Shown here piece by piece: positions 1 through 64,000 of a stretch of DNA of 64,000 nucleotides. The notes under the pieces were generated by a model. That model ran no database searches. It had not been told where the DNA came from and saw only the letters and a program-made list of their open reading frames with translations. Origin of the DNA: Lacticaseibacillus pabuli (GTDB lineage Bacteria > Bacillota > Bacilli > Lactobacillales > Lactobacillaceae); NCBI RefSeq assembly GCF_028736235.1, contig NZ_CP117884.1, forward strand, positions 1,922,001 to 1,986,000, read 5' to 3'. The position numbers and the translations under genes were made by a program. Within the stretch, counting starts at the first letter, position 1. Every line of letters begins with the position of its first letter.

Positions 1-219
1 AACGGCAAGCCAACCAAGTGGAAGGTTGAAAACTCTTGGGGCGACAAGGTCGGCGACAAGGGTTACTTCGTTGCTTCCGATGCCTGGTTTGACGAATACG
101 TCTACCAGATCGTGGTCAACAAGAAGTTCTTGGCACAGGCTGATCAGGACACCATCAAGGCTGAATACGACAAGCCAACCTTGCTTGCACCATGGGATCC
201 AATGGGTGCACTTGCATAA
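1..219 (+). CDS. pepC: Aminopeptidase C, C-terminal part (partial at window start)
   Basis: The frame is open from base 1 to a TAA at 217-219, giving 72 residues. It contains KVENSWGDKVGDKGYF, the Asn-containing active-site segment of C1-family bleomycin-hydrolase-type aminopeptidases (the Asn of ENSWG orients the catalytic His). The tail ends PWDPMGALA, as in lactic PepC. The enzyme is a cytosolic thiol aminopeptidase that releases N-terminal residues from peptides. The catalytic Cys and His lie upstream of the window. A terminator follows directly, so this is the last gene of its transcript. Confidence 0.92.
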   Translation, partial: NGKPTKWKVENSWGDKVGDKGYFVASDAWFDEYVYQIVVNKKFLAQADQDTIKAEYDKPTLLAPWDPMGALA

Positions 220-232
220 CAATGAATACTGG

Positions 233-258
233 AAAGTCACGCTACGGCGTGGCTTTTT
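233..258 (+). terminator. Intrinsic terminator after pepC
   Basis: AAAGTCACGC (233-242) pairs with GCGTGGCTTT (247-256), with one G-U pair, and the stem runs into a T-rich stretch. It separates pepC from the araT leader. Confidence 0.8.
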
Positions 259-335
259 ATTTGTGCATCGGAATATAATATTTATTTTAATGAATATTTA
301 CAACCGTTATTCACCTACTTTTGTGAATTTATCGG

Positions 336-364
336 TTGACAGTCTCTCACTTGAGCATTATGGT
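336..364 (+). promoter_or_regulatory. Promoter of the araT leader transcript
   Basis: A consensus -35 TTGACA (336-341) and TATGGT (359-364) are separated by 17 bp. Transcription should begin near 371, giving a leader of about 240 nt before araT. That is long enough to hold the leader peptide, a hairpin and an attenuator. Confidence 0.8.
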
Positions 365-395
365 AATAGTATCAAATATTCAGGGAGTTCTAATT

Positions 396-449
396 ATGAC
401 AACAAGCACGCACCTTAGTTGCAAATTTTTTAGCTGGTATTTCGGGTAG
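396..449 (+). CDS. Aromatic-rich leader peptide of the araT operon
   Basis: ATG (396-398) lies 8 nt after the Shine-Dalgarno AGGGAG (382-387). It opens a 17-codon frame, MTTSTHLSCKFFSWYFG, ending in TAG at 447-449. Codons 11-16 read Phe-Phe-Ser-Trp-Tyr-Phe, so five of six are aromatic. The next well-initiated gene is an aromatic aminotransferase, and an intrinsic terminator lies in between. This is the layout of a ribosome-mediated attenuator, in which stalling at scarce aromatic aminoacyl-tRNA alters downstream RNA folding. The peptide itself probably has no other function. Translation has not been shown; the call rests on the SD, the residue bias and the context. Confidence 0.75.
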   Translation: MTTSTHLSCKFFSWYFG

Positions 450-486
450 TCATCCGGGAGCCAGTTCTTTGCGGCGCGCGGATGAC
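449..486 (+). promoter_or_regulatory. Leader hairpin overlapping the leader-peptide stop codon
   Basis: GTCATCCG (449-456) is perfectly complementary to CGGATGAC (479-486). The 5' arm begins at the last base of the leader-peptide stop codon, so a ribosome at the aromatic codons or at the stop would mask it. GTCATC can also pair with GATGAC at 560-565, inside the terminator loop. This would be the 1:2-type stem of an attenuator. Confidence 0.6.
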
Positions 487-542
487 GGACAGGCATTCGC
501 GCTGGTGTGAGATTGGTCACGTAATTAGGCTCAATCGTAAAC

Positions 543-587
543 AAACCACCGTGTGCCTCGATGACGAAGCGGACGGTGGTTTTTGTT
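543..587 (+). terminator. Attenuator terminator upstream of araT
   Basis: AAACCACCG (543-551) pairs with CGGTGGTTT (574-582), followed by a T tract, ending about 23 nt before the araT start. A possible competing fold pairs AGGCA (491-495) with TGCCT (554-558), nested around GGTG (504-507) with CACC (547-550). That fold would sequester the 5' arm of the terminator. The antiterminator is inferred from base complementarity only. Confidence 0.72.
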
Positions 588-609
588 GCTCCCCCGAAAG
601 GAAATTATT

Positions 610-1812
610 ATGCCAAATACAAAACAATCATTGCTCAAAGATTTGGATCACTTGTACGACGGACTGGGGGCCAACCCCATCCGAGTGTTTGATGCAGAAG
701 CCAACAAGATTGACGGCGTGGTGAAACTGACGCTCGGGGAACCTGACTTCAACGTTCCTGAACATATCAAGCAGGCTGCTATCGACTCCATCAACAACAA
801 CGAATCGCACTATGGCCCGTCAAACGGTTGGCCCAAGTTGCGCCAGGCTGCGACCCACTTTCTCAAGGATCGTTACGCACTGGACTACGACCCGGACAGC
901 GAACTGGTCGTCACAGTTGGCGCTACCGAGGGCCTGCACGCTTGCCTAGACACGCTGCTGAATCCTGGCGACAAGGTGTTAATGCCAAGTCCGACCTTCT
1001 CACTCTACGATCAGCTCATCCGGATTAACGGTGCCGAGCCCGTGTACATCAACACGGCGGCAACAGACTTTGTCCTGACGCCTGAGCAACTGGAAGCTGC
1101 ACTAGCTCAGGAAGGTCCCCGCGTTAAAGCCATCCTGTTAAACTTCCCATCCAACCCCACTGGTGTAACCTACAGCAAAGCCCAGGTTGAAGCCATCGCG
1201 AAGGTCGTTGCGAAAACTGACATTGCCGTCATCTCGGATGAAATTTACTCCGAACTCACTTACGGCAGCACCCATTACTCATTTGCCAAGGCATTGCCGG
1301 AGCAAACCTTGCTCATTAACGGGGTGTCCAAGTCGCACGCCATGACGGGTTGGCGCATTGGGATTATCGCGGGTCCAGCTGAGCTCATGAAGCGGGTCAT
1401 GCTGGCCCACGCCTTTGATGTCACCGTCGCTTCCAACCCAGCAATGGCCGGAGCCACTGAGGCCTTTGCCACCGAAGCCGGCCGTCAGGACTCCCTCGCG
1501 ATGAAGGCTGAATACATCAAGCGGCGTGATTACGTTGTCGCCGAGATGCGTGACATGGGCTTCACCATTCCGGAACCCACCGGCGCCTTCTACGTCTTCG
1601 CCAAAATTCCCGCCGGCTGCATTCAGGACGACCAGGAATTTTGCTACGACCTGTTGCGCAAGAACAAGTTGGCCGTTATCGCTGGCGGCGGTTTTGGTCC
1701 TGGCGGTGAGGCACACATTCGCGTCAGCTACGCCGCATCCATGGCAACCTTACAAGAGGCCATGAAACGGTTGCGCGCCTACGTTACTGCTAATCAAAGT
1801 ACGCATAAGTAA
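610..1812 (+). CDS. araT: Class I PLP aminotransferase, probably aromatic (AraT)
   Basis: A 400-residue fold-type I aminotransferase. It shows KLTLGEPDF near the N-terminus, NFPSNPTGVTYS around the conserved Asn-Pro, SDEIYSEL (Asp and Tyr at the cofactor) and SKSHAMTGWRIG with the PLP-binding Lys. It resembles lactococcal AraT and also PatA-type enzymes. Aromatic specificity is favoured by the aromatic leader peptide upstream and by the hydroxyacid dehydrogenase downstream. It would interconvert Phe, Tyr or Trp and their 2-oxo acids in the cytosol. The start at 610 follows AAAGGAA; an in-frame TTG at 583 lacks an SD and lies in the terminator. hicD follows after 30 nt. Confidence 0.85.
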   Translation: MPNTKQSLLKDLDHLYDGLGANPIRVFDAEANKIDGVVKLTLGEPDFNVPEHIKQAAIDSINNNESHYGPSNGWPKLRQAATHFLKDRYALDYDPDSELVVTVGATEGLHACLDTLLNPGDKVLMPSPTFSLYDQLIRINGAEPVYINTAATDFVLTPEQLEAALAQEGPRVKAILLNFPSNPTGVTYSKAQVEAIAKVVAKTDIAVISDEIYSELTYGSTHYSFAKALPEQTLLINGVSKSHAMTGWRIGIIAGPAELMKRVMLAHAFDVTVASNPAMAGATEAFATEAGRQDSLAMKAEYIKRRDYVVAEMRDMGFTIPEPTGAFYVFAKIPAGCIQDDQEFCYDLLRKNKLAVIAGGGFGPGGEAHIRVSYAASMATLQEAMKRLRAYVTANQSTHK

Positions 1813-1842
1813 ACTGGATTTAACCTTGGAGGAACAAAATTT

Positions 1843-2799
1843 ATGACTCGTAAAGTAGCTATTATCGGCGTTGGCCACGTTGGCGCAACCGTCGCACATA
1901 ATTTAATTCTAAATGGTCGCGTTGACGATCTCACCCTCATTGATATCAACGAGGACAAGGTCAAGGCCGATGAACTCGACTTCCGGGACGCCATGGCCAA
2001 TCTGGACTATCACACCAAACTGCACGTCAATGACTACAGCCAACTGAAGGATTGTGAAGTCATCATCTCCGCAATTGGCGACATCGAAATCCAGAAGATT
2101 AAACTCGACCGTTTCGCCGAAGTCGCCTTCACGTCAACGCAGGTCAAGATTGTCGCGCAACAGATTAAGGACTCCGGGTTCAACGGCGTGCTGATTGACA
2201 TCTCCAACCCCTGCGACATCCAAACTATGATTTACCAGAAGATTACGGGCCTACCCGCAACACAAGTCATCGGCACAGGCACCCTGCTCGACTCAGCGCG
2301 GATGCAACGCGCGGTCGGCGAAGCCCTCAACATCGATCCCCGCGGTGTTCACGGATACAACTTGGGCGAACACGGCAACTCACAATTCACCGCCTGGTCC
2401 ACCGTCAACGTGCTCGGTCAGCCCATCGAGGAACTGGCCGCTGACAACGACGACATCGATTTGGACGCCATCGACCACGAAGCACGCATCGGCGGTTACC
2501 ACGTGATGCTGGGTAAGCATTACACCAATTACGCCATTGCGGCCGCAACCACACGGCTCATCAATGCGGTGTTGAGCGATGCTAACTCACAGTTACCCGT
2601 TTCGAACTACCGGCCGGAATTTGATTGCTACCTCTCCTACCCAGCGATTGTCGGGCGCCGCGGTGTGGTGCAGCCAGTCGATTTACCGCTAACTGAGGAA
2701 GAACAGACTAAGTTGGCACAGTCTGCGGCCTTCATCAAAGGACGCTACGACGCCATCATGCGCGGCGATCTCGCGACTGCCAGCGCTTCGTCTAACTAA
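1843..2799 (+). CDS. hicD: L-2-hydroxyisocaproate dehydrogenase
   Basis: 318 residues of the L-lactate/malate dehydrogenase superfamily. It has a Rossmann start VAIIGVGHVGATVAH, ISNPCD in place of the usual SNPVD, the substrate Arg segment DSARMQR, and GEHGNSQF with the catalytic His. The overall sequence follows L-HicDH of Weissella confusa closely. It reduces branched-chain and aromatic 2-oxo acids to L-2-hydroxy acids with NADH. Behind araT it forms a transamination-reduction route to phenyllactate- or 2-hydroxyisocaproate-type products. The SD GGAGG precedes the ATG, and the next gene starts 3 nt after its stop. Confidence 0.9.
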   Translation: MTRKVAIIGVGHVGATVAHNLILNGRVDDLTLIDINEDKVKADELDFRDAMANLDYHTKLHVNDYSQLKDCEVIISAIGDIEIQKIKLDRFAEVAFTSTQVKIVAQQIKDSGFNGVLIDISNPCDIQTMIYQKITGLPATQVIGTGTLLDSARMQRAVGEALNIDPRGVHGYNLGEHGNSQFTAWSTVNVLGQPIEELAADNDDIDLDAIDHEARIGGYHVMLGKHYTNYAIAAATTRLINAVLSDANSQLPVSNYRPEFDCYLSYPAIVGRRGVVQPVDLPLTEEEQTKLAQSAAFIKGRYDAIMRGDLATASASSN

Positions 2800-2802
2800 T
2801 CC

Positions 2803-3261
2803 ATGGCCACTTACACGTTTCGTGAAGTCACCGACCCCGACAGGTCTGCTTACACGAATTTACTTTTAGCGGGCGATAGTGACCCCGCCGTCCTTGGCGA
2901 GTACCAAAATACCGGTGCCCTATTTGAGCTCGTGGATGATCAATGCACGGTTGCCGTTGCGCTGATGATTCCCGTTGATGCCAACACAATTGAACTCAAG
3001 AACATCGCCGTCATTTCCCGCTACCGCAGCCAAGGTGTTGGCCGTGAAATGATGACGCACCTGGTCCAACATTACACCGATCAATATCAGCGGATGATTG
3101 TTGGTACCGCCGATGCTAGTGTCAGCAACCACCTGTTTTACCTCAAGAATGGTTTCCGGTTTTACGGCGTGCGGCGTGATTTCTTTAACCACTACAACCC
3201 CCCGCTCATCGAAAACGGTGTCCGCCTGCGCGACATGGTCATGTTTGAACGCTTTCTATAG
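2803..3261 (+). CDS. GNAT family N-acetyltransferase
   Basis: 152 residues. The acetyl-CoA-binding motif A is seen as IELKNIAVISRYRSQGVGREMM (residues about 66-87, with Q-G-V-G-R), followed by ASVSNHLFYLKNGF, a typical motif B region. The substrate cannot be told. The ATG is only 3 nt after the hicD stop, so the gene is probably translationally coupled to hicD and may act on an intermediate or by-product of the same route. It is the last gene of the operon, before a long hairpin. Confidence 0.8.
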   Translation: MATYTFREVTDPDRSAYTNLLLAGDSDPAVLGEYQNTGALFELVDDQCTVAVALMIPVDANTIELKNIAVISRYRSQGVGREMMTHLVQHYTDQYQRMIVGTADASVSNHLFYLKNGFRFYGVRRDFFNHYNPPLIENGVRLRDMVMFERFL

Positions 3262-3309
3262 ACACAACGAAGGGCCCTCGCAACTCCTGCGAGGGCCCTT
3301 CGTCGTGTC
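3261..3309. terminator. Long perfect hairpin between convergent genes
   Basis: Bases 3261-3282 pair with 3288-3309 over 22 positions, with one G-U and a 5-nt loop. The core is GAAGGGCCCTCGCA. Neither side has a strong U tract. It begins at the last base of the GNAT stop and ends 6 nt from the kup stop, so it probably ends transcription from both sides or protects both 3' ends. Confidence 0.65.
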
Positions 3310-3314
3310 ATTCA

Positions 3315-5327
3315 TTAGATTCGCTTCAAATGTGTCACGTGTGTACGTCCCAGTACGAGCGGCACGCGTTCGGTGACAACGTCCGAATATTCAAGGCCAA
3401 ACCACCGGGCCGGGCTGACGGTCATCTTCTGGATGAAGAGACGTGCCCGAATCATGGTCTTAGCAAAACCGTTAATCCGCGTCCGCGGTGAAAGCTCCTC
3501 TTGAACCAGAACGAAGGAGAAGTCACCGACATCACGACCAGGCATGGTTGTGTAACGCTGCGGTTGTTCTTTCAGTTCGCCGGACTTCATGAGATCCGTG
3601 ACCACTTGCCGCAGGAACAGGTTAACTTGCTGATCCATCCGGAAGCCCAAATACAGCTGCACGTTCACCATGTAGTCCGTACCGAAAGTATCCGTATGGT
3701 ATTCCGCGGTGTATGGCTCATCGGTCACGTTGACCGTAACGAACCAGTATACATCCGCCCGCTTTGGTCGTTTATCCAGGATGGAGTAAACCAGATCCTT
3801 CTTCACGAACCCATCCGCGCCAGTTTCGGTCAGGTAAACCAGGTTGTCTGAGTAACGCGGATAGTTCGAATCATTGTGCAATTCGTTCAGTTGCTCTTTG
3901 TAAGCCAGTAAGGACACCATTTCGCGTGTGTACGAGTTGTCGTCGCGCAGAACACGGCCCATGTACCAAATCACCATGACAGCCAGGATAGCTGCCGCGA
4001 TCAGCGCGGTGACATACCCACCATGCATGAACTTAGCAACACTAGCGATGAAGAAGACGAGTTCAATCGAAGCAAAGAAGACGAGCACGAGGCCTGACAG
4101 AACACGCGGTACATTGCGGGTGCGCAGGTATTCGTACAGTAAAATCGTCGTCATCAGCATCGTCACCGTAATTGCCAAACCGTAAGCGGCTTCCATGTGA
4201 GCGGAAGTCTGGAAGTAGACAATGACGGCAATGCAGACGACCCACAACAAGTTGTTCACACCCGGAATGTAGAGTTGTCCCTTGAACCGCGTTGGGTAAA
4301 CGATGCGCATCCGCGGCAGGAACCGTAACTTGATGGCTTCAGAAACCAAGGTGTAGGAACCAGAAATCAACGCCTGACTGGCAATGATGGCCGCCAGCGT
4401 GGCGAGGGCAATCCCAAACAGGTGCACGGATTGGGGCATCATGTCAAAGAATGGGTTGGGGTCTGCCATGCCCTGCACGCTAGGTAGCATCCGGTGCTGA
4501 TCAATCCAGACCGCCTGGCCCAAGTAGTTCAGTAGTAGTGCCACGTTGACGAACGGCCAGCTGAAGTAGATGTTGGGCCGCCCCACGTGGCCCATGTCAG
4601 AGTACAAAGCCTCGGCACCAGTTGTTGCCAGGAAGATGGACCCCAGGATGAAGATGCCCATCTTGTTGGCTGGTGAAAACAGCATGTGCACCGCATAGTA
4701 TGGGTTGAGCGCAGCAAGCATTGACCAGTCCTTGGTCAGACTCATGAAGCCGAGAACGCCGAGGAATACAAACCACACCGTCATAATTGGGCCAAACGCC
4801 CGACCAATGATTTCCGTCCCAAAACGTTGAATGAAGAACAGCACCGAAATGATGACAATGGTGATGATGATGACTTCATCTTGCGTATGCAGCCAGACAC
4901 TTCCATTGATGGCAATACCCTTCAGCCCTTCGATAGCCGTCGTAACGGTCACGGCTGGCGTCAGCATCCCATCGGCAAGCAAGGTTGCCCCACCAATCAG
5001 TGCCGGCACCGCTAGCCACTTGGCACGGTGGCGCACCAAGGTATAAAGTGCAAAAATCCCGCCCTCACCGTGGTTATCGGCTCGTAGCGCGATGACCACG
5101 TACTTGAGTGTGGTAATAATCATTAAGGTCCAAAACACCAGTGAAACTGAGCCAACCAAAAAATCGTGGTCAATGTTCGCAAAGCCGCCGTTCCCAGCAA
5201 CAATGGATTTCATCACGTATAGTGGACTGGTCCCGATGTCCCCATACACGACCCCTAGCGTTATTAACAAACCAGCGAGTGTTAGCTTGTGGTGCATCTC
5301 GCTCTTCTGCGTTTTCAGCTGTGCCAT
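3315..5327 (-). CDS. kup: KUP family potassium uptake protein
   Basis: 670 residues. GVVYGDIGTSPLY near residue 25 is the KUP signature, followed by about 12 hydrophobic segments and a soluble C-terminal tail of roughly 200 residues. It is a membrane K+/H+ symporter. The start follows GGGAGGAAACGC. It is a single-gene unit, divergent from the thrE-like gene, and its 3' end meets the shared hairpin with the hicD operon. Length is normal for the family. Confidence 0.93.
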   Translation of the reverse strand: MAQLKTQKSEMHHKLTLAGLLITLGVVYGDIGTSPLYVMKSIVAGNGGFANIDHDFLVGSVSLVFWTLMIITTLKYVVIALRADNHGEGGIFALYTLVRHRAKWLAVPALIGGATLLADGMLTPAVTVTTAIEGLKGIAINGSVWLHTQDEVIIITIVIISVLFFIQRFGTEIIGRAFGPIMTVWFVFLGVLGFMSLTKDWSMLAALNPYYAVHMLFSPANKMGIFILGSIFLATTGAEALYSDMGHVGRPNIYFSWPFVNVALLLNYLGQAVWIDQHRMLPSVQGMADPNPFFDMMPQSVHLFGIALATLAAIIASQALISGSYTLVSEAIKLRFLPRMRIVYPTRFKGQLYIPGVNNLLWVVCIAVIVYFQTSAHMEAAYGLAITVTMLMTTILLYEYLRTRNVPRVLSGLVLVFFASIELVFFIASVAKFMHGGYVTALIAAAILAVMVIWYMGRVLRDDNSYTREMVSLLAYKEQLNELHNDSNYPRYSDNLVYLTETGADGFVKKDLVYSILDKRPKRADVYWFVTVNVTDEPYTAEYHTDTFGTDYMVNVQLYLGFRMDQQVNLFLRQVVTDLMKSGELKEQPQRYTTMPGRDVGDFSFVLVQEELSPRTRINGFAKTMIRARLFIQKMTVSPARWFGLEYSDVVTERVPLVLGRTHVTHLKRI

Positions 5328-5513
5328 GCGTTTCCTCCCGCAATCGTTCTTTCGTCAAGTTTAAGTTATTCGGGGGTGCGATGCAATCAAAAACGGGTGT
5401 GATGACAGTCCCCCTACTATTAAATGGTCGCTGTCACATGGTCACGAATGTCATCTCTAATAAGCAGAATGATTAGCCATCACGACGCGATGGGTAAATT
5501 TTCTGTAAACCCG

Positions 5514-5522
5514 TGGTATGAT
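5514..5522 (+). promoter_or_regulatory. Extended -10 promoter of the thrE-like gene
   Basis: TGGTATGAT is an extended -10 (TGN + TATGAT, 5517-5522) with a T-rich -35 region near 5496. It lies about 39 nt before the start codon. Confidence 0.5.
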
Positions 5523-5560
5523 AGATGACATAATCTCAAAAAATAGGTAGGCAATGAAAA

Positions 5561-6913
5561 ATGACAAACGCCGATGAGGCCGCTCAAACCAAGCGGATTC
5601 ACGTCTCCGCCAAACATCACATGACCATTCACTGGCACCGATTCGTTGAAAACGACTCGCTGCCGGTCCTACAAACGAGTCTCAAGGTTCGCTCCACCAT
5701 CGTCGGCCGGATCGGCATCATGATGTTGGAATGTGGCACCGGGGCTTGGCGTGTCCGCGAAGGCATGGACAAGGTCGCACGCGCCCTGGGCCTGACCTGT
5801 TCCACGGACGTTGGCCTCAACAGTATTAACTACACCTGCTTCAGCAAGGGGCACCATTATTCACAAACCCTTGCGTTGCCAAGTACAGGGGTCAACACGG
5901 ATAAGCTGCACGCCCTTGAAGACTACAGCGATCACTTTGCAACGGAGCACCTGAACTTGACCGCTCAGGAAATTCACAACGAGCTGGATCAAATCCGGGA
6001 CAAGCCTGCCAACTACAACGCGCTAGTCGCTGGCATTGCGTCCGCCTTCGCGTGTGGCGCCTTCGTTTTTCTGCTCGGCGGTAGCTGGGTTGAAATGATC
6101 TGTGCCTTCTTCGGTGCTGGTGTGGGTCACTACTCCCGTCGCATCATGGGAAAGTACAAGATTACGCTCTTTGCCAAGACTGCCTTGTCCGTTGCGCTGG
6201 CCTGCATTGTTTACCTGTTGGCCTTCCGCATCCTCGAACTCACCTTGCACGTGGCGTCGGCGCATGAGGCGGGCTACATTGGGGCGATGCTCTTCGTCAT
6301 TCCTGGGTTTCCGCTCATCACCAGCGGCCTGGATATTTTCAAATCCGACATGCGTTCCGGTCTCGAGCGTCTGACTTCCGCGGTAACAGTGATTGCCATT
6401 GCGACCATCGCCGGTTGGTTCGTCGCCATGGCGGTTCACTTGCGTCCCGAAAACTTCTTACCCCAAAACCTCAGTTTCTGGGCCGTCCTGGTGCTCCGAA
6501 TAATTGCAAGTTTCGTCGGGGTCTTCGGCTTCTCCATGATGTTCAACAGCCCACCAAAGATGGCGGCACTCGCCGGCACTGCAGGCGCGGTGGCAAACAC
6601 CTTGCGTTTAGAGCTCGCTGACTTCAAGACACCGGCCGCTCTAGCCGCCTTCGTGGGTGCACTGGTCGCTGGCCTGCTCGCCTCCTACTTCTTCGTTAAG
6701 TTCGGCCTGCCGCGGATTTCGCTAACGGTTCCGGCAATTGTCATCATGGTGCCCGGTCTTTATATGTACCGTGCCGTGTATAACCTGGGCATCAACAACT
6801 TCACCGTTGGCGGTTCCTGGTTGATCAAAGCCATCATGATGGTCGTCGCATTGCCTCTGGGTCTCGCCACGGCGCGAGTGCTCACGGATAAGCAATGGCG
6901 CAAAACAAATTAA
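5561..6913 (+). CDS. Threonine/serine exporter family membrane protein (fused ThrE)
   Basis: 450 residues with both halves of the ThrE family in one chain. An N-terminal soluble and membrane DUF1212-type part (GTGAWRVREGM near residues 60-70) is followed by the second membrane part (from about residue 290, including MFNSPPKMAALAGTAGAVANT). About ten membrane segments are visible. Many Firmicutes encode the halves as two proteins; here they are fused. Members export threonine and serine using the proton gradient; the substrate is inferred from the family. It is monocistronic, with a terminator right after the stop. Confidence 0.82.
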   Translation: MTNADEAAQTKRIHVSAKHHMTIHWHRFVENDSLPVLQTSLKVRSTIVGRIGIMMLECGTGAWRVREGMDKVARALGLTCSTDVGLNSINYTCFSKGHHYSQTLALPSTGVNTDKLHALEDYSDHFATEHLNLTAQEIHNELDQIRDKPANYNALVAGIASAFACGAFVFLLGGSWVEMICAFFGAGVGHYSRRIMGKYKITLFAKTALSVALACIVYLLAFRILELTLHVASAHEAGYIGAMLFVIPGFPLITSGLDIFKSDMRSGLERLTSAVTVIAIATIAGWFVAMAVHLRPENFLPQNLSFWAVLVLRIIASFVGVFGFSMMFNSPPKMAALAGTAGAVANTLRLELADFKTPAALAAFVGALVAGLLASYFFVKFGLPRISLTVPAIVIMVPGLYMYRAVYNLGINNFTVGGSWLIKAIMMVVALPLGLATARVLTDKQWRKTN

Positions 6914-6921
6914 TCGGACAC

Positions 6922-6960
6922 AAAAAACACGTCCTCACTTACGCGGTGAGGGCGTGTTTT
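6922..6960. terminator. Bidirectional terminator between thrE-like and mupG
   Basis: An AAAACACG...CCTCAC arm pairs with GTGAGG...CGTGTTTT around the loop TTACGCG. There is a T run on the + side and a complementary A run on the other, so it can serve both converging genes. Confidence 0.85.
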
Positions 6961-6971
6961 CACATCTAAGC

Positions 6972-8066
6972 TTAGTCGTACAATTTAAAACTCATCCATG
7001 GCTTGAGCAAATCAAGCAGAATCATGTCGCTGGCGGCGATGTGACCCACCACGTTGCGCCTGCCATCATTTGGAAACTGGGTCAAGGCAATCTGCATCTC
7101 ACCCTTATAGCGGGCGTAGCCATCGTTAACCACCAGTACATCCCCGCGCTGGAAGTCTGCCGTCTGGTTGCGACTCGGGATACTGGTCTTCGCGTAGGAA
7201 ATCCGTGTCATTGTCGACCGCAGCAGGTAGTCAGATGCATCGCCACGGTACAGCTGCTCGCCCTCATAGCCATCCAACACGATGCCGCGTTCAGCATCCG
7301 TGATATCCGGAATCAAATCGACCTTAATTTGCGGCTGACGTGCTTTGAAGCTATCCGCCGCAGCCTTGAGCTCCGCATCGCTGGCGTACGCGTTCCCAAT
7401 GATGACATCGTCGACCATCCCCGTCATCAGCAAGTGCTGCACCTGGCTGGCGATTGGCCGCTGACGATCGTCCTCGATGGTTGGCAACCCTTCACTAACG
7501 GGCCAAGGACCACTTGTGCCGACCTGTGAGGAAACAAACGCTGCCGTGTGCAGGTTGGCTTCACGGTAAGGACGTGAGTAATTGACGAAATTGGCTTCGC
7601 CTAAACCGGTATATTCTTGTGGGTAGAAGTTGTGGCAACCGAGTAAGTTCTCGCGCCGGGGGTGGAAGCTGAGAATGCTCTGCAGATAATTCGTACCAGC
7701 GGACATATTAATCTCAATCTTCAAATCATAAGGATTACGCGTCATCTTTGACTCTTCGCTGCCGGTAAAGCCCTCATCTAAGCGCAGGCCCCAAACGCCA
7801 AGTTCGTGGAAGAAGTGCAAATCGTTAATTGAAATGTCCAGCTCCTTAAAGAGCTCTGGGTTAATATCAACGATGACATGCATCCCCAACTGGTTTGCAT
7901 ATGCGACCGTGGTTTTAAACTTGTCCAGGCCCCCTGTATCCCCCGCAAGCTGCAAGAGGGACATAAAGACGCGTCCGTACCCAAGTGCGTGGGCCTTGTC
8001 CAAGTATTGCTTGTCGAGATCTAAATCTGATTTATCTGGGTAAACCGAAATGCCAAGTTCTGCCAT
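6972..8066 (-). CDS. mupG: MupG/DUF871 family TIM-barrel protein (6-phospho-N-acetylmuramidase type)
   Basis: 364 residues starting ELGISVYPDKSD after CGGAGGAAAATC. The N-terminal TIM barrel (LGVWGLRLDEGF, then NFYPQEYTGLG) and the C-terminal cyclophilin-like part with RGDVLVVNDGY are typical of the DUF871 family. Staphylococcal MupG of this family cleaves MurNAc-6P-GlcNAc in cell-wall recycling; that role is transferred by family. An in-frame ATG 69 nt upstream lies in the promoter and is rejected as the start. A cre-like site overlaps the promoter, consistent with a sugar-related function. There are no PTS or sugar genes next to it. Confidence 0.78.
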   Translation of the reverse strand: MAELGISVYPDKSDLDLDKQYLDKAHALGYGRVFMSLLQLAGDTGGLDKFKTTVAYANQLGMHVIVDINPELFKELDISINDLHFFHELGVWGLRLDEGFTGSEESKMTRNPYDLKIEINMSAGTNYLQSILSFHPRRENLLGCHNFYPQEYTGLGEANFVNYSRPYREANLHTAAFVSSQVGTSGPWPVSEGLPTIEDDRQRPIASQVQHLLMTGMVDDVIIGNAYASDAELKAAADSFKARQPQIKVDLIPDITDAERGIVLDGYEGEQLYRGDASDYLLRSTMTRISYAKTSIPSRNQTADFQRGDVLVVNDGYARYKGEMQIALTQFPNDGRRNVVGHIAASDMILLDLLKPWMSFKLYD

Positions 8067-8105
8067 GATTTTCCTCCGTATAAGTTGTATTTGGTCTATA
8101 CCTAT

Positions 8106-8135
8106 ATTGTATGCGCTTGCACCATAACACGTCAA
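8106..8135 (-). promoter_or_regulatory. mupG promoter with overlapping cre-like site
   Basis: On the minus strand, TTGACG (8130-8135) and TACAAT (8106-8111) are separated by 18 bp. TGCAAGCGCATACA (8108-8121) matches the cre consensus at 12 of 14 positions and lies across the spacer and -10, so CcpA binding would repress. Confidence 0.65.
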
Positions 8136-8170
8136 CCGGCAACGAAAGCGGCTTCATTTTGTTTGGCTGG

Positions 8171-8184
8171 TAATGTTCGTGTTT
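8171..8184 (+). promoter_or_regulatory. PurR box 1 upstream of the purine permease gene
   Basis: TAATGTTCGTGTTT is the reverse form of the PurBox (CGAAC core with AT flanks). It lies upstream of the -35 and is identical to the copy at 8265-8278. Confidence 0.65.
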
Positions 8185-8206
8185 TGCTGGATATTTAGAT
8201 TTCTTG

Positions 8207-8235
8207 TTTACAATTATTCGGTCATATTGTATGCT
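8207..8235 (+). promoter_or_regulatory. Promoter of the purine permease gene
   Basis: TTTACA (8207-8212) and TATGCT (8230-8235) with a 17-bp spacer. The start point would fall near 8242, between the two PurR boxes. Confidence 0.6.
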
Positions 8236-8264
8236 TATAGAGTCGTTTTTATTGAAGCAATTAT

Positions 8265-8278
8265 TAATGTTCGTGTTT
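8265..8278 (+). promoter_or_regulatory. PurR box 2 in the leader of the purine permease gene
   Basis: A second exact TAATGTTCGTGTTT, 94 bp from the first and ending 5 nt before the GGAG Shine-Dalgarno site. Two boxes in direct orientation on either side of a promoter fit PurR control of purine uptake. Confidence 0.65.
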
Positions 8279-8297
8279 AGTGAGGAGAAATTAAGTT

Positions 8298-9611
8298 ATG
8301 ACAGCGAAAATCATGAACTATTTCCAAGTCAAGGAACTCGGGTCCACCGTCCGTCGTGAAATTCTCGCCGGCTTCACGACCTTTATCTCAATGGCTTACA
8401 TCCTGTTCGTTAACCCTGATGTGCTAGGCGCCTCCGGGATGGATAAGGGTGCCGTCTTTACCGCAACGGCCTTGGCCAGCGCCTTCGGGAGCATCCTGAT
8501 GGGGGTACTCGCCCGCTACCCAATTGCGACGGCCCCCGCTCTGGGAATCAACGCCTTCTTCGCCTACTCTGTCTGCATCGGGATGCACATCCCTTGGCAG
8601 ACCGCGCTGGCTGGCGTTTTCGTCGCTTCCCTCATCTTTATTCTGATCACCATCCTCAAATTGCGTGAAAAGATTATCGATGCCATTCCTAACGACCTGA
8701 AGCACGCCATTTCTGGTGGGATTGGCCTCTTCGTTGCCTTCCTTGGCTTGTCCCAAGGTGGCATCATTACTGCCAACAAGTCCACCCTAGTCGGTCTCGG
8801 TTCATTCAGTACGCCGACCACTTGGCTGACAATCTTTGGCCTCGTCATCACAGCAGTTCTCATGGTGCGCCGCGTCCCTGGTGGTATCTTCATCGGGATG
8901 GCGCTCACGACGATTCTTGGTTTGTTCACCGGCATGATTAAAGCACCTGGCGCCATCATTTCCGCCGCGCCAAGTCTCAAGCCAACGTTCCTGGTTGCAC
9001 TGAAGCACGTGGGCGACATCAACACCCTGCAGCTCTGGGTCGTTGTGCTTACCTTCTTGCTGGTCACCTTCTTTGATACTGCTGGTACGCTGGTCGGCTT
9101 AGCAACGCAGGCTGGCTTCATGAAGGACAACAAGATGCCACGTGTCGGTAAGGCACTCGCCTCAGACTCCACAGCCATGCTCGCGGGTTCACTGCTCGGG
9201 ACTTCCCCCGTTGGTGCTTTCGTTGAATCATCAGCCGGGATTGCCGTGGGTGGCCGTACAGGTCTGACTTCCATCAGCACCGGGATATTCTTCCTGTTTG
9301 CCCTGCTGTTCTCCCCACTTCTGGCCGTGGTTACCAGCCAGGTCACAGCACCTGCGTTAATCATTGTCGGTGTCCTGATGGCGCAGAACCTCAAGCACAT
9401 CGCTTGGGACAAACTCGAAATCGCTATTCCTGCCTTCCTGATTGTGCTCGGCATGCCGCTCACCTACAGTATCTCTGATGGGATTGGCCTGGGCTTCATC
9501 ATGTACCCCATCACGATGCTTGCTGCTAAACGCGGTAAGGAAGTTTCGCCAATGATGTACGCCCTGTTCTTCGTCTTCATTGCATTCATGTGGATTCTGA
9601 ACATCGATTAA
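8298..9611 (+). CDS. pbuG: NCS2/AzgA-type guanine/hypoxanthine permease
   Basis: 437 residues. The N-terminal REILAGFTTFISMAYILFVNP and PALGINAFFAY are hallmarks of the AzgA branch of nucleobase permeases. TFFDTAGTLVGLA and a C-terminal GLGFIMYP follow, with about 12-14 membrane segments. It imports guanine, hypoxanthine or adenine with protons. It is a single-gene unit with two PurR boxes upstream, so it is probably co-regulated with purine synthesis. The start ATG follows GAGGAG. Confidence 0.9.
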   Translation: MTAKIMNYFQVKELGSTVRREILAGFTTFISMAYILFVNPDVLGASGMDKGAVFTATALASAFGSILMGVLARYPIATAPALGINAFFAYSVCIGMHIPWQTALAGVFVASLIFILITILKLREKIIDAIPNDLKHAISGGIGLFVAFLGLSQGGIITANKSTLVGLGSFSTPTTWLTIFGLVITAVLMVRRVPGGIFIGMALTTILGLFTGMIKAPGAIISAAPSLKPTFLVALKHVGDINTLQLWVVVLTFLLVTFFDTAGTLVGLATQAGFMKDNKMPRVGKALASDSTAMLAGSLLGTSPVGAFVESSAGIAVGGRTGLTSISTGIFFLFALLFSPLLAVVTSQVTAPALIIVGVLMAQNLKHIAWDKLEIAIPAFLIVLGMPLTYSISDGIGLGFIMYPITMLAAKRGKEVSPMMYALFFVFIAFMWILNID

Positions 9612-9626
9612 TGTCATTAATGTCGT

Positions 9627-9664
9627 AAAAAAGGTGGTTCCCAATACCGGGAATCACCTTTTTT
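9627..9664. terminator. Bidirectional terminator between pbuG and gpmA
   Basis: AAAAAGGTGGTTCCC pairs with GGGAATCACCTTTTTT around AATACC. A and T tracts flank both sides. Confidence 0.88.
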
Positions 9665-9678
9665 GTCGCTCTGTGTCG

Positions 9679-10359
9679 TTAATTGACGTGCAATATCTCT
9701 TTATTTGTAATTTGCAACTTGTTGTCCAAGGTATAAACAATTGGCTCCGCGTTACCCACTTCCACCCCATCAATGTCCGCATCGGCAATGTTTTCGAGGT
9801 ATTTAATCAACGCTCGAATCGTCGATCCGTGCGCCACGAGCAACTGGTTCTTGCCATCCAGGAGCCGTGGGGCCAATTGATCATTCCAGTAGGGCAGCAG
9901 GCGGCGCTCTGTTTCCGCGAGACTCTCACCACGGGGAACAATGCTGTCCGGCCAGATAGCGTAGGCCCGTTCATCCTGTGCAGCGGGTAATAGTGGCGGC
10001 ACCGCCGTGTAGCTCCGGCGCCACTGGGCTACTTGTCGATCCCCAAACAATGCCCGGGATTTATCCTTGTTCATGCCCCGTAGCGCACCATAATGCCGCT
10101 CGTTCAGACGCCAGCTTTTGATGATGGGCAAATCGTTCATGCCCAGCTCATCCTGAATGACATAGGCTGTCACGATTGCGCGCTTGAGCATGGAGGTGTG
10201 CACCGTATCAAACTGGATGCCCGTCTGCGCAAGTCGCTGCCCCGCCATATGCGCCTGCATCAGGCCGTTGTCAGTCGCCGCAACGTCAGACCAGCCCGTA
10301 TAAGTATTATCGTAATTGGCGATGCTCTCACCGTGCCGTACTAGGACTAACTTGACCAT
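9679..10359 (-). CDS. gpmA: 2,3-bisphosphoglycerate-dependent phosphoglycerate mutase
   Basis: 226 residues. [12 protein letters not shown] carries the phosphohistidine [14 protein letters not shown] the substrate residues, and [12 protein letters not shown] the second catalytic His. It interconverts 3- and 2-phosphoglycerate in glycolysis. The sequence diverges in the C-terminal third from typical 228-230-residue housekeeping copies, so it may be a paralogue. It is monocistronic with its own promoter (10389-10417). The start follows AAGGAGG. Confidence 0.88.
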
Positions 10360-10388
10360 TAAGCATTTTCCTCCTTGCTTACTTGTCC

Positions 10389-10417
10389 ATTATACGCATT
10401 TAACCGTTCGTACTAAA
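10389..10417 (-). promoter_or_regulatory. gpmA promoter
   Basis: On the minus strand, TTTAGT (10412-10417) is followed after 17 bp by TATAAT (10389-10394), preceded by an extended TG. Confidence 0.7.
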
Positions 10418-10437
10418 GGCTTCCGCCCATATTCGGT

Positions 10438-10466
10438 TTGTCTCTGACTGCAAAAACCAGTAGAAT
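10438..10466 (+). promoter_or_regulatory. ltrA promoter
   Basis: TTGTCT (10438-10443) and TAGAAT (10461-10466) with a 17-bp spacer, diverging from the gpmA promoter. Confidence 0.65.
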
Positions 10467-10508
10467 TAAAGAGACGTTTTCAATTATGCAAAGAATGGAG
10501 GTTCCGCC

Positions 10509-11609
10509 TTGCCGGAAGAAAAGCCGCGCCCGTTATCACTCGGCGCAATATTTTACGACATCATCTTTACCTTTGTCATTGTCAGACTCGCGCGGAACCT
10601 GCTGTTCACTAACGCGGGTGCGCTGGACTGGCGCAGTGTTGCCGCCTACGCACTGCTGATGCTGGCAGGTTGGACGGTGTGGACCTATCAAATTATTTAC
10701 GCGAGTCGTGTTCAAGCGCGAACGGTGCGGGACACCGTCTTTCTCGCCATTGATATGTTCCTCAACATTTACCTCACCACAACACTCACCGTGTTCCATC
10801 CCGCGCCGGAAAGCAGCACTAAGTTAACCACGGCACTCCTACTGCTCAGCATCGCCGTGCAATATTGCCTCGATGGCCGGGCGGGTTGGCGGAAACACCT
10901 CGTCTTTGTTGCCCCACTAATCACGGGTTCATTGCTCAGCGTCGTGTCAATATTACCCGGGAAATCATTCGCCGGCACGGTTGTCTTTTGCGCCGCAATT
11001 GCCGTTCCCGCCTTGGCGCCTTGGCTCGGTTACCACCGCAAACCTGAAGAAATTAGTCATTTCAAAACCATCAGTCAACGGCTCAGCCTGTTCACCGTCC
11101 TGGTCTTCGCCCGCGCGATTGTGCAGTTCACCGATAGTTTGGCGGATCTCGATATTCCATCCGTCCTCTTCTTTCTGATTACCGCCCTGCTCATGGTGAG
11201 CTACACCATGGTTGCAAGCCGCGGCGTCAACATGGAAACCACGCGGTCGTCAATGCTGGCCATCCTGATTCACCTCCCGATAACCGGGAGCGTCTTGATG
11301 ATGGCAAACGTGACCCGCATGTACGTCTCCGGACGGTTACTGCCCGAGCACTTTGCCTTTTGGATGATTGCACTCATGGCACTGTACACCGTCAGTATCG
11401 GTGCTTACCTCGGCCTTTACCACAGCGAAGGGGTCAACCTTTCCTATAAACACATATTCTTCTACGCTGTTTCCTTTGCCATCTTCACCCTGTTTGGCCT
11501 CGTGACGGTCCGCTTCGACATTTTCTTCATGCTGGGAACCTGTGCCTACTTGGTTGCATGCATCTTGTACCTGTGGCAATTCATCTTAAACCCACCAACT
11601 GAATCGTAA
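10509..11609 (+). CDS. ltrA: Low temperature requirement protein A (LtrA) family membrane protein
   Basis: 366 residues with about 11 hydrophobic segments. The N-terminal FYDIIFTFVIVRLARNL matches the LtrA signature (an E/D-led first helix), and paired Trp-rich helices follow. The start is TTG, placed 7 nt after GGAGG (10497-10501). Listerial LtrA was linked to growth in the cold; its biochemical role is not established. It is monocistronic, flanked by its own promoter and a strong terminator. Confidence 0.75.
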   Translation: MPEEKPRPLSLGAIFYDIIFTFVIVRLARNLLFTNAGALDWRSVAAYALLMLAGWTVWTYQIIYASRVQARTVRDTVFLAIDMFLNIYLTTTLTVFHPAPESSTKLTTALLLLSIAVQYCLDGRAGWRKHLVFVAPLITGSLLSVVSILPGKSFAGTVVFCAAIAVPALAPWLGYHRKPEEISHFKTISQRLSLFTVLVFARAIVQFTDSLADLDIPSVLFFLITALLMVSYTMVASRGVNMETTRSSMLAILIHLPITGSVLMMANVTRMYVSGRLLPEHFAFWMIALMALYTVSIGAYLGLYHSEGVNLSYKHIFFYAVSFAIFTLFGLVTVRFDIFFMLGTCAYLVACILYLWQFILNPPTES

Positions 11610-11612
11610 CAA

Positions 11613-11646
11613 AAAAACGCACGGACAAAATTGTCCGTGCGTTTTC
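11613..11646. terminator. Bidirectional terminator between ltrA and the DUF2187 gene
   Basis: AAAACGCACGGACAA pairs with TTGTCCGTGCGTTTT around a 2-nt centre, with A and T runs on both sides. Confidence 0.88.
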
Positions 11647-11657
11647 GTCTATCCGGG

Positions 11658-12050
11658 TTACTTCTTGGTATCGTCGGACTTGGTGTCCTTGGCTGCTTTG
11701 GCCTTGGTATCCTTCGCGTCCTTGGTTTCCTTAGGGTCAACGGTTGTGGTCACAACCTTGTTGTCCTTAATTTCAACCTTCTTACCCGGCTTCTTTTTGT
11801 CGTTCTTCTTGTCGTCTTCTTCAATCTTTGGTGCCATAACTTCTTGACCGTCACGGCGAATGTGTTTGAAGTTAATCACGGTGCGGTGCTTCAAATCTTC
11901 AACTGTGATGTAGTCTTCCTGATCGAAGGTGTCGATGGTCAGTAGCGCCGAGTTAGTGTAGATTTTTTCCACCGTTCCCGAAAAGACCAAGGGCACATCG
12001 TTCGACTTTAAAACGTCTACCTTATCACCGATAGCGAGTTCAACTGCCAT
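11658..12050 (-). CDS. DUF2187 family protein with charged Lys/Asp tail
   Basis: 130 residues. Residues 1-70 form a small beta domain (IGDKVDVLKSNDVPLVFSG, then HRTVINFKHIRR) like DUF2187/YkvS proteins, which have a KOW-like look. The rest is low complexity: Lys, Asp, Thr and Ala with repeated KD(A/T)K units. No signal peptide is seen, so it is probably cytosolic; a nucleic-acid-binding role is only a guess. The start at 12050 follows CAAGGAGGAAAAAAC. An in-frame start 90 nt upstream lies at the promoter and is rejected. A leader hairpin GCAGCAGGC/GCCGCTGC (about 12066-12090) precedes the SD. Confidence 0.7.
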   Translation of the reverse strand: MAVELAIGDKVDVLKSNDVPLVFSGTVEKIYTNSALLTIDTFDQEDYITVEDLKHRTVINFKHIRRDGQEVMAPKIEEDDKKNDKKKPGKKVEIKDNKVVTTTVDPKETKDAKDTKAKAAKDTKSDDTKK

Positions 12051-12126
12051 GTTTTTTCCTCCTTGTGCAGCAGGCCTAACGCCGCTGCTCCTAAAGTGTT
12101 GCCCTACATTATAGCATTTTACAGAC

Positions 12127-12157
12127 AAAACTGCACCCACCGAGGTGAGTGCAGTTT
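12127..12157 (-). terminator. Terminator of the TM2 protein gene
   Basis: AAACTGCACTCACC pairs with GGTGGGTGCAGTTTT when read on the minus strand. The T run ends only a few bases before the DUF2187 promoter -10. Confidence 0.8.
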
Positions 12158-12166
12158 GGCCTTACA

Positions 12167-12613
12167 CTAGAAATCATCGAAGTCAGATTCGTCATCGTGC
12201 GTGTCTGGCTGGTCCGTATCCGCCGTCGCGGTGTCCGCTGACTTGGCACCGTCATCCGTGGCAGGCCGCGCATAACGCAGGTATGATTCAGCCAGCTCAT
12301 AATTGCGTTGCCGTGTCCGGTTCACAATCAGGAACAAATCGACGAACCACCAAATGACACCGCCAATGCCGCCCAGCACAGTTAACGCTAACTTACCAAA
12401 GCCAACGCCGATATCCCCGACGTAGAACCGGTCGACCCCAAAAACACCGAAGAAGAATGATAAGATCAGTGCCAAGTATGGGTCACGATACTCCGTGCTC
12501 ATCACGGGATAAGTATCACGTGAATCACTCGTTGCAAGTTGTGCACGCAGTTCGCCCATTTGTAGCGCGGGGAACTTGTTTGCATTCATCCTCAAAAAGT
12601 CATCAGTATTCAT
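12167..12613 (-). CDS. TM2 domain-containing protein
   Basis: 148 residues. A soluble N-terminal 45 residues is followed by the TM2 domain ([19 protein letters not shown], then [16 protein letters not shown]), two membrane helices joined by a short D-R-F-Y turn. A tail rich in Asp, Thr and Ala ends DESDFDDF. The function is unknown; TM2 proteins are small membrane proteins. It has its own promoter (12649-12677) and terminator. Confidence 0.82.
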
Positions 12614-12648
12614 TGTGGCCGCCTCCTGCCTTTTTACTCTCTGTCACC

Positions 12649-12677
12649 ATTATCCGGTGCCAAAGACAAGACGTCAA
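12649..12677 (-). promoter_or_regulatory. Promoter of the TM2 protein gene
   Basis: On the minus strand, TTGACG (12672-12677) is followed after 17 bp by GATAAT (12649-12654). Confidence 0.65.
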
Positions 12678-12701
12678 TCAGCCTCAAGACGGATAAAGCG
12701 C

Positions 12702-13742
12702 TTAATCGTCACGGTCGCGGGTCCACAATTGCTTGGTCTGGGCATTAACCAAATGATTTTCCACCAAGACAAAGGAATGAACATAGGACTTCCCAAAACG
12801 CGGGTTGAACTGCAAATTGTAGACGGAGCCTTTGTGGTAAACAAGCTTAAAACTGCCGGCTTCATCTGCCCGGCCCTCGCGATCCAGTTCATACCGTTCA
12901 GACGGCTTGAGTTCCAAGTTATCCTCGTTGTAATCCCATTCGCCAGTAACAGCCGTGAAATCTGTGGCCGTGTTACGCGCCGTCACGCTAGGTTTGTACT
13001 TAGTGATGATTGCCGCTGCTGTCGTGGCAGTTGCCCCGCTACCGGTACCCGTTGATGACGCAGCCGCCGTATCTGTTGACCGCGCGGCGGGCAGGGCCAA
13101 TAGCGACATCCCCTTTGCCAGCACGATCACACGGTAGCGCGCGTCGTCATTGTTAGCGGCACTGCTATCGCCGATGCGCAGTTGGTAGCTACCGGCCGGA
13201 AGACGCAGTTGCTTCCCCGTCGTCACCAAATCATCGTCCAAGTAATAGTGGGTCTGGTCCGTGGCGCCGGTGACAGTCACCTTGCGATCCTTGAGTTCGA
13301 GCTTGTACTCTGGGAAAAACAGGGCAACACGCCCCTGCTTCACCAGTCGTACCGCCTCCCCATTGCCGGCCTCAATTTGCTTAATGATTTCCTCACGATT
13401 ACCACTATGGGTATCGAGAAGCGCAATGAAGGCATCAAGGTACTCATCATCGACTTCATGACCATGCTGGTTCACGAGCACATCCTCCAGCTGGTCATCG
13501 TTAGAACTCCGGACAGCATTTTCAATCCGGTCTAGCTGGGCCGACTTAGAATAACGGATATTACCATATACCACGATACCGACCACCGCAATGATTGCCA
13601 GTGCGAGTACAATTTTAACGATGCCGCGACCACGTCGACCACGGGTACCCTGTTGTAAATCCTGCCCGCAAAATGGACAAAACTTATCGCTCGCGCTTAC
13701 CTCTTTACCACAGCGCGGACACCTCATATTATCTGAGCTCAT
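12702..13742 (-). CDS. Zinc-ribbon, single-pass membrane protein (TcaA/YvbJ-like architecture)
   Basis: 346 residues. CPRCGKEVSASDKFCPFCGQ (residues 8-27) is a four-Cys zinc ribbon. A basic stretch RGRRGRG and one membrane helix (about 42-62) lead to a large outer domain with a Ser/Thr/Ala-rich linker near residue 230. The order is that of TcaA/YvbJ proteins, which have been linked to cell-wall antibiotic responses; that role is not shown here. It starts 31 nt after the pckA stop with SD AGGGGG, so the two genes are probably cotranscribed. Confidence 0.72.
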   Translation of the reverse strand: MSSDNMRCPRCGKEVSASDKFCPFCGQDLQQGTRGRRGRGIVKIVLALAIIAVVGIVVYGNIRYSKSAQLDRIENAVRSSNDDQLEDVLVNQHGHEVDDEYLDAFIALLDTHSGNREEIIKQIEAGNGEAVRLVKQGRVALFFPEYKLELKDRKVTVTGATDQTHYYLDDDLVTTGKQLRLPAGSYQLRIGDSSAANNDDARYRVIVLAKGMSLLALPAARSTDTAAASSTGTGSGATATTAAAIITKYKPSVTARNTATDFTAVTGEWDYNEDNLELKPSERYELDREGRADEAGSFKLVYHKGSVYNLQFNPRFGKSYVHSFVLVENHLVNAQTKQLWTRDRDD

Positions 13743-13773
13743 CTTCTTTCCCCCTAAAATAGATGTTGCTTAG

Positions 13774-15423
13774 TTATTCCAGTTCCTTCATGACGGTCTT
13801 CAAGGTTTCTGCAGCTTCAGCGGGCAGTTTATCATAGCCCTCGCGCTCCGTGTCACGGCTGGTAACAAAGTTCAGCCGGTCCACCATCCGCTGGTGCAGA
13901 CGGTCACGGTAGGCAGAATCACTGAAGTCAGGCTCGAATCCAGGAACGGCAATGTAGGACACACCTGGCAAGGTGCCAAACGGTGTGAACGTGGCCTTGC
14001 CGTCCACAATCTTCTCGATTGAACCGAGCGTCGTTTCCTTGGTCACCTTCTTGCCTTCAAAGAAACCAGTATTCAGAATATAACATTGCGTGCGGCCGCT
14101 CGCAAATAGTTCACGGAAATCACTATAGTCTTCGCCGAGTGGGTAAGAACGGAATGGGTCCGCGAATGGCTCGATGACAAGCGCGTTCATGTCCACTTTG
14201 CCCACGATATTTTCAGCAGAAGTCCGCTTGGTCGCCAGCGTGACGCCAAAGACGGTGGCCAATGTTGGGTCGTCAATCTTCATTACGGGTGGCAAAGTTT
14301 CATCCTTCATGATCCAGAACACGGCGTCTAGCGGGTCGTCCAGGTGATCCACACGGTTTGGTGTCATGTAACGGGACTGAATGGAGCGCCCGTTGTTGTT
14401 CCGGACTTCCTGGGTCACTACCGTCTTGTCGCCATGGTCGTCCACCGTAATCCCCACGTTTTGTGCCGTGAGCAGGAAGTGCATGGCCGGGTCATCAGGC
14501 GCATAGTCCGCCGTCTTGTTAAAGTAGGATGGTTCCAGAGCGGTGGTAGTCCCACCGGCGCGGTGAATGACAAAGGCATCGTCATGCAACACGTCAACGC
14601 GACCCGAGCCGGAATGCTTGGCCAAGGTAATCGTGGACTTACCTGAACCTGACAGGCCGAATGCCGCCATGGTGAACTTCTTGTCACCCAGGTCATAACG
14701 CTTCATACCACCATGACAAGCGGTGAAGCCGTTGCGGTGTGCCGTTGCCCATGCCATCGTCAAGGTGGCCTTCTTCAATTCACCAAAGTAACGCAGGCCA
14801 AGAACAGCAGCCACGTTATGATTAATGTCAAAAATGACGAGGCCATTCGGGTATTTTGGACTACTCCAATCAGGGTCTGCATAGAGGTAAATATCGTTTT
14901 CGTCGTACTGCACGGAGTCCTTGTACGTCGCTAAAACTTGCGGTGTTGCAATCTGGAAGTTGAGCAGGTAGGAATAGAAGTTGGACGCGTAGTCCTGATT
15001 CAAATTCAGGTGCGCGCGAACCATGAATTCTTTGTCCAGACCAACCACAACATCTGCTGTGTAAAACTGACGCCGTGTGCCCTCAAAGATTGCCTCCCGT
15101 AGCACGTCCGCATATTCCTTGGCATCGATACCCGGCTGGCCGATAATGCACCGCGCCGCCGCAGTCCGTCCGACAACACGGCCATCATTCATGACAATGA
15201 CTTTCGCATCGCTCGGCAAACCGAGTTCTTCGGTGTGCGCCACGGGCATGTCTGTGACCACGGCGCCAGGCGTCTTGGTTGCATTCGCATATGCCGTCTT
15301 CAGATCGGTCACGCGCGTCACATTGTTACCGTAGAAGGTGGATTCAACCATCGTCTTGAAATTGGAAAAATGCTTACTGTCCGGGCCAATTTCTGTCCGA
15401 GCAAAATTACGAATCGTTGCCAT
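13774..15423 (-). CDS. pckA: Phosphoenolpyruvate carboxykinase (ATP)
   Basis: 549 residues. GLSGSGKST near residue 250 is the kinase P-loop, with DVLHDDAF carrying metal-binding acids and CHGGMKRYD upstream. It converts oxaloacetate and ATP to PEP and CO2 in gluconeogenesis, or runs in reverse. The ATG at 15423 lies 8 nt from AAAGGAG. A GTG at 15432 abuts the SD and is rejected. The promoter carries a cre-like site over the -35, so repression by preferred sugars is likely. The zinc-ribbon gene follows. Confidence 0.93.
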   Translation of the reverse strand: MATIRNFARTEIGPDSKHFSNFKTMVESTFYGNNVTRVTDLKTAYANATKTPGAVVTDMPVAHTEELGLPSDAKVIVMNDGRVVGRTAAARCIIGQPGIDAKEYADVLREAIFEGTRRQFYTADVVVGLDKEFMVRAHLNLNQDYASNFYSYLLNFQIATPQVLATYKDSVQYDENDIYLYADPDWSSPKYPNGLVIFDINHNVAAVLGLRYFGELKKATLTMAWATAHRNGFTACHGGMKRYDLGDKKFTMAAFGLSGSGKSTITLAKHSGSGRVDVLHDDAFVIHRAGGTTTALEPSYFNKTADYAPDDPAMHFLLTAQNVGITVDDHGDKTVVTQEVRNNNGRSIQSRYMTPNRVDHLDDPLDAVFWIMKDETLPPVMKIDDPTLATVFGVTLATKRTSAENIVGKVDMNALVIEPFADPFRSYPLGEDYSDFRELFASGRTQCYILNTGFFEGKKVTKETTLGSIEKIVDGKATFTPFGTLPGVSYIAVPGFEPDFSDSAYRDRLHQRMVDRLNFVTSRDTEREGYDKLPAEAAETLKTVMKELE

Positions 15424-15469
15424 ATCGACCACTCCTTTACAAATACATGGGTAACATTCTACATCTTTA

Positions 15470-15499
15470 AGTTTAGGTGTCTTATGTATGCGCTGTCAA
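15470..15499 (-). promoter_or_regulatory. pckA promoter with cre-like site
   Basis: On the minus strand, TTGACA (15494-15499) is followed after 18 bp by TAAACT (15470-15475). TGACAGCGCATACA (15485-15498) matches the cre consensus at 12 of 14 positions, overlaps the -35, and shares 12 of 14 bases with the mupG site. Confidence 0.7.
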
Positions 15500-15536
15500 A
15501 CGCTAAAAATCAGTATCTGTAGCGATTATGGCGTAA

Positions 15537-15585
15537 AAAGAAAAGTCGTGCCCCACATCGACTAATTTCGATGCAAAACACGACC
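15537..15585 (-). terminator. Terminator of the PfkB kinase gene
   Basis: On the minus strand, a GTCGTG...CATCG arm pairs with CGATG...CACGAC with one internal loop, followed by TTTTCTTTTT. Confidence 0.75.
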
Positions 15586-15611
15586 TGATTAATAACTAAA
15601 TGATGGGTAAC

Positions 15612-16499
15612 TCAAACCCCAAACGGCAACATGTTGGCGCGCATACTGCAAACTTTACCGGCCAAGCGGTTTCCGAGCGCGACGGCATCCTTCACACTCA
15701 GACCTTGTGCCAGCCCCGAAAGCATCCCTCCACAATGGGCATCGCCGGCGCCAACGGTATTCACCACGTGCACGGGCTCGCTTGGCACGACGCCCTGCTC
15801 ATCTTCGCTCACAAAATAGTAGGTCCCCTTAGCACCCAAGGTAACCACCACCGGCTGATGCGTCAAATTGTGCAAGTACGCGACCCGCTCCGCAAAGGTC
15901 TCACCCTCGGCCACTTGCGGTAATTCCACCTCATTGCAGTGCACCAGAACACCGCTGCGTAACAGGTCGATAAGCAAGTCGCGGTTCACCGTCTTAATGC
16001 GCGCCGCAACGTCGAAGAGCAAGGTCGCATCCCCGCGGCGCCGGCTCAGCATGGTCACCACATCGCGGGCCACTAGCTCGTTGGTCAGTTGAAATCCGCT
16101 CAGGTACAGGTAATCGTAGCTCGGCACATCCAGATGGTTCATCCAACCCAACCGCATCAGTTGCTCCATCCCCGGTAGCACAATAAACGTCCGTTCGCCA
16201 TCAGGTTCAATCGTCGCGACGGTCCAGCCGTTATCGGGGGTTCCGGAAATGACACGCGGGGTCTCACCGACTTGTTTGATTTTGGTGCTAATCCGGTCGG
16301 CATTCGGGCCGTGGCCCACTGGCAAAAACAAATCGCCTTCCGCGCCGCCGTAGCGGTAAGCCGAAAAGGCGTTAATCGCGCAGCCGCCCACTTGGTATTC
16401 TAGAAAATCGCCGAGCACATTACCGCCGCTAACTGGGACTGATGGGACGTTCATCAAGGCATCAATTAATGCCGTGCCGAAAATCAGGGTTTTGCTCAT
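15612..16499 (-). CDS. PfkB family carbohydrate kinase
   Basis: 295 residues. The N-terminal GTALIDALMNVP and VGGCAINAF (PfkB signature 1) and NTVGAGDAHCGGMLSGL (signature 2, with the catalytic Asp of GAGD) are clear. Phe, usual after GAGD, is replaced by Ala-His. The substrate is a sugar or nucleoside that cannot be specified. The start at 16499 is chosen because an ATG 12 nt upstream overlaps the SD AGAAGGA. It is monocistronic. Confidence 0.82.
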   Translation of the reverse strand: MSKTLIFGTALIDALMNVPSVPVSGGNVLGDFLEYQVGGCAINAFSAYRYGGAEGDLFLPVGHGPNADRISTKIKQVGETPRVISGTPDNGWTVATIEPDGERTFIVLPGMEQLMRLGWMNHLDVPSYDYLYLSGFQLTNELVARDVVTMLSRRRGDATLLFDVAARIKTVNRDLLIDLLRSGVLVHCNEVELPQVAEGETFAERVAYLHNLTHQPVVVTLGAKGTYYFVSEDEQGVVPSEPVHVVNTVGAGDAHCGGMLSGLAQGLSVKDAVALGNRLAGKVCSMRANMLPFGV

Positions 16500-16599
16500 C
16501 GTTAATGTCATCCTTCTGTATTAGTCTGCTATTTTCGAATATTCAATATACATATTTTCCCCTATGTTATCGCGCTTGTCCAGATAACACCAGTTTCCA

Positions 16600-16631
16600 T
16601 ACAAACAGGCCCACGCCTGCCGACGTGGACC
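16600..16631 (-). terminator. Terminator of the M42 peptidase gene
   Basis: On the minus strand, GGTCCACG pairs with CGTGGGCC around TCGGCAGG, followed by TGTTTGT. Confidence 0.6.
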
Positions 16632-16648
16632 CGCATCTAGTCGTTCAG

Positions 16649-17725
16649 TTAAAGGGCGGTGAAGCGCTTGATCACATCCATGTCCAGACGTTCCAGCAGC
16701 GCCATTGTCAGGTTAACTGCAGCCCGCACATCGGTAATACTGCCCCAGTTGTATGCAGAGTGCTCGTAGCGTACCGGAATACCAACAACCACGGTCGGCA
16801 CACCCTTCCAGTTTCCGATGGCCGCACCATCTTGACCGCCACCTGTCCGGACTGCGCGCGTGTACGGAATGCCGAGCTCGTCAGCCAGGCTCGTGATGTA
16901 AGTCTGGAAGTTCGGGTTGGCAATAAAGGTCGTGTCATAATCGCGCAGCATTGGGCCGCCGCCCATGCGCGTCTGACTGAGCCAATCGGGTTCAAAGGTA
17001 TCGTCGGCCGGCACGCCCTCAAGTACGATTGCCAAATCAGGATTCAGCTTACGGGCAAGTGCCAGAGCACCACGCATCCCCACTTCTTCTTGCGCCGACA
17101 GACCAGCTGCAACATCGACCTTGAGCTGTTTGCCCGACATCTGTTGCAAAATGTCAGTCATGGCCGCGGCCCCAAGGCGATCGTCAAAGTCCTTGCCAAA
17201 AAGCAGCCCCTTCTTCTCGTTGTATTCAAACTTCGCAGCTGGGAAAATCGGGCAGCCCGTGTCGATATGGAAATCGTTAATGGTTTCCTCTCGGCTAGAG
17301 GACCCAACATCGACGGACATATTCGGGATCTTCGGTACCGCGTTGCGTTCCTCTGCGGTCATGAAGTGTGGCGGCTTGGTGGCCACAACCCCGGGAATGT
17401 ACTCGCCATCCTTGTTGCGGACAACGACCTTCATGGCGGGGATGTTAGATGGCACCCAGCCACCAAGCGGGACAAACTTCAGCATACCGTTGGGGCGAAC
17501 CGCTTGTGTTAGCAGACCCACCGCATCGCTGTGCGCATCAAGCTGCACGAGTGGTTGTTTACCCGTGTTTTCTTTACGCGCGAGCACTGCATTGAACATC
17601 CCATCAATCGTCAGTTCCCCGAGGCCGGCTGTTTCATCCTTAAACAGTCGCACCACGTCCTGTTCAAAGCCTGATACCCCATAAACGTCACTAAATTTCT
17701 GAACTAATTCGACATCACTTGTCAT
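16649..17725 (-). CDS. M42 family metallo-aminopeptidase
   Basis: 358 residues. QLDAHSDAVGLL holds the first metal-binding His-x-Asp, GKDFDDRLGAAA the bridging Asp, SAQEEVGMRGA the catalytic and metal Glu pair, and YEHSAYNWGS the distal His. These co-catalytic peptidases (PepA/FrvX type) are cytosolic and form large oligomers. Some members are endoglucanase-like in annotation only. The start follows AGGAGGT. The promoter is near-consensus and a cre-like core sits just after the start point. Confidence 0.85.
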   Translation of the reverse strand: MTSDVELVQKFSDVYGVSGFEQDVVRLFKDETAGLGELTIDGMFNAVLARKENTGKQPLVQLDAHSDAVGLLTQAVRPNGMLKFVPLGGWVPSNIPAMKVVVRNKDGEYIPGVVATKPPHFMTAEERNAVPKIPNMSVDVGSSSREETINDFHIDTGCPIFPAAKFEYNEKKGLLFGKDFDDRLGAAAMTDILQQMSGKQLKVDVAAGLSAQEEVGMRGALALARKLNPDLAIVLEGVPADDTFEPDWLSQTRMGGGPMLRDYDTTFIANPNFQTYITSLADELGIPYTRAVRTGGGQDGAAIGNWKGVPTVVVGIPVRYEHSAYNWGSITDVRAAVNLTMALLERLDMDVIKRFTAL

Positions 17726-17740
17726 CTTTGACCTCCTGTT

Positions 17741-17754
17741 GTGAAGCGCTTTAA
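17741..17754 (-). promoter_or_regulatory. cre-like site downstream of the M42 promoter
   Basis: The core AAGCGCTTT matches the cre centre, but the outer bases fit poorly. The position, just downstream of the predicted start point, would allow roadblock repression by CcpA. Confidence 0.4.
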
Positions 17755-17761
17755 TAGTGTC

Positions 17762-17790
17762 AGCATAGAAAGCCCGGCTAACGTTGTCAA
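17762..17790 (-). promoter_or_regulatory. Promoter of the M42 peptidase gene
   Basis: On the minus strand, TTGACA (17785-17790) is followed after 17 bp by TATGCT (17762-17767). Confidence 0.75.
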
Positions 17791-17796
17791 GCCGCA

Positions 17797-17826
17797 AAAA
17801 AAGCCACCATCATAATCGATGGTGAC
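17797..17826 (-). terminator. Terminator of the SLAP protein gene
   Basis: CACCATC and GATGGTG pair around ATAATC. On the minus strand the stem is followed by GCTTTTTTTGC. Confidence 0.8.
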
Positions 17827-17863
17827 AATTTTGCCATGATTCTAAGGCAATGATCTTGCTTAG

Positions 17864-18430
17864 TTACTTGGTAACCTTAACGGACTGGGAATCGACCCAC
17901 TGGTTGCCGCCCACATTGTAGAAGATTTCACCGTGGAACTCCTGGGAACCAAATGTCTTCCAGCTTGTGCCGTACTTCAGTTTCTTCAGGTTACCCTTCG
18001 CGTCTTTAACGGCCTTCATTGAGCCGTTGTAGACCTGGGCGCTGTAGTGCTTCACGTTGCTGACCTTAATCTCGCTGGTCTTCTTAACATATGGCGCGTT
18101 GCCAATGCCGTAGAAGCGCCCGGTTGAGGATGCCACGTACTGGTCGCCGCCAAGGTCATAATAGGTCTGGCCAAGGAAGAAGGCGGCGCCAAAGACATGC
18201 CACTTGGTGCCCTTCTTCAGCGTCTTACCAATCAGACCGCCTTGCGATGAACGAACGTTAGCCTTCGCAACGTTCACAACAAACGTGCCAGGCGCGTGGT
18301 TTACATCAGAACTGCCGGCTGCTGCCATGACTGGTGTTGCGGTAAACGTGGAAACCCCCGTTGCCAGCATTGGTGCAGCTGTAATTGCGGCAGCGATAAT
18401 GGCTGCTGCGGTAAATTTCTTATTTGTCAT
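17864..18430 (-). CDS. Secreted SLAP-domain surface protein
   Basis: 188 residues with an export signal: MTNKKF, a long Ala-rich hydrophobic stretch, and a probable cut near VMAAA-GSS (about residue 39). An SH3-like repeat (NVRSSQGGLIGKTLKKGTKW, QYVASSTG) is followed by a C-terminal lactobacillar S-layer-type SLAP module (VYNGSMKAVKDAKGNLKKL, YNVGGNQWVDSQSVKV). It probably binds the cell wall without a covalent anchor; no LPxTG is seen. The start is set by GGAGGAGAG; an in-frame ATG 69 nt upstream is rejected. Confidence 0.8.
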   Translation of the reverse strand: MTNKKFTAAAIIAAAITAAPMLATGVSTFTATPVMAAAGSSDVNHAPGTFVVNVAKANVRSSQGGLIGKTLKKGTKWHVFGAAFFLGQTYYDLGGDQYVASSTGRFYGIGNAPYVKKTSEIKVSNVKHYSAQVYNGSMKAVKDAKGNLKKLKYGTSWKTFGSQEFHGEIFYNVGGNQWVDSQSVKVTK

Positions 18431-18544
18431 AAAAAATACACTCTCCTCCAAAAATTTAAACGTTGACCGGTAGCACCGGATCATTTGCGTTGAGGTCATT
18501 ATACGCCCTCAGCATCAAGAAAGTCGGTCAATACCAAAGTTTAA

Positions 18545-18596
18545 GAAATGCGGCAAACAAAAGACACCACGCCTTTGGGAGCGCAAGTGTCCTGAT
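18545..18596 (-). terminator. Terminator of the 102-residue protein gene
   Basis: On the minus strand, GGACAC..GCGC pairs with GGCGTGGTGTC, followed by TTTTGTTT. Confidence 0.65.
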
Positions 18597-18606
18597 AATG
18601 CATTAC

Positions 18607-18915
18607 CTAAGCCATCAGTGCTGGCTTAGCATCCTCATCCTTGATGTGACGGATTTCAAAGTCTGTCACGGCCATACCATCCTTGACGAAGCGCTTCAAA
18701 ATTTTGTGCGTATCAATCTGCTTAGGATCCTTGGCAATCAGCATCAGGTGGGTGTGTTCATCGTTCCAACGCCAGTCACCCAAAGCATCTAGCTCTGGGT
18801 CGGTTGTTGGATCAAAATCATCGTGCTCAAAGAATTCAATGCGTACGAATTCGCCCTTAGGATTAGCCTGTTCTTCTTTCCAAAAGTCCTGCATGTCAGC
18901 CTGCAATAGTGCCAT
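18607..18915 (-). CDS. Uncharacterised acidic 102-residue protein
   Basis: I do not recognise the family. It is a small soluble protein rich in Asp, Glu and Trp (FFEHDDFDPTTDPELDALGDW) with no signal peptide or membrane segment. The start follows AGGAGGAAAAAATC. It has its own promoter (19025-19053) and terminator. A very stable GC hairpin with a U tract lies in its 5' leader, about 30 nt before the start codon, so expression may be controlled by premature termination. The neighbouring clpL is a stress gene, but no link is shown. Confidence 0.65.
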   Translation of the reverse strand: MALLQADMQDFWKEEQANPKGEFVRIEFFEHDDFDPTTDPELDALGDWRWNDEHTHLMLIAKDPKQIDTHKILKRFVKDGMAVTDFEIRHIKDEDAKPALMA

Positions 18916-18943
18916 GATTTTTTCCTCCTAGATTTGTTTGTCG

Positions 18944-18989
18944 AAACAAAACGCGCCCCGGACCCCCTGATGTTGGGGGCCGGGGCGCG
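18944..18989 (-). terminator. GC-rich terminator hairpin between clpL and the 102-residue gene
   Basis: On the minus strand, CGCGCCCCG-GCCCCC pairs with GGGGG-T-CCGGGGCGCG around AACATCA, followed by TTTTGTTT. It could end clpL transcripts. However, a promoter lies between clpL and this hairpin, so it also sits inside the leader of the next gene. Confidence 0.8.
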
Positions 18990-19024
18990 GTACGCTCGAC
19001 GGACTTGTTTATCTCTTCACGTAT

Positions 19025-19053
19025 AGTCTAGTTCCCCGTTCTACAAAGGTCAA
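19025..19053 (-). promoter_or_regulatory. Promoter upstream of the leader terminator
   Basis: On the minus strand, TTGACC (19048-19053) is followed after 17 bp by TAGACT (19025-19030). The start point would be near 19018, 30 nt before the GC hairpin. A separate long hairpin (about 19066-19111, arms TGCAAGG/CCTTGCA) lies upstream, without a U tract. Confidence 0.6.
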
Positions 19054-19167
19054 CTGCTATGTACGTGCAAGGCCAGGCAGCGGTTTCATCAAAACGCCGT
19101 TGCCAGACCTTGCAGGTGCTAAATGGGTTACCCTGTTACTTCAAACTTCTCATTTTCTCGGTAAAGC

Positions 19168-21300
19168 TTATGCGGAAACTGCCTCTTTAGCGCCAATGAC
19201 AATCTTGCCGTCGACCAGGTTTGCGGTCAGCTGCTTGGCATCCAAGTGATCTAGGTAGTAATCGGTTACCTGGTCACGGATGTTGCGCTCAATCACACGG
19301 CGCAGCGGCCGTGCACCCATCGCCTCGTCGTAGCCTTGTTCGATCAGCCAGTTCTTCGCATCGTCAGAAACGGTCAGGGTGATATCCTTACGTGCCAGCG
19401 TCTTGTTCACGTCGGCGAGCATCAGGTCCACGATCTTGCCCAAGTCATCCTTGGTCAGGTGACTGAATTCAACAATCCCGTTGAAGCGGTTGAGGAATTC
19501 TGGACGGAAGTATGGTGCCAGCTTCGTCATGAGATCCGTGTCCTTGTCCTGCTTACCGGTCAGTGCCTCGTTGCCAAAGCCCGCGTTACTGGTGGCGATG
19601 ACAACGGTGTTCTTAAAGTTGACCACGTTGCCCTGGCCATCCGTCAACCGACCGTCGTCCAGAACCTGGAGTAACAGCGTCAGCACTTGTGGGTCCGCCT
19701 TTTCAATTTCATCGAGTAGAACGATGGAATATGGATTGCGGCGAACTTGCTCCGTCAAGGTGTTGCTATTGTCGTCGTAGCCAACGTAGCCAGCAGTGGT
19801 CCCGATTAGCTTAGAAACCGCGGTCCGGTCGGCATATTCGGACATGTCCAGACGGATGATGGCATCCTTGCTGCCAAAGAGATCCAGCGCCAGTTGCTTA
19901 GCGAGCTCCGTCTTACCAACACCAGTTGGGCCAACGAAGAGGAAACTGCCGATTGGCCGCGTGCCTTCGTCGAAGCCAGCCCGGTTGCGGCGAATGGCGC
20001 GGGCAACCATGTCCACGGCCTCGTCCTGGCCGATGACCTTGCCCTTGAGCCGTTCACCAATCTTCTTGAGGTGTTCAACATCAGAGGCACCGAGCTTTGC
20101 AACGGGAATCCCAGTCAAACGCTCGACAGCCTTGGCAACGTCATTTGCGGTTGCCTTGACTTCAGGCTTTGCGTCGGCGCCTGACTTGAGCTGCTGGTCG
20201 ACCTCGTCCAGTTCCTTCTTGACCTTGGCCGCCTGCTCGTAGTCTTCCTGCTTCGCTGCGTCTTCCTTCTGTTGTTCCAAATCCTTTTGACGCTGCTCCA
20301 GGCTGGCCTGATCCGTTGCGGGGTGCTTTGCGGCCAAGTGTGCCGCGGTCATATCGAGCAAGTCAATTGCCTTGTCAGGCAGGCTCCGCTGCGGGATGTA
20401 CTGCTGTGAGTAGTCAATGGTCGCCTGCAGTACATCGTCAGGCAGCTGAACGTGGTGGTGCTGTTCGTACAGTGGCCGGATGCCCTGCAAAATCTTGAAG
20501 GTGTCGGCTGGGGATGGCTCATTGACGGTCACTGAATTGAACCGGCGTGCCAATGCGGCGTCCTTCATGATGGTGTTGCGGTATTCGTCCTGCGTGGTAG
20601 CCCCGATAACGGTAAGCTCGCCGCGAGACAAGGCTGGCTTGATGATGTCAGCTAGCCCCTTACTGCCATCCTCGCCGCCAGTTGCACCTGCGCCGAGAAT
20701 CTGGTGGATTTCGTCAAAGAAGATGATGACGTTGCCCGCCGCTTTAACTTCCTTAATTAAATTCTGGATATTCTGTTCGAAACTGCCACGGTACTGGGTG
20801 CCGGCTTCCAGGTTTGACAAGTCGATGGCGTAAATCTGCTTGCCGCGCACCGCTTCGGGCACGTTCCCCTTCACAATTGCTTGGGCTAAGCCTTCCACAA
20901 TCGCCGTCTTACCAACACCAGCATCCCCAACCAGAATCGGGTTGTTCTTCGTCCGCCGACTCAAGATCTCAGCGGTCTCTTGAATCTCCTTATCACGACC
21001 GATGACTGGGTCCAGCATGCCGGCCTTGGCTTCAGCAGTCAGGTTGCGTCCCAGCTTATCCAGAATGCCGCCCTTCTTAACGGCCTTTTGCTGACCGTCC
21101 TGAGCGTCACTGACCGGAATCTCGGCGTCACTGGCGTCCGGCATTTTACCGGTTGCGCGATACTGTGCAAACTGATCAGCACTGAGTTCGTGACCGTTGA
21201 CGACGTAACGTGCACTGCCGCCTTCGCCCATCCGCCGCATCATTGCGTTCAGAATGTCGTCCATGTCGCTACCAAAAAAGTTGTCATTGTAATCTGCCAT
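19168..21300 (-). CDS. clpL: ATP-dependent Clp protease ATP-binding subunit ClpL
   Basis: 710 residues of a class I Clp/HSP100 ATPase. The N-terminal part is short (about 80 residues, with [18 protein letters not shown]) and lacks both the ClpC N-repeats and the ClpE zinc finger, which points to ClpL. Two AAA+ modules follow: GDAGVGKTA with FFDEIH, and GPTGVGKTE with LLDEIEKA. A Glu/Lys-rich coiled coil sits between them. ClpL is a cytosolic stress chaperone, generally not coupled to ClpP. The start follows AGGAGG after a 5' leader of about 140 nt. A CIRCE element overlaps the promoter. Confidence 0.9.
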
Positions 21301-21446
21301 AAAGTATTCCTCCTATTTATCAGTGGCCTCAAGACCATCGCTTTGTTAATTTCTGATTCGTGGTAAACAAAAGGCACCGCCACAAGACGCCGCCTGAACT
21401 TCCTATTATCGGTATCGCTCACGCGCACCTCTTGTTTACATAATAT

Positions 21447-21475
21447 ATTATGCCACGATTTTAGCACTCTTGCAA
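21447..21475 (-). promoter_or_regulatory. clpL promoter
   Basis: On the minus strand, TTGCAA (21470-21475) is followed after 17 bp by CATAAT (21447-21452). The -35 lies inside the CIRCE spacer. Confidence 0.7.
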
Positions 21476-21487
21476 GTAGAGCGCTAA
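21461..21487. promoter_or_regulatory. CIRCE element (HrcA operator)
   Basis: TTAGCACTC (21461-21469), a 9-bp spacer and GAGCGCTAA (21479-21487) match the CIRCE consensus TTAGCACTC-N9-GAGTGCTAA with one change. It covers the clpL -35, so HrcA would repress clpL outside heat shock. No GGTCAAA-type CtsR box was seen in this interval. Confidence 0.9.
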
Positions 21488-21617
21488 AATAAATTTTACA
21501 AATTGTCGCCATTTTTATAACGATTGCCATCCGGATAAACCGGAAAAAATAGGTTAATTATGGTAAACTCTATGGATGGCGTGACACTTGAAGAGGCGCC
21601 GAGTAGGGAGAACGACT

Positions 21618-22496
21618 ATGAAAATCGCCGTCATTACAGACAGCACTGCATACATCTCAGCTGAACAGATCGGTGACCTACCTATTCGGGTCGTCACCAC
21701 GCCACTCATTATCGATGGCCACACCTACAATGAAGGCGTTGATATTTCAACCGCCGATTTTTACGATAAAATGGCACACAGCACCGATTTTCCGAAGACG
21801 GCGCAACCCCGGCTCGGTGATGTCATGAAAGTCCATCAAGAGCTGAAGGCGCAGGGTTACGATACTGTGATTAACCTGTACCTCTCCTCCACTATTTCTG
21901 GCATTCACGATACCGCCGTTGGTCTGTCGCAAGACCCTGATATGCCGCACATTGTCGTGTACGACTCCCAGATTACTGTGGCAATGCTGGGTGAAATGGT
22001 TCTCACTGCTGGACGCATGGCCAAAGCTGGCGCGTCGCTGGATGAAATTCTGAGCACCCTCGACAAACTGCGCGATAGCACTGGTGAATACTTTGTCGTT
22101 GACGACCTGCAGCATCTGGTTCGCGGCGGCCGGGTGAGCTCAACTGCCGGATTCATTGGCGGTTTGCTCAACATCAAGCCGATCTTGACCTTTGACCCAG
22201 ACAGCCACAAGATTGTGCCGTTTGAAAAAGCACGGACATCCCGTAAGGCCCTGGCGCGCGTTGAAGAGCTTTTTGCCGAAGCAACCAAGAACCTCGACTA
22301 TCCAATCAAGGCGTGGGTCATTGATGCAAATTCGCCGCAACCAGCTGCAGAATGGCTGGCGGATCTTGAGAAAAAGTTCCCCAACGTGCCGTTCTACCGT
22401 TCCTACATCGGCCCTGCGATTGGCACGCACGTTGGCGCTGGCACCATGGCCTTGGCCTGGATGCGTGATCTCGACGCAGAGCAGCAACAACATTAA
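21618..22496 (+). CDS. DegV family fatty-acid-binding protein
   Basis: 292 residues. VITDSTAYI at the N-terminus, LSSTISGIHDTA in the first domain and VDDLQHLVRGGRVS, GLLNIKPIL in the second follow the DegV pattern. DegV/FakB proteins bind a fatty acid and present it to FakA for phosphorylation; whether this copy is a FakB partner cannot be told. The start is set by AGGGAG; an in-frame TTG 30 nt upstream is rejected. It has its own terminator. Confidence 0.85.
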   Translation: MKIAVITDSTAYISAEQIGDLPIRVVTTPLIIDGHTYNEGVDISTADFYDKMAHSTDFPKTAQPRLGDVMKVHQELKAQGYDTVINLYLSSTISGIHDTAVGLSQDPDMPHIVVYDSQITVAMLGEMVLTAGRMAKAGASLDEILSTLDKLRDSTGEYFVVDDLQHLVRGGRVSSTAGFIGGLLNIKPILTFDPDSHKIVPFEKARTSRKALARVEELFAEATKNLDYPIKAWVIDANSPQPAAEWLADLEKKFPNVPFYRSYIGPAIGTHVGAGTMALAWMRDLDAEQQQH

Positions 22497-22510
22497 ATTG
22501 ACAAACAACA

Positions 22511-22551
22511 GAAACGACGCCCGTCAGCTGAACAAGTCGACGGGCGTTTCC
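22511..22551 (+). terminator. Terminator after degV
   Basis: GAAACG.CGCCCGTC pairs with GACGGGCGTTTC around AGCTGAACAAGT. The T tract is short. Confidence 0.65.
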
Positions 22552-22713
22552 TATTGGTCGCAAATCGTGCAACGGCAAGTAACCATTAACGCAATCCGCG
22601 GACGATTAGGCCGTTTTGCCGCCGCGAAAACTGCAGTTATTCAGTAACGGCGCCGTTTAGCGACCGCAACGCGTTATAATGATTGAAGCGACGTACCAGC
22701 GAAGGGAGTAACC

Positions 22714-23901
22714 ATGAGTAGCAATAAACAAGGCATGACCGTCCATATTCCGGCCGATGCCTGCGACGAGTTAAACATCAAACAGGACACGGAAATGGTC
22801 ATGATTGTCAAAAATGGCCGCATCGTTATCCAGCCACGCCGTAGCGAACGCATTAACAGTCGCCTGGGCTTCTTAATCTGGCCGCTGATTATCGCCGCGG
22901 TTACGGCAATAGGCACTTACTTGTACTGGCTCTATATCGACCTCAAGCAGGTACCACTGGCCGGCAATGTTTCCCTATCCAGTTTCATCATTGGGGTTGG
23001 CGTCGTGACGGGCACCGTCCTGTTTGCCGGTTACTTCATTCACAGTCGCAATGATGGCTCGTCGCGCTTTTCCAAGCATATTTACTGGCGCAATCTACCT
23101 GTCATTCTGATTTCATTCGCGGTCATTTTAGCTACCGCCCTCATCGGTTTCATGTGGCTCATGGGCTCCATGCTACCCGGCGCGACCTTCGACCGGCTGA
23201 CAGCCATCCTCATCTTCGCCCTGTTCACCTTCGCTGCAAACACCTTTATGGTCATCGCGGCGTTAACCATCGATGCCACAACCTTGGCGCAACTCATGAC
23301 CCTCGTGATTGTCATCGGTGTGCTCATCGCGATGGCGGCGAATGGTTCCCGGCGCTGGTGGCAACATAACCTCAGTTTTCTCGGCACGAATATGGCAAAC
23401 AACGGCTGGCAATTTAATCTGACCTTGATTATTGCCTCGTTCATCATGCTCGCTCTGACGGACTACCTCTTTGTCTCCCTACGCGAACGCTTCCCACAAA
23501 ACAGGCGTCTCCTTATCTTGCGGATCCTCCTGACCATCGTTGCGCTCGACGTGGCCTGCATTGGCCTCTTCCCGAACAACGCCGCCTCACATTTCCTACA
23601 TGATCAAGCGGCCGCGGTGTTGGTGTTCATGCTGGTTGCCCTGATTGCTTCGGTTCGCTGGCTATTACCGGGTGTTTCGCAATTGTTCCTGTACGCGTCC
23701 TATGGCGTCGCGGTCCTACTCTTGATGCTTAACTTTGGATTCCGGTGGTTCCGCTACCCTAGCCTGACTTCCTTCGAAATTCAGGCGTTCGTCCTGGCGT
23801 TCGGCTGGTTGCTACTATTATTCAACCGCCTGCAGGACCTCGTTGCGCAAGGCACTGTCGCCTGGCTGGTCACGGTAAAGCTGCGCAAATCGAATCAGTA
23901 A
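22714..23901 (+). CDS. AbrB-like domain fused to a DUF998-type membrane protein
   Basis: 395 residues. Residues 1-48 form a swapped-hairpin AbrB/MazE-like domain (MTVHIPADACDELNIKQDTE, then NGRIVIQPRR). After a short basic linker come about 11 membrane helices; the part from about residue 115 resembles DUF998 proteins (GSMLPGATFDRL, LFPNNAASHFLHDQAAAV). The AbrB-like part would lie in the cytosol at the membrane. The function is unknown. The start follows GAAGGGAG. It is monocistronic, with a terminator at 23912. Confidence 0.68.
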   Translation: MSSNKQGMTVHIPADACDELNIKQDTEMVMIVKNGRIVIQPRRSERINSRLGFLIWPLIIAAVTAIGTYLYWLYIDLKQVPLAGNVSLSSFIIGVGVVTGTVLFAGYFIHSRNDGSSRFSKHIYWRNLPVILISFAVILATALIGFMWLMGSMLPGATFDRLTAILIFALFTFAANTFMVIAALTIDATTLAQLMTLVIVIGVLIAMAANGSRRWWQHNLSFLGTNMANNGWQFNLTLIIASFIMLALTDYLFVSLRERFPQNRRLLILRILLTIVALDVACIGLFPNNAASHFLHDQAAAVLVFMLVALIASVRWLLPGVSQLFLYASYGVAVLLLMLNFGFRWFRYPSLTSFEIQAFVLAFGWLLLLFNRLQDLVAQGTVAWLVTVKLRKSNQ

Positions 23902-23911
23902 TTGCTTGCCG

Positions 23912-23938
23912 CCTCGTTAATTGACGAGGCGTTTTTGA
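23912..23938 (+). terminator. Terminator after the AbrB-DUF998 gene
   Basis: GCCTCGT and ACGAGGC pair around TAATTG, followed by GTTTTT. Confidence 0.85.
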
Positions 23939-24033
23939 TTGTCGTCGTTTGTTCTTGGATCTAAAAAGTGGTGTCCCGTCCGGAATTCTTTCCGATGCGG
24001 GGCACCACCAGGCCATTAGTTGGCGGACAACTA

Positions 24034-24492
24034 CTATTCTTGACGCTCCGCAAGATACTGCTCGCGCCACTTTGGATCCACCTGAGTTGTCCCAGGTTCA
24101 AAGAAGATTTGTTCCGTCCCCGCCTCATTCGCATGCTGGTAGTACCACTTCTTCCAGCGCAAAAACGCGAGGTTTGCCTGTAACACTTTGATTTTCTGTT
24201 CCAGCGCGGCTTCATGGTCAATCATGAACTGGTACCGTTCTGGCAACGTGTCATCCCCTTCAACGCACCACTGCATGAAAGTTTTGATATCACGCAGGGG
24301 AATTGCTGACCGCTTCAAACAGTCCACCACTTCCAAGTAGCCCATGTCGTCGTCGGTAAAAATGCGCTGGCCCGCCTCGTTCCGCTTTACGAACGGCAAT
24401 AAGCCCTGTTCATCGTAGTAACGCAACGTGGGGACTGTCACGTGATATTTCTTGGCAATTTGACCAATTGAATATGTTTTTAAAGTTTCCAT
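24034..24492 (-). CDS. MerR family regulator (NmlR/AdhR-like)
   Basis: 152 residues. An N-terminal winged helix (YSIGQIAKKYHVTVPTLRYYDEQGLLPF) is followed by a coiled coil. A Cys at residue 58 (VVDCLKRSAIP) occupies roughly the position of the electrophile-sensing Cys of NmlR/AdhR regulators. It is divergent from an SDR gene, and the intergenic region holds a 19-bp-spacer promoter with a perfect 16-bp palindrome, so it probably activates the SDR and represses itself. The SD is AAGGAG. Confidence 0.8.
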   Translation of the reverse strand: METLKTYSIGQIAKKYHVTVPTLRYYDEQGLLPFVKRNEAGQRIFTDDDMGYLEVVDCLKRSAIPLRDIKTFMQWCVEGDDTLPERYQFMIDHEAALEQKIKVLQANLAFLRWKKWYYQHANEAGTEQIFFEPGTTQVDPKWREQYLAERQE

Positions 24493-24502
24493 CGATTTCT
24501 CC

Positions 24503-24533
24503 TTGACCTCAAGTATACTTGAGCATTTACACT
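24503..24533 (+). promoter_or_regulatory. MerR-type promoter with palindromic operator
   Basis: TTGACC (24503-24508) and TACACT (24528-24533) are separated by 19 bp, the over-long spacer typical of MerR activation. CTCAAGTATACTTGAG (24508-24523) is a perfect palindrome inside it. A minus-strand -10 TATACT for the regulator gene lies in the same palindrome. Confidence 0.8.
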
Positions 24534-24624
24534 AACAAATGTTAACAGATAGTAAGTGTTTCTGACAAGTCGAAACACACGGTTGCGGTGCATCAACACC
24601 GCAGAAAAAGAGGAGACTTATATA

Positions 24625-25356
24625 ATGACTAAACCATTGATTGTAATTACCGGCGCTTCATCAGGCTTTGGGGCTGCGATGGCCAAGATGTTCAACGAAC
24701 AGGGTAACCCAATGTTACTCGTTGCCCGTCGTACCGACCGCATTGAGGCCTTACCACTCGATTTCAAGAACATCATGGTCGAAGGCGTTGACGTAACTGA
24801 CCGCGAAGAATTTGCGGCGGCGATTGCAAAGGCTGAAGCCAAGTTTGGCCCAACCGACCTGCTCGTTAACAATGCGGGTGTGATGTTGCTGGGTAACGTC
24901 ATGACACAGGACCCTAAGCAGTGGCAGACCATGCTCGATGTCAACGTGATGGGTGTTCTGAACGGCATGAGCATTGTGCTACCAGAAATGACCAAGCGTG
25001 AGGGTGGTACCATCATCAACATGTCTTCATTGGCGGGTAAGAAGACCTTCGTCAACCACGCGGCATATGTTGCCTCCAAGTTTGGCGTACACGGTCTCTC
25101 TGAAACCATCCGTGAAGAAGTTTCTGGCAAGAACGTGCGTGTCGCCATGGTTGCCCCTGGTGCAGCTGAGACAGAATTACTCGGTCACACCACTGACACC
25201 AAGGCGGTTACGGACTACGAAGCCTGGAAGCAGACCATGGGCGGTGTCACGATGGATCCGATGCACGTGGCTGAGGCGGTTAACTTTATCTACAGCATGC
25301 CTCAGGATGTAAACGTGCGCGAAATTGACATCGCGGCCACTCGTCAGGATAGCTAA
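24625..25356 (+). CDS. Short-chain dehydrogenase/reductase
   Basis: 243 residues. TGASSGFGAAMA is the NAD(P) loop, NNAGV follows, with catalytic Ser in MSSLAG and YVASKFGV (Tyr-x3-Lys). The classical SDR length is normal. The substrate is unknown; control by the neighbouring Cys-containing MerR suggests a carbonyl or aldehyde stress role. The start follows AAGAGGAGA. An in-frame ATG 69 nt upstream overlaps the promoter region and is rejected. Confidence 0.85.
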   Translation: MTKPLIVITGASSGFGAAMAKMFNEQGNPMLLVARRTDRIEALPLDFKNIMVEGVDVTDREEFAAAIAKAEAKFGPTDLLVNNAGVMLLGNVMTQDPKQWQTMLDVNVMGVLNGMSIVLPEMTKREGGTIINMSSLAGKKTFVNHAAYVASKFGVHGLSETIREEVSGKNVRVAMVAPGAAETELLGHTTDTKAVTDYEAWKQTMGGVTMDPMHVAEAVNFIYSMPQDVNVREIDIAATRQDS

Positions 25357-25717
25357 TTAACTATCTTCGTATAAGTGCCGCAGCTGACATGATTTCCCAC
25401 TCAGTCAAATTGAAACACGCTTCAAGATTGTCAGCGTTGTTGCACAAATAACTACAAATCATACTAATTTCGGACCGCAATTTGACCGGGCACTTCGATG
25501 TGCCCGGTCTTTTTGTCCCCGCTGCAACAAAAACCGGTAAGTGTCGCAAATTTTGCAATTTCTTTCTTATAAGTACAAAGTTCCACTAAAGATTAGGCAA
25601 ATGACCATGAAACCGCTTGTGTGACCAAAATGTTTCAGCGTACGGTTAAGTTGTTGGTAGCCATGGTGGGTCTGAAATGATTGCGACTCACCATCGATTT
25701 GAAGGAGGGTGACCCTG
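25357..25717 (+). promoter_or_regulatory. Intergenic region between the SDR and the P-type ATPase
   Basis: 361 bases without a gene. It holds one terminator (25484-25515), an inverted pair TGAAAC...GTTTCA about 25607-25647, and the AAGGAGG of the ATPase gene. No clear promoter with both boxes and no 19-bp-spacer MerR promoter could be found. Confidence 0.5.
25484..25515 (+). terminator. Terminator after the SDR gene
   Basis: GACCGGGCAC (25484-25493) and GTGCCCGGTC (25500-25509) pair around TTCGAT, followed by TTTTT. Confidence 0.88.
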
Positions 25718-28000
25718 TTGGATCAAAAAAATGAAGCACTAACTGGGCTAGATGAACCAGATGCAGAGGCACGACTGCGCAAGGACGGGCCGAACGAAGT
25801 TGCCGAGAAACCATTCAGTTTTCCCCGTGCAATTGCTAAGCGCTTGTGGGAACCGTCTGCCTGGATTTTGGAGGGTGCCCTACTCCTCGAAATCATCTTA
25901 GGCAAGGGTATCCAGGCCGGGTTTATCGTTCTAATGCTATTGTTTGCTGCGTTGAACGGCGCGATTCAGGAACGGCGGGCAACCAAAGTACTGCACAGCC
26001 TAACTGATGAACTGGAAGTCACGGCGACGGTCATGCGGTCTGGCGAATGGCGCCGCGTTCCTGCACGTGAACTGGTTGTTGGGGACCTCGTTAGCCTGTC
26101 TGGCGGTGACCTCATCCCCGCTGACGTGCAGTTGCTTCAGGGCACTGCGGAAATTAACGAAAGTGCCATTACGGGTGAATCCGCATCGGTCGCCCGCAAA
26201 GTGGGCGAGTCAGCATACGCCGGAACCGAGCTCGTGCGCGGCGACATTCTCGCTCGCGTCACGGCAACCGGTAGTGCAAGCCGCTCTGGGAAGACCATCA
26301 GCTTGATAAACAAGAGCTCGGCACCAGGCCACTTGCAACAGTTGCTGGGTAAGATTATCGGTTACCTCGCCATTGTGGACGCTGTGCTTGCCGTCATCCT
26401 GGTCGCGACAACGTTAATTCGTCACGAAAACCTAATTTCAATGTTGCCATTCCTAGCGATGCTGGTCATCGCGACGATTCCAATCGCCATGCCATCCAGC
26501 TTTGCTGTGGCGAACTCCGTTGAGGCCAAGGTTCTGAGTCAGCAGCACATCCTCGTCAGCGACCTGACCGGGATACAAGAGGCTGCGAACATGAACGTTC
26601 TGCTGGTCGACAAAACCGGCACCATCACGGCCAACAAACCCAGCGTGGTTGGATTCCACAATTTATCTGACCATCCGGATACCGAAGTCGTTCAGATGGC
26701 GCTAACTGCAACTGACCAGCGCAAACCGAGTGTCATCGACAAAGCGATTCAGAACTACGCCGCCGATCAGCATCTAGACGCCCTGCCGCAAACCAGCTAC
26801 ACCCCGTTTGACTCTAGTACGGGCTACTCGGAAGTTGCCGCGCAAACGGCGACCGGTGCCGCCACGATTCGGCTTGGTGCGCTCAAACGCCTGCAGCATG
26901 TCACCAAGACGGCCGACATGCCCGCCGACCTCGACTTTTCGGCTGGGCGCACGACTGCGGTTGCGCTCGGCGATACGCTACTCGGCGTGTTCATTCTGCA
27001 AGACCAGCCGCGTCCCGATAGCGCCGCTGCGATTACGAACATTCAATCACGCGGGGTAAAGGTCATGATGCTCACGGGGGACAATCAAAAGACTGCCGCT
27101 GCCGTTGCCAAGGACGTTAAACTGCAGGGACACGTCGTTTCTTACAGCGACTTGCAGGACGACACACCGATTGAAGAACTTGCTGGTATCGCCGACGTTG
27201 TGCCAGAGGATAAGCTGGCAATCGTTGAAAAGTTCCAAAAGGCTGGCTATATAGTCGGTATGACTGGGGACGGCGTGAATGACGCCCCTGCTCTCAAGCA
27301 AGCCGACTTAGGGGTGGCTGTCTCCACGGCGGTTGACCTCGCCAAGCGGTCTGCACGAATGGTACTCATGACGCCCGGTCTCAGTTCCATCACCGACATC
27401 CTCGATAGTGGGCACCGCGTTTACCAACGCATGATGACCTGGACGATTACCAAGCTATCACGTGCCGCCCAGCTGAGTATCCTGCTGACGTTCGGCTACC
27501 TTATTTTCGGGTTCCTTCCGTTAACGCTGAACGCCATGATTCTGGTCGCCATCTTAAACGACCTCGTCACGCTGGTACTGGGCACCGACCACACCACCAT
27601 CAGTTACCACCCCGAGGCTTGGAACATGGCCAAGCTCAGTAAGTCTGCTGGCATTCTTGCCGCGGGTTGGACCGTGGCCGGCTTCGGCTGGCTTCTATGG
27701 CTGATTCACATCGGTCTGAACGCTGGGCAAATCAGCACGGCCCTTTACTGCTTCCTGATTTTCAGTGCGATGCTCACCATTCTCATGACCCGCACCAAGA
27801 AGACATACTGGACGGATCACGCCAGTCACCAGGTCAACGAGGCCATCGCGGGCAACACGGTATTAACCTTTATTCTGGCCGGATTCGGCTGGGGTGTCGC
27901 GGCCATTAGCTGGCAATTAATCGCAATTTCGGTTGTGCTGACGCTCGTGGTTGGCGTTATACTGACCCTATTATCAACTTGGATTCGCAAATCCATTTAA
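25718..28000 (+). CDS. P-type ATPase of the proton-efflux (P3A-like) group
   Basis: 760 residues. The N-terminal GLDEPDAEARLRKDGPNEV is a P3A-type entry; TGESASVARKVG is the actuator loop, DKTGTIT the phosphorylated Asp, and MTGDGVNDAPALKQAD the hinge. Ten membrane helices are likely. It most resembles plasma-membrane H+-ATPases of bacteria, so proton export or pH defence is inferred. I choose the TTG at 25718, 8 nt after AAGGAGGG; the GTG at 25709 touches the SD. A MerR gene follows after 15 nt. Confidence 0.83.
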   Translation: MDQKNEALTGLDEPDAEARLRKDGPNEVAEKPFSFPRAIAKRLWEPSAWILEGALLLEIILGKGIQAGFIVLMLLFAALNGAIQERRATKVLHSLTDELEVTATVMRSGEWRRVPARELVVGDLVSLSGGDLIPADVQLLQGTAEINESAITGESASVARKVGESAYAGTELVRGDILARVTATGSASRSGKTISLINKSSAPGHLQQLLGKIIGYLAIVDAVLAVILVATTLIRHENLISMLPFLAMLVIATIPIAMPSSFAVANSVEAKVLSQQHILVSDLTGIQEAANMNVLLVDKTGTITANKPSVVGFHNLSDHPDTEVVQMALTATDQRKPSVIDKAIQNYAADQHLDALPQTSYTPFDSSTGYSEVAAQTATGAATIRLGALKRLQHVTKTADMPADLDFSAGRTTAVALGDTLLGVFILQDQPRPDSAAAITNIQSRGVKVMMLTGDNQKTAAAVAKDVKLQGHVVSYSDLQDDTPIEELAGIADVVPEDKLAIVEKFQKAGYIVGMTGDGVNDAPALKQADLGVAVSTAVDLAKRSARMVLMTPGLSSITDILDSGHRVYQRMMTWTITKLSRAAQLSILLTFGYLIFGFLPLTLNAMILVAILNDLVTLVLGTDHTTISYHPEAWNMAKLSKSAGILAAGWTVAGFGWLLWLIHIGLNAGQISTALYCFLIFSAMLTILMTRTKKTYWTDHASHQVNEAIAGNTVLTFILAGFGWGVAAISWQLIAISVVLTLVVGVILTLLSTWIRKSI

Positions 28001-28015
28001 CACGAGGAACTGCCC

Positions 28016-28411
28016 ATGACCATGACGCTCAAAGAAGTCGCCGCGTACTATGACATTTCAGAACACACGCTGCGCTATTATGACAAGATTAACCTCGTTC
28101 CTGGTATCACCCGGGACGCGCACGGCTACCGTGTCTTTTCGGATTTGGCCGTGGGGTGGTTGCGATACATCATCGCATTTCGGTCGACGGGGATGCCGAT
28201 TGCCGACGTGCGCCACTACATCGAACTGGATAATCAGGGGGATGTAACGCAAAGTGAGCGCCTGGCGATGCTTGAAAAGCAAGCCGCTCACCTGCGCAAG
28301 CAGATTGCCAACCTGCAGCAGCAACAGGACCTGATTGAAACGAAGATCAGTCATTTCAAGGCGGATACCGCCACACCACATGCAGATGCGCTTGTGGTCA
28401 AAGGCGTTTAG
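28016..28411 (+). CDS. MerR family regulator downstream of the P-type ATPase
   Basis: 131 residues with a MerR winged helix (LKEVAAYYDISEHTLRYYDKINLVP) and a Gln-rich coiled coil (IANLQQQQDLIETK). At the position of the sensing Cys of NmlR-type proteins it has Ala-Phe (RYIIAFRSTGM), so thiol sensing is unlikely. It is transcribed with the ATPase gene (15-nt gap, SD CGAGGAA). It may control that operon, or a target elsewhere. Confidence 0.78.
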   Translation: MTMTLKEVAAYYDISEHTLRYYDKINLVPGITRDAHGYRVFSDLAVGWLRYIIAFRSTGMPIADVRHYIELDNQGDVTQSERLAMLEKQAAHLRKQIANLQQQQDLIETKISHFKADTATPHADALVVKGV

Positions 28412-28422
28412 CCGCAGAAAAT

Positions 28423-28475
28423 AAACACGACCAATTGCAAATCCAGCATTAACGGATTTGCGGTTGGCCGTGTTT
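28423..28475 (+). terminator. Terminator after the ATPase-merR operon
   Basis: AACACG.CCAA.TGCAAATCC pairs with GGATTTGC.TTGG.CGTGTTTT around AGCATTAAC. Confidence 0.85.
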
Positions 28476-28499
28476 TGCTATGTACCTGATCACCGTTGA

Positions 28500-28541
28500 A
28501 AATGATACCGCTATCATTTAACTATCAAATTGCCGTATAAT
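28500..28541 (+). promoter_or_regulatory. Promoter and inverted-repeat operator of the FAD protein gene
   Basis: TATAAT lies at 28536-28541. AAATGATA (28500-28507) and TATCATTT (28512-28519) form a perfect 8-4-8 inverted repeat over the expected -35, which is otherwise weak. This suggests a repressor or a required activator. The regulator is not identified. Confidence 0.6.
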
Positions 28542-28584
28542 TAAGTTACACAAGCAACACTGTAGTTACAAAAGGAGGCAAATT

Positions 28585-30420
28585 ATGAAAATCGCACTCA
28601 TTGGCGCCGGTCCCCGCGGCCTCATCACCTTGGGCCGTTTGGTGGCCTTGCAGCCGGTCAGCACACACCGCCGCTTGGATATCACAGTCTTTGACCCCTA
28701 TCCTGCTGGTGGCCGTGTTTGGCAAACAGGTCAAAACGCCCACCTGATCATGAACACCCCGGCGCAACACATCACCTTGTTTTACGACCAGAGTGTTCAG
28801 GACCCTGGTCCGCTCACCACTGGCCCCAACTTAGCCAAGTGGGCACACACTTTAGCTGCGGACTTTATCGGTCAGCTGCCCGCCTTTCCCAACCAAGCCG
28901 TTTTGATGGCAGAGGCCGCTACCCTCCAGCCAAATGACTACACTTCCCGCGCGCTCTACGGGGCATATTGTCAGTGGTTCACCGAAACCCTGCTCGAAAA
29001 CCTGCCCGTTGGTGTGACCGTCAACTACGAGCAAACCTCAGTTACGGCGGTTCATCCGCAGATATCTGGTTACCAGGTCGTCACGGATGAGTTGACGTTC
29101 CAAGCTGATGCAGTTGCGATGGCGCTGGGCAATATTGAAAACTCGCTGACCCGTGACCAGGAGGAATTGGCCAGTTTTGCCAGTGAACACGACTATTTGT
29201 ACCTACCGCCAAACTTCCCGGCAGACGTGGATTTATCCGCAATCAAGTCAAGCGACGAGGTGATTTTGCGGGGCCTAGGAATGTCATTCTTCGACTTCAC
29301 GATTCTTCTGACGGAAGGCCGCGGCGGGACTTTCACAAAGACTGCAGATGGCCTGGTTTACCACCCCAGCGGCCGTGAGCCCCATATCGTTGGCGGATCC
29401 CGGCGTGGTTTTCCCTACCATGCCAAGGGTCGGAATCAAAAGTCAGCCGGTGAACAAGTTCACGCGCACTTTTTGACTGACCAGCAAATAGCCGATTGGG
29501 CCAAGCAACGCCCCATCCCAGGCAAGGTCTTTTGGCAGGCAATGCAACACGAAATGGAATACACCTACTACACCTTATTACTGCAGAAGTATCCGCAAAT
29601 CGACTTGCCAACCTTCCAAAATGATTTTCTGAATAACCCAGACAAAACGTTACGTGAGCTCACGATTAAGGACAGTGATCGCCTCAACTGGGACCAGGTG
29701 ATTAACCCAGCCACCGACAACAACGCCGATTTTGAATCGCTGATGAAACAGTATCTTACTGACGACATCGATGCGGCCTTGTTGGGTACAAAGACTGGGC
29801 CGTTAACCGCCGCGCTGGAGGTGCTCCGCGACTTGCGCGATCCCGTCCGCAAAGTGCTTGCAGCGGGCTTATTAACGGACGACGAATACCTCGATTTCTT
29901 CCTGCGCACGTTTAACGGCATCAACAATTTCCTATCCATCGGACCGCCAGTGATGCGGACACAGCAGCTACTTGCCTTGATGGACGCCGGGATTGTCAGC
30001 ATCTTGCCGCCACAAATGCGGGTCGAGGGCAAGAACGGCTACTTTGAAGCCACCAGCGCCGTGGACAAATCAGTGGTGTATCACGGCACTGCGCTGATCG
30101 AAGCCCGCATGCCTGCGGTGAACGCCCCCACTGCGCAAAATCCGCTTCTGCAGCAACTGCTGCACGATGGCCTCGCCGCGCCTTACGAGTTGCAACTGGC
30201 GGGCGAACGCCGTTTCCAGTCTGGTGCCATTCTAATTGACCAAAACACCTGCCGTCTCATCAACAGTCATGGCCAGTACGAAACGGGCCTATACTTCTGG
30301 GGTGTACCGACTGAAGGCGCCAGCTGGCTGACAACCGCCAGTCCAAGGCCGCACGTCAACCACATCATTCTGCGGCAGGCAAACCACATTGCCCGGGAAA
30401 TGTTGGGGATTATGAGTTAA
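28585..30420 (+). CDS. FAD/NAD(P)-binding protein (NAD_binding_9 type)
   Basis: 611 residues. IALIGAGPRGLITLGRL is an FAD-binding Rossmann motif with the GPRG variant of this family. DPYPAGGRVWQTGQ and TPAQHITLF follow, then an AMALGNIE stretch and a C-terminal GVPTEGASWLT. The family is widespread in Firmicutes and poorly characterised; no reaction is assigned. The SD is AAAGGAGG. It has its own inducible-looking promoter. Confidence 0.78.
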   Translation: MKIALIGAGPRGLITLGRLVALQPVSTHRRLDITVFDPYPAGGRVWQTGQNAHLIMNTPAQHITLFYDQSVQDPGPLTTGPNLAKWAHTLAADFIGQLPAFPNQAVLMAEAATLQPNDYTSRALYGAYCQWFTETLLENLPVGVTVNYEQTSVTAVHPQISGYQVVTDELTFQADAVAMALGNIENSLTRDQEELASFASEHDYLYLPPNFPADVDLSAIKSSDEVILRGLGMSFFDFTILLTEGRGGTFTKTADGLVYHPSGREPHIVGGSRRGFPYHAKGRNQKSAGEQVHAHFLTDQQIADWAKQRPIPGKVFWQAMQHEMEYTYYTLLLQKYPQIDLPTFQNDFLNNPDKTLRELTIKDSDRLNWDQVINPATDNNADFESLMKQYLTDDIDAALLGTKTGPLTAALEVLRDLRDPVRKVLAAGLLTDDEYLDFFLRTFNGINNFLSIGPPVMRTQQLLALMDAGIVSILPPQMRVEGKNGYFEATSAVDKSVVYHGTALIEARMPAVNAPTAQNPLLQQLLHDGLAAPYELQLAGERRFQSGAILIDQNTCRLINSHGQYETGLYFWGVPTEGASWLTTASPRPHVNHIILRQANHIAREMLGIMS

Positions 30421-30498
30421 GATCAACCCATCATCGCCTGACATCATGCGACTTCAAGTTTGCCGCACAAACGTATGTTCATCCGATTGTGCCTGTGC

Positions 30499-30605
30499 TA
30501 AGATTAATTTCTAAGACATCGCGCATGCTAACGGTGTCCGCCGTCGCGTTTGCGAATGCCCACATCGACTAAAAGAGTCGTGCCAACGCGCGACTCTTTT
30601 TATTT
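30499..30605 (+). ncRNA. Possible short transcript or leader ahead of the Cys-motif protein gene
   Basis: An extended -10 TGCTAAGAT (TAAGAT 30499-30504) is followed about 70 nt later by a strong terminator. The stretch between is GC-rich and can fold. It could be a small RNA of about 95 nt or a terminated leader of the next gene. The -35 is poor. Confidence 0.3.
30571..30605 (+). terminator. Terminator upstream of the Cys-motif protein gene
   Basis: AAAAGAGTCG pairs with CGACTCTTTTT around TGCCAACGCG, followed by ATTTT. It lies 34 nt before the chosen start of the next gene and 150 nt after the FAD gene. Confidence 0.8.
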
Positions 30606-30638
30606 TGACACATGCAAGCAATTGATAAGGACGAGCAA

Positions 30639-31730
30639 ATGGACACAGCATCTTTGAGCGCCAAACAGCGCAGCAACATCTGGAACAGCCTCAGCCGCAT
30701 TCAGCAACAGGCCATCATGCAGTTAACCCAGTTTAGTTTACGGAAAAACGTCATCGGTCAAAGCTTTAATGGCCATGACCATTGGCGTCTGACCAAAGTG
30801 AACATTGATTACAACTGGGAATCCCGACGAACCGGTCAACGTGCGGTCCTCACCTGCCTTTGCGGACATCCTTTGAAGTATCAATTCGAACTGCATCGTC
30901 TGCCAAAACAAGACCAGCAAGTGCTTCTCGGCTACGCTTGCTTTGCAGATTACGCCGGCATCGACCGCGATGTCACCCGACGACTCCGCGACGACGTGGA
31001 CGCCATTCAAGGCGAAATGGACTACACCTTGTCTTGGTACATCAAGGGTCGCCGTTTCCCAGAAAAATCGCTGGGTCTGGCAATTGATGGGGGTGCAATT
31101 GACGGCATGTCTGACCTGAAACAACGGGTTACCCTACTGCGCCAGGCAGATTTTCCAATGAATCAAGCAGACAACCAAGTGGTACGCAGCTTAGTTCGCG
31201 CCTGGAAGAAGCAACACCAATCACAACCGGCCACTAAGCGAACACGCGCTAAGCAGCCTGCTCTAAGTCGCAATCCAGAAATCGCACGAATACGCCGCCA
31301 GTTAAAGACAAGTACGCGATACGCTGTCGCAACATATACTGACACACTCACGACACTGATACAGGCCATTCAAGCGGATCCCGAGTTGCAAAATCGGCGG
31401 ACAATTCTGCGCCGACTCAGCCAATTTAGTGAGAATGCTAATCGATTGGTCAAAACAATTTCCACTCCGGATGCAAAAATGCTCTTAACACTTAAACTGC
31501 ACGTTCTACAAACCAAACAATTATCGGTCGAAGATTTTCGCAAGCTCGATACCTGGGCGCGAAAGTTTGCACAAGTTGAACGTGCGACAGCACCGCGGCG
31601 ACAAAAGACGCGTCAATCCCAAACAACATATTCCGGTCCCAATCTTAAAATTCTGCGGCAAGGTAAACACCGCTTTGCTAAAGACGAGGCCATCCGCTAT
31701 CAACGTTATATAGAAATGACGGGACATTAA
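30639..31730 (+). CDS. Uncharacterised basic protein with a CxCGH motif
   Basis: 363 residues, Gln- and Arg-rich. I do not recognise a named family. LTCLCGHPLKYQFEL followed by LLGYACFADYAGID resembles a small metal-binding module (Cys-x-Cys-Gly, then Cys with nearby acids) seen in some hypothetical and phage proteins. The basic middle (TKRTRAKQPALSR) suggests nucleic acid contact; both points are inference. The ATG at 30639 has AAGGA at 30628-30632; the ATG at 30612 has no SD. Own terminator at 31748. Confidence 0.6.
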   Translation: MDTASLSAKQRSNIWNSLSRIQQQAIMQLTQFSLRKNVIGQSFNGHDHWRLTKVNIDYNWESRRTGQRAVLTCLCGHPLKYQFELHRLPKQDQQVLLGYACFADYAGIDRDVTRRLRDDVDAIQGEMDYTLSWYIKGRRFPEKSLGLAIDGGAIDGMSDLKQRVTLLRQADFPMNQADNQVVRSLVRAWKKQHQSQPATKRTRAKQPALSRNPEIARIRRQLKTSTRYAVATYTDTLTTLIQAIQADPELQNRRTILRRLSQFSENANRLVKTISTPDAKMLLTLKLHVLQTKQLSVEDFRKLDTWARKFAQVERATAPRRQKTRQSQTTYSGPNLKILRQGKHRFAKDEAIRYQRYIEMTGH

Positions 31731-31747
31731 CACACGAAAGACAAATA

Positions 31748-31790
31748 ACAAAGCGGGTAAGACTCAGCAGAGTGCTTGCCCGTTTTGTGT
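31748..31790 (+). terminator. Terminator after the CxCGH protein gene
   Basis: ACAAAGCGGGTAAG pairs with CTTGCCCGTTTTGT around ACTCAGCAGAGTG. Confidence 0.7.
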
Positions 31791-31898
31791 ACTCCTGGAT
31801 AATTACCTGCAAGGTCCCGCGAAGCATAAAAGTATAAAAGTATAAAAACATAATTTTATACTAGTGACGTCAACTCAGACTTAATTCGTCACAATTAG

Positions 31899-31927
31899 TT
31901 GACATGTTAATCAGTAGGGCGTACTCT
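31899..31927 (+). promoter_or_regulatory. Promoter of the tetR/Fe-S-like operon
   Basis: TTGACA (31899-31904) and TACTCT (31922-31927) with a 17-bp spacer. GTTG-AA-CAAC (31934-31943), close to the start point, is a small dyad. An AT-rich tract with repeated AGTATAAAA lies at about 31825-31860. Confidence 0.65.
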
Positions 31928-31968
31928 TTAATTGTTGAACAACTGTTAAAGAATAAAAGAGGTATGAA

Positions 31969-32550
31969 ATGGCAAGAACACGTGGATTTGATTCAGACCA
32001 AACACTGGAAAAAGTGATGATTACCTTCTGGCAAAACGGCTTTGATCAAACCGGTGTCAGAGAGCTAACCGCAGCTAGCGGCGTCAAACCGCAAAGTCTT
32101 TACAACGCTTACGGACGCAAAGAAGGCCTCTTTGCACATGCACTTAAACATTACCTTACCGTTGCAGAGCACGCAGCAGACGCTGTTGTTACCAGTGAAC
32201 AGACCGCCCCAGAAAAATTGGTTCAGTTGCTCATTCTTGATTGGGGCAGCTTACCCTACCCGAACGGTTGCATGATTATCAGTGCAATGAGTGAATTCGA
32301 AAAAATCAATCCGAATCTATCTGACCTTGCCCAACAACTGTTTGACTATCTGACGAACCGATTTGTCCAAATTTTACAAATGATGCCCAATCAATTGCGC
32401 ACTGACTTAGACGTTCAAGACATTGCACAAACCCTGCTCACCGTTCACAACGGACTACAGATATCTGCGCGTAATGGTGCGCCGATGTCTGAGCTCCAAG
32501 CAATTGCTCACACCACGGTCCAAGCAATTTTGAAGGAGGAAGCAAAATGA
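31969..32550 (+). CDS. TetR/AcrR family regulator
   Basis: 193 residues. The N-terminal helix-turn-helix (FDQTGVRELTAASGVKPQSLYNAYGRKEGLF) is typical. The effector domain has Cys in YPNGCMIISAM, a motif of a TetR subgroup. The gene overlaps the next one by ATGA, so the two products are made together. The target is probably its own operon. Confidence 0.85.
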   Translation: MARTRGFDSDQTLEKVMITFWQNGFDQTGVRELTAASGVKPQSLYNAYGRKEGLFAHALKHYLTVAEHAADAVVTSEQTAPEKLVQLLILDWGSLPYPNGCMIISAMSEFEKINPNLSDLAQQLFDYLTNRFVQILQMMPNQLRTDLDVQDIAQTLLTVHNGLQISARNGAPMSELQAIAHTTVQAILKEEAK

Positions 32551-32912
32551 AACTCTCATTATGTGTCGACGCTATCCGTAAACTAGAAGCCTACCAGGCG
32601 CCCGATACCCAGATTCTGATTGACCTCGATGATGGTGTCGGTCCCTACTCAACATTACTGATGGAAAACGGCCTGAAGTACCGCTTGCTTGTGGTCCCTG
32701 CAGATTCCGTTCCAGCAGATTTCAACCACACATTGGTTTCCGAAGTCGGCCCCATCCGATTTAACGACGCAACTGCAATGTACCTAGATAACACGATGTC
32801 CTTGCGTTTTGATGCCAAACGCGACGCTTTCCAACTTTGGAGCAACGCTGGGCTACTCGAATCAGATTTGCCAATTCTGAGCGCAACACCACAAGTTGCC
32901 CGACTTCAATAA
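32547..32912 (+). CDS. Iron-sulfur cluster biosynthesis (HesB-like) family protein
   Basis: 121 residues. LIDLDDGVGPYST, followed by YRLLVV and GPIRFNDATAMYLDNTMSLRFD, follows a lactobacillar family named after Fe-S biosynthesis proteins. No conserved Cys ligands are visible (one Cys, residue 6), so a true scaffold role is doubtful. It is translationally coupled to tetR (ATGA overlap, SD AAGGAGG). Confidence 0.7.
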   Translation: MKLSLCVDAIRKLEAYQAPDTQILIDLDDGVGPYSTLLMENGLKYRLLVVPADSVPADFNHTLVSEVGPIRFNDATAMYLDNTMSLRFDAKRDAFQLWSNAGLLESDLPILSATPQVARLQ

Positions 32913-32928
32913 CAGATGATAATCAGCA

Positions 32929-32972
32929 GACACAAAGGGACGAGTTCAATGAACTCGCCCCTTTTGTGTCTT
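32929..32972. terminator. Bidirectional terminator between converging genes
   Basis: GACACAAA-GGG-CGAGTTCA pairs with TGAACTCG-CCC-TTTTGTGTC around a short centre, between the HesB-like gene and the converging SDR gene. Confidence 0.75.
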
Positions 32973-33002
32973 CAATTGGTTATCTGGTTTCTTGCGGTAT
33001 CC

Positions 33003-33869
33003 CTATTTAGCTTCGTAATCATCAGCATCCGTCGCGAATGCCAGGTCCTTCTGCTTTTCTAAGGCCGCTAGCCGCGCCGCCAAACTGGCATGAATCTGCG
33101 CGTAGGCGTCGCTACCCAAGGTCATGCGGAGCGGCCCATCCCCTTCGTCAACGCGCCGCACAATCGCGTCCGCCATCTTTTGCGGATCACCGGCAATTTG
33201 CTTCAGCATCGCCTCCGCATCAGTTCCGGGTACGGCGCCTTTGATGTACGCCGTCAAGTTGCCAGCAGCTGACCCCTGGTATGCAGGCATATCGGCACCA
33301 AAAGCCCCCTTCACACCAAAACCAGTTCGAATGCCACCCGGCTCCACAACTGTGACGTGAACGTTAAATGGCGCGACTTCCAGTGCCATGGCCTCAAATG
33401 CGGCTTCGACCGCATACTTGGAGGCACTGTAAATACCCATCGCTGGTGATGTATACTCCCCAGCCATACTTGAAATTTGAACAATCTGGCCACGACCTTG
33501 CTTACGAAAATAGGGTAAGAATGCCCGCGCGGTGTTGAGCGAGCCAAACAGGTTAACGGCGAAGACATCCGTCGTCTGTTGCGCGCTGATGCTCTCAACG
33601 GGTCCGTAGATGCCATATGCCGCGTTATTCAGCAGCACATCTATCGTGCCCAAATCTTTGAACGCACGCGCAACCACCTGCTGCACGTCATCCGGATCCT
33701 GCAGATTCATCGTGGCCTCCCACAACTGATCCCCATATGCCGTCTTTAAGTCTGCAAGCGCACCAGCACGATGCGTGGTCGCCGCCACACGATCACCACG
33801 TTTGAGCAAATCGCGCACAACCAAAGATGCCAGACCACCAGTTGCACCCGTAATAAACCATGTCTTCAT
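33003..33869 (-). CDS. Short-chain dehydrogenase/reductase under TetR control
   Basis: 288 residues. TGATGGLASLV is the cofactor loop, NNAAYG follows, with ISSMAGEYTSP and YSASKYAVEA (Tyr-x3-Lys). The length and C-terminal extension fit the oxidoreductase group often annotated as SDR or ketoreductase. It diverges from a tetR gene. Its promoter (TTGACA-N17-TATACT) is filled by a palindromic operator, so it is probably repressed until an inducer is present. Confidence 0.85.
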   Translation of the reverse strand: MKTWFITGATGGLASLVVRDLLKRGDRVAATTHRAGALADLKTAYGDQLWEATMNLQDPDDVQQVVARAFKDLGTIDVLLNNAAYGIYGPVESISAQQTTDVFAVNLFGSLNTARAFLPYFRKQGRGQIVQISSMAGEYTSPAMGIYSASKYAVEAAFEAMALEVAPFNVHVTVVEPGGIRTGFGVKGAFGADMPAYQGSAAGNLTAYIKGAVPGTDAEAMLKQIAGDPQKMADAIVRRVDEGDGPLRMTLGSDAYAQIHASLAARLAALEKQKDLAFATDADDYEAK

Positions 33870-33886
33870 ACCTGTACCTCCATTTT

Positions 33887-33904
33887 AGAGATAGTGCTAT
33901 CTCT
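33887..33904. promoter_or_regulatory. TetR operator 1
   Basis: AGAGATAGTGCTATCTCT is a perfect inverted repeat with 8-bp arms and a 2-bp centre. It lies just downstream of the SDR start point, in the leader. Confidence 0.8.
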
Positions 33905-33918
33905 AATTAATACAGCTC

Positions 33919-33947
33919 AGTATAGAGATAGTATTATCTCTTGTCAA
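33919..33947 (-). promoter_or_regulatory. SDR promoter with TetR operator 2 in its spacer
   Basis: On the minus strand, TTGACA (33942-33947) and TATACT (33919-33924) with a 17-bp spacer. The repeat AGAGATAGTATTATCTCT (33924-33941) fills the spacer and overlaps the -10. Its centre is 37 bp from that of operator 1. Confidence 0.85.
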
Positions 33948-33963
33948 CCCCGAGGATTCGTGT

Positions 33964-33978
33964 ATGCTTAACCTATGA
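33964..33978 (+). CDS. Four-codon minicistron coupled to tetR
   Basis: ATG CTT AAC CTA TGA (MLNL) starts 8 nt after GAGGA (33952-33956). Its stop overlaps the tetR start as ATGA (33975-33978). tetR itself has no SD, so its translation probably depends on re-initiation after this minicistron. Short coupling frames of this kind are easily missed. Confidence 0.55.
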   Translation: MLNL

Positions 33979-34547
33979 AACGAAAAAGCGAAACCCTACG
34001 TCAACAAATCATTGAAGCCACCACGGATTTAATTATCACATCCGGAATTGCAGCCACGTCAACAGTCAAGGTGGCGCAATTGGTGAAAACCAGCCAAAGC
34101 AATTTATACAAATACTTCAACAATCGCCAGGCGTTGCTACTGGCCGTCTTTGAGTACCACCAGCAATTATTATTCCCAGCTGAGTCGGAATTACCTACAG
34201 CAGCTACCTTCGATCAATTAGTGTCCTTCTGCCGGCAAGAGATTGCTTTCGCTGATGCAAATCCGCGCACGATTCAGGTCATTGCGGCATTCCGGGCGCA
34301 ACCCGAACTGCACGCACAACTGCCTGCCATCGCCGCCAACCCGGTCTTACAATCCTTGTTTGTGGCCCTACAACGAGAACAAGCAGCTGGGGTGATCAAG
34401 TCGCTCCCCGGAGAATTTCTAGCTGAGGGTGTCTTCGCCATTATTGTGAATTACACGACGGCCAAGCTTGCCCATGAACCCTACCTGAACGCATTAAGCC
34501 AAGCGGACGTCCTTCAGCTCATTGAGGACCTGGTACGCACACATTAA
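33975..34547 (+). CDS. TetR/AcrR family regulator divergent from the SDR
   Basis: 190 residues. The helix-turn-helix is seen as STVKVAQLVKTSQSNLYKYFNNRQALL. A stop codon 4 codons upstream in the same frame fixes the ATG. There is no SD in place; the start overlaps the minicistron stop. It likely represses the SDR and itself through the two operators in the intergenic region. Confidence 0.85.
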   Translation: MKRKSETLRQQIIEATTDLIITSGIAATSTVKVAQLVKTSQSNLYKYFNNRQALLLAVFEYHQQLLFPAESELPTAATFDQLVSFCRQEIAFADANPRTIQVIAAFRAQPELHAQLPAIAANPVLQSLFVALQREQAAGVIKSLPGEFLAEGVFAIIVNYTTAKLAHEPYLNALSQADVLQLIEDLVRTH

Positions 34548-34558
34548 AATAGCGTCAC

Positions 34559-34596
34559 AAAAATACGCCTTCCGCATCTCGCGGAGGGCGTATTAT
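34559..34596. terminator. Terminator between tetR and the SDR pseudogene
   Basis: AATACGCC.TCCGC pairs with GCGGA.GGCGTATT around ATCTC. It lies between converging genes. Confidence 0.75.
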
Positions 34597-34599
34597 TTG

Positions 34600-35433
34600 T
34601 TAGGCACCAGTCGAATCAGTCAACGGCGCATTCTTTGCATCTTCACTGGCGAGCCACTTTGCATGCTGCTCAGCACTCAGCCGGGCATCCTTGCCAATCA
34701 GCAAATGCACCGGTGCTTTGTCCATGTGCGCCAATTTGTACAGCGCATCGGCAACCTTGGCAGGCTCATTAACGTACTGCGCCTCAATACCCGCCCAGTC
34801 CTCATGAATGGCCGCAATCGCCTTACCAACCGTGTCCTGGTAGACCGGACTCTTCGCTGCGCCCATCGACTTGGTGGCCCATTCCGTGCGCATTGTGCCA
34901 GGTTCAACCGCCGTGACCTGGATGCCAAATGGGGTCACCTATTTGGCAAGAACTTCGGTTAAGCCTTCAACCGCAAACTTAGCGCTCTGGTAGGCACTCA
35001 AACCAGCACTACCGATTCGTCCGCCGATTGAGGTCACGTTCAAAATACGACCAGACTTCTGAGCCCGCATCAGCGGCAAAACTGCCCGGACCGTGTACAA
35101 AGTGCCGTAGAAGTCAGTGTCCATCTGATTCTTAAAACTAGACATCGCCATCTCCTCAGCCGGTGCCATGTCTGCGTAACCGGCATTGTTGACCAACACA
35201 TCAATGCGCCCAAAGTGCTCCTTGGCCGTTGCAATGGCGCTGTTCACTGCCTGTTCATCGGTCACGTCCAGAGGCAGTGTTTCAACTTGTTTGCCAAACT
35301 GATCCACCAAACCTGACAACACGGCTACTTTGCGCGCCGTTGCGACCACGTAATCCCCATGTTCCAAGACCCGCTGTGCGATGGCACGGCCTAGCCCACG
35401 AGATGCACCTGTAATAAACCATACTTGACTCAT
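34600..35433 (-). pseudogene. SDR gene interrupted by one in-frame stop codon
   Basis: The minus strand encodes a full-length SDR of about 277 residues in one frame, with TGASRGLGRAIA, NNAGYAD, TSIGGRIG and YQSAKFAVEG. A TAG at 34939-34941 interrupts it after LTEVLAK. The frame continues without shift as VTPFGIQVTAVEPGTMRTEW to the end at 34600. The stop replaces what is usually a Glu or another residue in the LAK-x-(V/L)xPFGI segment; GAG to TAG is one base. The promoter (35464-35494) and SD AGGAGG are intact. It could be a nonsense mutation or a sequencing error. Confidence 0.88.
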
Positions 35434-35463
35434 AATCGAAAGCCTCCTGTTTGAATTAAGCTA

Positions 35464-35494
35464 ACCATACAGGGTTAGAGTCGCTCTAAGTCAA
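35464..35494 (-). promoter_or_regulatory. MerR-type promoter of the SDR pseudogene
   Basis: On the minus strand, TTGACT (35489-35494) and TATGGT (35464-35469) with a 19-bp spacer. TTAGAG-TCG-CTCTAA (35475-35489) is a perfect 6-3-6 dyad within it. Confidence 0.8.
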
Positions 35495-35514
35495 GCAAAA
35501 ATAGCAACGAATTA

Positions 35515-35952
35515 TTAGGCCTCGAAAGGATCTGCCAATTCATTGGCAACCTTTTCGCGGCGGGCTTCAGCGAGCTCCGCCGTGACGATTGCCGCGGCAT
35601 CTGCAGATTCGTAGATGCCCAATTTGTAATCAACTTCCTTTAAATTTGCCGCGATCTTCTCCTGCTGCGCAACGACTTCAGCGCGGTGCTTGCGCAGAAG
35701 TGCTTTACGCTCAGGAATGGACGCGGTCCCGCGCATAATGCAGTCCACATACTGCCGAATATCGTCAATTTTCATCCCCGTGTTTTTCAGACAGACGATG
35801 GTCTTCAAGATATTGATATCGGCATCCGTAAATTCGCGGTACCCTGAAGCGCCGCGCGCCACAAAAGGCAACAGCCCCGCCTTGTCGTAGAATCGCATTG
35901 TGTACACTGACAAGCCAACTTGTGCGGCGGCGTCTTTAATTGAATAAGTCAT
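35515..35952 (-). CDS. MerR family regulator (NmlR/AdhR-like)
   Basis: 145 residues. The winged helix reads YSIKDAAAQVGLSVYTMRFYDKAGLLPF. Cys54 in TIVCLKNTGMKIDDIRQY is at the position of the conserved electrophile-sensing Cys of NmlR/AdhR. Matching half-sites TAGAG/TCTAA occur in two flanking 19-bp-spacer promoters, one before the SDR pseudogene and one before the reductase gene. It probably activates both. The start is chosen by AAGGAG; an in-frame ATG 150 nt upstream is rejected. Confidence 0.82.
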   Translation of the reverse strand: MTYSIKDAAAQVGLSVYTMRFYDKAGLLPFVARGASGYREFTDADINILKTIVCLKNTGMKIDDIRQYVDCIMRGTASIPERKALLRKHRAEVVAQQEKIAANLKEVDYKLGIYESADAAAIVTAELAEARREKVANELADPFEA

Positions 35953-35966
35953 TTTAAAATTTCTCC

Positions 35967-35997
35967 TTGCACTAGAGTATGGTCTAAGGTTTATTGT
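35967..35997 (+). promoter_or_regulatory. MerR-type promoter of the NAD(P)-dependent reductase
   Basis: TTGCAC (35967-35972) and TATTGT (35992-35997) with a 19-bp spacer. TAGA-N6-TCTA inside it shares half-sites with the dyad at 35475-35489. Confidence 0.7.
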
Positions 35998-36043
35998 GGT
36001 CATTGTAAACAAAACCAAGGCAAAAATAAAGGAGCAATTTAAA

Positions 36044-37066
36044 ATGACACAAACAATTTTGGTAACTGGCGCTAACGGGTTCTTGGCCATGCACATCATC
36101 AAGGACCTGCTGATTAAGGGTTATAACGTCCGTGGCACGGTACGTAGCCAGGCGAAAGCTGATGAAGTTACCGCTGCGATGAAGGCAAACAAGGTCGCAC
36201 ACCCTGAAAACCTGAGCTTCGTCATGCTCGATTTGACCAAAGATGCTGGCTGGGATGATGCCCTCGCCGGTGTTGATGGTGTAATGAGCGTCGCCGCCCC
36301 CGTCTTCGTTAACGGTGAAAAGACGTCCGACGCCATGGCGAACACCGCCACAGAAGGCACCCTGCGTATTCTAAAGGCTGCTGAAAAGGCCGGCGTCAAA
36401 CGGGTGGTCATGACCGGCAACTTTGGGGCAGTCGGCTTTAGCAACCTCGACCCGAACCGGACAACCACTGAGGCTGACTGGACAGACCCTGACCAGCCGG
36501 GACTGTCTTTGTATGAACGCTCCAAGCTGATCGCCGAGCGTGCCGCATGGGACTACATGACGAAGAGTAGCAGCGGGATGGAACTGGTCACCGTCAACGC
36601 TGGGGCCATGCTTGGCACGGCATTAGACAGTCACGTGTCTGGTAGCTTCGGCATCATCAAGAACCTATTCACGGGACGGCGTCTGCCCAACCTCCCCTTC
36701 ACTGTCGTCGCCGCAGATGATGTTGCCGCCATGCACGTCCTGGCAATGGCCGAACCAAAAGCTGCTGGCCACCGCTTCCTCGCCGTCGCCGACCACAGCA
36801 TCGACTACAAAACAATCAAAGCGCTCATCCGTGCGCAGCGTCCTGCCCTCGCCGGCAAACTCAGCAACAAGGCCATCCCCAACTGGCTGCTTAGTGTCCT
36901 GGCGCCGTTCAATAAGGATGCTCGTGAGGCCAACAACATGTTGCACCTGAGCCGCAAAGTCAGCAATGCCGCCGCCCGCAACGTTCTGGGCTGGCAGCCA
37001 AAGTTCACCGCGGAGGCCGCAGTGCTTGCCGCCGTTGATGAACTCGCCAAGAATAAAGCCATCTAA
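36044..37066 (+). CDS. Extended SDR, dihydroflavonol-reductase-like aldehyde reductase
   Basis: 340 residues. VTGANGFLAMHIIKDLL is the N-terminal NAD(P) motif of extended SDRs, with catalytic YERSK (Tyr-x3-Lys) near residue 165 and SVAAP in place of the usual substrate loop. Such proteins reduce aldehydes or ketones with NADPH; the substrate is not known. The start is chosen by AAAGGAG. It is divergent from the Cys54 MerR gene and has a MerR-type promoter. Confidence 0.85.
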   Translation: MTQTILVTGANGFLAMHIIKDLLIKGYNVRGTVRSQAKADEVTAAMKANKVAHPENLSFVMLDLTKDAGWDDALAGVDGVMSVAAPVFVNGEKTSDAMANTATEGTLRILKAAEKAGVKRVVMTGNFGAVGFSNLDPNRTTTEADWTDPDQPGLSLYERSKLIAERAAWDYMTKSSSGMELVTVNAGAMLGTALDSHVSGSFGIIKNLFTGRRLPNLPFTVVAADDVAAMHVLAMAEPKAAGHRFLAVADHSIDYKTIKALIRAQRPALAGKLSNKAIPNWLLSVLAPFNKDAREANNMLHLSRKVSNAAARNVLGWQPKFTAEAAVLAAVDELAKNKAI

Positions 37067-37071
37067 TCAAA

Positions 37072-37113
37072 AACCGCAAGTAACGTCGCCTATTCCTGAC
37101 GTCACTTGCGGTT
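37072..37113. terminator. Bidirectional terminator between reductase and hxlR
   Basis: AAAACCGCAAGT.ACGTC pairs with GACGT.ACTTGCGGTTTT, serving the converging genes. Confidence 0.85.
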
Positions 37114-37134
37114 TTGTGTTCTCAGACGATCTGA

Positions 37135-37566
37135 CTAAGCGGTTTTTTCCGCAGCCTGTTCGTTCATCTGTTGCGCGACATTCTCGTCCAGAGAAAAGTG
37201 TGTCGTCACCTTGAGTTGATCAATGCGCTTTTCGCCCCAATCACACATCATATCGATAATTGGCACGAGCGAAGTTCCTAACGGCGTGATTTCATACTCA
37301 ACTTTCAGCGGCTTTGCCTGCACTTCCGTTCGCTTCACAAGCTGGTCTTCAGCCAATTCACGCAACTGACTTGCCAACACCTTGTGCGTCACGGTTGGCA
37401 TCAGACGCCGAAAATCGTTAAACCGGTACGCACCATCATGGTTCAAATGCCAGAGAATAATCATCTTCCACTTGCCAGAAATCATGGCGAGCGTGAACTG
37501 TTTGGCACAACTATAATCGCCGGATTCAAGGCGCTGCATTACATCTTTACGGACAATATCTGTCAT
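37135..37566 (-). CDS. HxlR/DUF24 family regulator
   Basis: 143 residues. SCAKQFTLAMISGKWKMIILWHL with RFNDFRRLMPTVTHKVLASQLREL is the HxlR winged helix. The Cys of YSCAKQ is at the position of the redox Cys of YodB/HypR-type members. It diverges from an aldehyde dehydrogenase and aldo-keto reductase pair, with an inverted repeat between them. It likely represses or activates them in response to electrophiles. The SD is GGAGG; an ATG 27 nt upstream is rejected. Confidence 0.83.
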   Translation of the reverse strand: MTDIVRKDVMQRLESGDYSCAKQFTLAMISGKWKMIILWHLNHDGAYRFNDFRRLMPTVTHKVLASQLRELAEDQLVKRTEVQAKPLKVEYEITPLGTSLVPIIDMMCDWGEKRIDQLKVTTHFSLDENVAQQMNEQAAEKTA

Positions 37567-37590
37567 TTTGAACCTCCATACGCGACAAGG

Positions 37591-37643
37591 CACTATTTAG
37601 TGCGTTCTTGAATTTACTACCAACCAAGTATACTTTTGATACT
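37591..37643. promoter_or_regulatory. HxlR-type operator region
   Basis: AGTAT (37627-37631), 7 bp, ATACT (37639-37643) is an inverted repeat of the HxlR/YodB type. CACTATTTAGTG (37591-37602) is a second palindrome. A -10 TATACT (37629-37634) with TTGAAT (37608) 15 bp upstream could drive the + strand genes. Confidence 0.55.
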
Positions 37644-37738
37644 GTAAACAGGCAATGGTTGAACTGTTTCGGAAGACAGACCACCGTCCTGCTAGCACCT
37701 GCTGAAGGTAATTTTGAAGACAAGGGAGATTATTTATT

Positions 37739-39106
37739 ATGGCTTATCAAACCGTTAATCCATATACCAATGAAATGTTGAAGGTCTACCCAAATGCTAG
37801 CGATGCCGACCTCGAACAGGCCCTCGCCACTGGCCACACGCTGTACAAGAAATGGCGTGGCGAGCCGATTGCGTCCCGTTCTGCAACCCTCCACAAGGTT
37901 GCAGACCTGATGCGGCAGGACCGTGCCAAGTTGGCAGAGACGATTACCAAGGAAATGGGCAAGCTGATCAGTGAGTCCGAAGCAGAAGTTGACCTTTGTG
38001 CCGACATTGCCGACTACTTTGCTGATCATGGTGCCGATTTTGCCAAGGCGACCCCACTTAAGACCAAGCTTGGTGAGGCCTACTACGTCAAGCAGGCGGT
38101 GGGGATTATTGTCATGGTTGAGCCATGGAACTTCCCTTACTACCAGATTATGCGTGTCTTCGCGCCGAACTTCATGCTGGGCAACCCCATGATTCTGAAG
38201 CATTCATCTAACACGCCAAGCTGTGCGCAAGCCTTCGCTGACGTTGTGAAGCGCGCTGGCGCCCCTGATGGCAGCCTCAACAACATGTTCCTCGACTATG
38301 GTCAGGTTGACCATGCCATTGCTGATCCACGTGTTGCCGGTGTTGCATTGACCGGCTCCGAACGTGGCGGCTCAGCTGTTGCCAAATCTGCCGGTGAACA
38401 CTTGAAGAAATCCACGATGGAGTTGGGCGGCAATGACGCCTTCATCATCTTGGACGATGCGGACTGGGATCAGCTCAAGCAGGTGGCCCCACAAGCTCGT
38501 CTGATGAACGCCGGCCAGGTATGCTGTGCCTCCAAGCGGTTTATCGTCATGGCGGACAAGTACGACGCCTTCGTAAAGATGATGAAGGATGCGTTCGCCC
38601 AAATTAAAATGGGTGACCCAATGGACCGCACAACCACGCTTGCCCCAATGGTATCCGTCAAGTCACGTGACCGTCTGCAGAAGCAGGTTGATGCCGCGGT
38701 GGCCGCTGGTGCCAAGGTGGTCATTGGCAACAAGCCCGTTGACGCACCCGGCGCCTTCTTTGCCCCAACGATTTTAACCGATGTGGACAAGAACAACCCC
38801 GCTTTCGACCAGGAACTGTTCGGTCCAGTTGCCGTTATCTACAAGGTTAACAGCGAACAAGAAGCGATTGATTTGGCCAATGATTCTCGCTACGGCCTAG
38901 GCAGCACCGTCTTCTCAAAGGACGAAAAGCACGCTGCCGCAGTCGGCGAGCAGATCGAAACTGGGATGACGACCATCAACCGTGCCTGGATTACCGCACC
39001 TGAACTGCCATTTGGTGGTGTGAAGAATTCCGGCTACGGCCGTGAGCTCTTCGACCTGGGCTTCAACGCCTTCGCTAATGAACACCTCGTCATGACAGCT
39101 AAATAA
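37739..39106 (+). CDS. NAD(P)-dependent aldehyde dehydrogenase (succinate-semialdehyde type)
   Basis: 455 residues. EPWNFPYYQIMRVFAPNFMLGN binds the cofactor, MELGGNDAFI holds the general base Glu, and NAGQVCCASKRFIV the nucleophilic Cys. The sequence follows GabD-like dehydrogenases; these oxidise small aldehydes to acids. It is followed after 12 nt by an aldo-keto reductase, so both fates of an aldehyde, oxidation and reduction, are encoded together. The HxlR gene diverges from it. Confidence 0.88.
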   Translation: MAYQTVNPYTNEMLKVYPNASDADLEQALATGHTLYKKWRGEPIASRSATLHKVADLMRQDRAKLAETITKEMGKLISESEAEVDLCADIADYFADHGADFAKATPLKTKLGEAYYVKQAVGIIVMVEPWNFPYYQIMRVFAPNFMLGNPMILKHSSNTPSCAQAFADVVKRAGAPDGSLNNMFLDYGQVDHAIADPRVAGVALTGSERGGSAVAKSAGEHLKKSTMELGGNDAFIILDDADWDQLKQVAPQARLMNAGQVCCASKRFIVMADKYDAFVKMMKDAFAQIKMGDPMDRTTTLAPMVSVKSRDRLQKQVDAAVAAGAKVVIGNKPVDAPGAFFAPTILTDVDKNNPAFDQELFGPVAVIYKVNSEQEAIDLANDSRYGLGSTVFSKDEKHAAAVGEQIETGMTTINRAWITAPELPFGGVKNSGYGRELFDLGFNAFANEHLVMTAK

Positions 39107-39118
39107 AGGAGTTCAAAT

Positions 39119-40072
39119 TTGAAAACAATAAAGATTGGTAACACGAATTTTGAAGCATCAGCCATCGCGCTGGGCATCATGCGAATGGATCAGCTGTCAG
39201 ACCAAGACGCAGCTAAAGTCCTGACCACAGCCAAGGATGCAGGCATCACCTACATTGACTCTGCTGATATCTACGGCTCCGGCGCCTCCGAAAAGAAGTT
39301 CGCTGCCGCAATGAAAGTCGCCGGCCTGAACCGGGAAGACTTCTACATTCAGTCTAAGGGCGGCATCGTGCTCGACCCAGCCCGCAGTCATGACGGCCTC
39401 GTCTTTGGCAAGCGGTATGACTTCTCTAAGGAACACATCCTCAGCGCCGTCGATGGCATTCTAGAACGGTTGCACGTGGACTACCTCGATTCATTCCTGT
39501 TGCATCGTCCAGACCCACTGATGGATTTAGACGAGGTTGCTGAAGCCTTCGACGAATTGCAGACTGCTGGCAAGGTCCGCCACTTCGGGGTCTCCAACTT
39601 CAATCCGCAACAAGTTGAAATGCTGCAGAGCGCTGTGAACCAACGCTTGATGATTAACCAGTTGCAATTTGGCCTCATGCACACCGGCGCCATCGACGCA
39701 GGCATGCACGTGAACATGCAGGACGACGACAGCATCAACCACGATGGTGGGATGCTCGAATACTCCCGCCGCAAGAACATGACCGTGCAGGCTTGGTCCC
39801 CATTCCAGTACGGGATGTTCGCCGGCGTCTTCGTCGACAACCCAAAGTTCCCTGAGCTGAACAAGGCCATGCAGACTGTTGCTGACAAGCATGGTGTGAC
39901 CAAGAACGCCATTGCCACCGCCTGGATTCTGCGTCACCCCGCTAACATTCAGGTCATCCTGGGCACGATGAACCCACAGCACTTGGTTGAGAGTGCTGCG
40001 GGCGCCGATGTCGAGCTGTCCAAGCAGGAATGGTACGACCTGTACTTGGCCGCTGGTCACATCCTGCCATAG
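39119..40072 (+). CDS. Aldo/keto reductase (YdhF-like)
   Basis: 317 residues. SADIYGSGASEKKF has the catalytic Asp and Tyr, IQSKGG the Lys and LLHRPDPLMD the His. FGVSNFNPQQVEML and a C-terminal ILGTMNPQHL fit the YdhF/AKR11-like group. It reduces carbonyls with NADPH. The start is TTG, 8 nt after AAAGGAG. It is the second gene of the aldehyde dehydrogenase operon and ends at a strong terminator. Confidence 0.87.
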   Translation: MKTIKIGNTNFEASAIALGIMRMDQLSDQDAAKVLTTAKDAGITYIDSADIYGSGASEKKFAAAMKVAGLNREDFYIQSKGGIVLDPARSHDGLVFGKRYDFSKEHILSAVDGILERLHVDYLDSFLLHRPDPLMDLDEVAEAFDELQTAGKVRHFGVSNFNPQQVEMLQSAVNQRLMINQLQFGLMHTGAIDAGMHVNMQDDDSINHDGGMLEYSRRKNMTVQAWSPFQYGMFAGVFVDNPKFPELNKAMQTVADKHGVTKNAIATAWILRHPANIQVILGTMNPQHLVESAAGADVELSKQEWYDLYLAAGHILP

Positions 40073-40097
40073 TTACATTTTTCTTGAATGCAAAGCA

Positions 40098-40135
40098 AAA
40101 GGAGATTCCGCTGATAAATGCGGAATCTCCTTTTC
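40098..40135. terminator. Bidirectional terminator
   Basis: AAAAGGAGATTCCGC pairs with GCGGAATCTCCTTTT around TGATAAAT, between the converging aldo-keto reductase and lipoprotein genes. Confidence 0.88.
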
Positions 40136-40142
40136 GTATGCG

Positions 40143-40991
40143 CTACTTTGTGACCAGAACGTACATTTCAGTCAGCGTCGTGCCAAGGTGGAACTTTACA
40201 CCGTGACTACTAATCGTGCGGCGGCTCAGATTGGTCATACTGCCAGACTTCATAATGGCCTGTAGCTGGGTCCCAACCTGCTGCGCATTCGCACCCGTGG
40301 CCGTCGCCAGCAGTTCCAACTGCATCCCCAGTTGCTGCAATGCCGGTTTAGATTTCAAAGCAGCCGGCGTCATGGCAATCGTGACGCTCATGAGGTGACC
40401 GTCTTGCACATTCAGATGCATTGGACTCGTCGTTTTTGCAAATAGCTTACGTTGGCCATTTACCGTTGTGGGCAGTTGCTGAGCCTTAGTTGCAGTTTGT
40501 GCTTTCGCCAGTGCCTGTTTAAGTTGCGTTTCTGTCTGCATGAGGGCAAGTTGCTGAGCCGGTGGCAGACTCGATACCTGTGACTGCATAGCCGTCATCT
40601 GTTTGATTTGTACCTGCACAGACTTGGGGAGAACAGCAACCACCAGCGCCTGATTATACTTCGTCGCAATTTTAAGGTACGTTCCTAGTGCTGATGCTGC
40701 CTTCACGTTGCGCGTCAGCTTTTGGCCGCCAGACTGAATGGTCACGGTCTGAGCCTGCGTCGTTGTTGGTACCGCAATGCGAAACTGACCGTCATCGACC
40801 TTGACCTGACCCCGTGTTGTTGGCGTCTTGTAGGTCACGTCTCCTTGGCTGGCCGCATCGCCCTTGATTACCGCAACAACATCCGAGTGCTCATAGCTGG
40901 TCTTGACGTGACTGAGCTTCTGACCGCACGCACTGAGCAACATCACTGCGGCCACCCCGATCATTAACGACCATTGTTTGAATTTAATCAT
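40143..40991 (-). CDS. Lipoprotein of unknown function, coupled to the efflux pump
   Basis: 282 residues. The signal is MIKFKQWSLMIGVAAVMLLSAC with lipobox LLSAC, the lipid-bound Cys at residue 22. The rest is an outer domain with Gln- and Ala-rich helices (QQLALMQTETQLKQALAKAQ). No known domain is recognised. The start overlaps the pump stop as ATGA, so the two are made together and may act together, for example as a surface partner of the pump. Confidence 0.75.
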   Translation of the reverse strand: MIKFKQWSLMIGVAAVMLLSACGQKLSHVKTSYEHSDVVAVIKGDAASQGDVTYKTPTTRGQVKVDDGQFRIAVPTTTQAQTVTIQSGGQKLTRNVKAASALGTYLKIATKYNQALVVAVLPKSVQVQIKQMTAMQSQVSSLPPAQQLALMQTETQLKQALAKAQTATKAQQLPTTVNGQRKLFAKTTSPMHLNVQDGHLMSVTIAMTPAALKSKPALQQLGMQLELLATATGANAQQVGTQLQAIMKSGSMTNLSRRTISSHGVKFHLGTTLTEMYVLVTK

Positions 40992-42574
40992 TTCTTTGTC
41001 CCCACCTCTCGTTTATCACGAATCAGCACCATGCTGGCGACCACACCAATGCCGAGCGTCACGGCGATAACCAGGCAAGCCCGAACCATACCTGACTGAA
41101 AGGCCTGGAAGACAACGTCGTGAACCTGCGCGAAAACGGGCAGTTGCCGGTATGGTTTAGCCTGCGAATTCGTGAAAATTTGGCGACCTGCAAACGGACC
41201 TGCCTGGTGCAGAAGATGAACCAACTGTCCCTTAGCCGCCGTCACATGCGACGAGAAGGCTGGCGGCAGCTGGGCAAGTCGCGTTAGGCCACTGTTCAGC
41301 TTATCGTTATAGCCGTTGGTGACGCTGATGCCCAGGATAACGACCCCAAACGAAATGCCGAGTTGCCGGAAAACGTTGAGGACACCAGATGCCATCCCCA
41401 CTTCTTCGCGCTTAACTGACCCCATCGCCGTATTCGAAATCGGTGGGTTCACGAGGGCGTTACTAAAGCCGAGCAGGATAAACCCGAGGAACAGGTCGTG
41501 CCAGCGGAATCGCACTTGTAGCAAGTGGGCGATGGACAGGATGCCACCCACCCCAAACAGCAACGCGATGCTAATCAGCCAGCGGTTACCAATCTTGCCA
41601 GACAGCAGCCCGGTCAGTGGTCCTAAAATCAGGGTAAACACGCTGATCCAGAGCAATTTGACCCCCGTTTGAAACGCGGAATACCCCATGTAGTTTTGCA
41701 TCAGAATCGACAAGTAGGTAAACCCACCATAAATTCCGGCGCCCAGCGCAAAGGCGGCAATGTTGCTACCGACAAAGGATGGTGATTTGAAGATGCTCAG
41801 CTTAATCATCGGCGCTTGCACCTTGAGCTCGGTTACAATGAAGGCAACCAGCGTGACTGCTGCGAGGGCGAACAAGCTCATGATGCGCGTATCTGTCCAG
41901 GCATAGCTGGCGTGTGTTTCCTTTTGAATCAGCGCCAGGATTGTACTGAAAACCATCACGGTACTGAATAACATGCCCAGCCAATCCAGCGCACCTTCAT
42001 CCGTCTTTGCAGTATTGTTGATGAAGATAACACCCATGACAATGGCAATGAGACCGGCAGGAATGTTAATCAAAAAGATCGACCGCCAGCCGAAACTGTC
42101 TACGAGCGCCCCACCGATTAATGGTCCAATAGAAACGGCCAGGCCCGTCACACTACTCCAGATACCCAGGGCAAGACCGCGCTGCTTTTCAGGAAATGAT
42201 AAGGTCACGATGGACAGCGACAAGGACATCATCGCCGCACCGCCGATTCCTTGGAAGCCACGGGCGATGTTCAGCCAAGTATCGTTCTGCGACATACCAC
42301 TGGCCAGTGACCCCACAATGAAGATGACCAGCCCGATAAGAAAGACGGGCTTCTTCCCAAAGCGGTCCCCCAGTTTTGATACCGGTAGCAGCATCATCGC
42401 GTATACCAGTGTGTAGGCGTTCAGTACCCACTGCAACGTCGAAAAGTTTGTTGCGAAGCTCTTTTGAATCTCTGGTAATGCGACGTTGACGATGGTGATG
42501 TCCAACATGCCCATAAATACGGCAAGACACACGGTCACGAGCACCCACCATTTGTGATCAGTTGATTTTGACAA
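40988..42574 (-). CDS. MFS multidrug efflux pump, DHA2 (14-TM) family
   Basis: 528 residues and 14 likely helices. FMGMLDITIVNVALPEIQ is the DHA2 motif of helix 1, LGDRFGKKPVFLIG motif A, and SSVTGLAVSIGPLIGGALVD motif C of antiporters. It exports drugs or toxic compounds with protons. The start is TTG with AGGAAGG upstream. The leader of about 110 nt contains a terminator and two GTGTGCACAC palindromes, so expression is probably tightly controlled. No regulator gene is adjacent. Confidence 0.88.
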   Translation of the reverse strand: MSKSTDHKWWVLVTVCLAVFMGMLDITIVNVALPEIQKSFATNFSTLQWVLNAYTLVYAMMLLPVSKLGDRFGKKPVFLIGLVIFIVGSLASGMSQNDTWLNIARGFQGIGGAAMMSLSLSIVTLSFPEKQRGLALGIWSSVTGLAVSIGPLIGGALVDSFGWRSIFLINIPAGLIAIVMGVIFINNTAKTDEGALDWLGMLFSTVMVFSTILALIQKETHASYAWTDTRIMSLFALAAVTLVAFIVTELKVQAPMIKLSIFKSPSFVGSNIAAFALGAGIYGGFTYLSILMQNYMGYSAFQTGVKLLWISVFTLILGPLTGLLSGKIGNRWLISIALLFGVGGILSIAHLLQVRFRWHDLFLGFILLGFSNALVNPPISNTAMGSVKREEVGMASGVLNVFRQLGISFGVVILGISVTNGYNDKLNSGLTRLAQLPPAFSSHVTAAKGQLVHLLHQAGPFAGRQIFTNSQAKPYRQLPVFAQVHDVVFQAFQSGMVRACLVIAVTLGIGVVASMVLIRDKREVGTKK

Positions 42575-42608
42575 TGAATAATACCTTCCTTCACGAAATT
42601 AATAATGC

Positions 42609-42622
42609 AGGTGTGCACACCT
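42609..42622. promoter_or_regulatory. Palindromic operator 1 of the efflux operon
   Basis: AGGTGTGCACACCT is a perfect 14-bp palindrome lying between the leader terminator and the pump SD. It shares GTGTGCACAC with the promoter site, and a further GTGTGCA half-copy is adjacent. Confidence 0.65.
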
Positions 42623-42635
42623 ATGCACACTTAGA

Positions 42636-42674
42636 ATAAGAAAAACGTGCTGAAATCGAACGACTTCAACACGT
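42636..42674 (-). terminator. Leader terminator of the efflux operon
   Basis: On the minus strand, ACGTGTTGAAGTCG pairs with CGATTTCAGCACGT (12 Watson-Crick pairs of 14), followed by TTTTTCTT. It begins about 14 nt after the predicted start point and lies 60 nt before the pump gene. Confidence 0.7.
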
Positions 42675-42694
42675 CTTCGTTGCTCAATAACTCC

Positions 42695-42722
42695 ATTATA
42701 TGCATTTGTGTGCACACGTCAA
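42695..42722 (-). promoter_or_regulatory. Efflux operon promoter with palindromic operator 2
   Basis: On the minus strand, TTGACG (42717-42722) and TATAAT (42695-42700) with a 16-bp spacer. GTGTGCACAC (42708-42717) fills the spacer and touches the -35. Confidence 0.8.
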
Positions 42723-42831
42723 CATATTGTGGCGATTTTTCGGGATTAATCTGTGTTGGCGGGATTGTTAACGGAGGATGTATAGAGCGGAAGTGCATGG
42801 AAGTCATAAAATGCTTGCGCATTTAATGACT

Positions 42832-42925
42832 GCATTTCGCTAAGTTCGCTTGAAACAGTATACGCGCGAGCTTTGCTTCGCAAAGTCGCCCGTTTACTGT
42901 TTCATAGCTCACTAAGCGAAATTGC
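42832..42925. repeat. Long nested inverted repeat
   Basis: TTTCGCT (42835-42841) pairs with AGCGAAA (42915-42921), GAAACAGTA (42852-42860) with TACTGTTTC (42895-42903), and CTTTGC with GCAAAG at the tip (42871-42885). It could form a large cruciform or RNA hairpin. It has the look of a dispersed intergenic element, but no second copy was seen in this window. The stretch 42723-42831 before it holds nothing I can name. Confidence 0.6.
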
Positions 42926-42938
42926 AAACTTGCAAAAA

Positions 42939-42969
42939 AACACCCCGCAGAGAAATCTGCGAGGTGTTC
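42939..42969 (-). terminator. Terminator downstream of the rpsI fragment
   Basis: ACACC.CGCAGA pairs with TCTGCG.GGTGT around GAAA, and on the minus strand it runs into GTTTTTTTGC. It is the expected end of an rpsI transcript. Confidence 0.75.
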
Positions 42970-43003
42970 CATATACCTGGTAATCCAGTTGATAATCGAA
43001 AGA

Positions 43004-43054
43004 TTAACGCTTGGAGAACTGGCTAGCCTTACGAGCCTTCTTGAGACCTGGCTT
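43004..43054 (-). pseudogene. rpsI: 3' end of the ribosomal protein S9 gene (fragment)
   Basis: The minus strand reads KPGLKKARKASQFSKR then TAA, the conserved C-terminus of S9 (16 residues plus stop). No S9 sequence continues beyond 43054; instead AT-rich DNA unlike its neighbours begins. A terminator follows at the correct side. A short 3' copy of a housekeeping gene next to foreign DNA is the usual trace of site-specific integration into that gene's 3' end. The intact rpsI would lie outside this window. Confidence 0.85.
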
Positions 43055-43462
43055 TGAATTCTATAACATCAATGGGTCTCAATCAGCCTCAAAGTATTGT
43101 CCTCTCAACGTTAACTCCCAAGCGAATTTCAATGAGTTTGAATCAATATCAATGAATTACACATCATCGGCCCAAAATCGGGCCAATTTCAGAGAACGTA
43201 AGAAAACTACAACGAAGAAACTCACGTCTTTTGAATGATGCCGCCCAATTCAGAGATTGGTTCAAATAACATTCTCCTCAAACAACGCACTATTAATAGG
43301 AAGGGAATGTTTTGAAATTGATAGCAATATTAATATCAGATTTTTACAATATAGCACTGATGATATTTGCGCACGCCTCGGTAAGTCAAATACAAGTTCT
43401 CGCATGGGAAAGGCCACCTCCACGATGAATTGTCGGCTATCAACTCTGGAGGAGGTCATCTC
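43055..43462. other. AT-rich region upstream of rep, possible replication origin
   Basis: 408 bases without a convincing gene. Imperfect repeats of TCAATG(A/G)(G/A)T occur at 43067-43155, GGCCC/GGGCC form a small hairpin (43169-43184), and ATTGATAGCAAT (43317-43328) matches motifs downstream of rep. An SD GGAGGAGGT for rep ends the region. A plasmid-type origin is plausible. Confidence 0.45.
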
Positions 43463-44956
43463 ATGAAGCCAACACTAGAAACAATCGAGGCCACCATACT
43501 GCACGATGGCCTACGCAAATATAAATTCAAAAATAGCCGTACTCATCCGCAGCCAGCTATTAAAGCAAATAAAGGTGCGGTCTTCGCATGGCGTAGCAAA
43601 CCAAAAATGACACTTGGTCAAGGAGTCGTAATCACATCACTCGAAGCACTTGCACAGTCGCCAGATGAATATACCCATTGGACACCAAACGTCTATTGCT
43701 ATGGCACTTACACGGACAAAATCCATCACATTACCCAAGGCCATACAGAATCAAACCTCAAACAAATCAATGCTTTCACCGTGGACATCGACGTTACGCC
43801 AGATTCGGAGCTTTTTAGCTCCAATGATCTCCTGCTAGAATCTCTAAGTTTGGGGTTAATGCCCACCATGATCTTGAAAACTAAACGCGGATACCAGATG
43901 TTCTTCATCCTTAGTGAACCCGCATATGTCACTTCTCACTCTAACTTTCGGGTTGTTGCCGTTGCAAAGAAGATCTCACAATCGCTTCGCCAATACTTCG
44001 CCAAGAATTTTCCTGTGGATATGACCTGCAATCACTTTGGTATCACACGCATCCCACGTACTGATAACGTTGAGTTCTTCAAAACAAACTATCAATATCC
44101 ATTCAGTAAGTGGCTATCATGGTCGCTCAAGCAGGAAGACACCTCGATAGAAACCAAACACATCAAAGCTTCTAACCAGCTCAACCATCGTCAAATCGAC
44201 GAGCCGTGGTTCTCATTACTCCTAAATCAGTCAAAAATCCGCGGTACAAAAGGGTTATATGGGCGCAACAATGCAATCTTCACACTAGCACTTGCATGCT
44301 ACTCCTCTGATCTCAACAAACATGAATGTAGCAAAATGTTGCGTCAGTTTAACGAACGACTAGATGCCCCAGTTTCAAACAATGAGTTAAAGAAAACCAT
44401 CCGTAGTGCATACTCCGGCACCTACACAGCCGCAAGCCGTTCCTTTATTGTGCCTCTAGTCCAAGAATGGGTTTCAGAAAGCCTTACGAGTAACGATTTA
44501 TTTTCCCGATCGAAGTGGGTCAAGTTTAAGCAACCTCGCACCGCCCGAAAGAATAGTTTTCTCAAAGAGTGGAAGACAGACCTTATCCACTACTTAACAC
44601 GCAAGACTTCCACTGATTCACCCTTTCTCGACACCACCCAATCACGAATTTCTCAAGCGATCGGCATTCCACTTCGTTCACTAGCAAAACTCCTAAAAAC
44701 AATGCACGCCGCTGGCGAGATTATTTTGCATACACGTCGCGGCCGCAATGGCGGCATCTCAGTTGCCTATAGGACTACTCTCGTCGCAGCAATCATCCGT
44801 ACTAAGCAAGTCACAGCTTTACACTTCCTCAACCAGATTTCACTCATCTTAGCCCAAGCACCCGCAAGGCTACTTCAGCTTACTTTTATTTCTGCAAACC
44901 TTTCTCATACAAATATTCGCCTTCGCGGTCAGACGAACGTGTCATCCTCAGGATAA
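43463..44956 (+). CDS. Plasmid replication protein with PriCT-1 domain
   Basis: 497 residues. The N-terminal half contains a bifunctional primase-like segment (NAFTVDIDVTPDSELF, with the acidic DID, and HFGITRIPRTDNVEFF). Residues about 240-320 (GRNNAIFTLALACYSSDLNKH, LKKTIRSAYSGTY) match the primase C-terminal 1 domain. A winged-helix-like tail follows (SRISQAIGIPLRSLAKLLK, then HTRRGRNGG). Such proteins initiate replication of lactobacillar plasmids. The start is set by GGAGGAGGT. Codon use is more AT-rich than in the chromosomal part. Confidence 0.75.
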   Translation: MKPTLETIEATILHDGLRKYKFKNSRTHPQPAIKANKGAVFAWRSKPKMTLGQGVVITSLEALAQSPDEYTHWTPNVYCYGTYTDKIHHITQGHTESNLKQINAFTVDIDVTPDSELFSSNDLLLESLSLGLMPTMILKTKRGYQMFFILSEPAYVTSHSNFRVVAVAKKISQSLRQYFAKNFPVDMTCNHFGITRIPRTDNVEFFKTNYQYPFSKWLSWSLKQEDTSIETKHIKASNQLNHRQIDEPWFSLLLNQSKIRGTKGLYGRNNAIFTLALACYSSDLNKHECSKMLRQFNERLDAPVSNNELKKTIRSAYSGTYTAASRSFIVPLVQEWVSESLTSNDLFSRSKWVKFKQPRTARKNSFLKEWKTDLIHYLTRKTSTDSPFLDTTQSRISQAIGIPLRSLAKLLKTMHAAGEIILHTRRGRNGGISVAYRTTLVAAIIRTKQVTALHFLNQISLILAQAPARLLQLTFISANLSHTNIRLRGQTNVSSSG

Positions 44957-45015
44957 GCCAAGATCAATTCGGATTTTAGGTCAACACCGTACTACGCCAT
45001 TCAAATCAACCAAAA

Positions 45016-45043
45016 CTATCAATAGTAATAACACTATTGATAG
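45016..45043. repeat. Inverted repeat downstream of rep (iteron-like motif)
   Basis: CTATCAATAGT (45016-45026) and ACTATTGATAG (45033-45043) form a perfect 11-bp inverted repeat. The right arm continues as TTGATAGCAA. Confidence 0.7.
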
Positions 45044-45102
45044 CAAGTAATCATCACTTTCAAATCATCGCCTAACACTTATAGCACAAGCAATTCCACA
45101 AG

Positions 45103-45114
45103 ATTGCTATCAAT
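45103..45114. repeat. Copy of the rep-flanking motif, inverted
   Basis: ATTGCTATCAAT is the exact reverse complement of ATTGATAGCAAT at 43317-43328, so rep is bracketed by inverted copies. The rest of 44957-45148 shows nothing else I can name. Confidence 0.6.
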
Positions 45115-45148
45115 ATTAACAGTAAGAAGGTAGCTAGTGGCTGTTCAA

Positions 45149-45493
45149 CTAGGCCACCATATTCTCAATGCTAGTAGTAAATTTGTACCGGAAACGATAG
45201 GTTTGCCCTTCGTTCGTGGTTAAAATTAAAATTGGTATAGCAAACACTCTCAAGAATGTCAGCGCATTGCTTAATACCATTGCCTGATAAGGTTGACATC
45301 GAGATAATTCATAAGAAATTGTTGACGGTGATCGGTTCAGCCGAACGCCCATTTGGATATTGGACAGCCCTAGTTCACAAAAGGTTTCGATTTTAATTCG
45401 TTCGGAATAGGTTATACTAGACAAAAGATCAGCTCCTAAAAGATGGGTTTGTGGTAAACACCATTTTAAAGGAAGCTGATCTTTTTTGTCCGA
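45149..45493 (-). mobile_element. IS30 family remnant (5' end only)
   Basis: On the minus strand from 45424, a TTG-started frame gives SSITYSERIKIETFCELG and LNRSPSTISYELSRCQPY, the N-terminal helix-turn-helix of IS30 transposases. After about 48 residues the homology ends and the frame runs into unrelated sequence. AAGATCAGCT and AGCTGATCTT (45427-45487) form the expected terminal region. The catalytic DDE domain is absent, so it is inactive. Confidence 0.75.
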
Positions 45494-45511
45494 ACAGCGT
45501 TCGGATTAATT

Positions 45512-45700
45512 TTACAATCTACCATCAGTCTTAATAAAGTGGTTTTGCCGTTGATCTCCCAAAAGTTTGGGATATGGCTCAGTTGTTAGCTTCGATGCGG
45601 CATCAACCCGAATCGTTTCAACTTCAATCCCCATGTTGAAATCACTCGCGTTGGCAACAATTTCATGATTAAAAATAATCTGACCAATTTCATCAAACAT
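45512..45700 (-). CDS. Small uncharacterised protein or 5' remnant
   Basis: 62 residues (MFDEIGQIIFNHEIVANASD, then LLGDQRQNHFIKTDGRL), with no membrane segment. The SD GAGGAGGGA before the ATG is strong. The frame ends 18 nt from the IS30 remnant, so the 3' end may be truncated. I do not recognise the family. Confidence 0.45.
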   Translation of the reverse strand: MFDEIGQIIFNHEIVANASDFNMGIEVETIRVDAASKLTTEPYPKLLGDQRQNHFIKTDGRL

Positions 45701-45837
45701 CCCAATCCCTCCTCATGTGGTTTTGATTAGAATTACTTTACATCAAATTAGAATATGATGAAAGTATTTATTCTGATTTGATCGGGTTGGCGACGGTGTC
45801 CCATAAGTGTCCGACTTTAATTAATCCTTATCAAACA

Positions 45838-45876
45838 CAAAAACGACTTCACTCTAACTCAAGTGAAGTCGTTACT
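45838..45876 (-). terminator. Terminator of the FASII operon, overlapping the birA end
   Basis: On the minus strand, AACGACTTCACT pairs with AGTGAAGTCGTT around TGAGTTAG, followed by TTTTGTG. The 5' arm encodes the last residues of birA. The stretch 45701-45837 holds no other feature I can support. Confidence 0.85.
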
Positions 45877-46668
45877 AGGTTCATTTGGCTTTTGATAATC
45901 CTGGTCGAGAGGCATCAATTCACTCACTCGTTCAGCCTCAAGCACTAACAGCGGACCCGTTTGGGGTTGAACTTGGAGCCGGTTATGGGGATCAAAACCC
46001 TGTAATATTCCGATCATCGCTTGCCCACTAACATTAAATTGAACGCGTTCGCCAACCCATAAGACAGATTGCCGGTAAACCGCCAACCACGTCGCGGCCG
46101 GTTGTTGGAACAACGCCGTCAACTGACCGTAGATGGCCGCAATCACCTGGTTTCGCGTCCATTGTTGATTGGGGGTATCAGCCAGCGTTAAGCTGACCGG
46201 TAATGCTGGAACATCAGTCGCTGCAAGATTTAACCCAATCCCAATTAACAACTGCCAACCAGCTGAGGTTTGAACTTGTTCAATTAAGAGACCACCGCGT
46301 TTTTGATGCCGAAACACCAAGTCATTCGGCCATTTTATAGCGAGCTCAAGACCCGTGACCGCCGCTACCGCCTGGACAACCGCCACCGCTGCTCGCGCGG
46401 CCTCAAGTCCCCCGTCTGCTTGGTCGTTGAGGGGCCAAACAATCGTGAGATAAATGCCAGACTGAGCGGGGGACACGAACCGGTGATGAAACCGGCCCTT
46501 TCCCGCCGTTTGACGCTCTGCCACTACGATTTCAGGTCGGTGATTGAGCCGTTGCTTAGCATAAGTATTGGTGGAATCAACGCTTGGCAACACCGTCACC
46601 CGAGGATCAACCAGCCATTGGGATGGCAGGTTTTCTCGAATCACCGTTGCTTTTAAATCATCGCGCAT
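45859..46668 (-). CDS. birA: Biotin-[acetyl-CoA-carboxylase] ligase without DNA-binding domain
   Basis: 269 residues. ERQTAGKGRFHHRF is the biotinyl-AMP loop (GRGRxGR type), IKWPNDLVF the lysine and Asn-Asp motif, and GIGLNL follows. The N-terminal helix-turn-helix of bifunctional BirA is missing, so this is a ligase only. It biotinylates AccB, encoded in the same operon. It is the last gene of the 14-gene FASII operon. Confidence 0.9.
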   Translation of the reverse strand: MRDDLKATVIRENLPSQWLVDPRVTVLPSVDSTNTYAKQRLNHRPEIVVAERQTAGKGRFHHRFVSPAQSGIYLTIVWPLNDQADGGLEAARAAVAVVQAVAAVTGLELAIKWPNDLVFRHQKRGGLLIEQVQTSAGWQLLIGIGLNLAATDVPALPVSLTLADTPNQQWTRNQVIAAIYGQLTALFQQPAATWLAVYRQSVLWVGERVQFNVSGQAMIGILQGFDPHNRLQVQPQTGPLLVLEAERVSELMPLDQDYQKPNEPSNDFT

Positions 46669-46677
46669 TAACGCCTC

Positions 46678-47433
46678 CTAAATGAGGTGAACCCCTTTAT
46701 CCGCATAAATGACGTCGCCGGTAATGGCCGTTGATAAATCGCTCAACAAGAACGTGGCCACGTTGCCGATTTCTGACTTGGTCACGGACACCCCATCAAC
46801 CGTTCGTTCCTGCGACATTTTCAGCAGGGTGCTGGAGTTTTTAACCCCTGTCACAGCTAATGTTTTCACGGCCCCAGCCGAGATAGCATTTACGCGAACG
46901 TGACGATCACCAAGTTCTTTGGCAAGATAACGGACGTTGGCTTCAAGCGCCGCCTTAGCGACCCCCATAATGTTATAGTTGGGAATCACGTGCGTTGAGC
47001 CAAAGTAAGTCAACGTGACAAGGCTTGTTAAATCAGGGAAAATTTCGGTTGCCAACCGTGATACTAAAATAAACGAGTATGCGCTGACGTCTTGGGCCAG
47101 GTTATACCCTTCTTTAGAAATCTGAAGAACTGGGTTCTCCAAACTCTCCTTATCGGCATATGCAATCGCGTGAATTAAACCATCGACGTGGCCGTATTGG
47201 TCCTTAATCGTTGTAAAGGCTTGAACCACCGTTTCCTCGTCAGACACATCACACTGAATCATTGGCATCTCTTCCGGTACAAACCGTTCAAGACTGCGCT
47301 TAATTCGCTCATTTTGATAGGTCAAAATAACTTGACCGCCATTTTCCTGGATGGCCTGCGCGCACCCCCATGCAATACTACTCTTATTCGCAACTCCCAT
47401 AATGACGATGGTTTTTCCCGTCACAACGTCCAT
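46678..47433 (-). CDS. fabI: Enoyl-ACP reductase (NADH)
   Basis: 251 residues. IMGVANKSSIAWGCAQA is the FabI cofactor motif, AYADKESL follows, and YNIMGVAKAALEA has the catalytic Tyr-x6-Lys with the partner Tyr in TYFGSTHVIPNY. It makes the last reduction of each elongation round and is the target of triclosan-like inhibitors. It sits between accA and birA in the operon. Confidence 0.93.
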   Translation of the reverse strand: MDVVTGKTIVIMGVANKSSIAWGCAQAIQENGGQVILTYQNERIKRSLERFVPEEMPMIQCDVSDEETVVQAFTTIKDQYGHVDGLIHAIAYADKESLENPVLQISKEGYNLAQDVSAYSFILVSRLATEIFPDLTSLVTLTYFGSTHVIPNYNIMGVAKAALEANVRYLAKELGDRHVRVNAISAGAVKTLAVTGVKNSSTLLKMSQERTVDGVSVTKSEIGNVATFLLSDLSTAITGDVIYADKGVHLI

Positions 47434-47457
47434 TTCTTCATCCCTTCCTAATAGTGG

Positions 47458-48228
47458 TTAAAATTGACGATAACGCTGACGCCTTGCTGCCATCAGCTCG
47501 GCGACAGGCAGTTTTGCCAGCGCCGTGATTTTAAGATCTAATTGAGTCGTTAAGGCGGATAACGTCTCGGGTGTCGTCACCTCGGGCAAGACCCGGTCAA
47601 CAAACCCAGCGGCTAGTAGCTCGCTAGGCGTGAGCTTCATCTTCGCCGCAGCTTGGTCGGCCAGTTTCCCATCCCGCCATAAAATCGACGCGTACCCTTC
47701 CGGTGACACCACCGAGTAAGTACTTTTTTCAAGCATCCAAACTTTATCACCCGTTGCAAGTGCCAAGGCGCCGCCACTACCCGCTTCACCAAAAATGAGG
47801 CTCAGATATGGTACTGGTTGGCCAAGGCCGGTTTGAATGCTTCGAGCAATTGCTTCCCCCTGCCCGCCGTACTCGGCTTCCACGCCAGGATATGCGCCTG
47901 GTGTGTTAATTAACGCAACGATGGGGCGGTTAAACTTAGTCGACTGTTTCATTAATCGAATCGCCTTACGGTAGCCATCTGGACTAACACCGCCAAAGTG
48001 AGTCGCCTGACCTTCCGCCATGTCACGGCCCTTATTAGTCGCCAAAATGGTCACTGGCCGACCGTTCAAGCGGCCGACACCACCAATCAAGGCCGAATCA
48101 TCGCCGTGTAACCGATCCCCGTGCAACTCATGAAAATCACTAAATACCCCATTAATCAACGTGTAACTATCAATTTTTGACTGACTCCGTGCCGCCTGAA
48201 CGATATCGTATGCTGCATTTTCACTCAT
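47458..48228 (-). CDS. accA: Acetyl-CoA carboxylase carboxyltransferase subunit alpha
   Basis: 256 residues. LHGDRLHGDDSALIGG, NTPGAYPGVEAEYGGQGEAI and GEAGSGGALALA are typical of AccA. It lacks the N-terminal extension of E. coli AccA, as in lactobacilli. With AccD it transfers CO2 from carboxybiotin to acetyl-CoA. Its start is adjacent to the accD stop. Confidence 0.93.
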   Translation of the reverse strand: MSENAAYDIVQAARSQSKIDSYTLINGVFSDFHELHGDRLHGDDSALIGGVGRLNGRPVTILATNKGRDMAEGQATHFGGVSPDGYRKAIRLMKQSTKFNRPIVALINTPGAYPGVEAEYGGQGEAIARSIQTGLGQPVPYLSLIFGEAGSGGALALATGDKVWMLEKSTYSVVSPEGYASILWRDGKLADQAAAKMKLTPSELLAAGFVDRVLPEVTTPETLSALTTQLDLKITALAKLPVAELMAARRQRYRQF

Positions 48229-49062
48229 CTAGGCGCCTCCTTGGGACAGTTTTAGTAACGACACAATGGTGGCCTTTTGTGCCGACCGAGCCACGATATC
48301 GTCCACAAAACCATTAGCCAGTAACGTTTCAGCTCGTTGAAAATCAGCCGGTGGCTTAATATGCAAGGTTGATTCAATCACCCGGCGCCCCGTAAACCCA
48401 ATGAGCGCATGGGGTTCAGCCAGCGTAATGTCAGCTTCCATCGCAAAACTGGCGGTCACGCCGCCCGTTGTGGGATCAGTTAACACCACCAAGTAACACA
48501 GCCCTGCTTCACCATGGGCCGTGACTGCTTGAGTGACTTTGGCCATTTGCATCAAAGAATGCAGGCCCTCTTGCATCCGAGCACCGCCAGATGCGGTATA
48601 CAGCACAACTGGTAAACGTCGCCTTGTAGCTTCTTCGAACAGCCGGGTCAACTTCTCACCCGTCGCCGATCCCAACGAACCCATCATGAAGTTGGAATCC
48701 ATCACGCCAATCGCCACCTGCAAACTGTCGATGGTCGCCATCCCCGTTACAACGCTTTCTGGCAGGCCAGAATGCTGCTTAGCTTTCGTTAATTTTTCAG
48801 CGTATTGATCATCAACAAGAGCTGGGTCAACCGCTAGCTCCGCATCGAATGCTTCAAATTTGTCAGTGACTATTTTTAAGCGTGCGGCCGCTCCCAGCCG
48901 AAAGCCATACCCACAATGGGGGCACTCTTGAAAGGGGCCCAACTTCTGGTGGTAGACACTTTGCTTACAGTACGGACACGTCACGTATAAATCTGACGGA
49001 ATCTTATCCATCCGTTTTACCAGAGTCGATTTATCTAACCCATTAAACTTTGCTGGCATCAT
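48229..49062 (-). CDS. accD: Acetyl-CoA carboxylase carboxyltransferase subunit beta
   Basis: 277 residues. CPYCKQSVYHQKLGPFQECP with HC is the four-Cys zinc ribbon, and YTASGGARMQEGLHSLMQMA and TDPTTGGVTASFA form the transferase. Two adjacent ATG codons are possible starts; the second (49059) is better spaced from GAGGTGG. It overlaps the accC end by up to 20 nt, implying coupling. Confidence 0.93.
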   Translation of the reverse strand: MMPAKFNGLDKSTLVKRMDKIPSDLYVTCPYCKQSVYHQKLGPFQECPHCGYGFRLGAAARLKIVTDKFEAFDAELAVDPALVDDQYAEKLTKAKQHSGLPESVVTGMATIDSLQVAIGVMDSNFMMGSLGSATGEKLTRLFEEATRRRLPVVLYTASGGARMQEGLHSLMQMAKVTQAVTAHGEAGLCYLVVLTDPTTGGVTASFAMEADITLAEPHALIGFTGRRVIESTLHIKPPADFQRAETLLANGFVDDIVARSAQKATIVSLLKLSQGGA

Positions 49063-50416
49063 CTAACCACCTCGGTAATATCGTCTGTTCAACGGACTCA
49101 ATGGTCACTTCGTCCGCGACAAATTCAGGACTGGCAACCAAATCCACTAGAAATGCCTGATTAGTTGTCAATCCGGTGACTTTGAGCTCCGTCAGCAACC
49201 GTTGCATCTTCTTCAACGCCGCCGCCCGATTTGACCCGCTGGTGACCAACTTAGCAATCATCGAGTCATAGTAGGGTGAAATGGTGTCCACTTCACGCAG
49301 GCCAGTGTCAATTCTAACGCCGTGGGTTCCAACCGGTAGGAACAGGCCAGTGACGTCCCCAGCAGCTGGCATGAACTGGGCCGCTGGGTTTTCAGCATTA
49401 ATCCGGCATTCAACTGCAAACTGGGTCACCTGAACATCTGCTTGGTCAAACGGTAGCGGTTGGTGAGCTGCTACCAGAACCTGGGCTTTAATCATCTCAA
49501 CGCCAGTCACTTCCTCAGACACAGTGTGTTCAACTTGCAACCGGGTGTTCATTTCCATGAAATAAAACCGTTGATCAGGATCCATTAAGAACTCAAAAGT
49601 ACCTGTATTCCGGTAGTTCACGCTTTGGCAGGCCTTTACCACAATGGCGCCTAACTCAGCACGACGCTCGGCCGAAATCAAGGAACTAGGACTTTCTTCG
49701 ACTAACTTTTGGTGGTGGCGTTGCGGTGAACAGTCCCGTTCCGGAAAGTACACCACGTGACCAAAGTCATCGGCAATCACTTGCATCTCAATGTGCTTTG
49801 CATGTTCGATGACTTTTTCCAAATAGATGCCAGTTTCACCAAACGATAGCTGAGATTCACGTTTAACGTCTTCAAAAGCGACAGTTAATGCAGCTTTGTC
49901 GTCGACGCGTCGCATACCTTTGCCGCCACCGCCAGCAGCGGATTTCAGCATCACTGGATACCCAATTTTTTCGGCAAGGGTTAAGGCCGCGTTCAGATCT
50001 GAAATTGTCCCATCGCTGCCAGGAATAACCGGAACCCCCGCAGCTTGCATGACTTCACGGGCGCTAGCCTTATCACCCATTAGGGCGACAGTTTCCGATT
50101 GAGGACCAATAAAGGTTAGCCCCACTTCTTGGCACAACGCTACAAATTCAGCATTTTCGGACAAAAAACCATACCCGGGATGGACAGCATCACAGCCGAG
50201 CAGACACGCAACGGTCACGATGCTTTTCATATCTAGGTATGATTGTTCCGGCAAAGGCGCCCCGATACAAACGGCCTCATCTGCAAGTTCTACGAAGTAG
50301 GCATCCCGGTCAGCGGTCGAATACACAGCCACGGCTTCAATCGCCATCTCGTGTAAGTTACGGATCACCTGAACGGCAATTTCACCACGGTTAGCAACCA
50401 GGACTTTTTTAAACAT
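49043..50416 (-). CDS. accC: Biotin carboxylase subunit of acetyl-CoA carboxylase
   Basis: 457 residues. VLVANRGEIAVQVIRNL, then KSAAGGGGKGMRRV (ATP grasp loop), ERDCSPQRHHQK and EMNTRLQVEHTVSEEVTG are typical. It carboxylates biotin on AccB using ATP and bicarbonate. The ATG at 50416 lies 8 nt from AGAGGAG; a GTG three codons upstream touches that SD. The SD lies within the end of fabZ. Confidence 0.93.
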   Translation of the reverse strand: MFKKVLVANRGEIAVQVIRNLHEMAIEAVAVYSTADRDAYFVELADEAVCIGAPLPEQSYLDMKSIVTVACLLGCDAVHPGYGFLSENAEFVALCQEVGLTFIGPQSETVALMGDKASAREVMQAAGVPVIPGSDGTISDLNAALTLAEKIGYPVMLKSAAGGGGKGMRRVDDKAALTVAFEDVKRESQLSFGETGIYLEKVIEHAKHIEMQVIADDFGHVVYFPERDCSPQRHHQKLVEESPSSLISAERRAELGAIVVKACQSVNYRNTGTFEFLMDPDQRFYFMEMNTRLQVEHTVSEEVTGVEMIKAQVLVAAHQPLPFDQADVQVTQFAVECRINAENPAAQFMPAAGDVTGLFLPVGTHGVRIDTGLREVDTISPYYDSMIAKLVTSGSNRAAALKKMQRLLTELKVTGLTTNQAFLVDLVASPEFVADEVTIESVEQTILPRWLDDASKV

Positions 50417-50421
50417 GGGTT

Positions 50422-50838
50422 TCACTCCTCTGTTTCAACAATGGCAAAAATTAGCGTGGCAGAAAACACCACTTGACCATCAACCTTAATTTCGCCACTA
50501 CCGATTCCAATGCCGTGGCGTTGTTTTAATAGGGCCACATGACAATCTAGCTGGTCGCCAGGGTGGACCGCCACAGTGTATTCGGCGGCTTTGACCCCAC
50601 CAAACAAGACGTTTTTGCCAGCGGCTTGGTCGCTCAAAATTGCCAGTGCGCCGGTTTGAGCCATCATTTCTAGTAGCATAAACATGGGTGCGACCTTGTC
50701 GTTGGGTTGCCCCCGAAAATACCACTCGTTAATGGTGACCAGTTTCGTTGTATCTGCTCCCACTCCTGGTTCGACGGCTTTAATCTCGTCAATAAATAAA
50801 AAGGGTGGGCGCTGCGGAATCACGTCTTTAATATCCAT
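50422..50838 (-). CDS. FabZ/FabA-like hotdog protein lacking the catalytic His
   Basis: 138 residues starting DIKDVIPQRPPFLFIDEI. It is a clear FabZ-fold protein by position and sequence. The active-site segment reads WYFRGQPNDKVAPMFMLLEMMAQ where FabZ has F(F)xGHFPGxPxxPGVLxxE: the His is lost and one residue is missing, while the Glu remains. Dehydratase activity is therefore doubtful; a structural partner for the other FabZ or a changed chemistry is possible. It lies between accB and accC. The start at 50838 is adjacent to the accB stop. Confidence 0.8.
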   Translation of the reverse strand: MDIKDVIPQRPPFLFIDEIKAVEPGVGADTTKLVTINEWYFRGQPNDKVAPMFMLLEMMAQTGALAILSDQAAGKNVLFGGVKAAEYTVAVHPGDQLDCHVALLKQRHGIGIGSGEIKVDGQVVFSATLIFAIVETEE

Positions 50839-50839
50839 A

Positions 50840-51265
50840 TCAATTCTTCTCGATTCTAAAGAGCGGTTGATCGTATTCAACGAGGCTGCCGTCCTCAACT
50901 AAAACCTCACGCAAAATGCCATCATACGGGCTCTTCACTTCGTTCACGACTTTCATGGCCTCAATCAAGCAGACAACATCGCCGGCTTTAACCTGATCTC
51001 CCACGCTTTTAAACACGGGCTTGCCCGGTTGAGCCGCTAAGTAAACAAGGCCAACCAGCGGCGCCGGCACAACGGCATCATCCTCAGTGGGTGCTTCAGC
51101 AGTTTGGACGGGTGCCGAAGTTGCCACTGGTGCAGCCGAATTAGCTGCATTTGAGTGATGAGGCTTGGTTAACAACAACTTGAAATTGTTGTCACTAATT
51201 TGCATTTCGTTTAATGAGGACCGCTCGAACTTATCAACGAGACGTTCAATTTCTTGCTCGTTCAC
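50840..51265 (-). CDS. accB: Biotin carboxyl carrier protein of acetyl-CoA carboxylase
   Basis: 141 residues. An N-terminal helix, an Ala/Pro-rich linker (about residues 40-65) and a C-terminal biotinyl domain with CLIEAMKVVNEVKSP, whose Lys is the biotin site. It carries CO2 from AccC to AccA-AccD. BirA in the same operon modifies it. Confidence 0.93.
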   Translation of the reverse strand: MNEQEIERLVDKFERSSLNEMQISDNNFKLLLTKPHHSNAANSAAPVATSAPVQTAEAPTEDDAVVPAPLVGLVYLAAQPGKPVFKSVGDQVKAGDVVCLIEAMKVVNEVKSPYDGILREVLVEDGSLVEYDQPLFRIEKN

Positions 51266-51267
51266 GC

Positions 51268-52488
51268 TTATCCCTCCCAGCGTTTAAAGGCAATCACGGC
51301 GTTGTGGCCGCCGAATCCAAACGAGTTACTTAACGCATAATTCACTTGTTGGTGCGCATTGTCCGCATTCACCAATGTGACGGGGGTTTCTGGATCTTGA
51401 TCGTAGACCCCCACGTTTTGTGGTAACTGACCATTTAAAGCGCCAATTGTGGCAACGGCTTCAATTGCGCCAGCCGCACCTAATAAGTGGCCGGTCATTC
51501 CCTTGGTGCTGCTGACCAAGACATCTTGACCAAACAAGTCCGCGATAGCGCGCGCTTCACCCGCATCGTTCGCCTTGGTGGCCGTACCATGCGCGTTGAT
51601 GTACCCGACGTCTTTTGGTTTGATACCGGCTTCTGAAATCGCCTGACTCATCGCGCGTTTTGCACCCTTGCCGGAAGGATCAGGGGCAGTGACGTGATAG
51701 GCGTCTGAGGTTCGCCCGTAACCGACAATCTCGGCTAGGATGGGCGCGTTTCTAGCTCGGGCATGGGTCAAACTTTCAAGAATCAGTGTGGCGCCGCCTT
51801 CACCCATGACGAAACCGTTGCGGTTCACATCAAACGGCATTGAGGCCTTTAATGGATCTGTCGACTTAGATAACGCGGTCAAGGCAGCAAAGCCGGCAAT
51901 CCCAATTTCGTTGACAGACGCTTCTGAGCCCCCGGTCATCATGACCTGAGCACGGCCCAATTTAATTTGTTCAAAGGCGTCGCCAATGGCGTTCGTTGCA
52001 GAGGCACAAGCCGTGACAACGGCTTCACTAATGTTTTCCGCCTTAAAATAAATCGACAGATTACCGGCAGCCATATTAATGATTGAATTGGAGACAAAAA
52101 GCGGTGAAACCCGCTTTGGGCCCTTATCATGCATTTTGATGACTTGTTCTTGAATGGTGGTCAAGCCACCAATCCCTGAACCGTAGATGACACCAAAGTC
52201 CTCTGAGACAACGTTATCGGGTTCTAGCCCCGCGTTTTCCATCGCTTCAATCGCACTGTATAAAGCATACTGAGAAAACAGGTCCATCCGTTTCGCCGTC
52301 TTGGCTGACAAGCGCTTAGTCGCCTCAAAATCCTTCACTTCACCAGCGACGGTAATGCCAGTATCCGCAGTGAACTTGGTGATTGGCGCAATGCCAACCC
52401 GACTATCTGCCACACCGTTCAAAAAGGTTTTGGCATCGTTTCCTAGAGGTGTCACTGCACCCATTCCTGTTACAACTACTCGTTCCAT
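51268..52488 (-). CDS. fabF: 3-oxoacyl-ACP synthase II
   Basis: 406 residues. VVTGMGAVTPLGND at the start, TACASATNAIGDAF with the catalytic Cys, NAHGTATKANDAGEA and the second His in KGMTGHLLGAAG. It condenses malonyl-ACP with acyl-ACP to elongate chains. The gene lies 9 nt after fabG and 2 nt before accB. Confidence 0.94.
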   Translation of the reverse strand: MERVVVTGMGAVTPLGNDAKTFLNGVADSRVGIAPITKFTADTGITVAGEVKDFEATKRLSAKTAKRMDLFSQYALYSAIEAMENAGLEPDNVVSEDFGVIYGSGIGGLTTIQEQVIKMHDKGPKRVSPLFVSNSIINMAAGNLSIYFKAENISEAVVTACASATNAIGDAFEQIKLGRAQVMMTGGSEASVNEIGIAGFAALTALSKSTDPLKASMPFDVNRNGFVMGEGGATLILESLTHARARNAPILAEIVGYGRTSDAYHVTAPDPSGKGAKRAMSQAISEAGIKPKDVGYINAHGTATKANDAGEARAIADLFGQDVLVSSTKGMTGHLLGAAGAIEAVATIGALNGQLPQNVGVYDQDPETPVTLVNADNAHQQVNYALSNSFGFGGHNAVIAFKRWEG

Positions 52489-52497
52489 GTGGACCTC

Positions 52498-53217
52498 CTA
52501 AAGGGTCAAGCCACCATCGATTGTAATGACCTGGCCAGTGACGTATTCGTTATTTAATAAAAAGGCACAAACATCGGCAATTTCGGCTGGTTTCGCGAAT
52601 CGTTTAGCCGGAATTTCAGCCAGAATGGCTTCTTTCGTCTTATCGCTGAGTGCATCCGTCATGTCGGTCTCGACCATCCCAGGAGCAATCGCATTGCTGC
52701 GAACCTGACGAAGGCCGCCTTCTTTGGCAATGGTTTTCATTAGCCCAATCAACCCGGCTTTGCTGGCCGCATAGTTGGCTTGACCGACGTTTCCAGTCAA
52801 TCCCACCACACTGGCCATGTGAATAATGCTACCCTGGCGTTGCTTTTGCATCAGCTTCAACGCCGGTTTTGACATGTTAAAAGCACCGACTAGGTTCGTT
52901 TGGAGTACCGCATTAAAGTCCTCAGTGCTCATCCGAGTCATTAACTTATCCCGGTTAATCCCGGCATTATTAATTAATCCCCTTAACCATTCGCCGTGTT
53001 TCACTGCGTCATTAACCATCCGCTGGGCCTCAGCTTCATCCGTCACATCTCCCACAACCGTGTGGATGCCCAACGCATCAAGGGCAGCCAACTGCGATTC
53101 TGGTAACTCGTGACGGGTTGTGATGACAACATTCTCGCCATCACCCGCTAGCCGTTCTGCTATTGCTAGACCAATTCCGCGATTACCGCCGGTGATCAGC
53201 ACAACTCCATCTGCCAT
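52498..53217 (-). CDS. fabG: 3-oxoacyl-ACP reductase
   Basis: 239 residues. TGGNRGIGLAIAERL binds NADPH, NNAGINRDKLMTRM follows, and YAASKAGLIG has the catalytic Tyr-x3-Lys with Ser in MASVVGLTGN. It reduces 3-oxoacyl-ACP. It sits between fabD and fabF, as in many FASII operons. Confidence 0.94.
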   Translation of the reverse strand: MADGVVLITGGNRGIGLAIAERLAGDGENVVITTRHELPESQLAALDALGIHTVVGDVTDEAEAQRMVNDAVKHGEWLRGLINNAGINRDKLMTRMSTEDFNAVLQTNLVGAFNMSKPALKLMQKQRQGSIIHMASVVGLTGNVGQANYAASKAGLIGLMKTIAKEGGLRQVRSNAIAPGMVETDMTDALSDKTKEAILAEIPAKRFAKPAEIADVCAFLLNNEYVTGQVITIDGGLTL

Positions 53218-53223
53218 TTTTAC

Positions 53224-54126
53224 TCACCATCCTAATTCGCTTCTCACTGCGTTTAACGTTGTCATATCATTAATTTGGTACCGTTTGGCAGCTGGTGCAA
53301 TCTGCTTAGCAAAGCCACTTAAAACGTGACCGGGGCCAATTTCAACAAACTGGTCCGCACCTGCCGCCGTCAGGCCTCGAAAATCATCATAAAAATGCGT
53401 GGGCGCAACTAGCTGGTCAACCAAGGTCGCCGCTAAATGTTCAACAGCAAATGGCTGACCAGTTGTATTACTCCAAACCGGCCACTTAGGGGCGGTAAAC
53501 GCCACCGTTTCCAATCGTTGGCCCAATTTTTCTGAGGCACTTGCCATTAATGGCGTGTGAGAACTAACAGCAACCTTGAGCGGCACCACTCGAATTTTAT
53601 GATCCTTCAAGGCCTGTTTGAGCTGTTTCACCGCCTCAGGGGTACCACCGACCACAAGCTGATTAAGCGTATTGTAGTTGGCAATGTAGACCCCATCGAT
53701 CTTATCGCACAGTTCTTGGACAATGGTTTGCTGGTCCGTTAACACCGCGGCCATTTTCCCCGGTGTTTCATGACCAGCCGCCGCCATATAGCGAGACCGG
53801 TCTGCCACGAGCCGTAAGCCGTCTTCAAATGACAAACTGCCAGCAGCAACCAGCGCACTATACTCACCTAGACTTAATCCCACCAGTCCAACAGGCGTTG
53901 CCGCTGTTGGCGCAATCAACCGCCAGATGCCATAGCTCATCGTCAAAATTGCAACCTGCGTGTTTTCTGGTGCAGCCGCAACCTCCGGATCAGCGAGGTT
54001 AATGCCAAGAATGTCAGAAGCCTGCGTGACCGTTTGGCGATAGCTGGGCTCTTCACGGTATAGGTCTTGACCCATTCCAAGTGTTTGGGCACCCTGACCC
54101 GCAAATAAATAAGCCGTTTTTGCCAT
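53224..54126 (-). CDS. fabD: Malonyl-CoA:ACP transacylase
   Basis: 300 residues. YLFAGQGAQTLGMGQDLY at the start; the nucleophile Ser is in GLSLGEYSALVAAG (usually GHSLGEY, here Leu for His) and the partner His in VSSHTPLM. It loads malonyl groups on ACP. It starts 3 nt from the acpP stop. Confidence 0.93.
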   Translation of the reverse strand: MAKTAYLFAGQGAQTLGMGQDLYREEPSYRQTVTQASDILGINLADPEVAAAPENTQVAILTMSYGIWRLIAPTAATPVGLVGLSLGEYSALVAAGSLSFEDGLRLVADRSRYMAAAGHETPGKMAAVLTDQQTIVQELCDKIDGVYIANYNTLNQLVVGGTPEAVKQLKQALKDHKIRVVPLKVAVSSHTPLMASASEKLGQRLETVAFTAPKWPVWSNTTGQPFAVEHLAATLVDQLVAPTHFYDDFRGLTAAGADQFVEIGPGHVLSGFAKQIAPAAKRYQINDMTTLNAVRSELGW

Positions 54127-54129
54127 TGA

Positions 54130-54375
54130 TTATTCCTTAGCTGCTAATTGCTTTTGGACGTAGTCTGCCACTTGGTTAACTGTGTCTAAGCTTTCATCCG
54201 TGTCAATTTCGATTTCAAATTCATCTTCGATTTCGTTAACGAGTTCAAAAATGTCAAGACTGTCTAAGTTCATTTCTTGCTTGAATGACATATCAGGCGT
54301 GATGTCTTTACCTTCCATGCTGTCGTCTTGTTGTAATACGTTCATGATTTTTGCGATGATTTCTTCTTTTGACAT
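54130..54375 (-). CDS. acpP: Acyl carrier protein
   Basis: 81 residues. MNLDSLDIFELVNEIEDEF carries the phosphopantetheine Ser in DSLD. It is acidic, as usual. The start is set by TTGGAGGAA; an in-frame ATG 57 nt upstream lies in the fabH end and is rejected. Confidence 0.94.
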   Translation of the reverse strand: MSKEEIIAKIMNVLQQDDSMEGKDITPDMSFKQEMNLDSLDIFELVNEIEDEFEIEIDTDESLDTVNQVADYVQKQLAAKE

Positions 54376-54400
54376 AATAATTGATTCCTCCAAAATGGTT

Positions 54401-55378
54401 TTAGTTGTAGTAGTCGAATATTGAAGCGCCAATTGTCAACCCGCCACCAAAACCACACAGTAGCACCTTGTCGCCGGGTTTTAGTTGATCGCTTGCCACT
54501 AAGTCGTTTAAGACCAATGGTTCGCTCGCCGCTGCAACATTTCCGTATTCGTCAATGTTGATGGGGCACTGTTGGGCTGTTAACCCTAATTTTTTGCTGA
54601 GTTGTTGAATGATTCTGGCATTCGCTTGGTGGAAAACCACCCAATCAATATCGGGTAACGTCAGGCCGGTCTTTTGAAGGACCTCTTCAATGACAACCGG
54701 GGCCTTCTTAATCACAAAGTTGTAGATTTGATGACCGTCCATCGTCAAGTATGAGTCGGCTTCTACCGGTTTAGCGAAGGGGCTATTGTTCGGCCGAAAA
54801 TCAGCCATGAGACTGCGCCCTTTTTCGCCAAAGGTTTTAAACGCGTCACCCAAGTAATGGTCTTGGCCATCCTCGTTCAGCGCTAATAACACCCCTGCGG
54901 CGCCATCGCCGAACAACACTGCCGTACTGCGATCCTGCCAGTTAACGTACTTACTCATCACCTCACCGCCAATGACGATGACGTTTTGATAGCCCTTTGC
55001 GACTGCCATATCATGAGCAACAGCCATGGCGTAGACAAACCCGGTGCACGCTGCATTGACGTCAAGCGTCGCCGCGTTTTCAGCACCAATCGCGCCTTGA
55101 ACCGTTGCGGCCACACTGGGCATGCTGTAGGTTGGTGACATGGTGGCAACCACAATGAGATCAATTTGTTTGGGCCCTATACTATTGGCCTGCACCAACT
55201 GCTGGGCAACGTCGATGCATAAGCTCTCCGTTGTTTCAGTTGAGGCGAGGTGGCGACGTTCAATCCCCGTTCGCTGTTTGATCCACTCGTCACTGGTCGG
55301 CATTATTTTGGCTAGATCAGAGTTCGTGATGATTTGATCCGGTACTGCACGAGCCGTTGTTATTAAGTTAAATGTCAT
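54401..55378 (-). CDS. fabH: 3-oxoacyl-ACP synthase III
   Basis: 325 residues. The catalytic Cys is in DVNAACTGFVYAM, His in FHQANARIIQQL and Asn in YGNVAAAS. It starts fatty-acid synthesis from acetyl-CoA (or a related primer) and malonyl-ACP. It lies between fabT and acpP. Confidence 0.94.
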   Translation of the reverse strand: MTFNLITTARAVPDQIITNSDLAKIMPTSDEWIKQRTGIERRHLASTETTESLCIDVAQQLVQANSIGPKQIDLIVVATMSPTYSMPSVAATVQGAIGAENAATLDVNAACTGFVYAMAVAHDMAVAKGYQNVIVIGGEVMSKYVNWQDRSTAVLFGDGAAGVLLALNEDGQDHYLGDAFKTFGEKGRSLMADFRPNNSPFAKPVEADSYLTMDGHQIYNFVIKKAPVVIEEVLQKTGLTLPDIDWVVFHQANARIIQQLSKKLGLTAQQCPINIDEYGNVAAASEPLVLNDLVASDQLKPGDKVLLCGFGGGLTIGASIFDYYN

Positions 55379-55388
55379 TTTGCTGTCC

Positions 55389-55856
55389 TTACTGGGTGAT
55401 GTCGCTCAAAAAGTCTTCCAGGTTAATCAAGGCACGCTTGATGACCTTTACTTCATTGCCGTCCATTCCCTTAATAAAGCTCTTAACGATTTGGCGATGA
55501 AAGGCGTCATGGGCCCGGTATAACAGCTTGCCTTTGTTGGTTAGTGTCAGTCGGGTCACCCGATGATCTTGTTCGTCGTTGATTCGTTTGACGTACCCTT
55601 TACGCTCCAAGGTTTTGACGTTCGTTGTCAACGTCCCCTTAGTTAGCCGTAATTCATTTGCAACCTCGGTACTCGTTTTGTGATCATGCAGCGTAATCGC
55701 ATGAATCAGGTGAATTTCTTTCACCGAAATATCCCGAAAGGTACTTTTCCGCAACGTTTCTTCCTCGATTCGCATAATATGGTCGTAAACATCCACCAAT
55801 GCATCGTTCATAAATCGAAAATCCGCTTTACTAATATTGTTTTTTTCTTCAGCCAT
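55389..55856 (-). CDS. fabT: MarR family fatty-acid synthesis repressor FabT
   Basis: 155 residues. The winged helix is STEVANELRLTKGTLTTNVKTLERKGYVKRI with the wing in DEQDHRVTRLTLTNKG. In streptococci and lactobacilli FabT sits in the fab operon and represses it with acyl-ACP as corepressor. Two matching boxes lie at the operon promoter, so autoregulation is likely. Confidence 0.92.
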   Translation of the reverse strand: MAEEKNNISKADFRFMNDALVDVYDHIMRIEEETLRKSTFRDISVKEIHLIHAITLHDHKTSTEVANELRLTKGTLTTNVKTLERKGYVKRINDEQDHRVTRLTLTNKGKLLYRAHDAFHRQIVKSFIKGMDGNEVKVIKRALINLEDFLSDITQ

Positions 55857-55868
55857 TGTTCATTTTCC

Positions 55869-56315
55869 TTAATTTGACGCCGTATTTGGTGCCACAATAA
55901 AGGTCAAGTCTGCCTTAGCTGCAACGTTGTCGCCAACGGTTGCTTCTGTATGCACCACTCCCATATTACTACGTCGTTTTGTAAAGGCCACGTGTAACTT
56001 TAAAACATCGCCAGGACGAACGATTTGATGGAAGCGGGCGTCTTTAATAGCGCCCAGGTAAGCTGTTTTGCCAGCAAATTCAGGGGACTTTAAAATTAAA
56101 ATTGAAGCGGCTTGTGCCAGTGACTCAATAATGAGCACCCCTGGCATCACCGGATTGCCCGGAAAATGGCCCTGAAAGAATTCTTCGTTGATGGTGACGT
56201 TTTTGGTTGCCACAATTGATTCGCCAGGTTCCAATTCATCCACATAATCCATGAATAAGATTGGGTACCGGTTAGGAATCAATTCCATAATTTCTTGGGC
56301 AGATAAGATTGCCAA
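55869..56315 (-). CDS. fabZ: 3-hydroxyacyl-ACP dehydratase
   Basis: 148 residues. LIPNRYPILFMDYVDE and FFQGHFPGNPVMPGVLIIES hold the catalytic His and Glu. It dehydrates 3-hydroxyacyl-ACP and is probably the active dehydratase of the operon. The start is taken as TTG at 56315 behind GGGAGGTTAAAACAA; frames further upstream reach into the operator region. First gene of the operon. Confidence 0.92.
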   Translation of the reverse strand: MAILSAQEIMELIPNRYPILFMDYVDELEPGESIVATKNVTINEEFFQGHFPGNPVMPGVLIIESLAQAASILILKSPEFAGKTAYLGAIKDARFHQIVRPGDVLKLHVAFTKRRSNMGVVHTEATVGDNVAAKADLTFIVAPNTASN

Positions 56316-56374
56316 TTGTTTTAACCTCCCTTTTGCTTGAGTACTTGTTTTTAAGTATTCGACGTGGTAATTTA

Positions 56375-56389
56375 GTTTGAACATCAAAC
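56375..56389. promoter_or_regulatory. FabT box in the operon leader
   Basis: GTTTGAACATCAAAC matches the FabT inverted repeat GTTTGA-N3-TCAAAC. It lies just after the predicted start point, 50 bp from the second box. Confidence 0.85.
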
Positions 56390-56408
56390 CAATTTATCGA
56401 ATGACCTT

Positions 56409-56437
56409 AATATAATCACATTTAGTTTGAATGTCAA
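56409..56437 (-). promoter_or_regulatory. FASII operon promoter
   Basis: On the minus strand, TTGACA (56432-56437) and TATATT (56409-56414) with a 17-bp spacer. The -35 lies in the upstream FabT box. Confidence 0.85.
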
Positions 56438-56439
56438 AC
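56425..56439. promoter_or_regulatory. FabT box over the -35
   Basis: GTTTGAATGTCAAAC, with the same arms as the box at 56375, flanked by TTTA and CC in both copies. It may also control the divergent bioY remnant. Confidence 0.85.
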
Positions 56440-56455
56440 CTTTTTAAGGAGTTTT

Positions 56456-56563
56456 ATGATGAATGCTAAACAATTGAGCCTGAATGCCACCTTACTGGCA
56501 TTGTTGATTATCCTTGGTATGACGCCGCCAATCGCTGTTGGGTTACCCGTTCCAATCGTCCTG
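56456..56563 (+). pseudogene. bioY: 5' remnant of the biotin transporter gene bioY
   Basis: After AAGGAG, ATG-ATG opens a frame reading NAKQLSLNATLLALLIILGM then TPPIAVGLPVPIVL, the first helix and pore-side loop of BioY. The BioY-like sequence ends at about 56563; the frame runs on in IS21-like end sequence to a TAA at 56618. It diverges from the fab operon across the FabT boxes, fitting biotin supply for AccB. The rest of the gene is not found in the window, so it was lost by insertion and deletion. Confidence 0.75.
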
Positions 56564-56623
56564 AAGGCGGCGAAGCGAATTGCCCAACTCGGCGATCTTT
56601 TTTACCCCATTCGGTGCTAAAAT
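56564..56623. repeat. Degenerate IS21-like end between bioY and the complete IS21
   Basis: CGGCGAAGCGAATTGCCCAA and CGGCGATCTTTTTTACC resemble the terminal repeats of the adjacent IS21 (CGGCGAAAAAATTGTCC and CGGCGAAGAAATTGACC) but are clearly diverged. This suggests that an older, related element interrupted bioY first. Confidence 0.5.
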
Positions 56624-56703
56624 TGACACCACTCGGCGAAAGAATTGACCAAGAATTTCAAAAGTGGCATCGCTGAGCGTTTTCAGCGATGCCACTTTCA
56701 GTT

Positions 56704-56910
56704 TTACGGGAGCTTGTCTCCTCGGCACTTACCCAGGTATTTCACGATGACTTCTTTTCCATATTCGAAAAGCTCGTCATCCGTCAATTTATCGTTATTT
56801 TCCCAGATAATGTCCACCAGTGCGTCGCCAAGCACGTTTTCCCAGTCTTCCATTGCGTCTGTATGTGCATAGAACAGCGCCAATCGTTGTTCCAGTTCTA
56901 CTGAAATCAT
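56704..56910 (-). CDS. Small accessory protein of the IS21 element
   Basis: 68 residues, acidic (EDWENVLGDALVDIIWENND, then LTDDELFEYGKEVIVKYLG). The ATG overlaps the istB stop as ATGA, so it is probably translated with istB. IS21 elements normally need only IstA and IstB; I do not recognise this family. It may be a passenger or a modulator. Confidence 0.5.
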   Translation of the reverse strand: MISVELEQRLALFYAHTDAMEDWENVLGDALVDIIWENNDKLTDDELFEYGKEVIVKYLGKCRGDKLP

Positions 56911-57665
56911 GCAAATTCGCCTCCGATTCCATACCGCTCGCGCATCGATTTGTCGCCTTGGATAAGGAGCTTGTAAGAATCGTGGACGATTCGGTCAAGG
57001 ATCGCATCCGCAATCTGTGGATTTCCCAGCTTACTATGCCAGCCTTCCGGCGCGAATTGAGTACAAAAGATTGTTGAACCACGCTGACTTCGATATTCGA
57101 TCAACTCAAGAATAGTCTGAGCTTGTTCATCGTTGATCGGCGTCAAAAGCCACTCATCGATGATCAAGAGTTCAACTTTCTTGTACCGTTCAATAATCTT
57201 ATGAAAGTCACCGTTTGCCTCATGCTTCGCTACAATCAAATCATCAATCAGTTCGGGAAGACGCACATATTTTACTTTATGAAACTGATGACAAGCCTCA
57301 ATCCCCAAAGCTGTCGCCAACCATGTTTTCCCGTTACCTGAAGCACCCATTAAGATGACGTTATGGTGCTCTTGAATATACGTGCCAGTCGCAAGGCGTT
57401 GAATCAAGTTCCGATCCAACTTACGATCCGGCAAGTAATTGATATCAGCTATACATGGCTCATTCGTCCGAAAATTTGCACTCTTGATCAGTCGATTCAG
57501 CCTATTTGACTGAAGGCTTGCGTAAGCCGCATCAACGAGTAACTTGAACCGATCATCAAAGTTCATTGATCGATATTCTGTGTTGCTTTCCTGTGCTTCC
57601 AAGGCATTTGCCATAGAGGTAAGCTTCATCTGCCGTAACTTCCGTTGAGTTTCGTCATTTACCAT
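56907..57665 (-). CDS. istB: IS21 helper ATPase IstB
   Basis: 252 residues. GASGNGKTWLATALGIEAC is the Walker A region and LLIIDEWLLTP the Walker B (Asp-Glu). The DnaC-like AAA+ helper assembles on target DNA and activates IstA. It overlaps the istA end by one base, as usual. Confidence 0.93.
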   Translation of the reverse strand: MVNDETQRKLRQMKLTSMANALEAQESNTEYRSMNFDDRFKLLVDAAYASLQSNRLNRLIKSANFRTNEPCIADINYLPDRKLDRNLIQRLATGTYIQEHHNVILMGASGNGKTWLATALGIEACHQFHKVKYVRLPELIDDLIVAKHEANGDFHKIIERYKKVELLIIDEWLLTPINDEQAQTILELIEYRSQRGSTIFCTQFAPEGWHSKLGNPQIADAILDRIVHDSYKLLIQGDKSMRERYGIGGEFA

Positions 57666-59200
57666 TAGTCATTTCCTCCAAAGTATGCTGCACCACGAGT
57701 AAAACCGTAGTCGGGTTCGTTAATCGTCTTTGGTGCTGGAATCTTTTGACTTTTCATAACCCGTTCAACTACGGACACCGTCGGTGCGGTCGCAATTTTC
57801 ATCACGGTCGTACACGCGGCTTCGATTTCAATAGCTGCGTATTTTCTAGCTAAGCCTTTGAATCGAAAAGCTGCACTTAGACCTTGTTTTTCACTTGCCG
57901 CCGATTTAAGTAGATATCGCATTACGGCAAGCGTATTGATGCCAACCTCTTCCGCCCAAGCTAATGCGTTCTCAGGTGTATGATCGACGAACAGTTTATG
58001 TTCTGCTGGCAAATGATCGTGATTGGTTGAAAATTGCCCGAATTTACCGGTTAGTCGTTTATGGGAGGCAATTCGATTACCTTTGTAGAAAACTTCTACG
58101 ATATCTTTCGTCACCTTGATATCCACTTTAGATGAGATATACTCGTAAGGAACAGAGTAAAACTGACTTTCCACGTTGATGTGGTAGTCTAATTGCACGA
58201 TGGCAGTCCGCCAACTGGCCATCGTATAAGCTTGAACAGGTAATGGTCGCAAGGCAAAGCTTTCTTCGTCATGAAACGCCGAAAGGCGACTACCTTGTTT
58301 ATATTTCTTTGTGAATGGCCGTTCGTTGAACTCCTTGAGTTTGATGCGAACGGCCTTATTTAATTCCTCGAGGCCAAAGAATGTTTCATTTCGTAGCGCT
58401 GCTATAATCCATGTTGATACTGTCCCCACAACACCTTCGACAGTCGGCTTATCCTTTGGCTTCCGGACTCGTGCTGGCATCACAATTGTGCCGTAGTGCA
58501 AGGCTAGATCTCGATACATTTCATTCAAGATGATTTCGCTATGCTTGTGCGAAGTCACACCCGTTTTGAGATTGTCGGAAATCAGATATTGCGTCACACC
58601 ACCAAAGAATTCATACGCATGAATGTGTCCAGTAAGCCACGCCTCCTGTTGTTCAGTCATAAATGCCTCACAGTAGCTGTACGCACTACACGGCAAAGAA
58701 GCGATGAACAGATATGCCTTGATGATTTCTCCAGTTTCGCGATCGACGATATGCAAAGGTGAGCCCGCCCAATCGACCTCCATCACTTCACCTGGTTTAC
58801 GCCGGATCCGCATAGTTGCCTTATATTTCTGCGCATAAGCACGATAATACTGGCAAAAGGTTCGATACGCATACGGAATTGTGCCATTTTGTCGGCACTC
58901 TTGCTCATATTCATAATGAACCAGGGATAAGGTGACGTTAGGCTTAGCCAATTCCTCGTGTATCTTTTCGAAGTCGGGTATCTGCCGACCTTTTGCCATC
59001 GGTTGCTTCTGAGGAAACAACAAGCTTTCCAACCAAATATCATCCACATCATCAGTAAATGGTGGACTAATCTGATGTAGCTCAGCTTGCTTGATAACTT
59101 CAGAAATCTTGGGACGTGAATTCCCAGTGATTGCCGCAATGTCTCGCTGCACCAGCTCTTGAGCGTGAAGCTCAAGAATTTGACGGTAATGAATAGCCAT
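57665..59200 (-). CDS. istA: IS21 transposase IstA
   Basis: 511 residues. The N-terminal helix-turn-helix (ELVQRDIAAITGNSRPKISE) is followed by a DDE core with VMEVDWAGSPLHIVDRETGE (first Asp), SDNLKTGV (second Asp) and the downstream acidic residue near KPTVEGVVG. The length is normal, with no breaks, so it may be active. Confidence 0.92.
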   Translation of the reverse strand: MAIHYRQILELHAQELVQRDIAAITGNSRPKISEVIKQAELHQISPPFTDDVDDIWLESLLFPQKQPMAKGRQIPDFEKIHEELAKPNVTLSLVHYEYEQECRQNGTIPYAYRTFCQYYRAYAQKYKATMRIRRKPGEVMEVDWAGSPLHIVDRETGEIIKAYLFIASLPCSAYSYCEAFMTEQQEAWLTGHIHAYEFFGGVTQYLISDNLKTGVTSHKHSEIILNEMYRDLALHYGTIVMPARVRKPKDKPTVEGVVGTVSTWIIAALRNETFFGLEELNKAVRIKLKEFNERPFTKKYKQGSRLSAFHDEESFALRPLPVQAYTMASWRTAIVQLDYHINVESQFYSVPYEYISSKVDIKVTKDIVEVFYKGNRIASHKRLTGKFGQFSTNHDHLPAEHKLFVDHTPENALAWAEEVGINTLAVMRYLLKSAASEKQGLSAAFRFKGLARKYAAIEIEAACTTVMKIATAPTVSVVERVMKSQKIPAPKTINEPDYGFTRGAAYFGGND

Positions 59201-59340
59201 TACAAAGACCTCCTGTATTTAAGAATTGCACGCGCTTACACGTATGCTACTCGTAGTATACAGGAGGTTTCTGTATTGTTGGTCAATTTCTTCGCCGACC
59301 TTGGACAATTTTTTCGCCGAGTGGTGTCAAAAACTTCGCA

Positions 59341-60006
59341 TTACCTGGTAAAGCTATATGCCGTCTTCAACCCGGACTCTTGATCAAATACAACCTGAGG
59401 GTGATATCCATAGGCCATATAGTGAGCGTTGAAGGCGGACCGTTCTTGATTACCGAAAGTATCACAATGCGTTGAGTCTATATCCAGCACGAAGCGGGAT
59501 TGACCACTAAGACGGAAAGCCAAGGCGGCTACTTGCCAGATAAGCTTCCGAAAGTCATCTAGGTCGGCGTCTTCAAGGCGCTTGAAAAACCGTGAAAGTG
59601 AGGGCTGTGAGACTAGCCGAGAGCTACCCAAGGTGGCCGCCAGTACGGGATCACGTTGCCAGTCATTGGCACTACTGTCATGTAAATACCCGGCAACGTC
59701 GAGCAACAATTTTTCCAAGAAGATGTCGATCATCGAGGCCTTCCAGAATCGTCGTTGGTCTGGTAACTTGAGGCACTGATTGGCAAGTTGCCTAAAGTTG
59801 ATACGATGAAGAAACTCTTGGAACAAAACGAGCCCGGCGTCATTTGAAAGTTGACCGCCGTCGGCAGTCACAGTCACATTGGTATTGCATTGCAGGGATA
59901 AGCTGGTTAAAGTTGAGATGGTGTGAAGCCTCGCTTTCGTGATGGTTTTCGTCGACTCAACCTTAGCATATAGGCGCACCCAATGGGTGAAACACCAAAG
60001 CAGCAC
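59341..60006 (-). pseudogene. IS1380 family transposase, 3' truncated
   Basis: About 220 residues remain of roughly 430. TVTADGGQLSNDAGLVLFQEFL and PSLSRFFKRLEDADLDDF and FVLDIDSTHCDTFGNQERSAFN (first catalytic Asp) are of the IS1380 type. The frame stops shortly after VVFDQESGLK, beside the right end of IS21, and the rest is missing. The start is uncertain. A palindrome with AAAGCAGCGCA/TGTGCTGCTTT (59993-60040) is its terminal region. Confidence 0.8.
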
Positions 60007-60108
60007 AGTCCCGTGTGAATCGTGGGATTGCGCTGCTTTTTTGAAATTCTATGAATAATCCAGGTAAAAAGTTCTTCGACTTACTCGGTTGAATTTGTTT
60101 TAAAAACC

Positions 60109-60507
60109 CTAGGCGATTTGAATACCAGCCTCTAAGGTGTTATCCAATTTATAGATTCGTTCAACATCAATAACCACTACGCCAGCGCGTGGGAAACGTT
60201 CAAAAATGTTAGTTTTATCTAAAATCTGATTAGCAAAATCATCTGTTTCATGAATATGAGCCGTTCCCTCAAAGCGAAATCCCTGTTGAGCGCCTCTATC
60301 AGCAACCGCAACCGCTGCCAAATGGTTGCTCGAGAGATTATCATAGGCTTGCCTGAAGGTATGCTCAAAGTAGATTAAATGTGAGTCATCTAAGACATGT
60401 AGTGAGCCCTTGGGACCAACTTGAGGTTTGCCATCTATTCCTGTTGTTGCTAGGAAGGGGAGCTGACTCTTTAACATATTCTTCATTTCTTCTGTAAGAT
60501 TTACCAT
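60109..60507 (-). CDS. Pyridoxamine 5'-phosphate oxidase-like flavin protein
   Basis: 132 residues. PFLATTGIDGKPQVGPKGSL and the RFEGTAHIH strand fit the small split-barrel FMN-binding family. The true PNPOx reaction is unlikely for such a short member; many act as flavin reductases of unknown substrate. The SD CGGAGA precedes the ATG. It is a single gene among IS elements. Confidence 0.78.
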   Translation of the reverse strand: MVNLTEEMKNMLKSQLPFLATTGIDGKPQVGPKGSLHVLDDSHLIYFEHTFRQAYDNLSSNHLAAVAVADRGAQQGFRFEGTAHIHETDDFANQILDKTNIFERFPRAGVVVIDVERIYKLDNTLEAGIQIA

Positions 60508-60620
60508 TTAATTTTCTCCGATCAACACGACATTACGCTTTCCAATTATTTTTAGTAAGTATACTGTCGATATCCTATTTTGTCAATCCTATGTCCCAAG
60601 ATGAACATCGCAGACTAGGA

Positions 60621-60992
60621 TCACGGAAGGTTTAAAAAGATTCCCTTGTTTTGTAAATTGGTTAAGCAAACATGTTTATATCGTTGGTCATGCTCAGGAT
60701 AGATGGGTATTGTGAGTGCAACCGGATTGAGTTGTTTGTATGCTGGGCAATGTTGACCTCGATACAGAGGATCATACCATTTCTGATCTGGATGATAACC
60801 TCGTTTTTCCATTTCACGTAACACAATACAGTGAAATTGAAATAATTTATATGGGGAATGTGCAAATACGTAATTAACGGTAGCGTGTTTCCGTCCCCAT
60901 CCATTACCGCGAAGCGCCGCAATTTCACGATGCTGTCCCAATAATTGTTGTCTTGGGAGTTGCTGAATTAAATCTTGATGCCATAAACGCAC
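60621..60992 (-). CDS. Pyrimidine dimer DNA glycosylase-like protein (TIGR02328/PF03013 type)
   Basis: 123 residues. MRLWHQDLIQQLPRQQLLGQ, then HREIAALRGNGWGRKHATVN, is the strongly conserved start of this family; HPDQKWYDPLYRG follows. Named by similarity to T4 endonuclease V-type proteins, but the function is unproven. In lactobacilli it often lies beside Y-family DNA polymerase and YolD-like genes; here only fragments of other reading frames lie upstream. Confidence 0.75.
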   Translation of the reverse strand: MRLWHQDLIQQLPRQQLLGQHREIAALRGNGWGRKHATVNYVFAHSPYKLFQFHCIVLREMEKRGYHPDQKWYDPLYRGQHCPAYKQLNPVALTIPIYPEHDQRYKHVCLTNLQNKGIFLNLP

Positions 60993-60993
60993 G

Positions 60994-61429
60994 TTACGGC
61001 TTCCTTTCTTGAAAACTAGTCTTAATATTTATGCCATTTGGAGGATTACAGTACTGAACCATTTTATGACGAAGCGCCTTTTCTATAGGTTCATCGGCAG
61101 TATAAGCAATGGGATTTGCGCCTACTCGGATTGTCTGATCAATTTGTTCAATTTTGTTGGTGTGATTGATTATATTGCTCTTGCAAAGGAATGATATCCT
61201 TTTTTGCTGTCTTTGGAGCAGCGATTGCACCCTCCGCATGAACATATACACGGTTTATTAAGATGGCTTTGAAAGTGAAGTCGTGCTACCTAATTTTGAG
61301 TCGTTTTAGCCTAACTAATACCTATCATGCCGAATTTGTTATTGGATCGTTTAAGTGTAGAAGCAACTAAATTTGTTCCCCGCGTTTTACAATCAAGTTA
61401 GCCACTATCGTTAGCACTCAGACAAAATA
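60994..61429. other. Degraded sequence between the glycosylase-like gene and IS30
   Basis: An 85-codon minus-strand frame (60994-61251) has no recognised product and no SD. A second frame (ending IIPLQEQYNQSHQQN) stops in its middle, and together they look like a frameshifted gene remnant. No promoter or RNA was seen. GTGGCTAACTTG (reversed, 61394-61405) recurs inverted on the far side of IS30 (62620-62631). Confidence 0.35.
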
Positions 61430-62612
61430 AAAAACACCAAGTCGATACGACCTGTTATCATTAAAGTTCCTACACAATTAATGAAAGAGGTATCGTCTTG
61501 ATGCAAGAACAGAATATCATGTCTCACACCAAAGGTCACCATCTGACTGCTTTCGAACGTGGAAAAATCGCTGCACTTCATGGAGAGGAGAAGTCAAATC
61601 GAGAAATTGCACGCATACTTGGTATCTGCCGGCAAACCGTCGCCAACGAGCTAAACCGAGGCCAGATCGATCAGGTTCAGAAGGTCAATGGCAAGCGTGT
61701 GTATCGCACTGAATACAGCGCTGAGACAGCCCAGCTTCGCTACGAAGAGAACCGGCGGCGATGCCACAGACCTCTCAAGCTCGTCCAAGCCGCTGACTTC
61801 ATCGCTCACTTCACAGAACACTTCAAACAAGACGGCTGGTCCCCAGACGCCGTGGTTGGCCGAGCCAAGGAAAAGAAGCTCTATCGACCCGAGGAGATGG
61901 TTTGCACGGCGACGCTGTACAGCTACATTGATGCTCAGCTCCTGGAGATCAAGAATATTGATCTGCTGGAGAAGACCAGCCACCACATCAAGCACAAGGC
62001 CAACACCAAGCATAAACGCCTGCTTACTGGACGCAGTATCGATGAGCGCCCCAAACGTGTGGATAGTCGCCGTGAGTTCGGCCACTTCGAGTTAGATACA
62101 GTGGTGGGTAAGCGTGATGGTCAAGAGAGCGTCATTATGACGTTCATCGAACGCAAGTCCCGTTTCCAGTTCATGCGTCTGATTGATGGCCGCAACGCCG
62201 ACTCCGTAAACTACGCCATGCGCGGTATCGTTGCGGAGTACGGCGACGTCATTAAAACAATTACTGCCGACAATGGCTCTGAGTTTGCCGACCTAGACTC
62301 GGTGCTCGATGGCGTGGCCACCGTGTACTATGCGCATCCATACCGTTCCAGCGAGCGCGGCACCAACGAGGTCCACAATAAGATGGTTCGGCGAGACTTT
62401 CCCAAAGGTGAATCCCTAGACGCTGTCAGCCCACAAGCTGTCGCCGAAACTCAAGATCGGCTCAACCGCCTCCCTCGTCGCCAACTCAGATATCGGACGA
62501 CCGAGGAAGTCTTCGTCGCTGAGCGCGCTCGAGCTCAGCGACGAGCTGCCAAGGTAGTCGTAGCCAGCTAACTCAACTCATCAAAGATAACAGTTCATCT
62601 CACGGTGTCGTG
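61430..62612. mobile_element. Complete IS30 family element
   Basis: The terminal sequences ACACCAAGTC...CTGTTATC (left) and, reversed, ACACCGTGAG...CTGTTATC (right) form imperfect inverted repeats around one intact transposase gene. Its GC content is higher than that of the surrounding DNA. It cuts a BRCT-domain gene on its right side. The exact ends and target duplication could not be fixed. Confidence 0.75.
61501..62571 (+). CDS. IS30 family transposase
   Basis: 356 residues. The N-terminal helix-turn-helix (LTAFERGKIAALHGEEKSNR with EIARILGICRQTVANEL) and a DDE core with GHFELDTVVGKRDG (first Asp), TADNGSEFAD (second Asp) and SSERGTNEVHNKMVRR (Glu) are complete. It is of normal length and probably functional. 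TTG at 61498 is an alternative start behind AAAGAGG. Confidence 0.92.
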   Translation: MQEQNIMSHTKGHHLTAFERGKIAALHGEEKSNREIARILGICRQTVANELNRGQIDQVQKVNGKRVYRTEYSAETAQLRYEENRRRCHRPLKLVQAADFIAHFTEHFKQDGWSPDAVVGRAKEKKLYRPEEMVCTATLYSYIDAQLLEIKNIDLLEKTSHHIKHKANTKHKRLLTGRSIDERPKRVDSRREFGHFELDTVVGKRDGQESVIMTFIERKSRFQFMRLIDGRNADSVNYAMRGIVAEYGDVIKTITADNGSEFADLDSVLDGVATVYYAHPYRSSERGTNEVHNKMVRRDFPKGESLDAVSPQAVAETQDRLNRLPRRQLRYRTTEEVFVAERARAQRRAAKVVVAS

Positions 62613-62750
62613 CCATGGGGTGGCTAACTTGTTCTTGCAATTTGCGACAGGTTTTGCTCCTAGAATAGTTGCTAACTGTTGTGCCTGTAAACGACGAAAG
62701 GATCGCAAACGGCCGGTAAAGAGAATTCGTTTGCCCCTTAAATCTATCAT
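62595..62750 (-). pseudogene. BRCT-domain protein gene, truncated by IS30
   Basis: Behind GAGAGGT, ATG at 62750 opens IDLRGKRILFTGRLRSFRRL, then QAQQLATILGAKPVANCKNK, the start of a BRCT domain as in the NAD-dependent ligase tail and BRCT proteins. The frame passes into the IS30 end and stops at 62595 after 51 residues. The C-terminal part is not found on the other side of IS30. Confidence 0.7.
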
Positions 62751-62755
62751 GATGT

Positions 62756-63406
62756 TTACCTCTCACTAGGGGGAACGTTTGCTAGATCTTCTGCCTGATA
62801 CTTTTCGATGCGATATAAGGTTACTGGTGCAATACCTAACATGCGAGCAATTTGTCGCTTGGTCAGAGTTTCATCTCCGTCTTTCTTCCTATTTAAAAGG
62901 CGACAGGCTTCTTTATAAATATAGCGTTTTTGACGATTAGGTGAATGAGGACCATATTCGCGAATTTTGCCCTTATATTTGCCCTGGCGTTTGGCAATTT
63001 CTATGCCTTGTTGTTGTCGTATCTTAATAGTTTCGCGCTCTTCTTGAGCAATATACTTATATAGTTCGACAATAATTGTCGTAATCAAGTTACGAAGGTT
63101 AGGATCTTCAATACTTGCAAAGCTAGGCAGATTTAGAACATTCAATTGAGCTCCACGATGGCGAATGGTTTCGATGATGTCAGTCAAATCATGAGAATTG
63201 CGACCAAGTCGATCAAGGCTCAATACCACTACTTCATCATCATCACGAATATAGTCTAACATTGCTTTTAGTTGAGGACGATCGGCATTTTTACCTGAAA
63301 GCTTCTCTTGAAAGATTTTATTAACACCGGCATCATGTAGCTGCTCAATTTGACGTGCAAGATTTTGATCACGCGTACTAACACGCGCATAACCGATTTT
63401 AGCCAA
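62756..63406 (-). CDS. Serine recombinase (resolvase/invertase family)
   Basis: 216 residues. IGYARVSTRDQNLARQIEQL has the catalytic Ser, VLSLDRLGRNSHDL the Arg-containing loop, and a C-terminal helix-turn-helix (LTKRQIARMLGIAPVTLYRI) binds DNA. It is of the small Tn3/plasmid resolvase type. It would resolve plasmid multimers or invert a segment. A candidate site lies directly upstream (63435-63468). Confidence 0.9.
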   Translation of the reverse strand: MAKIGYARVSTRDQNLARQIEQLHDAGVNKIFQEKLSGKNADRPQLKAMLDYIRDDDEVVVLSLDRLGRNSHDLTDIIETIRHRGAQLNVLNLPSFASIEDPNLRNLITTIIVELYKYIAQEERETIKIRQQQGIEIAKRQGKYKGKIREYGPHSPNRQKRYIYKEACRLLNRKKDGDETLTKRQIARMLGIAPVTLYRIEKYQAEDLANVPPSER

Positions 63407-63434
63407 TTCTAGGTTGCCTCCGGGTCACTTATAT

Positions 63435-63468
63435 GTAACTAATAATACTCCCTTCTCACTTTAGTTAC
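63435..63468. promoter_or_regulatory. Possible resolvase site
   Basis: GTAACTAA (63435-63442) and TTAGTTAC (63461-63468) are perfect inverted arms 18 bp apart, the size of a res subsite, located 28 bp upstream of the resolvase start. Confidence 0.5.
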
Positions 63469-63523
63469 AATAGGGTACACCCAAATGGAACATATATTGG
63501 GACGTTAAAACAAGTAATTATTC

Positions 63524-63552
63524 TGTACAAACTAAGAAAAGTGTCCTATAAT
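63524..63552 (+). promoter_or_regulatory. Promoter of the toxin-antitoxin pair
   Basis: TGTACA (63524-63529) and TATAAT (63547-63552) with a 17-bp spacer. Confidence 0.6.
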
Positions 63553-63553
63553 A

Positions 63554-63575
63554 TAATTACAGGATAATTACAGGA
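63554..63575 (+). repeat. Tandem 11-nt repeat at the antitoxin leader
   Basis: TAATTACAGGA occurs twice without a gap (63554-63564, 63565-63575), just after the -10 and reaching into the SD. It may be the operator bound by the antitoxin. Confidence 0.5.
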
Positions 63576-63583
63576 GGAAAACC

Positions 63584-63907
63584 ATGCAAACTAAAACAAG
63601 AAAACAAGGCAACTCGCTCACACTGACGGTTCCAAAGGAGTACAATATTGCGCCAGGACGGAAGGTTGTCCCCGAACTAAGAGCCGATGGAATCTTTTAC
63701 CGGTTCGTGGATAATGAAGATGATTTCCTCGATTTTTCTACTGATATTCTCAAGTCTTTAGTATCTCAAGGATTATCTGGTGATGAATTAGTCAGCGAGT
63801 TTAATCGGCAAAAGCACGCCATTTCAGAATCGTTAAAGAATTTAGCCACAAATGATGACACGTCGTCCCTTTCTCGTAAAGAGTTGGAGGAAGAAATTGG
63901 CCTGTGA
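63584..63907 (+). CDS. AbrB/MazE-type antitoxin
   Basis: 107 residues. RKQGNSLTLTVPKEYNIAPG is a swapped-hairpin AbrB DNA-binding domain, and the acidic C-terminal half (NDDTSSLSRKELEEEIGL) would wrap the toxin. The stop overlaps the next frame. The SD is CAGGAGG. Confidence 0.82.
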   Translation: MQTKTRKQGNSLTLTVPKEYNIAPGRKVVPELRADGIFYRFVDNEDDFLDFSTDILKSLVSQGLSGDELVSEFNRQKHAISESLKNLATNDDTSSLSRKELEEEIGL

Positions 63908-64000
63908 TATTCAACTCAAGAATGCGGTTATACGCTACCTAAAGAAAATTAAAGAGAGGAAGCTTAAAGAAAGATTCGTTGATCTGATCTATACGACTAT
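63897..64000 (+). CDS. Toxin of the pair, probably RelE/ParE type (partial at window end)
   Basis: A TTG at 63897, 6 nt after GGAGG and overlapping the antitoxin end, opens ACDIQLKNAVIRYLKKIKER, then KLKERFVDLIYTT, running off the window. It is basic and helical, as expected for the N-terminus of a RelE/ParE-type toxin. Only 34 codons are visible, so the family is provisional. Confidence 0.6.
   Translation, partial: MACDIQLKNAVIRYLKKIKERKLKERFVDLIYTT

Follow-up and report, generated by a model that had tools for sequence, protein, structure and literature searches.

How is araT, the first gene of an araT-hicD operon in Lacticaseibacillus pabuli, controlled? Enteric bacteria provide the textbook cases of amino-acid operons attenuated through a leader peptide, whereas Firmicutes mostly rely on T-boxes. 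A sequence-only reading of the 64,000-nt stretch of DNA analyzed here (the window) had placed an aromatic leader peptide with an attenuator in front of araT. We located the following parts in the window:

336 to 364, plus strand: promoter TTGACA (336-341), 17-nt spacer and TATGGT (359-364), with 10 of 12 consensus matches
381 to 387, plus strand: Shine-Dalgarno (SD)-like CAGGGAG of the leader, from the sequence
396 to 449, plus strand: leader ORF MTTSTHLSCKFFSWYFG, 17 codons, ATG at 396 and stop TAG at 447-449, from the sequence and the genus alignment
426 to 443, plus strand: aromatic run Phe-Phe-Ser-Trp-Tyr-Phe, the proposed stall sites, overlapping segment 1 of the RNA, from the sequence and the family scan
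544 to 585, plus strand: intrinsic terminator 5:6 (544-560 with 565-581) and T-run, from folding, kept in 76 of 80 leader loci

The promoter and the SD-preceded 17-codon frame with its aromatic run are therefore present as had been claimed. The promoter match is weak on its own, because the same scan gave 5 promoter-like sites in 4 kb versus 3.0 expected. The aromatic codons of the leader are Phe at 426 and 429, Trp at 435, Tyr at 438 and Phe at 441. A perfect 8-bp hairpin beginning at the stop codon was confirmed: GTCATCCG/CGGATGAC pairs 449-456 with 479-486, and its first base is the last base of the stop codon. The claimed terminator also exists, but the distance from the end of its stem to the araT ATG (610) is 28 nt and not about 23 nt. 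A simple terminator scan of the plus strand with an allowed loop of 3-8 did not list the terminator at 544-581, probably because the interior of its unbroken outer stem exceeds that loop. The gene upstream of the leader encodes a C1-like peptidase, in agreement with its earlier label 'pepC', and is followed at 241-253 by a short terminator-like hairpin and T-run.

The RNA from 371 to 612 folds at -91.6 kcal/mol (z -5.1). When SD-preceded starts were collected from both window strands for ORFs of 8-36 codons, the araT leader was the only one of 376 with at least four aromatic codons in six. The fold, this uniqueness and the conservation in relatives described below indicate that the leader element is not a product of chance.

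The enterobacterial his attenuator has six segments, A to F, in which A:B, C:D and the terminator E:F compete with B:C and D:E. Folding predicts that the RNA before araT is likewise a six-segment relay, with 1:2, 3:4 and 5:6 (terminator) opposed to 2:3 and 4:5 (antiterminator). Besides the scheme, the two share read-through upon stalling at a run of regulatory codons; they differ in that his uses His codons before a biosynthetic operon, whereas here aromatic codons precede araT, and the likeness meant here is one of scheme. The hairpins that complete the relay are:

432 to 466, plus strand: hairpin 1:2 (432-447 with 452-466), spanning aromatic codons and stop, forming without a ribosome, from folding and from pair counts in the window genus and genus g33
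449 to 486, plus strand: hairpin 2:3 (449-465 with 471-486), containing the 8 bp 449-456/479-486, predicted upon an aromatic-codon stall, from folding and alignments
476 to 502, plus strand: hairpin 3:4 (476-486 with 493-502), predicted with the ribosome at the stop codon, from folding and alignments
491 to 558, plus strand: antiterminator 4:5 (491-508 with 541-558), 15 pairs in a register shifted relative to relatives, from folding and the g33 and window-genus alignments

The 8-bp hairpin noticed earlier is thus part of the device, but as step 2:3 and not as the antiterminator, which is 491-508/541-558. This pattern of alternative pairs holds in the window and in g33, the two cases that were mapped.

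Under the proposed mechanism, RNA polymerase would start near 371 and a ribosome would translate the leader, as the SD sequence, the start codon and the conserved frame suggest. When tRNAs are charged, the ribosome would reach the stop codon and cover segment 2, so that 3:4 forms, segment 5 is left free to pair with 6, and the terminator prevents synthesis of araT-hicD mRNA. When an aromatic tRNA is uncharged, the ribosome would stall at the codons in 426-443 and cover segment 1; 2:3 would then form and leave segment 4 available for 5 while 6 has yet to be transcribed, giving the antiterminator and read-through. With no ribosome, 1:2, 3:4 and 5:6 would form and transcription would terminate. 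In folding of the window RNA made up to the terminator 5' arm, with Trp in the A site, the exposed part folded into 2:3 and 4:5. When the A site held the stop codon, 3:4 formed and then the terminator, and without a ribosome 1:2, 3:4 and the terminator formed. The full-length minimum-energy fold keeps the terminator even with a stalled ribosome; therefore, the attenuation model needs a kinetic competition, which we infer.

We then folded 76 loci with the RNA under the ribosome masked and read out the probability that the terminator 5' arm pairs upstream. This probability was 0.68 with the ribosome on a central aromatic codon, falling to 0.47 when it sat at the stop and to 0.44 without a ribosome, and it was 0.50 with the ribosome at codons 5-8 before the run (74 loci). 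The aromatic-minus-stop difference was 0.213, versus 0.014 in the dinucleotide-shuffle null (sd 0.021, maximum 0.051 of 30 sets), and footprints of 10 to 16 nt changed it to 0.15-0.22. By locus, 47 of 76 lay above +0.1 and 4 below -0.1; the window alone gave 0.70, 0.46 and 0.22 for aromatic codon, stop and no ribosome. Little or no effect was found in g55 (0.06), g47 (-0.03), g32 (0.02), g8 (0.04) and g29 (0.08), five genera that still have leaders and mostly terminators. These in silico results indicate that the antiterminator depends on ribosome position and is mutually exclusive with the terminator, with an effect that is weak or absent in those five genera.

The sequence-only reading had proposed an alignment of relatives as a check. 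Eleven orthologous upstream regions of the window genus, with L. songhuajiangensis and L. hulanensis among the named members carrying the element, could be aligned from before the leader through the terminator. Frame, aromatic end, hairpins and terminator are kept and in part covary, and the non-conservation that would speak against the proposal was not found among them. Their leaders have 17-18 codons, show internal indels only in multiples of three and end in FF(S/T)WYFG or variants. In 1:2 and 3:4, 97.3% of 220 cells are paired (shuffles 95.1%, 0 of 500 as high), with compensatory double changes in 3 pairs, a number reached by 18 of 500 shuffles. For 2:3, 95.9% of 121 cells are paired, with 1 doubly changed pair, reached by 168 of 500 shuffles. 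For 4:5, 91.9% of 99 cells are paired, but there is no covariation beyond shuffles. Energies of each 4:5 with its own versus crossed arms favored the own arm in 48 of 70 cases in total. The window genus contributed 14 of 14, whereas g33 reached just 7 of 17, g41 1 of 3 and g37 0 of 2.

A covariance model (R1) was built from the 11 regions and matches them by construction. In a search of 30 genus genomes it gave strong matches only in its 11 source genomes (next best E 0.04), so no new member was added; since each of the 11 has a single strong match, there is one element per genome. The same-genus araT of locus L010 (genome G004), at 74% identity, has no leader upstream by scan, which may reflect loss or replacement of the control region. 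In L011 and L012, about 355 and 250 nt, respectively, are added between terminator and araT, and the L011 insert seems by eye to hold repeated blocks.

Genus g33 has the same relay in an unrelated RNA sequence. In its alignment (A3, from which L074 and L117 were left out as near copies of L073 and L116), 98.9% of 464 cells are paired in the terminating state, where 7 pairs are doubly changed; for the antiterminating state the figures are 96.6% of 208 cells and 3 pairs. Five of 16 rows carry AAG (Lys) in place of the TGG (Trp) codon, and the partners of this codon in both 1:2 and 2:3 differ accordingly (columns 19-20, 46-47 and 62), a compensatory triple; the same rows lack one 2:3 pair (columns 48-61), and the five may go back to a single event.

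To see how far the element extends, we scanned 122 regions upstream of araT-like matches in Lactobacillaceae. This sample is not random: 42 regions came from loci returned by two araT searches (same-order L017-L020, L027, L029 and L030 left out) and 80 were picked roughly by rank from the matches listed in the second, without some matches in between and those further down and with second araT copies per genome included. To count as a leader, an ORF had to be 8-36 codons long, follow an SD and contain four or more F/W/Y within six codons. Such leaders were found in 80 of the 122 regions, 44 of them with six of six, versus 29 of 1220 shuffles and none with six. The 80 come from 79 genomes in 13 genera, so the device is not peculiar to one araT. 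The 42 regions without a leader by scan belong mainly to g35, g33, g43, g3 and g40, and many are in our judgement second araT copies or other clades; at L015 a leader is visible by eye, was missed by the SD filter and is counted as negative. A terminator below -10 kcal/mol lies between leader stop and araT in 76 of the 80 (shuffles 35 of 240). The other loci, L133, L153, L163 and L182, have a leader but no convincing terminator and were excluded from the folding tests; the L133 leader is probably spurious. TTGAC occurs 58-65 nt 5' of the leader start in 68 of 74 nonredundant loci (any TTGAC at 30-90 nt: 70, versus 3.45 in shuffles), and this fixed spacing means that promoter, leader and terminator form one unit.

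A strict DNA pattern for the leader, blind to araT, matched 74 of 397 family genomes in 11 of 40 genera, versus 2 of 397 for the reversed control. It does not match the leader of the window itself, which has Ser within the run, and some family matches are chance: of 20 loci inspected, two (L237 and L238) do not lie at araT. In the order sample it matched 6 of 198 genomes; for order genomes from outside the family the count was 4 of 172, like the reversed control (3 of 172), and by eye these four are starts of other genes. A chance ORF is ruled out by the shuffles of araT-upstream regions, by the pattern search with its reversed control and by the uniqueness among the 376 starts.

The aromatic cores of the 74 nonredundant leaders hold 219 Phe, 108 Tyr and 66 Trp. 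Phe occurs in all 74, Tyr in 70 and all three residues in 61; the originally proposed joint sensing of Phe, Trp and Tyr needs amending for Trp, which is missing from 10 cores and is not essential. The parts, their conservation, the alternative pairings and a codon-resolved folding bias are all observed, and the element is real, conserved and very probably functional. Conservation, covariation and folding bias also support the claimed control by stalling at aromatic codons. We consider it highly likely that this is a classical ribosome-mediated transcription attenuator, which would permit read-through when charged tRNAs for Phe, Tyr or (in most species) Trp become scarce. The response to supply would follow from this reading, and aromatic starvation is predicted to induce AraT and the 2-hydroxyacid dehydrogenase, which is relevant to food strains.

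What would such a switch control? The genes downstream of the leader are:

610 to 1812, plus strand: araT-type class I/II aminotransferase, NCBIfam best match PRK07309, below the equivalog cut-off (509 of 576 bits)
1843 to 2799, plus strand: hicD, L-2-hydroxyisocaproate dehydrogenase-like, second operon gene, best solved relative 1hyh, an L-2-hydroxyisocaproate dehydrogenase
2803 to 3261, plus strand: GNAT acetyltransferase, 3 nt 3' of hicD

Because the aminotransferase scores under the equivalog cut-off, its aromatic specificity is only suggested by family and regulation. The GNAT gene is probably co-transcribed with hicD. As a search query, hicD returned 7 loci only, two of them distant. Among 17 araT loci examined, 15 have a D-2-hydroxyacid dehydrogenase after araT, the exceptions being L222 and the window, whose hicD is of the L type. 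Nine of the 17 loci also encode a PTS_EIIC_2-like protein, which is broken or partial in two of these 9. The order leader, araT, D-2-hydroxyacid dehydrogenase, PTS_EIIC_2 recurs in several genera (L220-L224, L226, L229, L230, L236 and L239), in some incompletely: L222 is without the dehydrogenase and L224 without PTS_EIIC_2. In three g35 genomes (L231, L232 and L233, within the first 430 bases of the sense strand) an aromatic leader, hairpins and a terminator lie directly 5' of PTS_EIIC_2 with araT absent; the in-frame aromatic run of L231 is weaker. Since the same kind of leader directly precedes PTS_EIIC_2 without araT, these findings suggest that the PTS_EIIC_2 family serves aromatic metabolism or transport, and they provide a functional lead for these membrane proteins, whether within the operons or alone under such a leader. 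No such leader was found upstream of the PTS_EIIC_2 gene of the window genome itself.

AraT and a hydroxyacid dehydrogenase are usually read as a catabolic pair, and AraT with 2-hydroxyacid dehydrogenase is associated with phenyllactate, an antifungal and flavor compound. In the window genome, chorismate synthase and a prephenate dehydrogenase domain were matched but prephenate dehydratase (PF00800) was not; a control search found PF00800 in 14 of 14 genomes. The dehydratase is absent from 75 of 79 leader-bearing genomes; it is also absent from 138 of 151 family genomes, so its absence characterizes the family at large and is not tied to the leader. Judged by gene content, genomes without it would be unable to complete Phe synthesis by the known route, and the operon would more likely serve Tyr synthesis or the recovery of amino acids from keto or hydroxy acids. 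Given those 75 genomes, the operon may salvage keto and hydroxy acids. A starvation-induced salvage switch, in which AraT and the hydroxyacid dehydrogenase return phenyllactate and phenylpyruvate (and the Tyr and Trp analogues) to amino acids and, in several genera, PTS_EIIC_2 imports aromatic acids or amino acids, is a tentative idea that we would not yet favor. If it holds, an operon commonly read as a catabolic phenyllactate route runs anabolically, under its own control.

The same 75 of 79 genomes also count for control of the opposite sign, in which a tna-like ribosome arrest at the leader end, caused by the nascent peptide or by free aromatic amino acid, would make excess the inducing signal; this would fit a catabolic AraT-HicD route to phenyllactate. 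However, a peptide-specific arrest should fix residues, and F and Y interchange here while Trp is replaced by Lys or Arg. With the ribosome at the stop codon, moreover, the fold on average favors termination. We therefore regard induction by excess as improbable.

Stalling at most positions within the aromatic run acts alike in the fold model, as would also be expected if the leader were a general sensor of translation speed, in which any slowing, by an antibiotic or cold, leads to read-through and it does not matter that the codons are aromatic. Against this, aromatic identity is kept in 13 genera despite variable codons, and at the operon loci examined the leaders stand 5' of the aminotransferase operon except in three genomes, where the gene that follows encodes a protein found in this operon at other loci; a speed sensor is very unlikely. 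The leader C-terminal core is conserved, which a functional micropeptide followed by ordinary 5' UTR hairpins would explain, but the N-terminal half varies freely, what the RNA conserves is a set of alternative pairings and the ORF is separated from araT by a terminator, leaving this explanation with hardly any credibility.

Attenuation by starvation-dependent stalling has relatives elsewhere. The enterobacterial pheA, pheST and trp leaders likewise have aromatic codons in a short leader and a terminator before the operon, but they are Phe-only or Trp-only and simpler, whereas here Phe, Tyr and usually Trp share one run. According to the report on the S. aureus ilv-leu operon (PMC5794164), its leucine-rich attenuator peptide is supported by mutants and leucine depletion, and attenuation has been predicted for branched-chain genes of Lactococcus and Streptococcus. 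That system is also leader-peptide attenuation in Bacilli, but it has Ile/Leu codons, an antiterminator for which pairing with the poly-U tail is proposed and a biosynthetic operon (PMC5794164). For Firmicutes, His leader peptides are described in Bacillus, Peptostreptococcaceae and relatives, and Erysipelotrichales, while Lactobacillales his genes use T-boxes (PMC2965389, PMC9413887); there too a leader peptide replaces a T-box, but for histidine. The uORFC-13-1 motif before aroF of Acholeplasma (PMC8632094) is a predicted Phe-codon leader (24 sequences) with a terminator in the aromatic pathway; it differs in organism and gene and in having a U-run that encodes one or more Phe instead of a mixed series of aromatic codons. 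An actinobacterial survey reports that Phe and Tyr operons have no conserved RNA structures (PMC1262725), and by term search 'araT' and 'aminotransferase' are absent from the main text of a T-box survey (PMC2494555). The open-licence literature searched yielded no report of an aromatic leader peptide in lactobacilli. The attenuator is thus a known mechanism in a family for which we found no report, with an unusual mixed-aromatic sensor in an unexpected physiological setting.

A T-box or other known riboswitch overlapping the leader has a negligible probability: T-boxes are the usual device in this group and the window genome has 23 T-box (RF00230) matches (L087-L109, 3 over the cut-off), but none lies at araT. 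The claimed absence of a T-box motif was also borne out at window 200-700, where a search with E up to 10 gave nine Rfam matches, no T-box among them, with RsmY the best and all of them short of the gathering score by over 20 bits. Six of these matches fall at least partly within 200-260, a region made up of the upstream gene's end and its terminator; Leu_leader, with 13.1 bits versus 50 needed, lies there, outside the element. At gathering level no Rfam family, and none of the known Rfam amino-acid leaders, matched in the window. By eye of the next ORF, the T-boxes of the genome precede aminoacyl-tRNA synthetase genes, Met genes and transporters. In at least 13 Lactobacillaceae genera a leader peptide appears to do the job at araT, and the window genome keeps T-boxes before apparent pheS, tyrS and trpB genes. 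One further T-box match, L104, precedes what looks like luxS.
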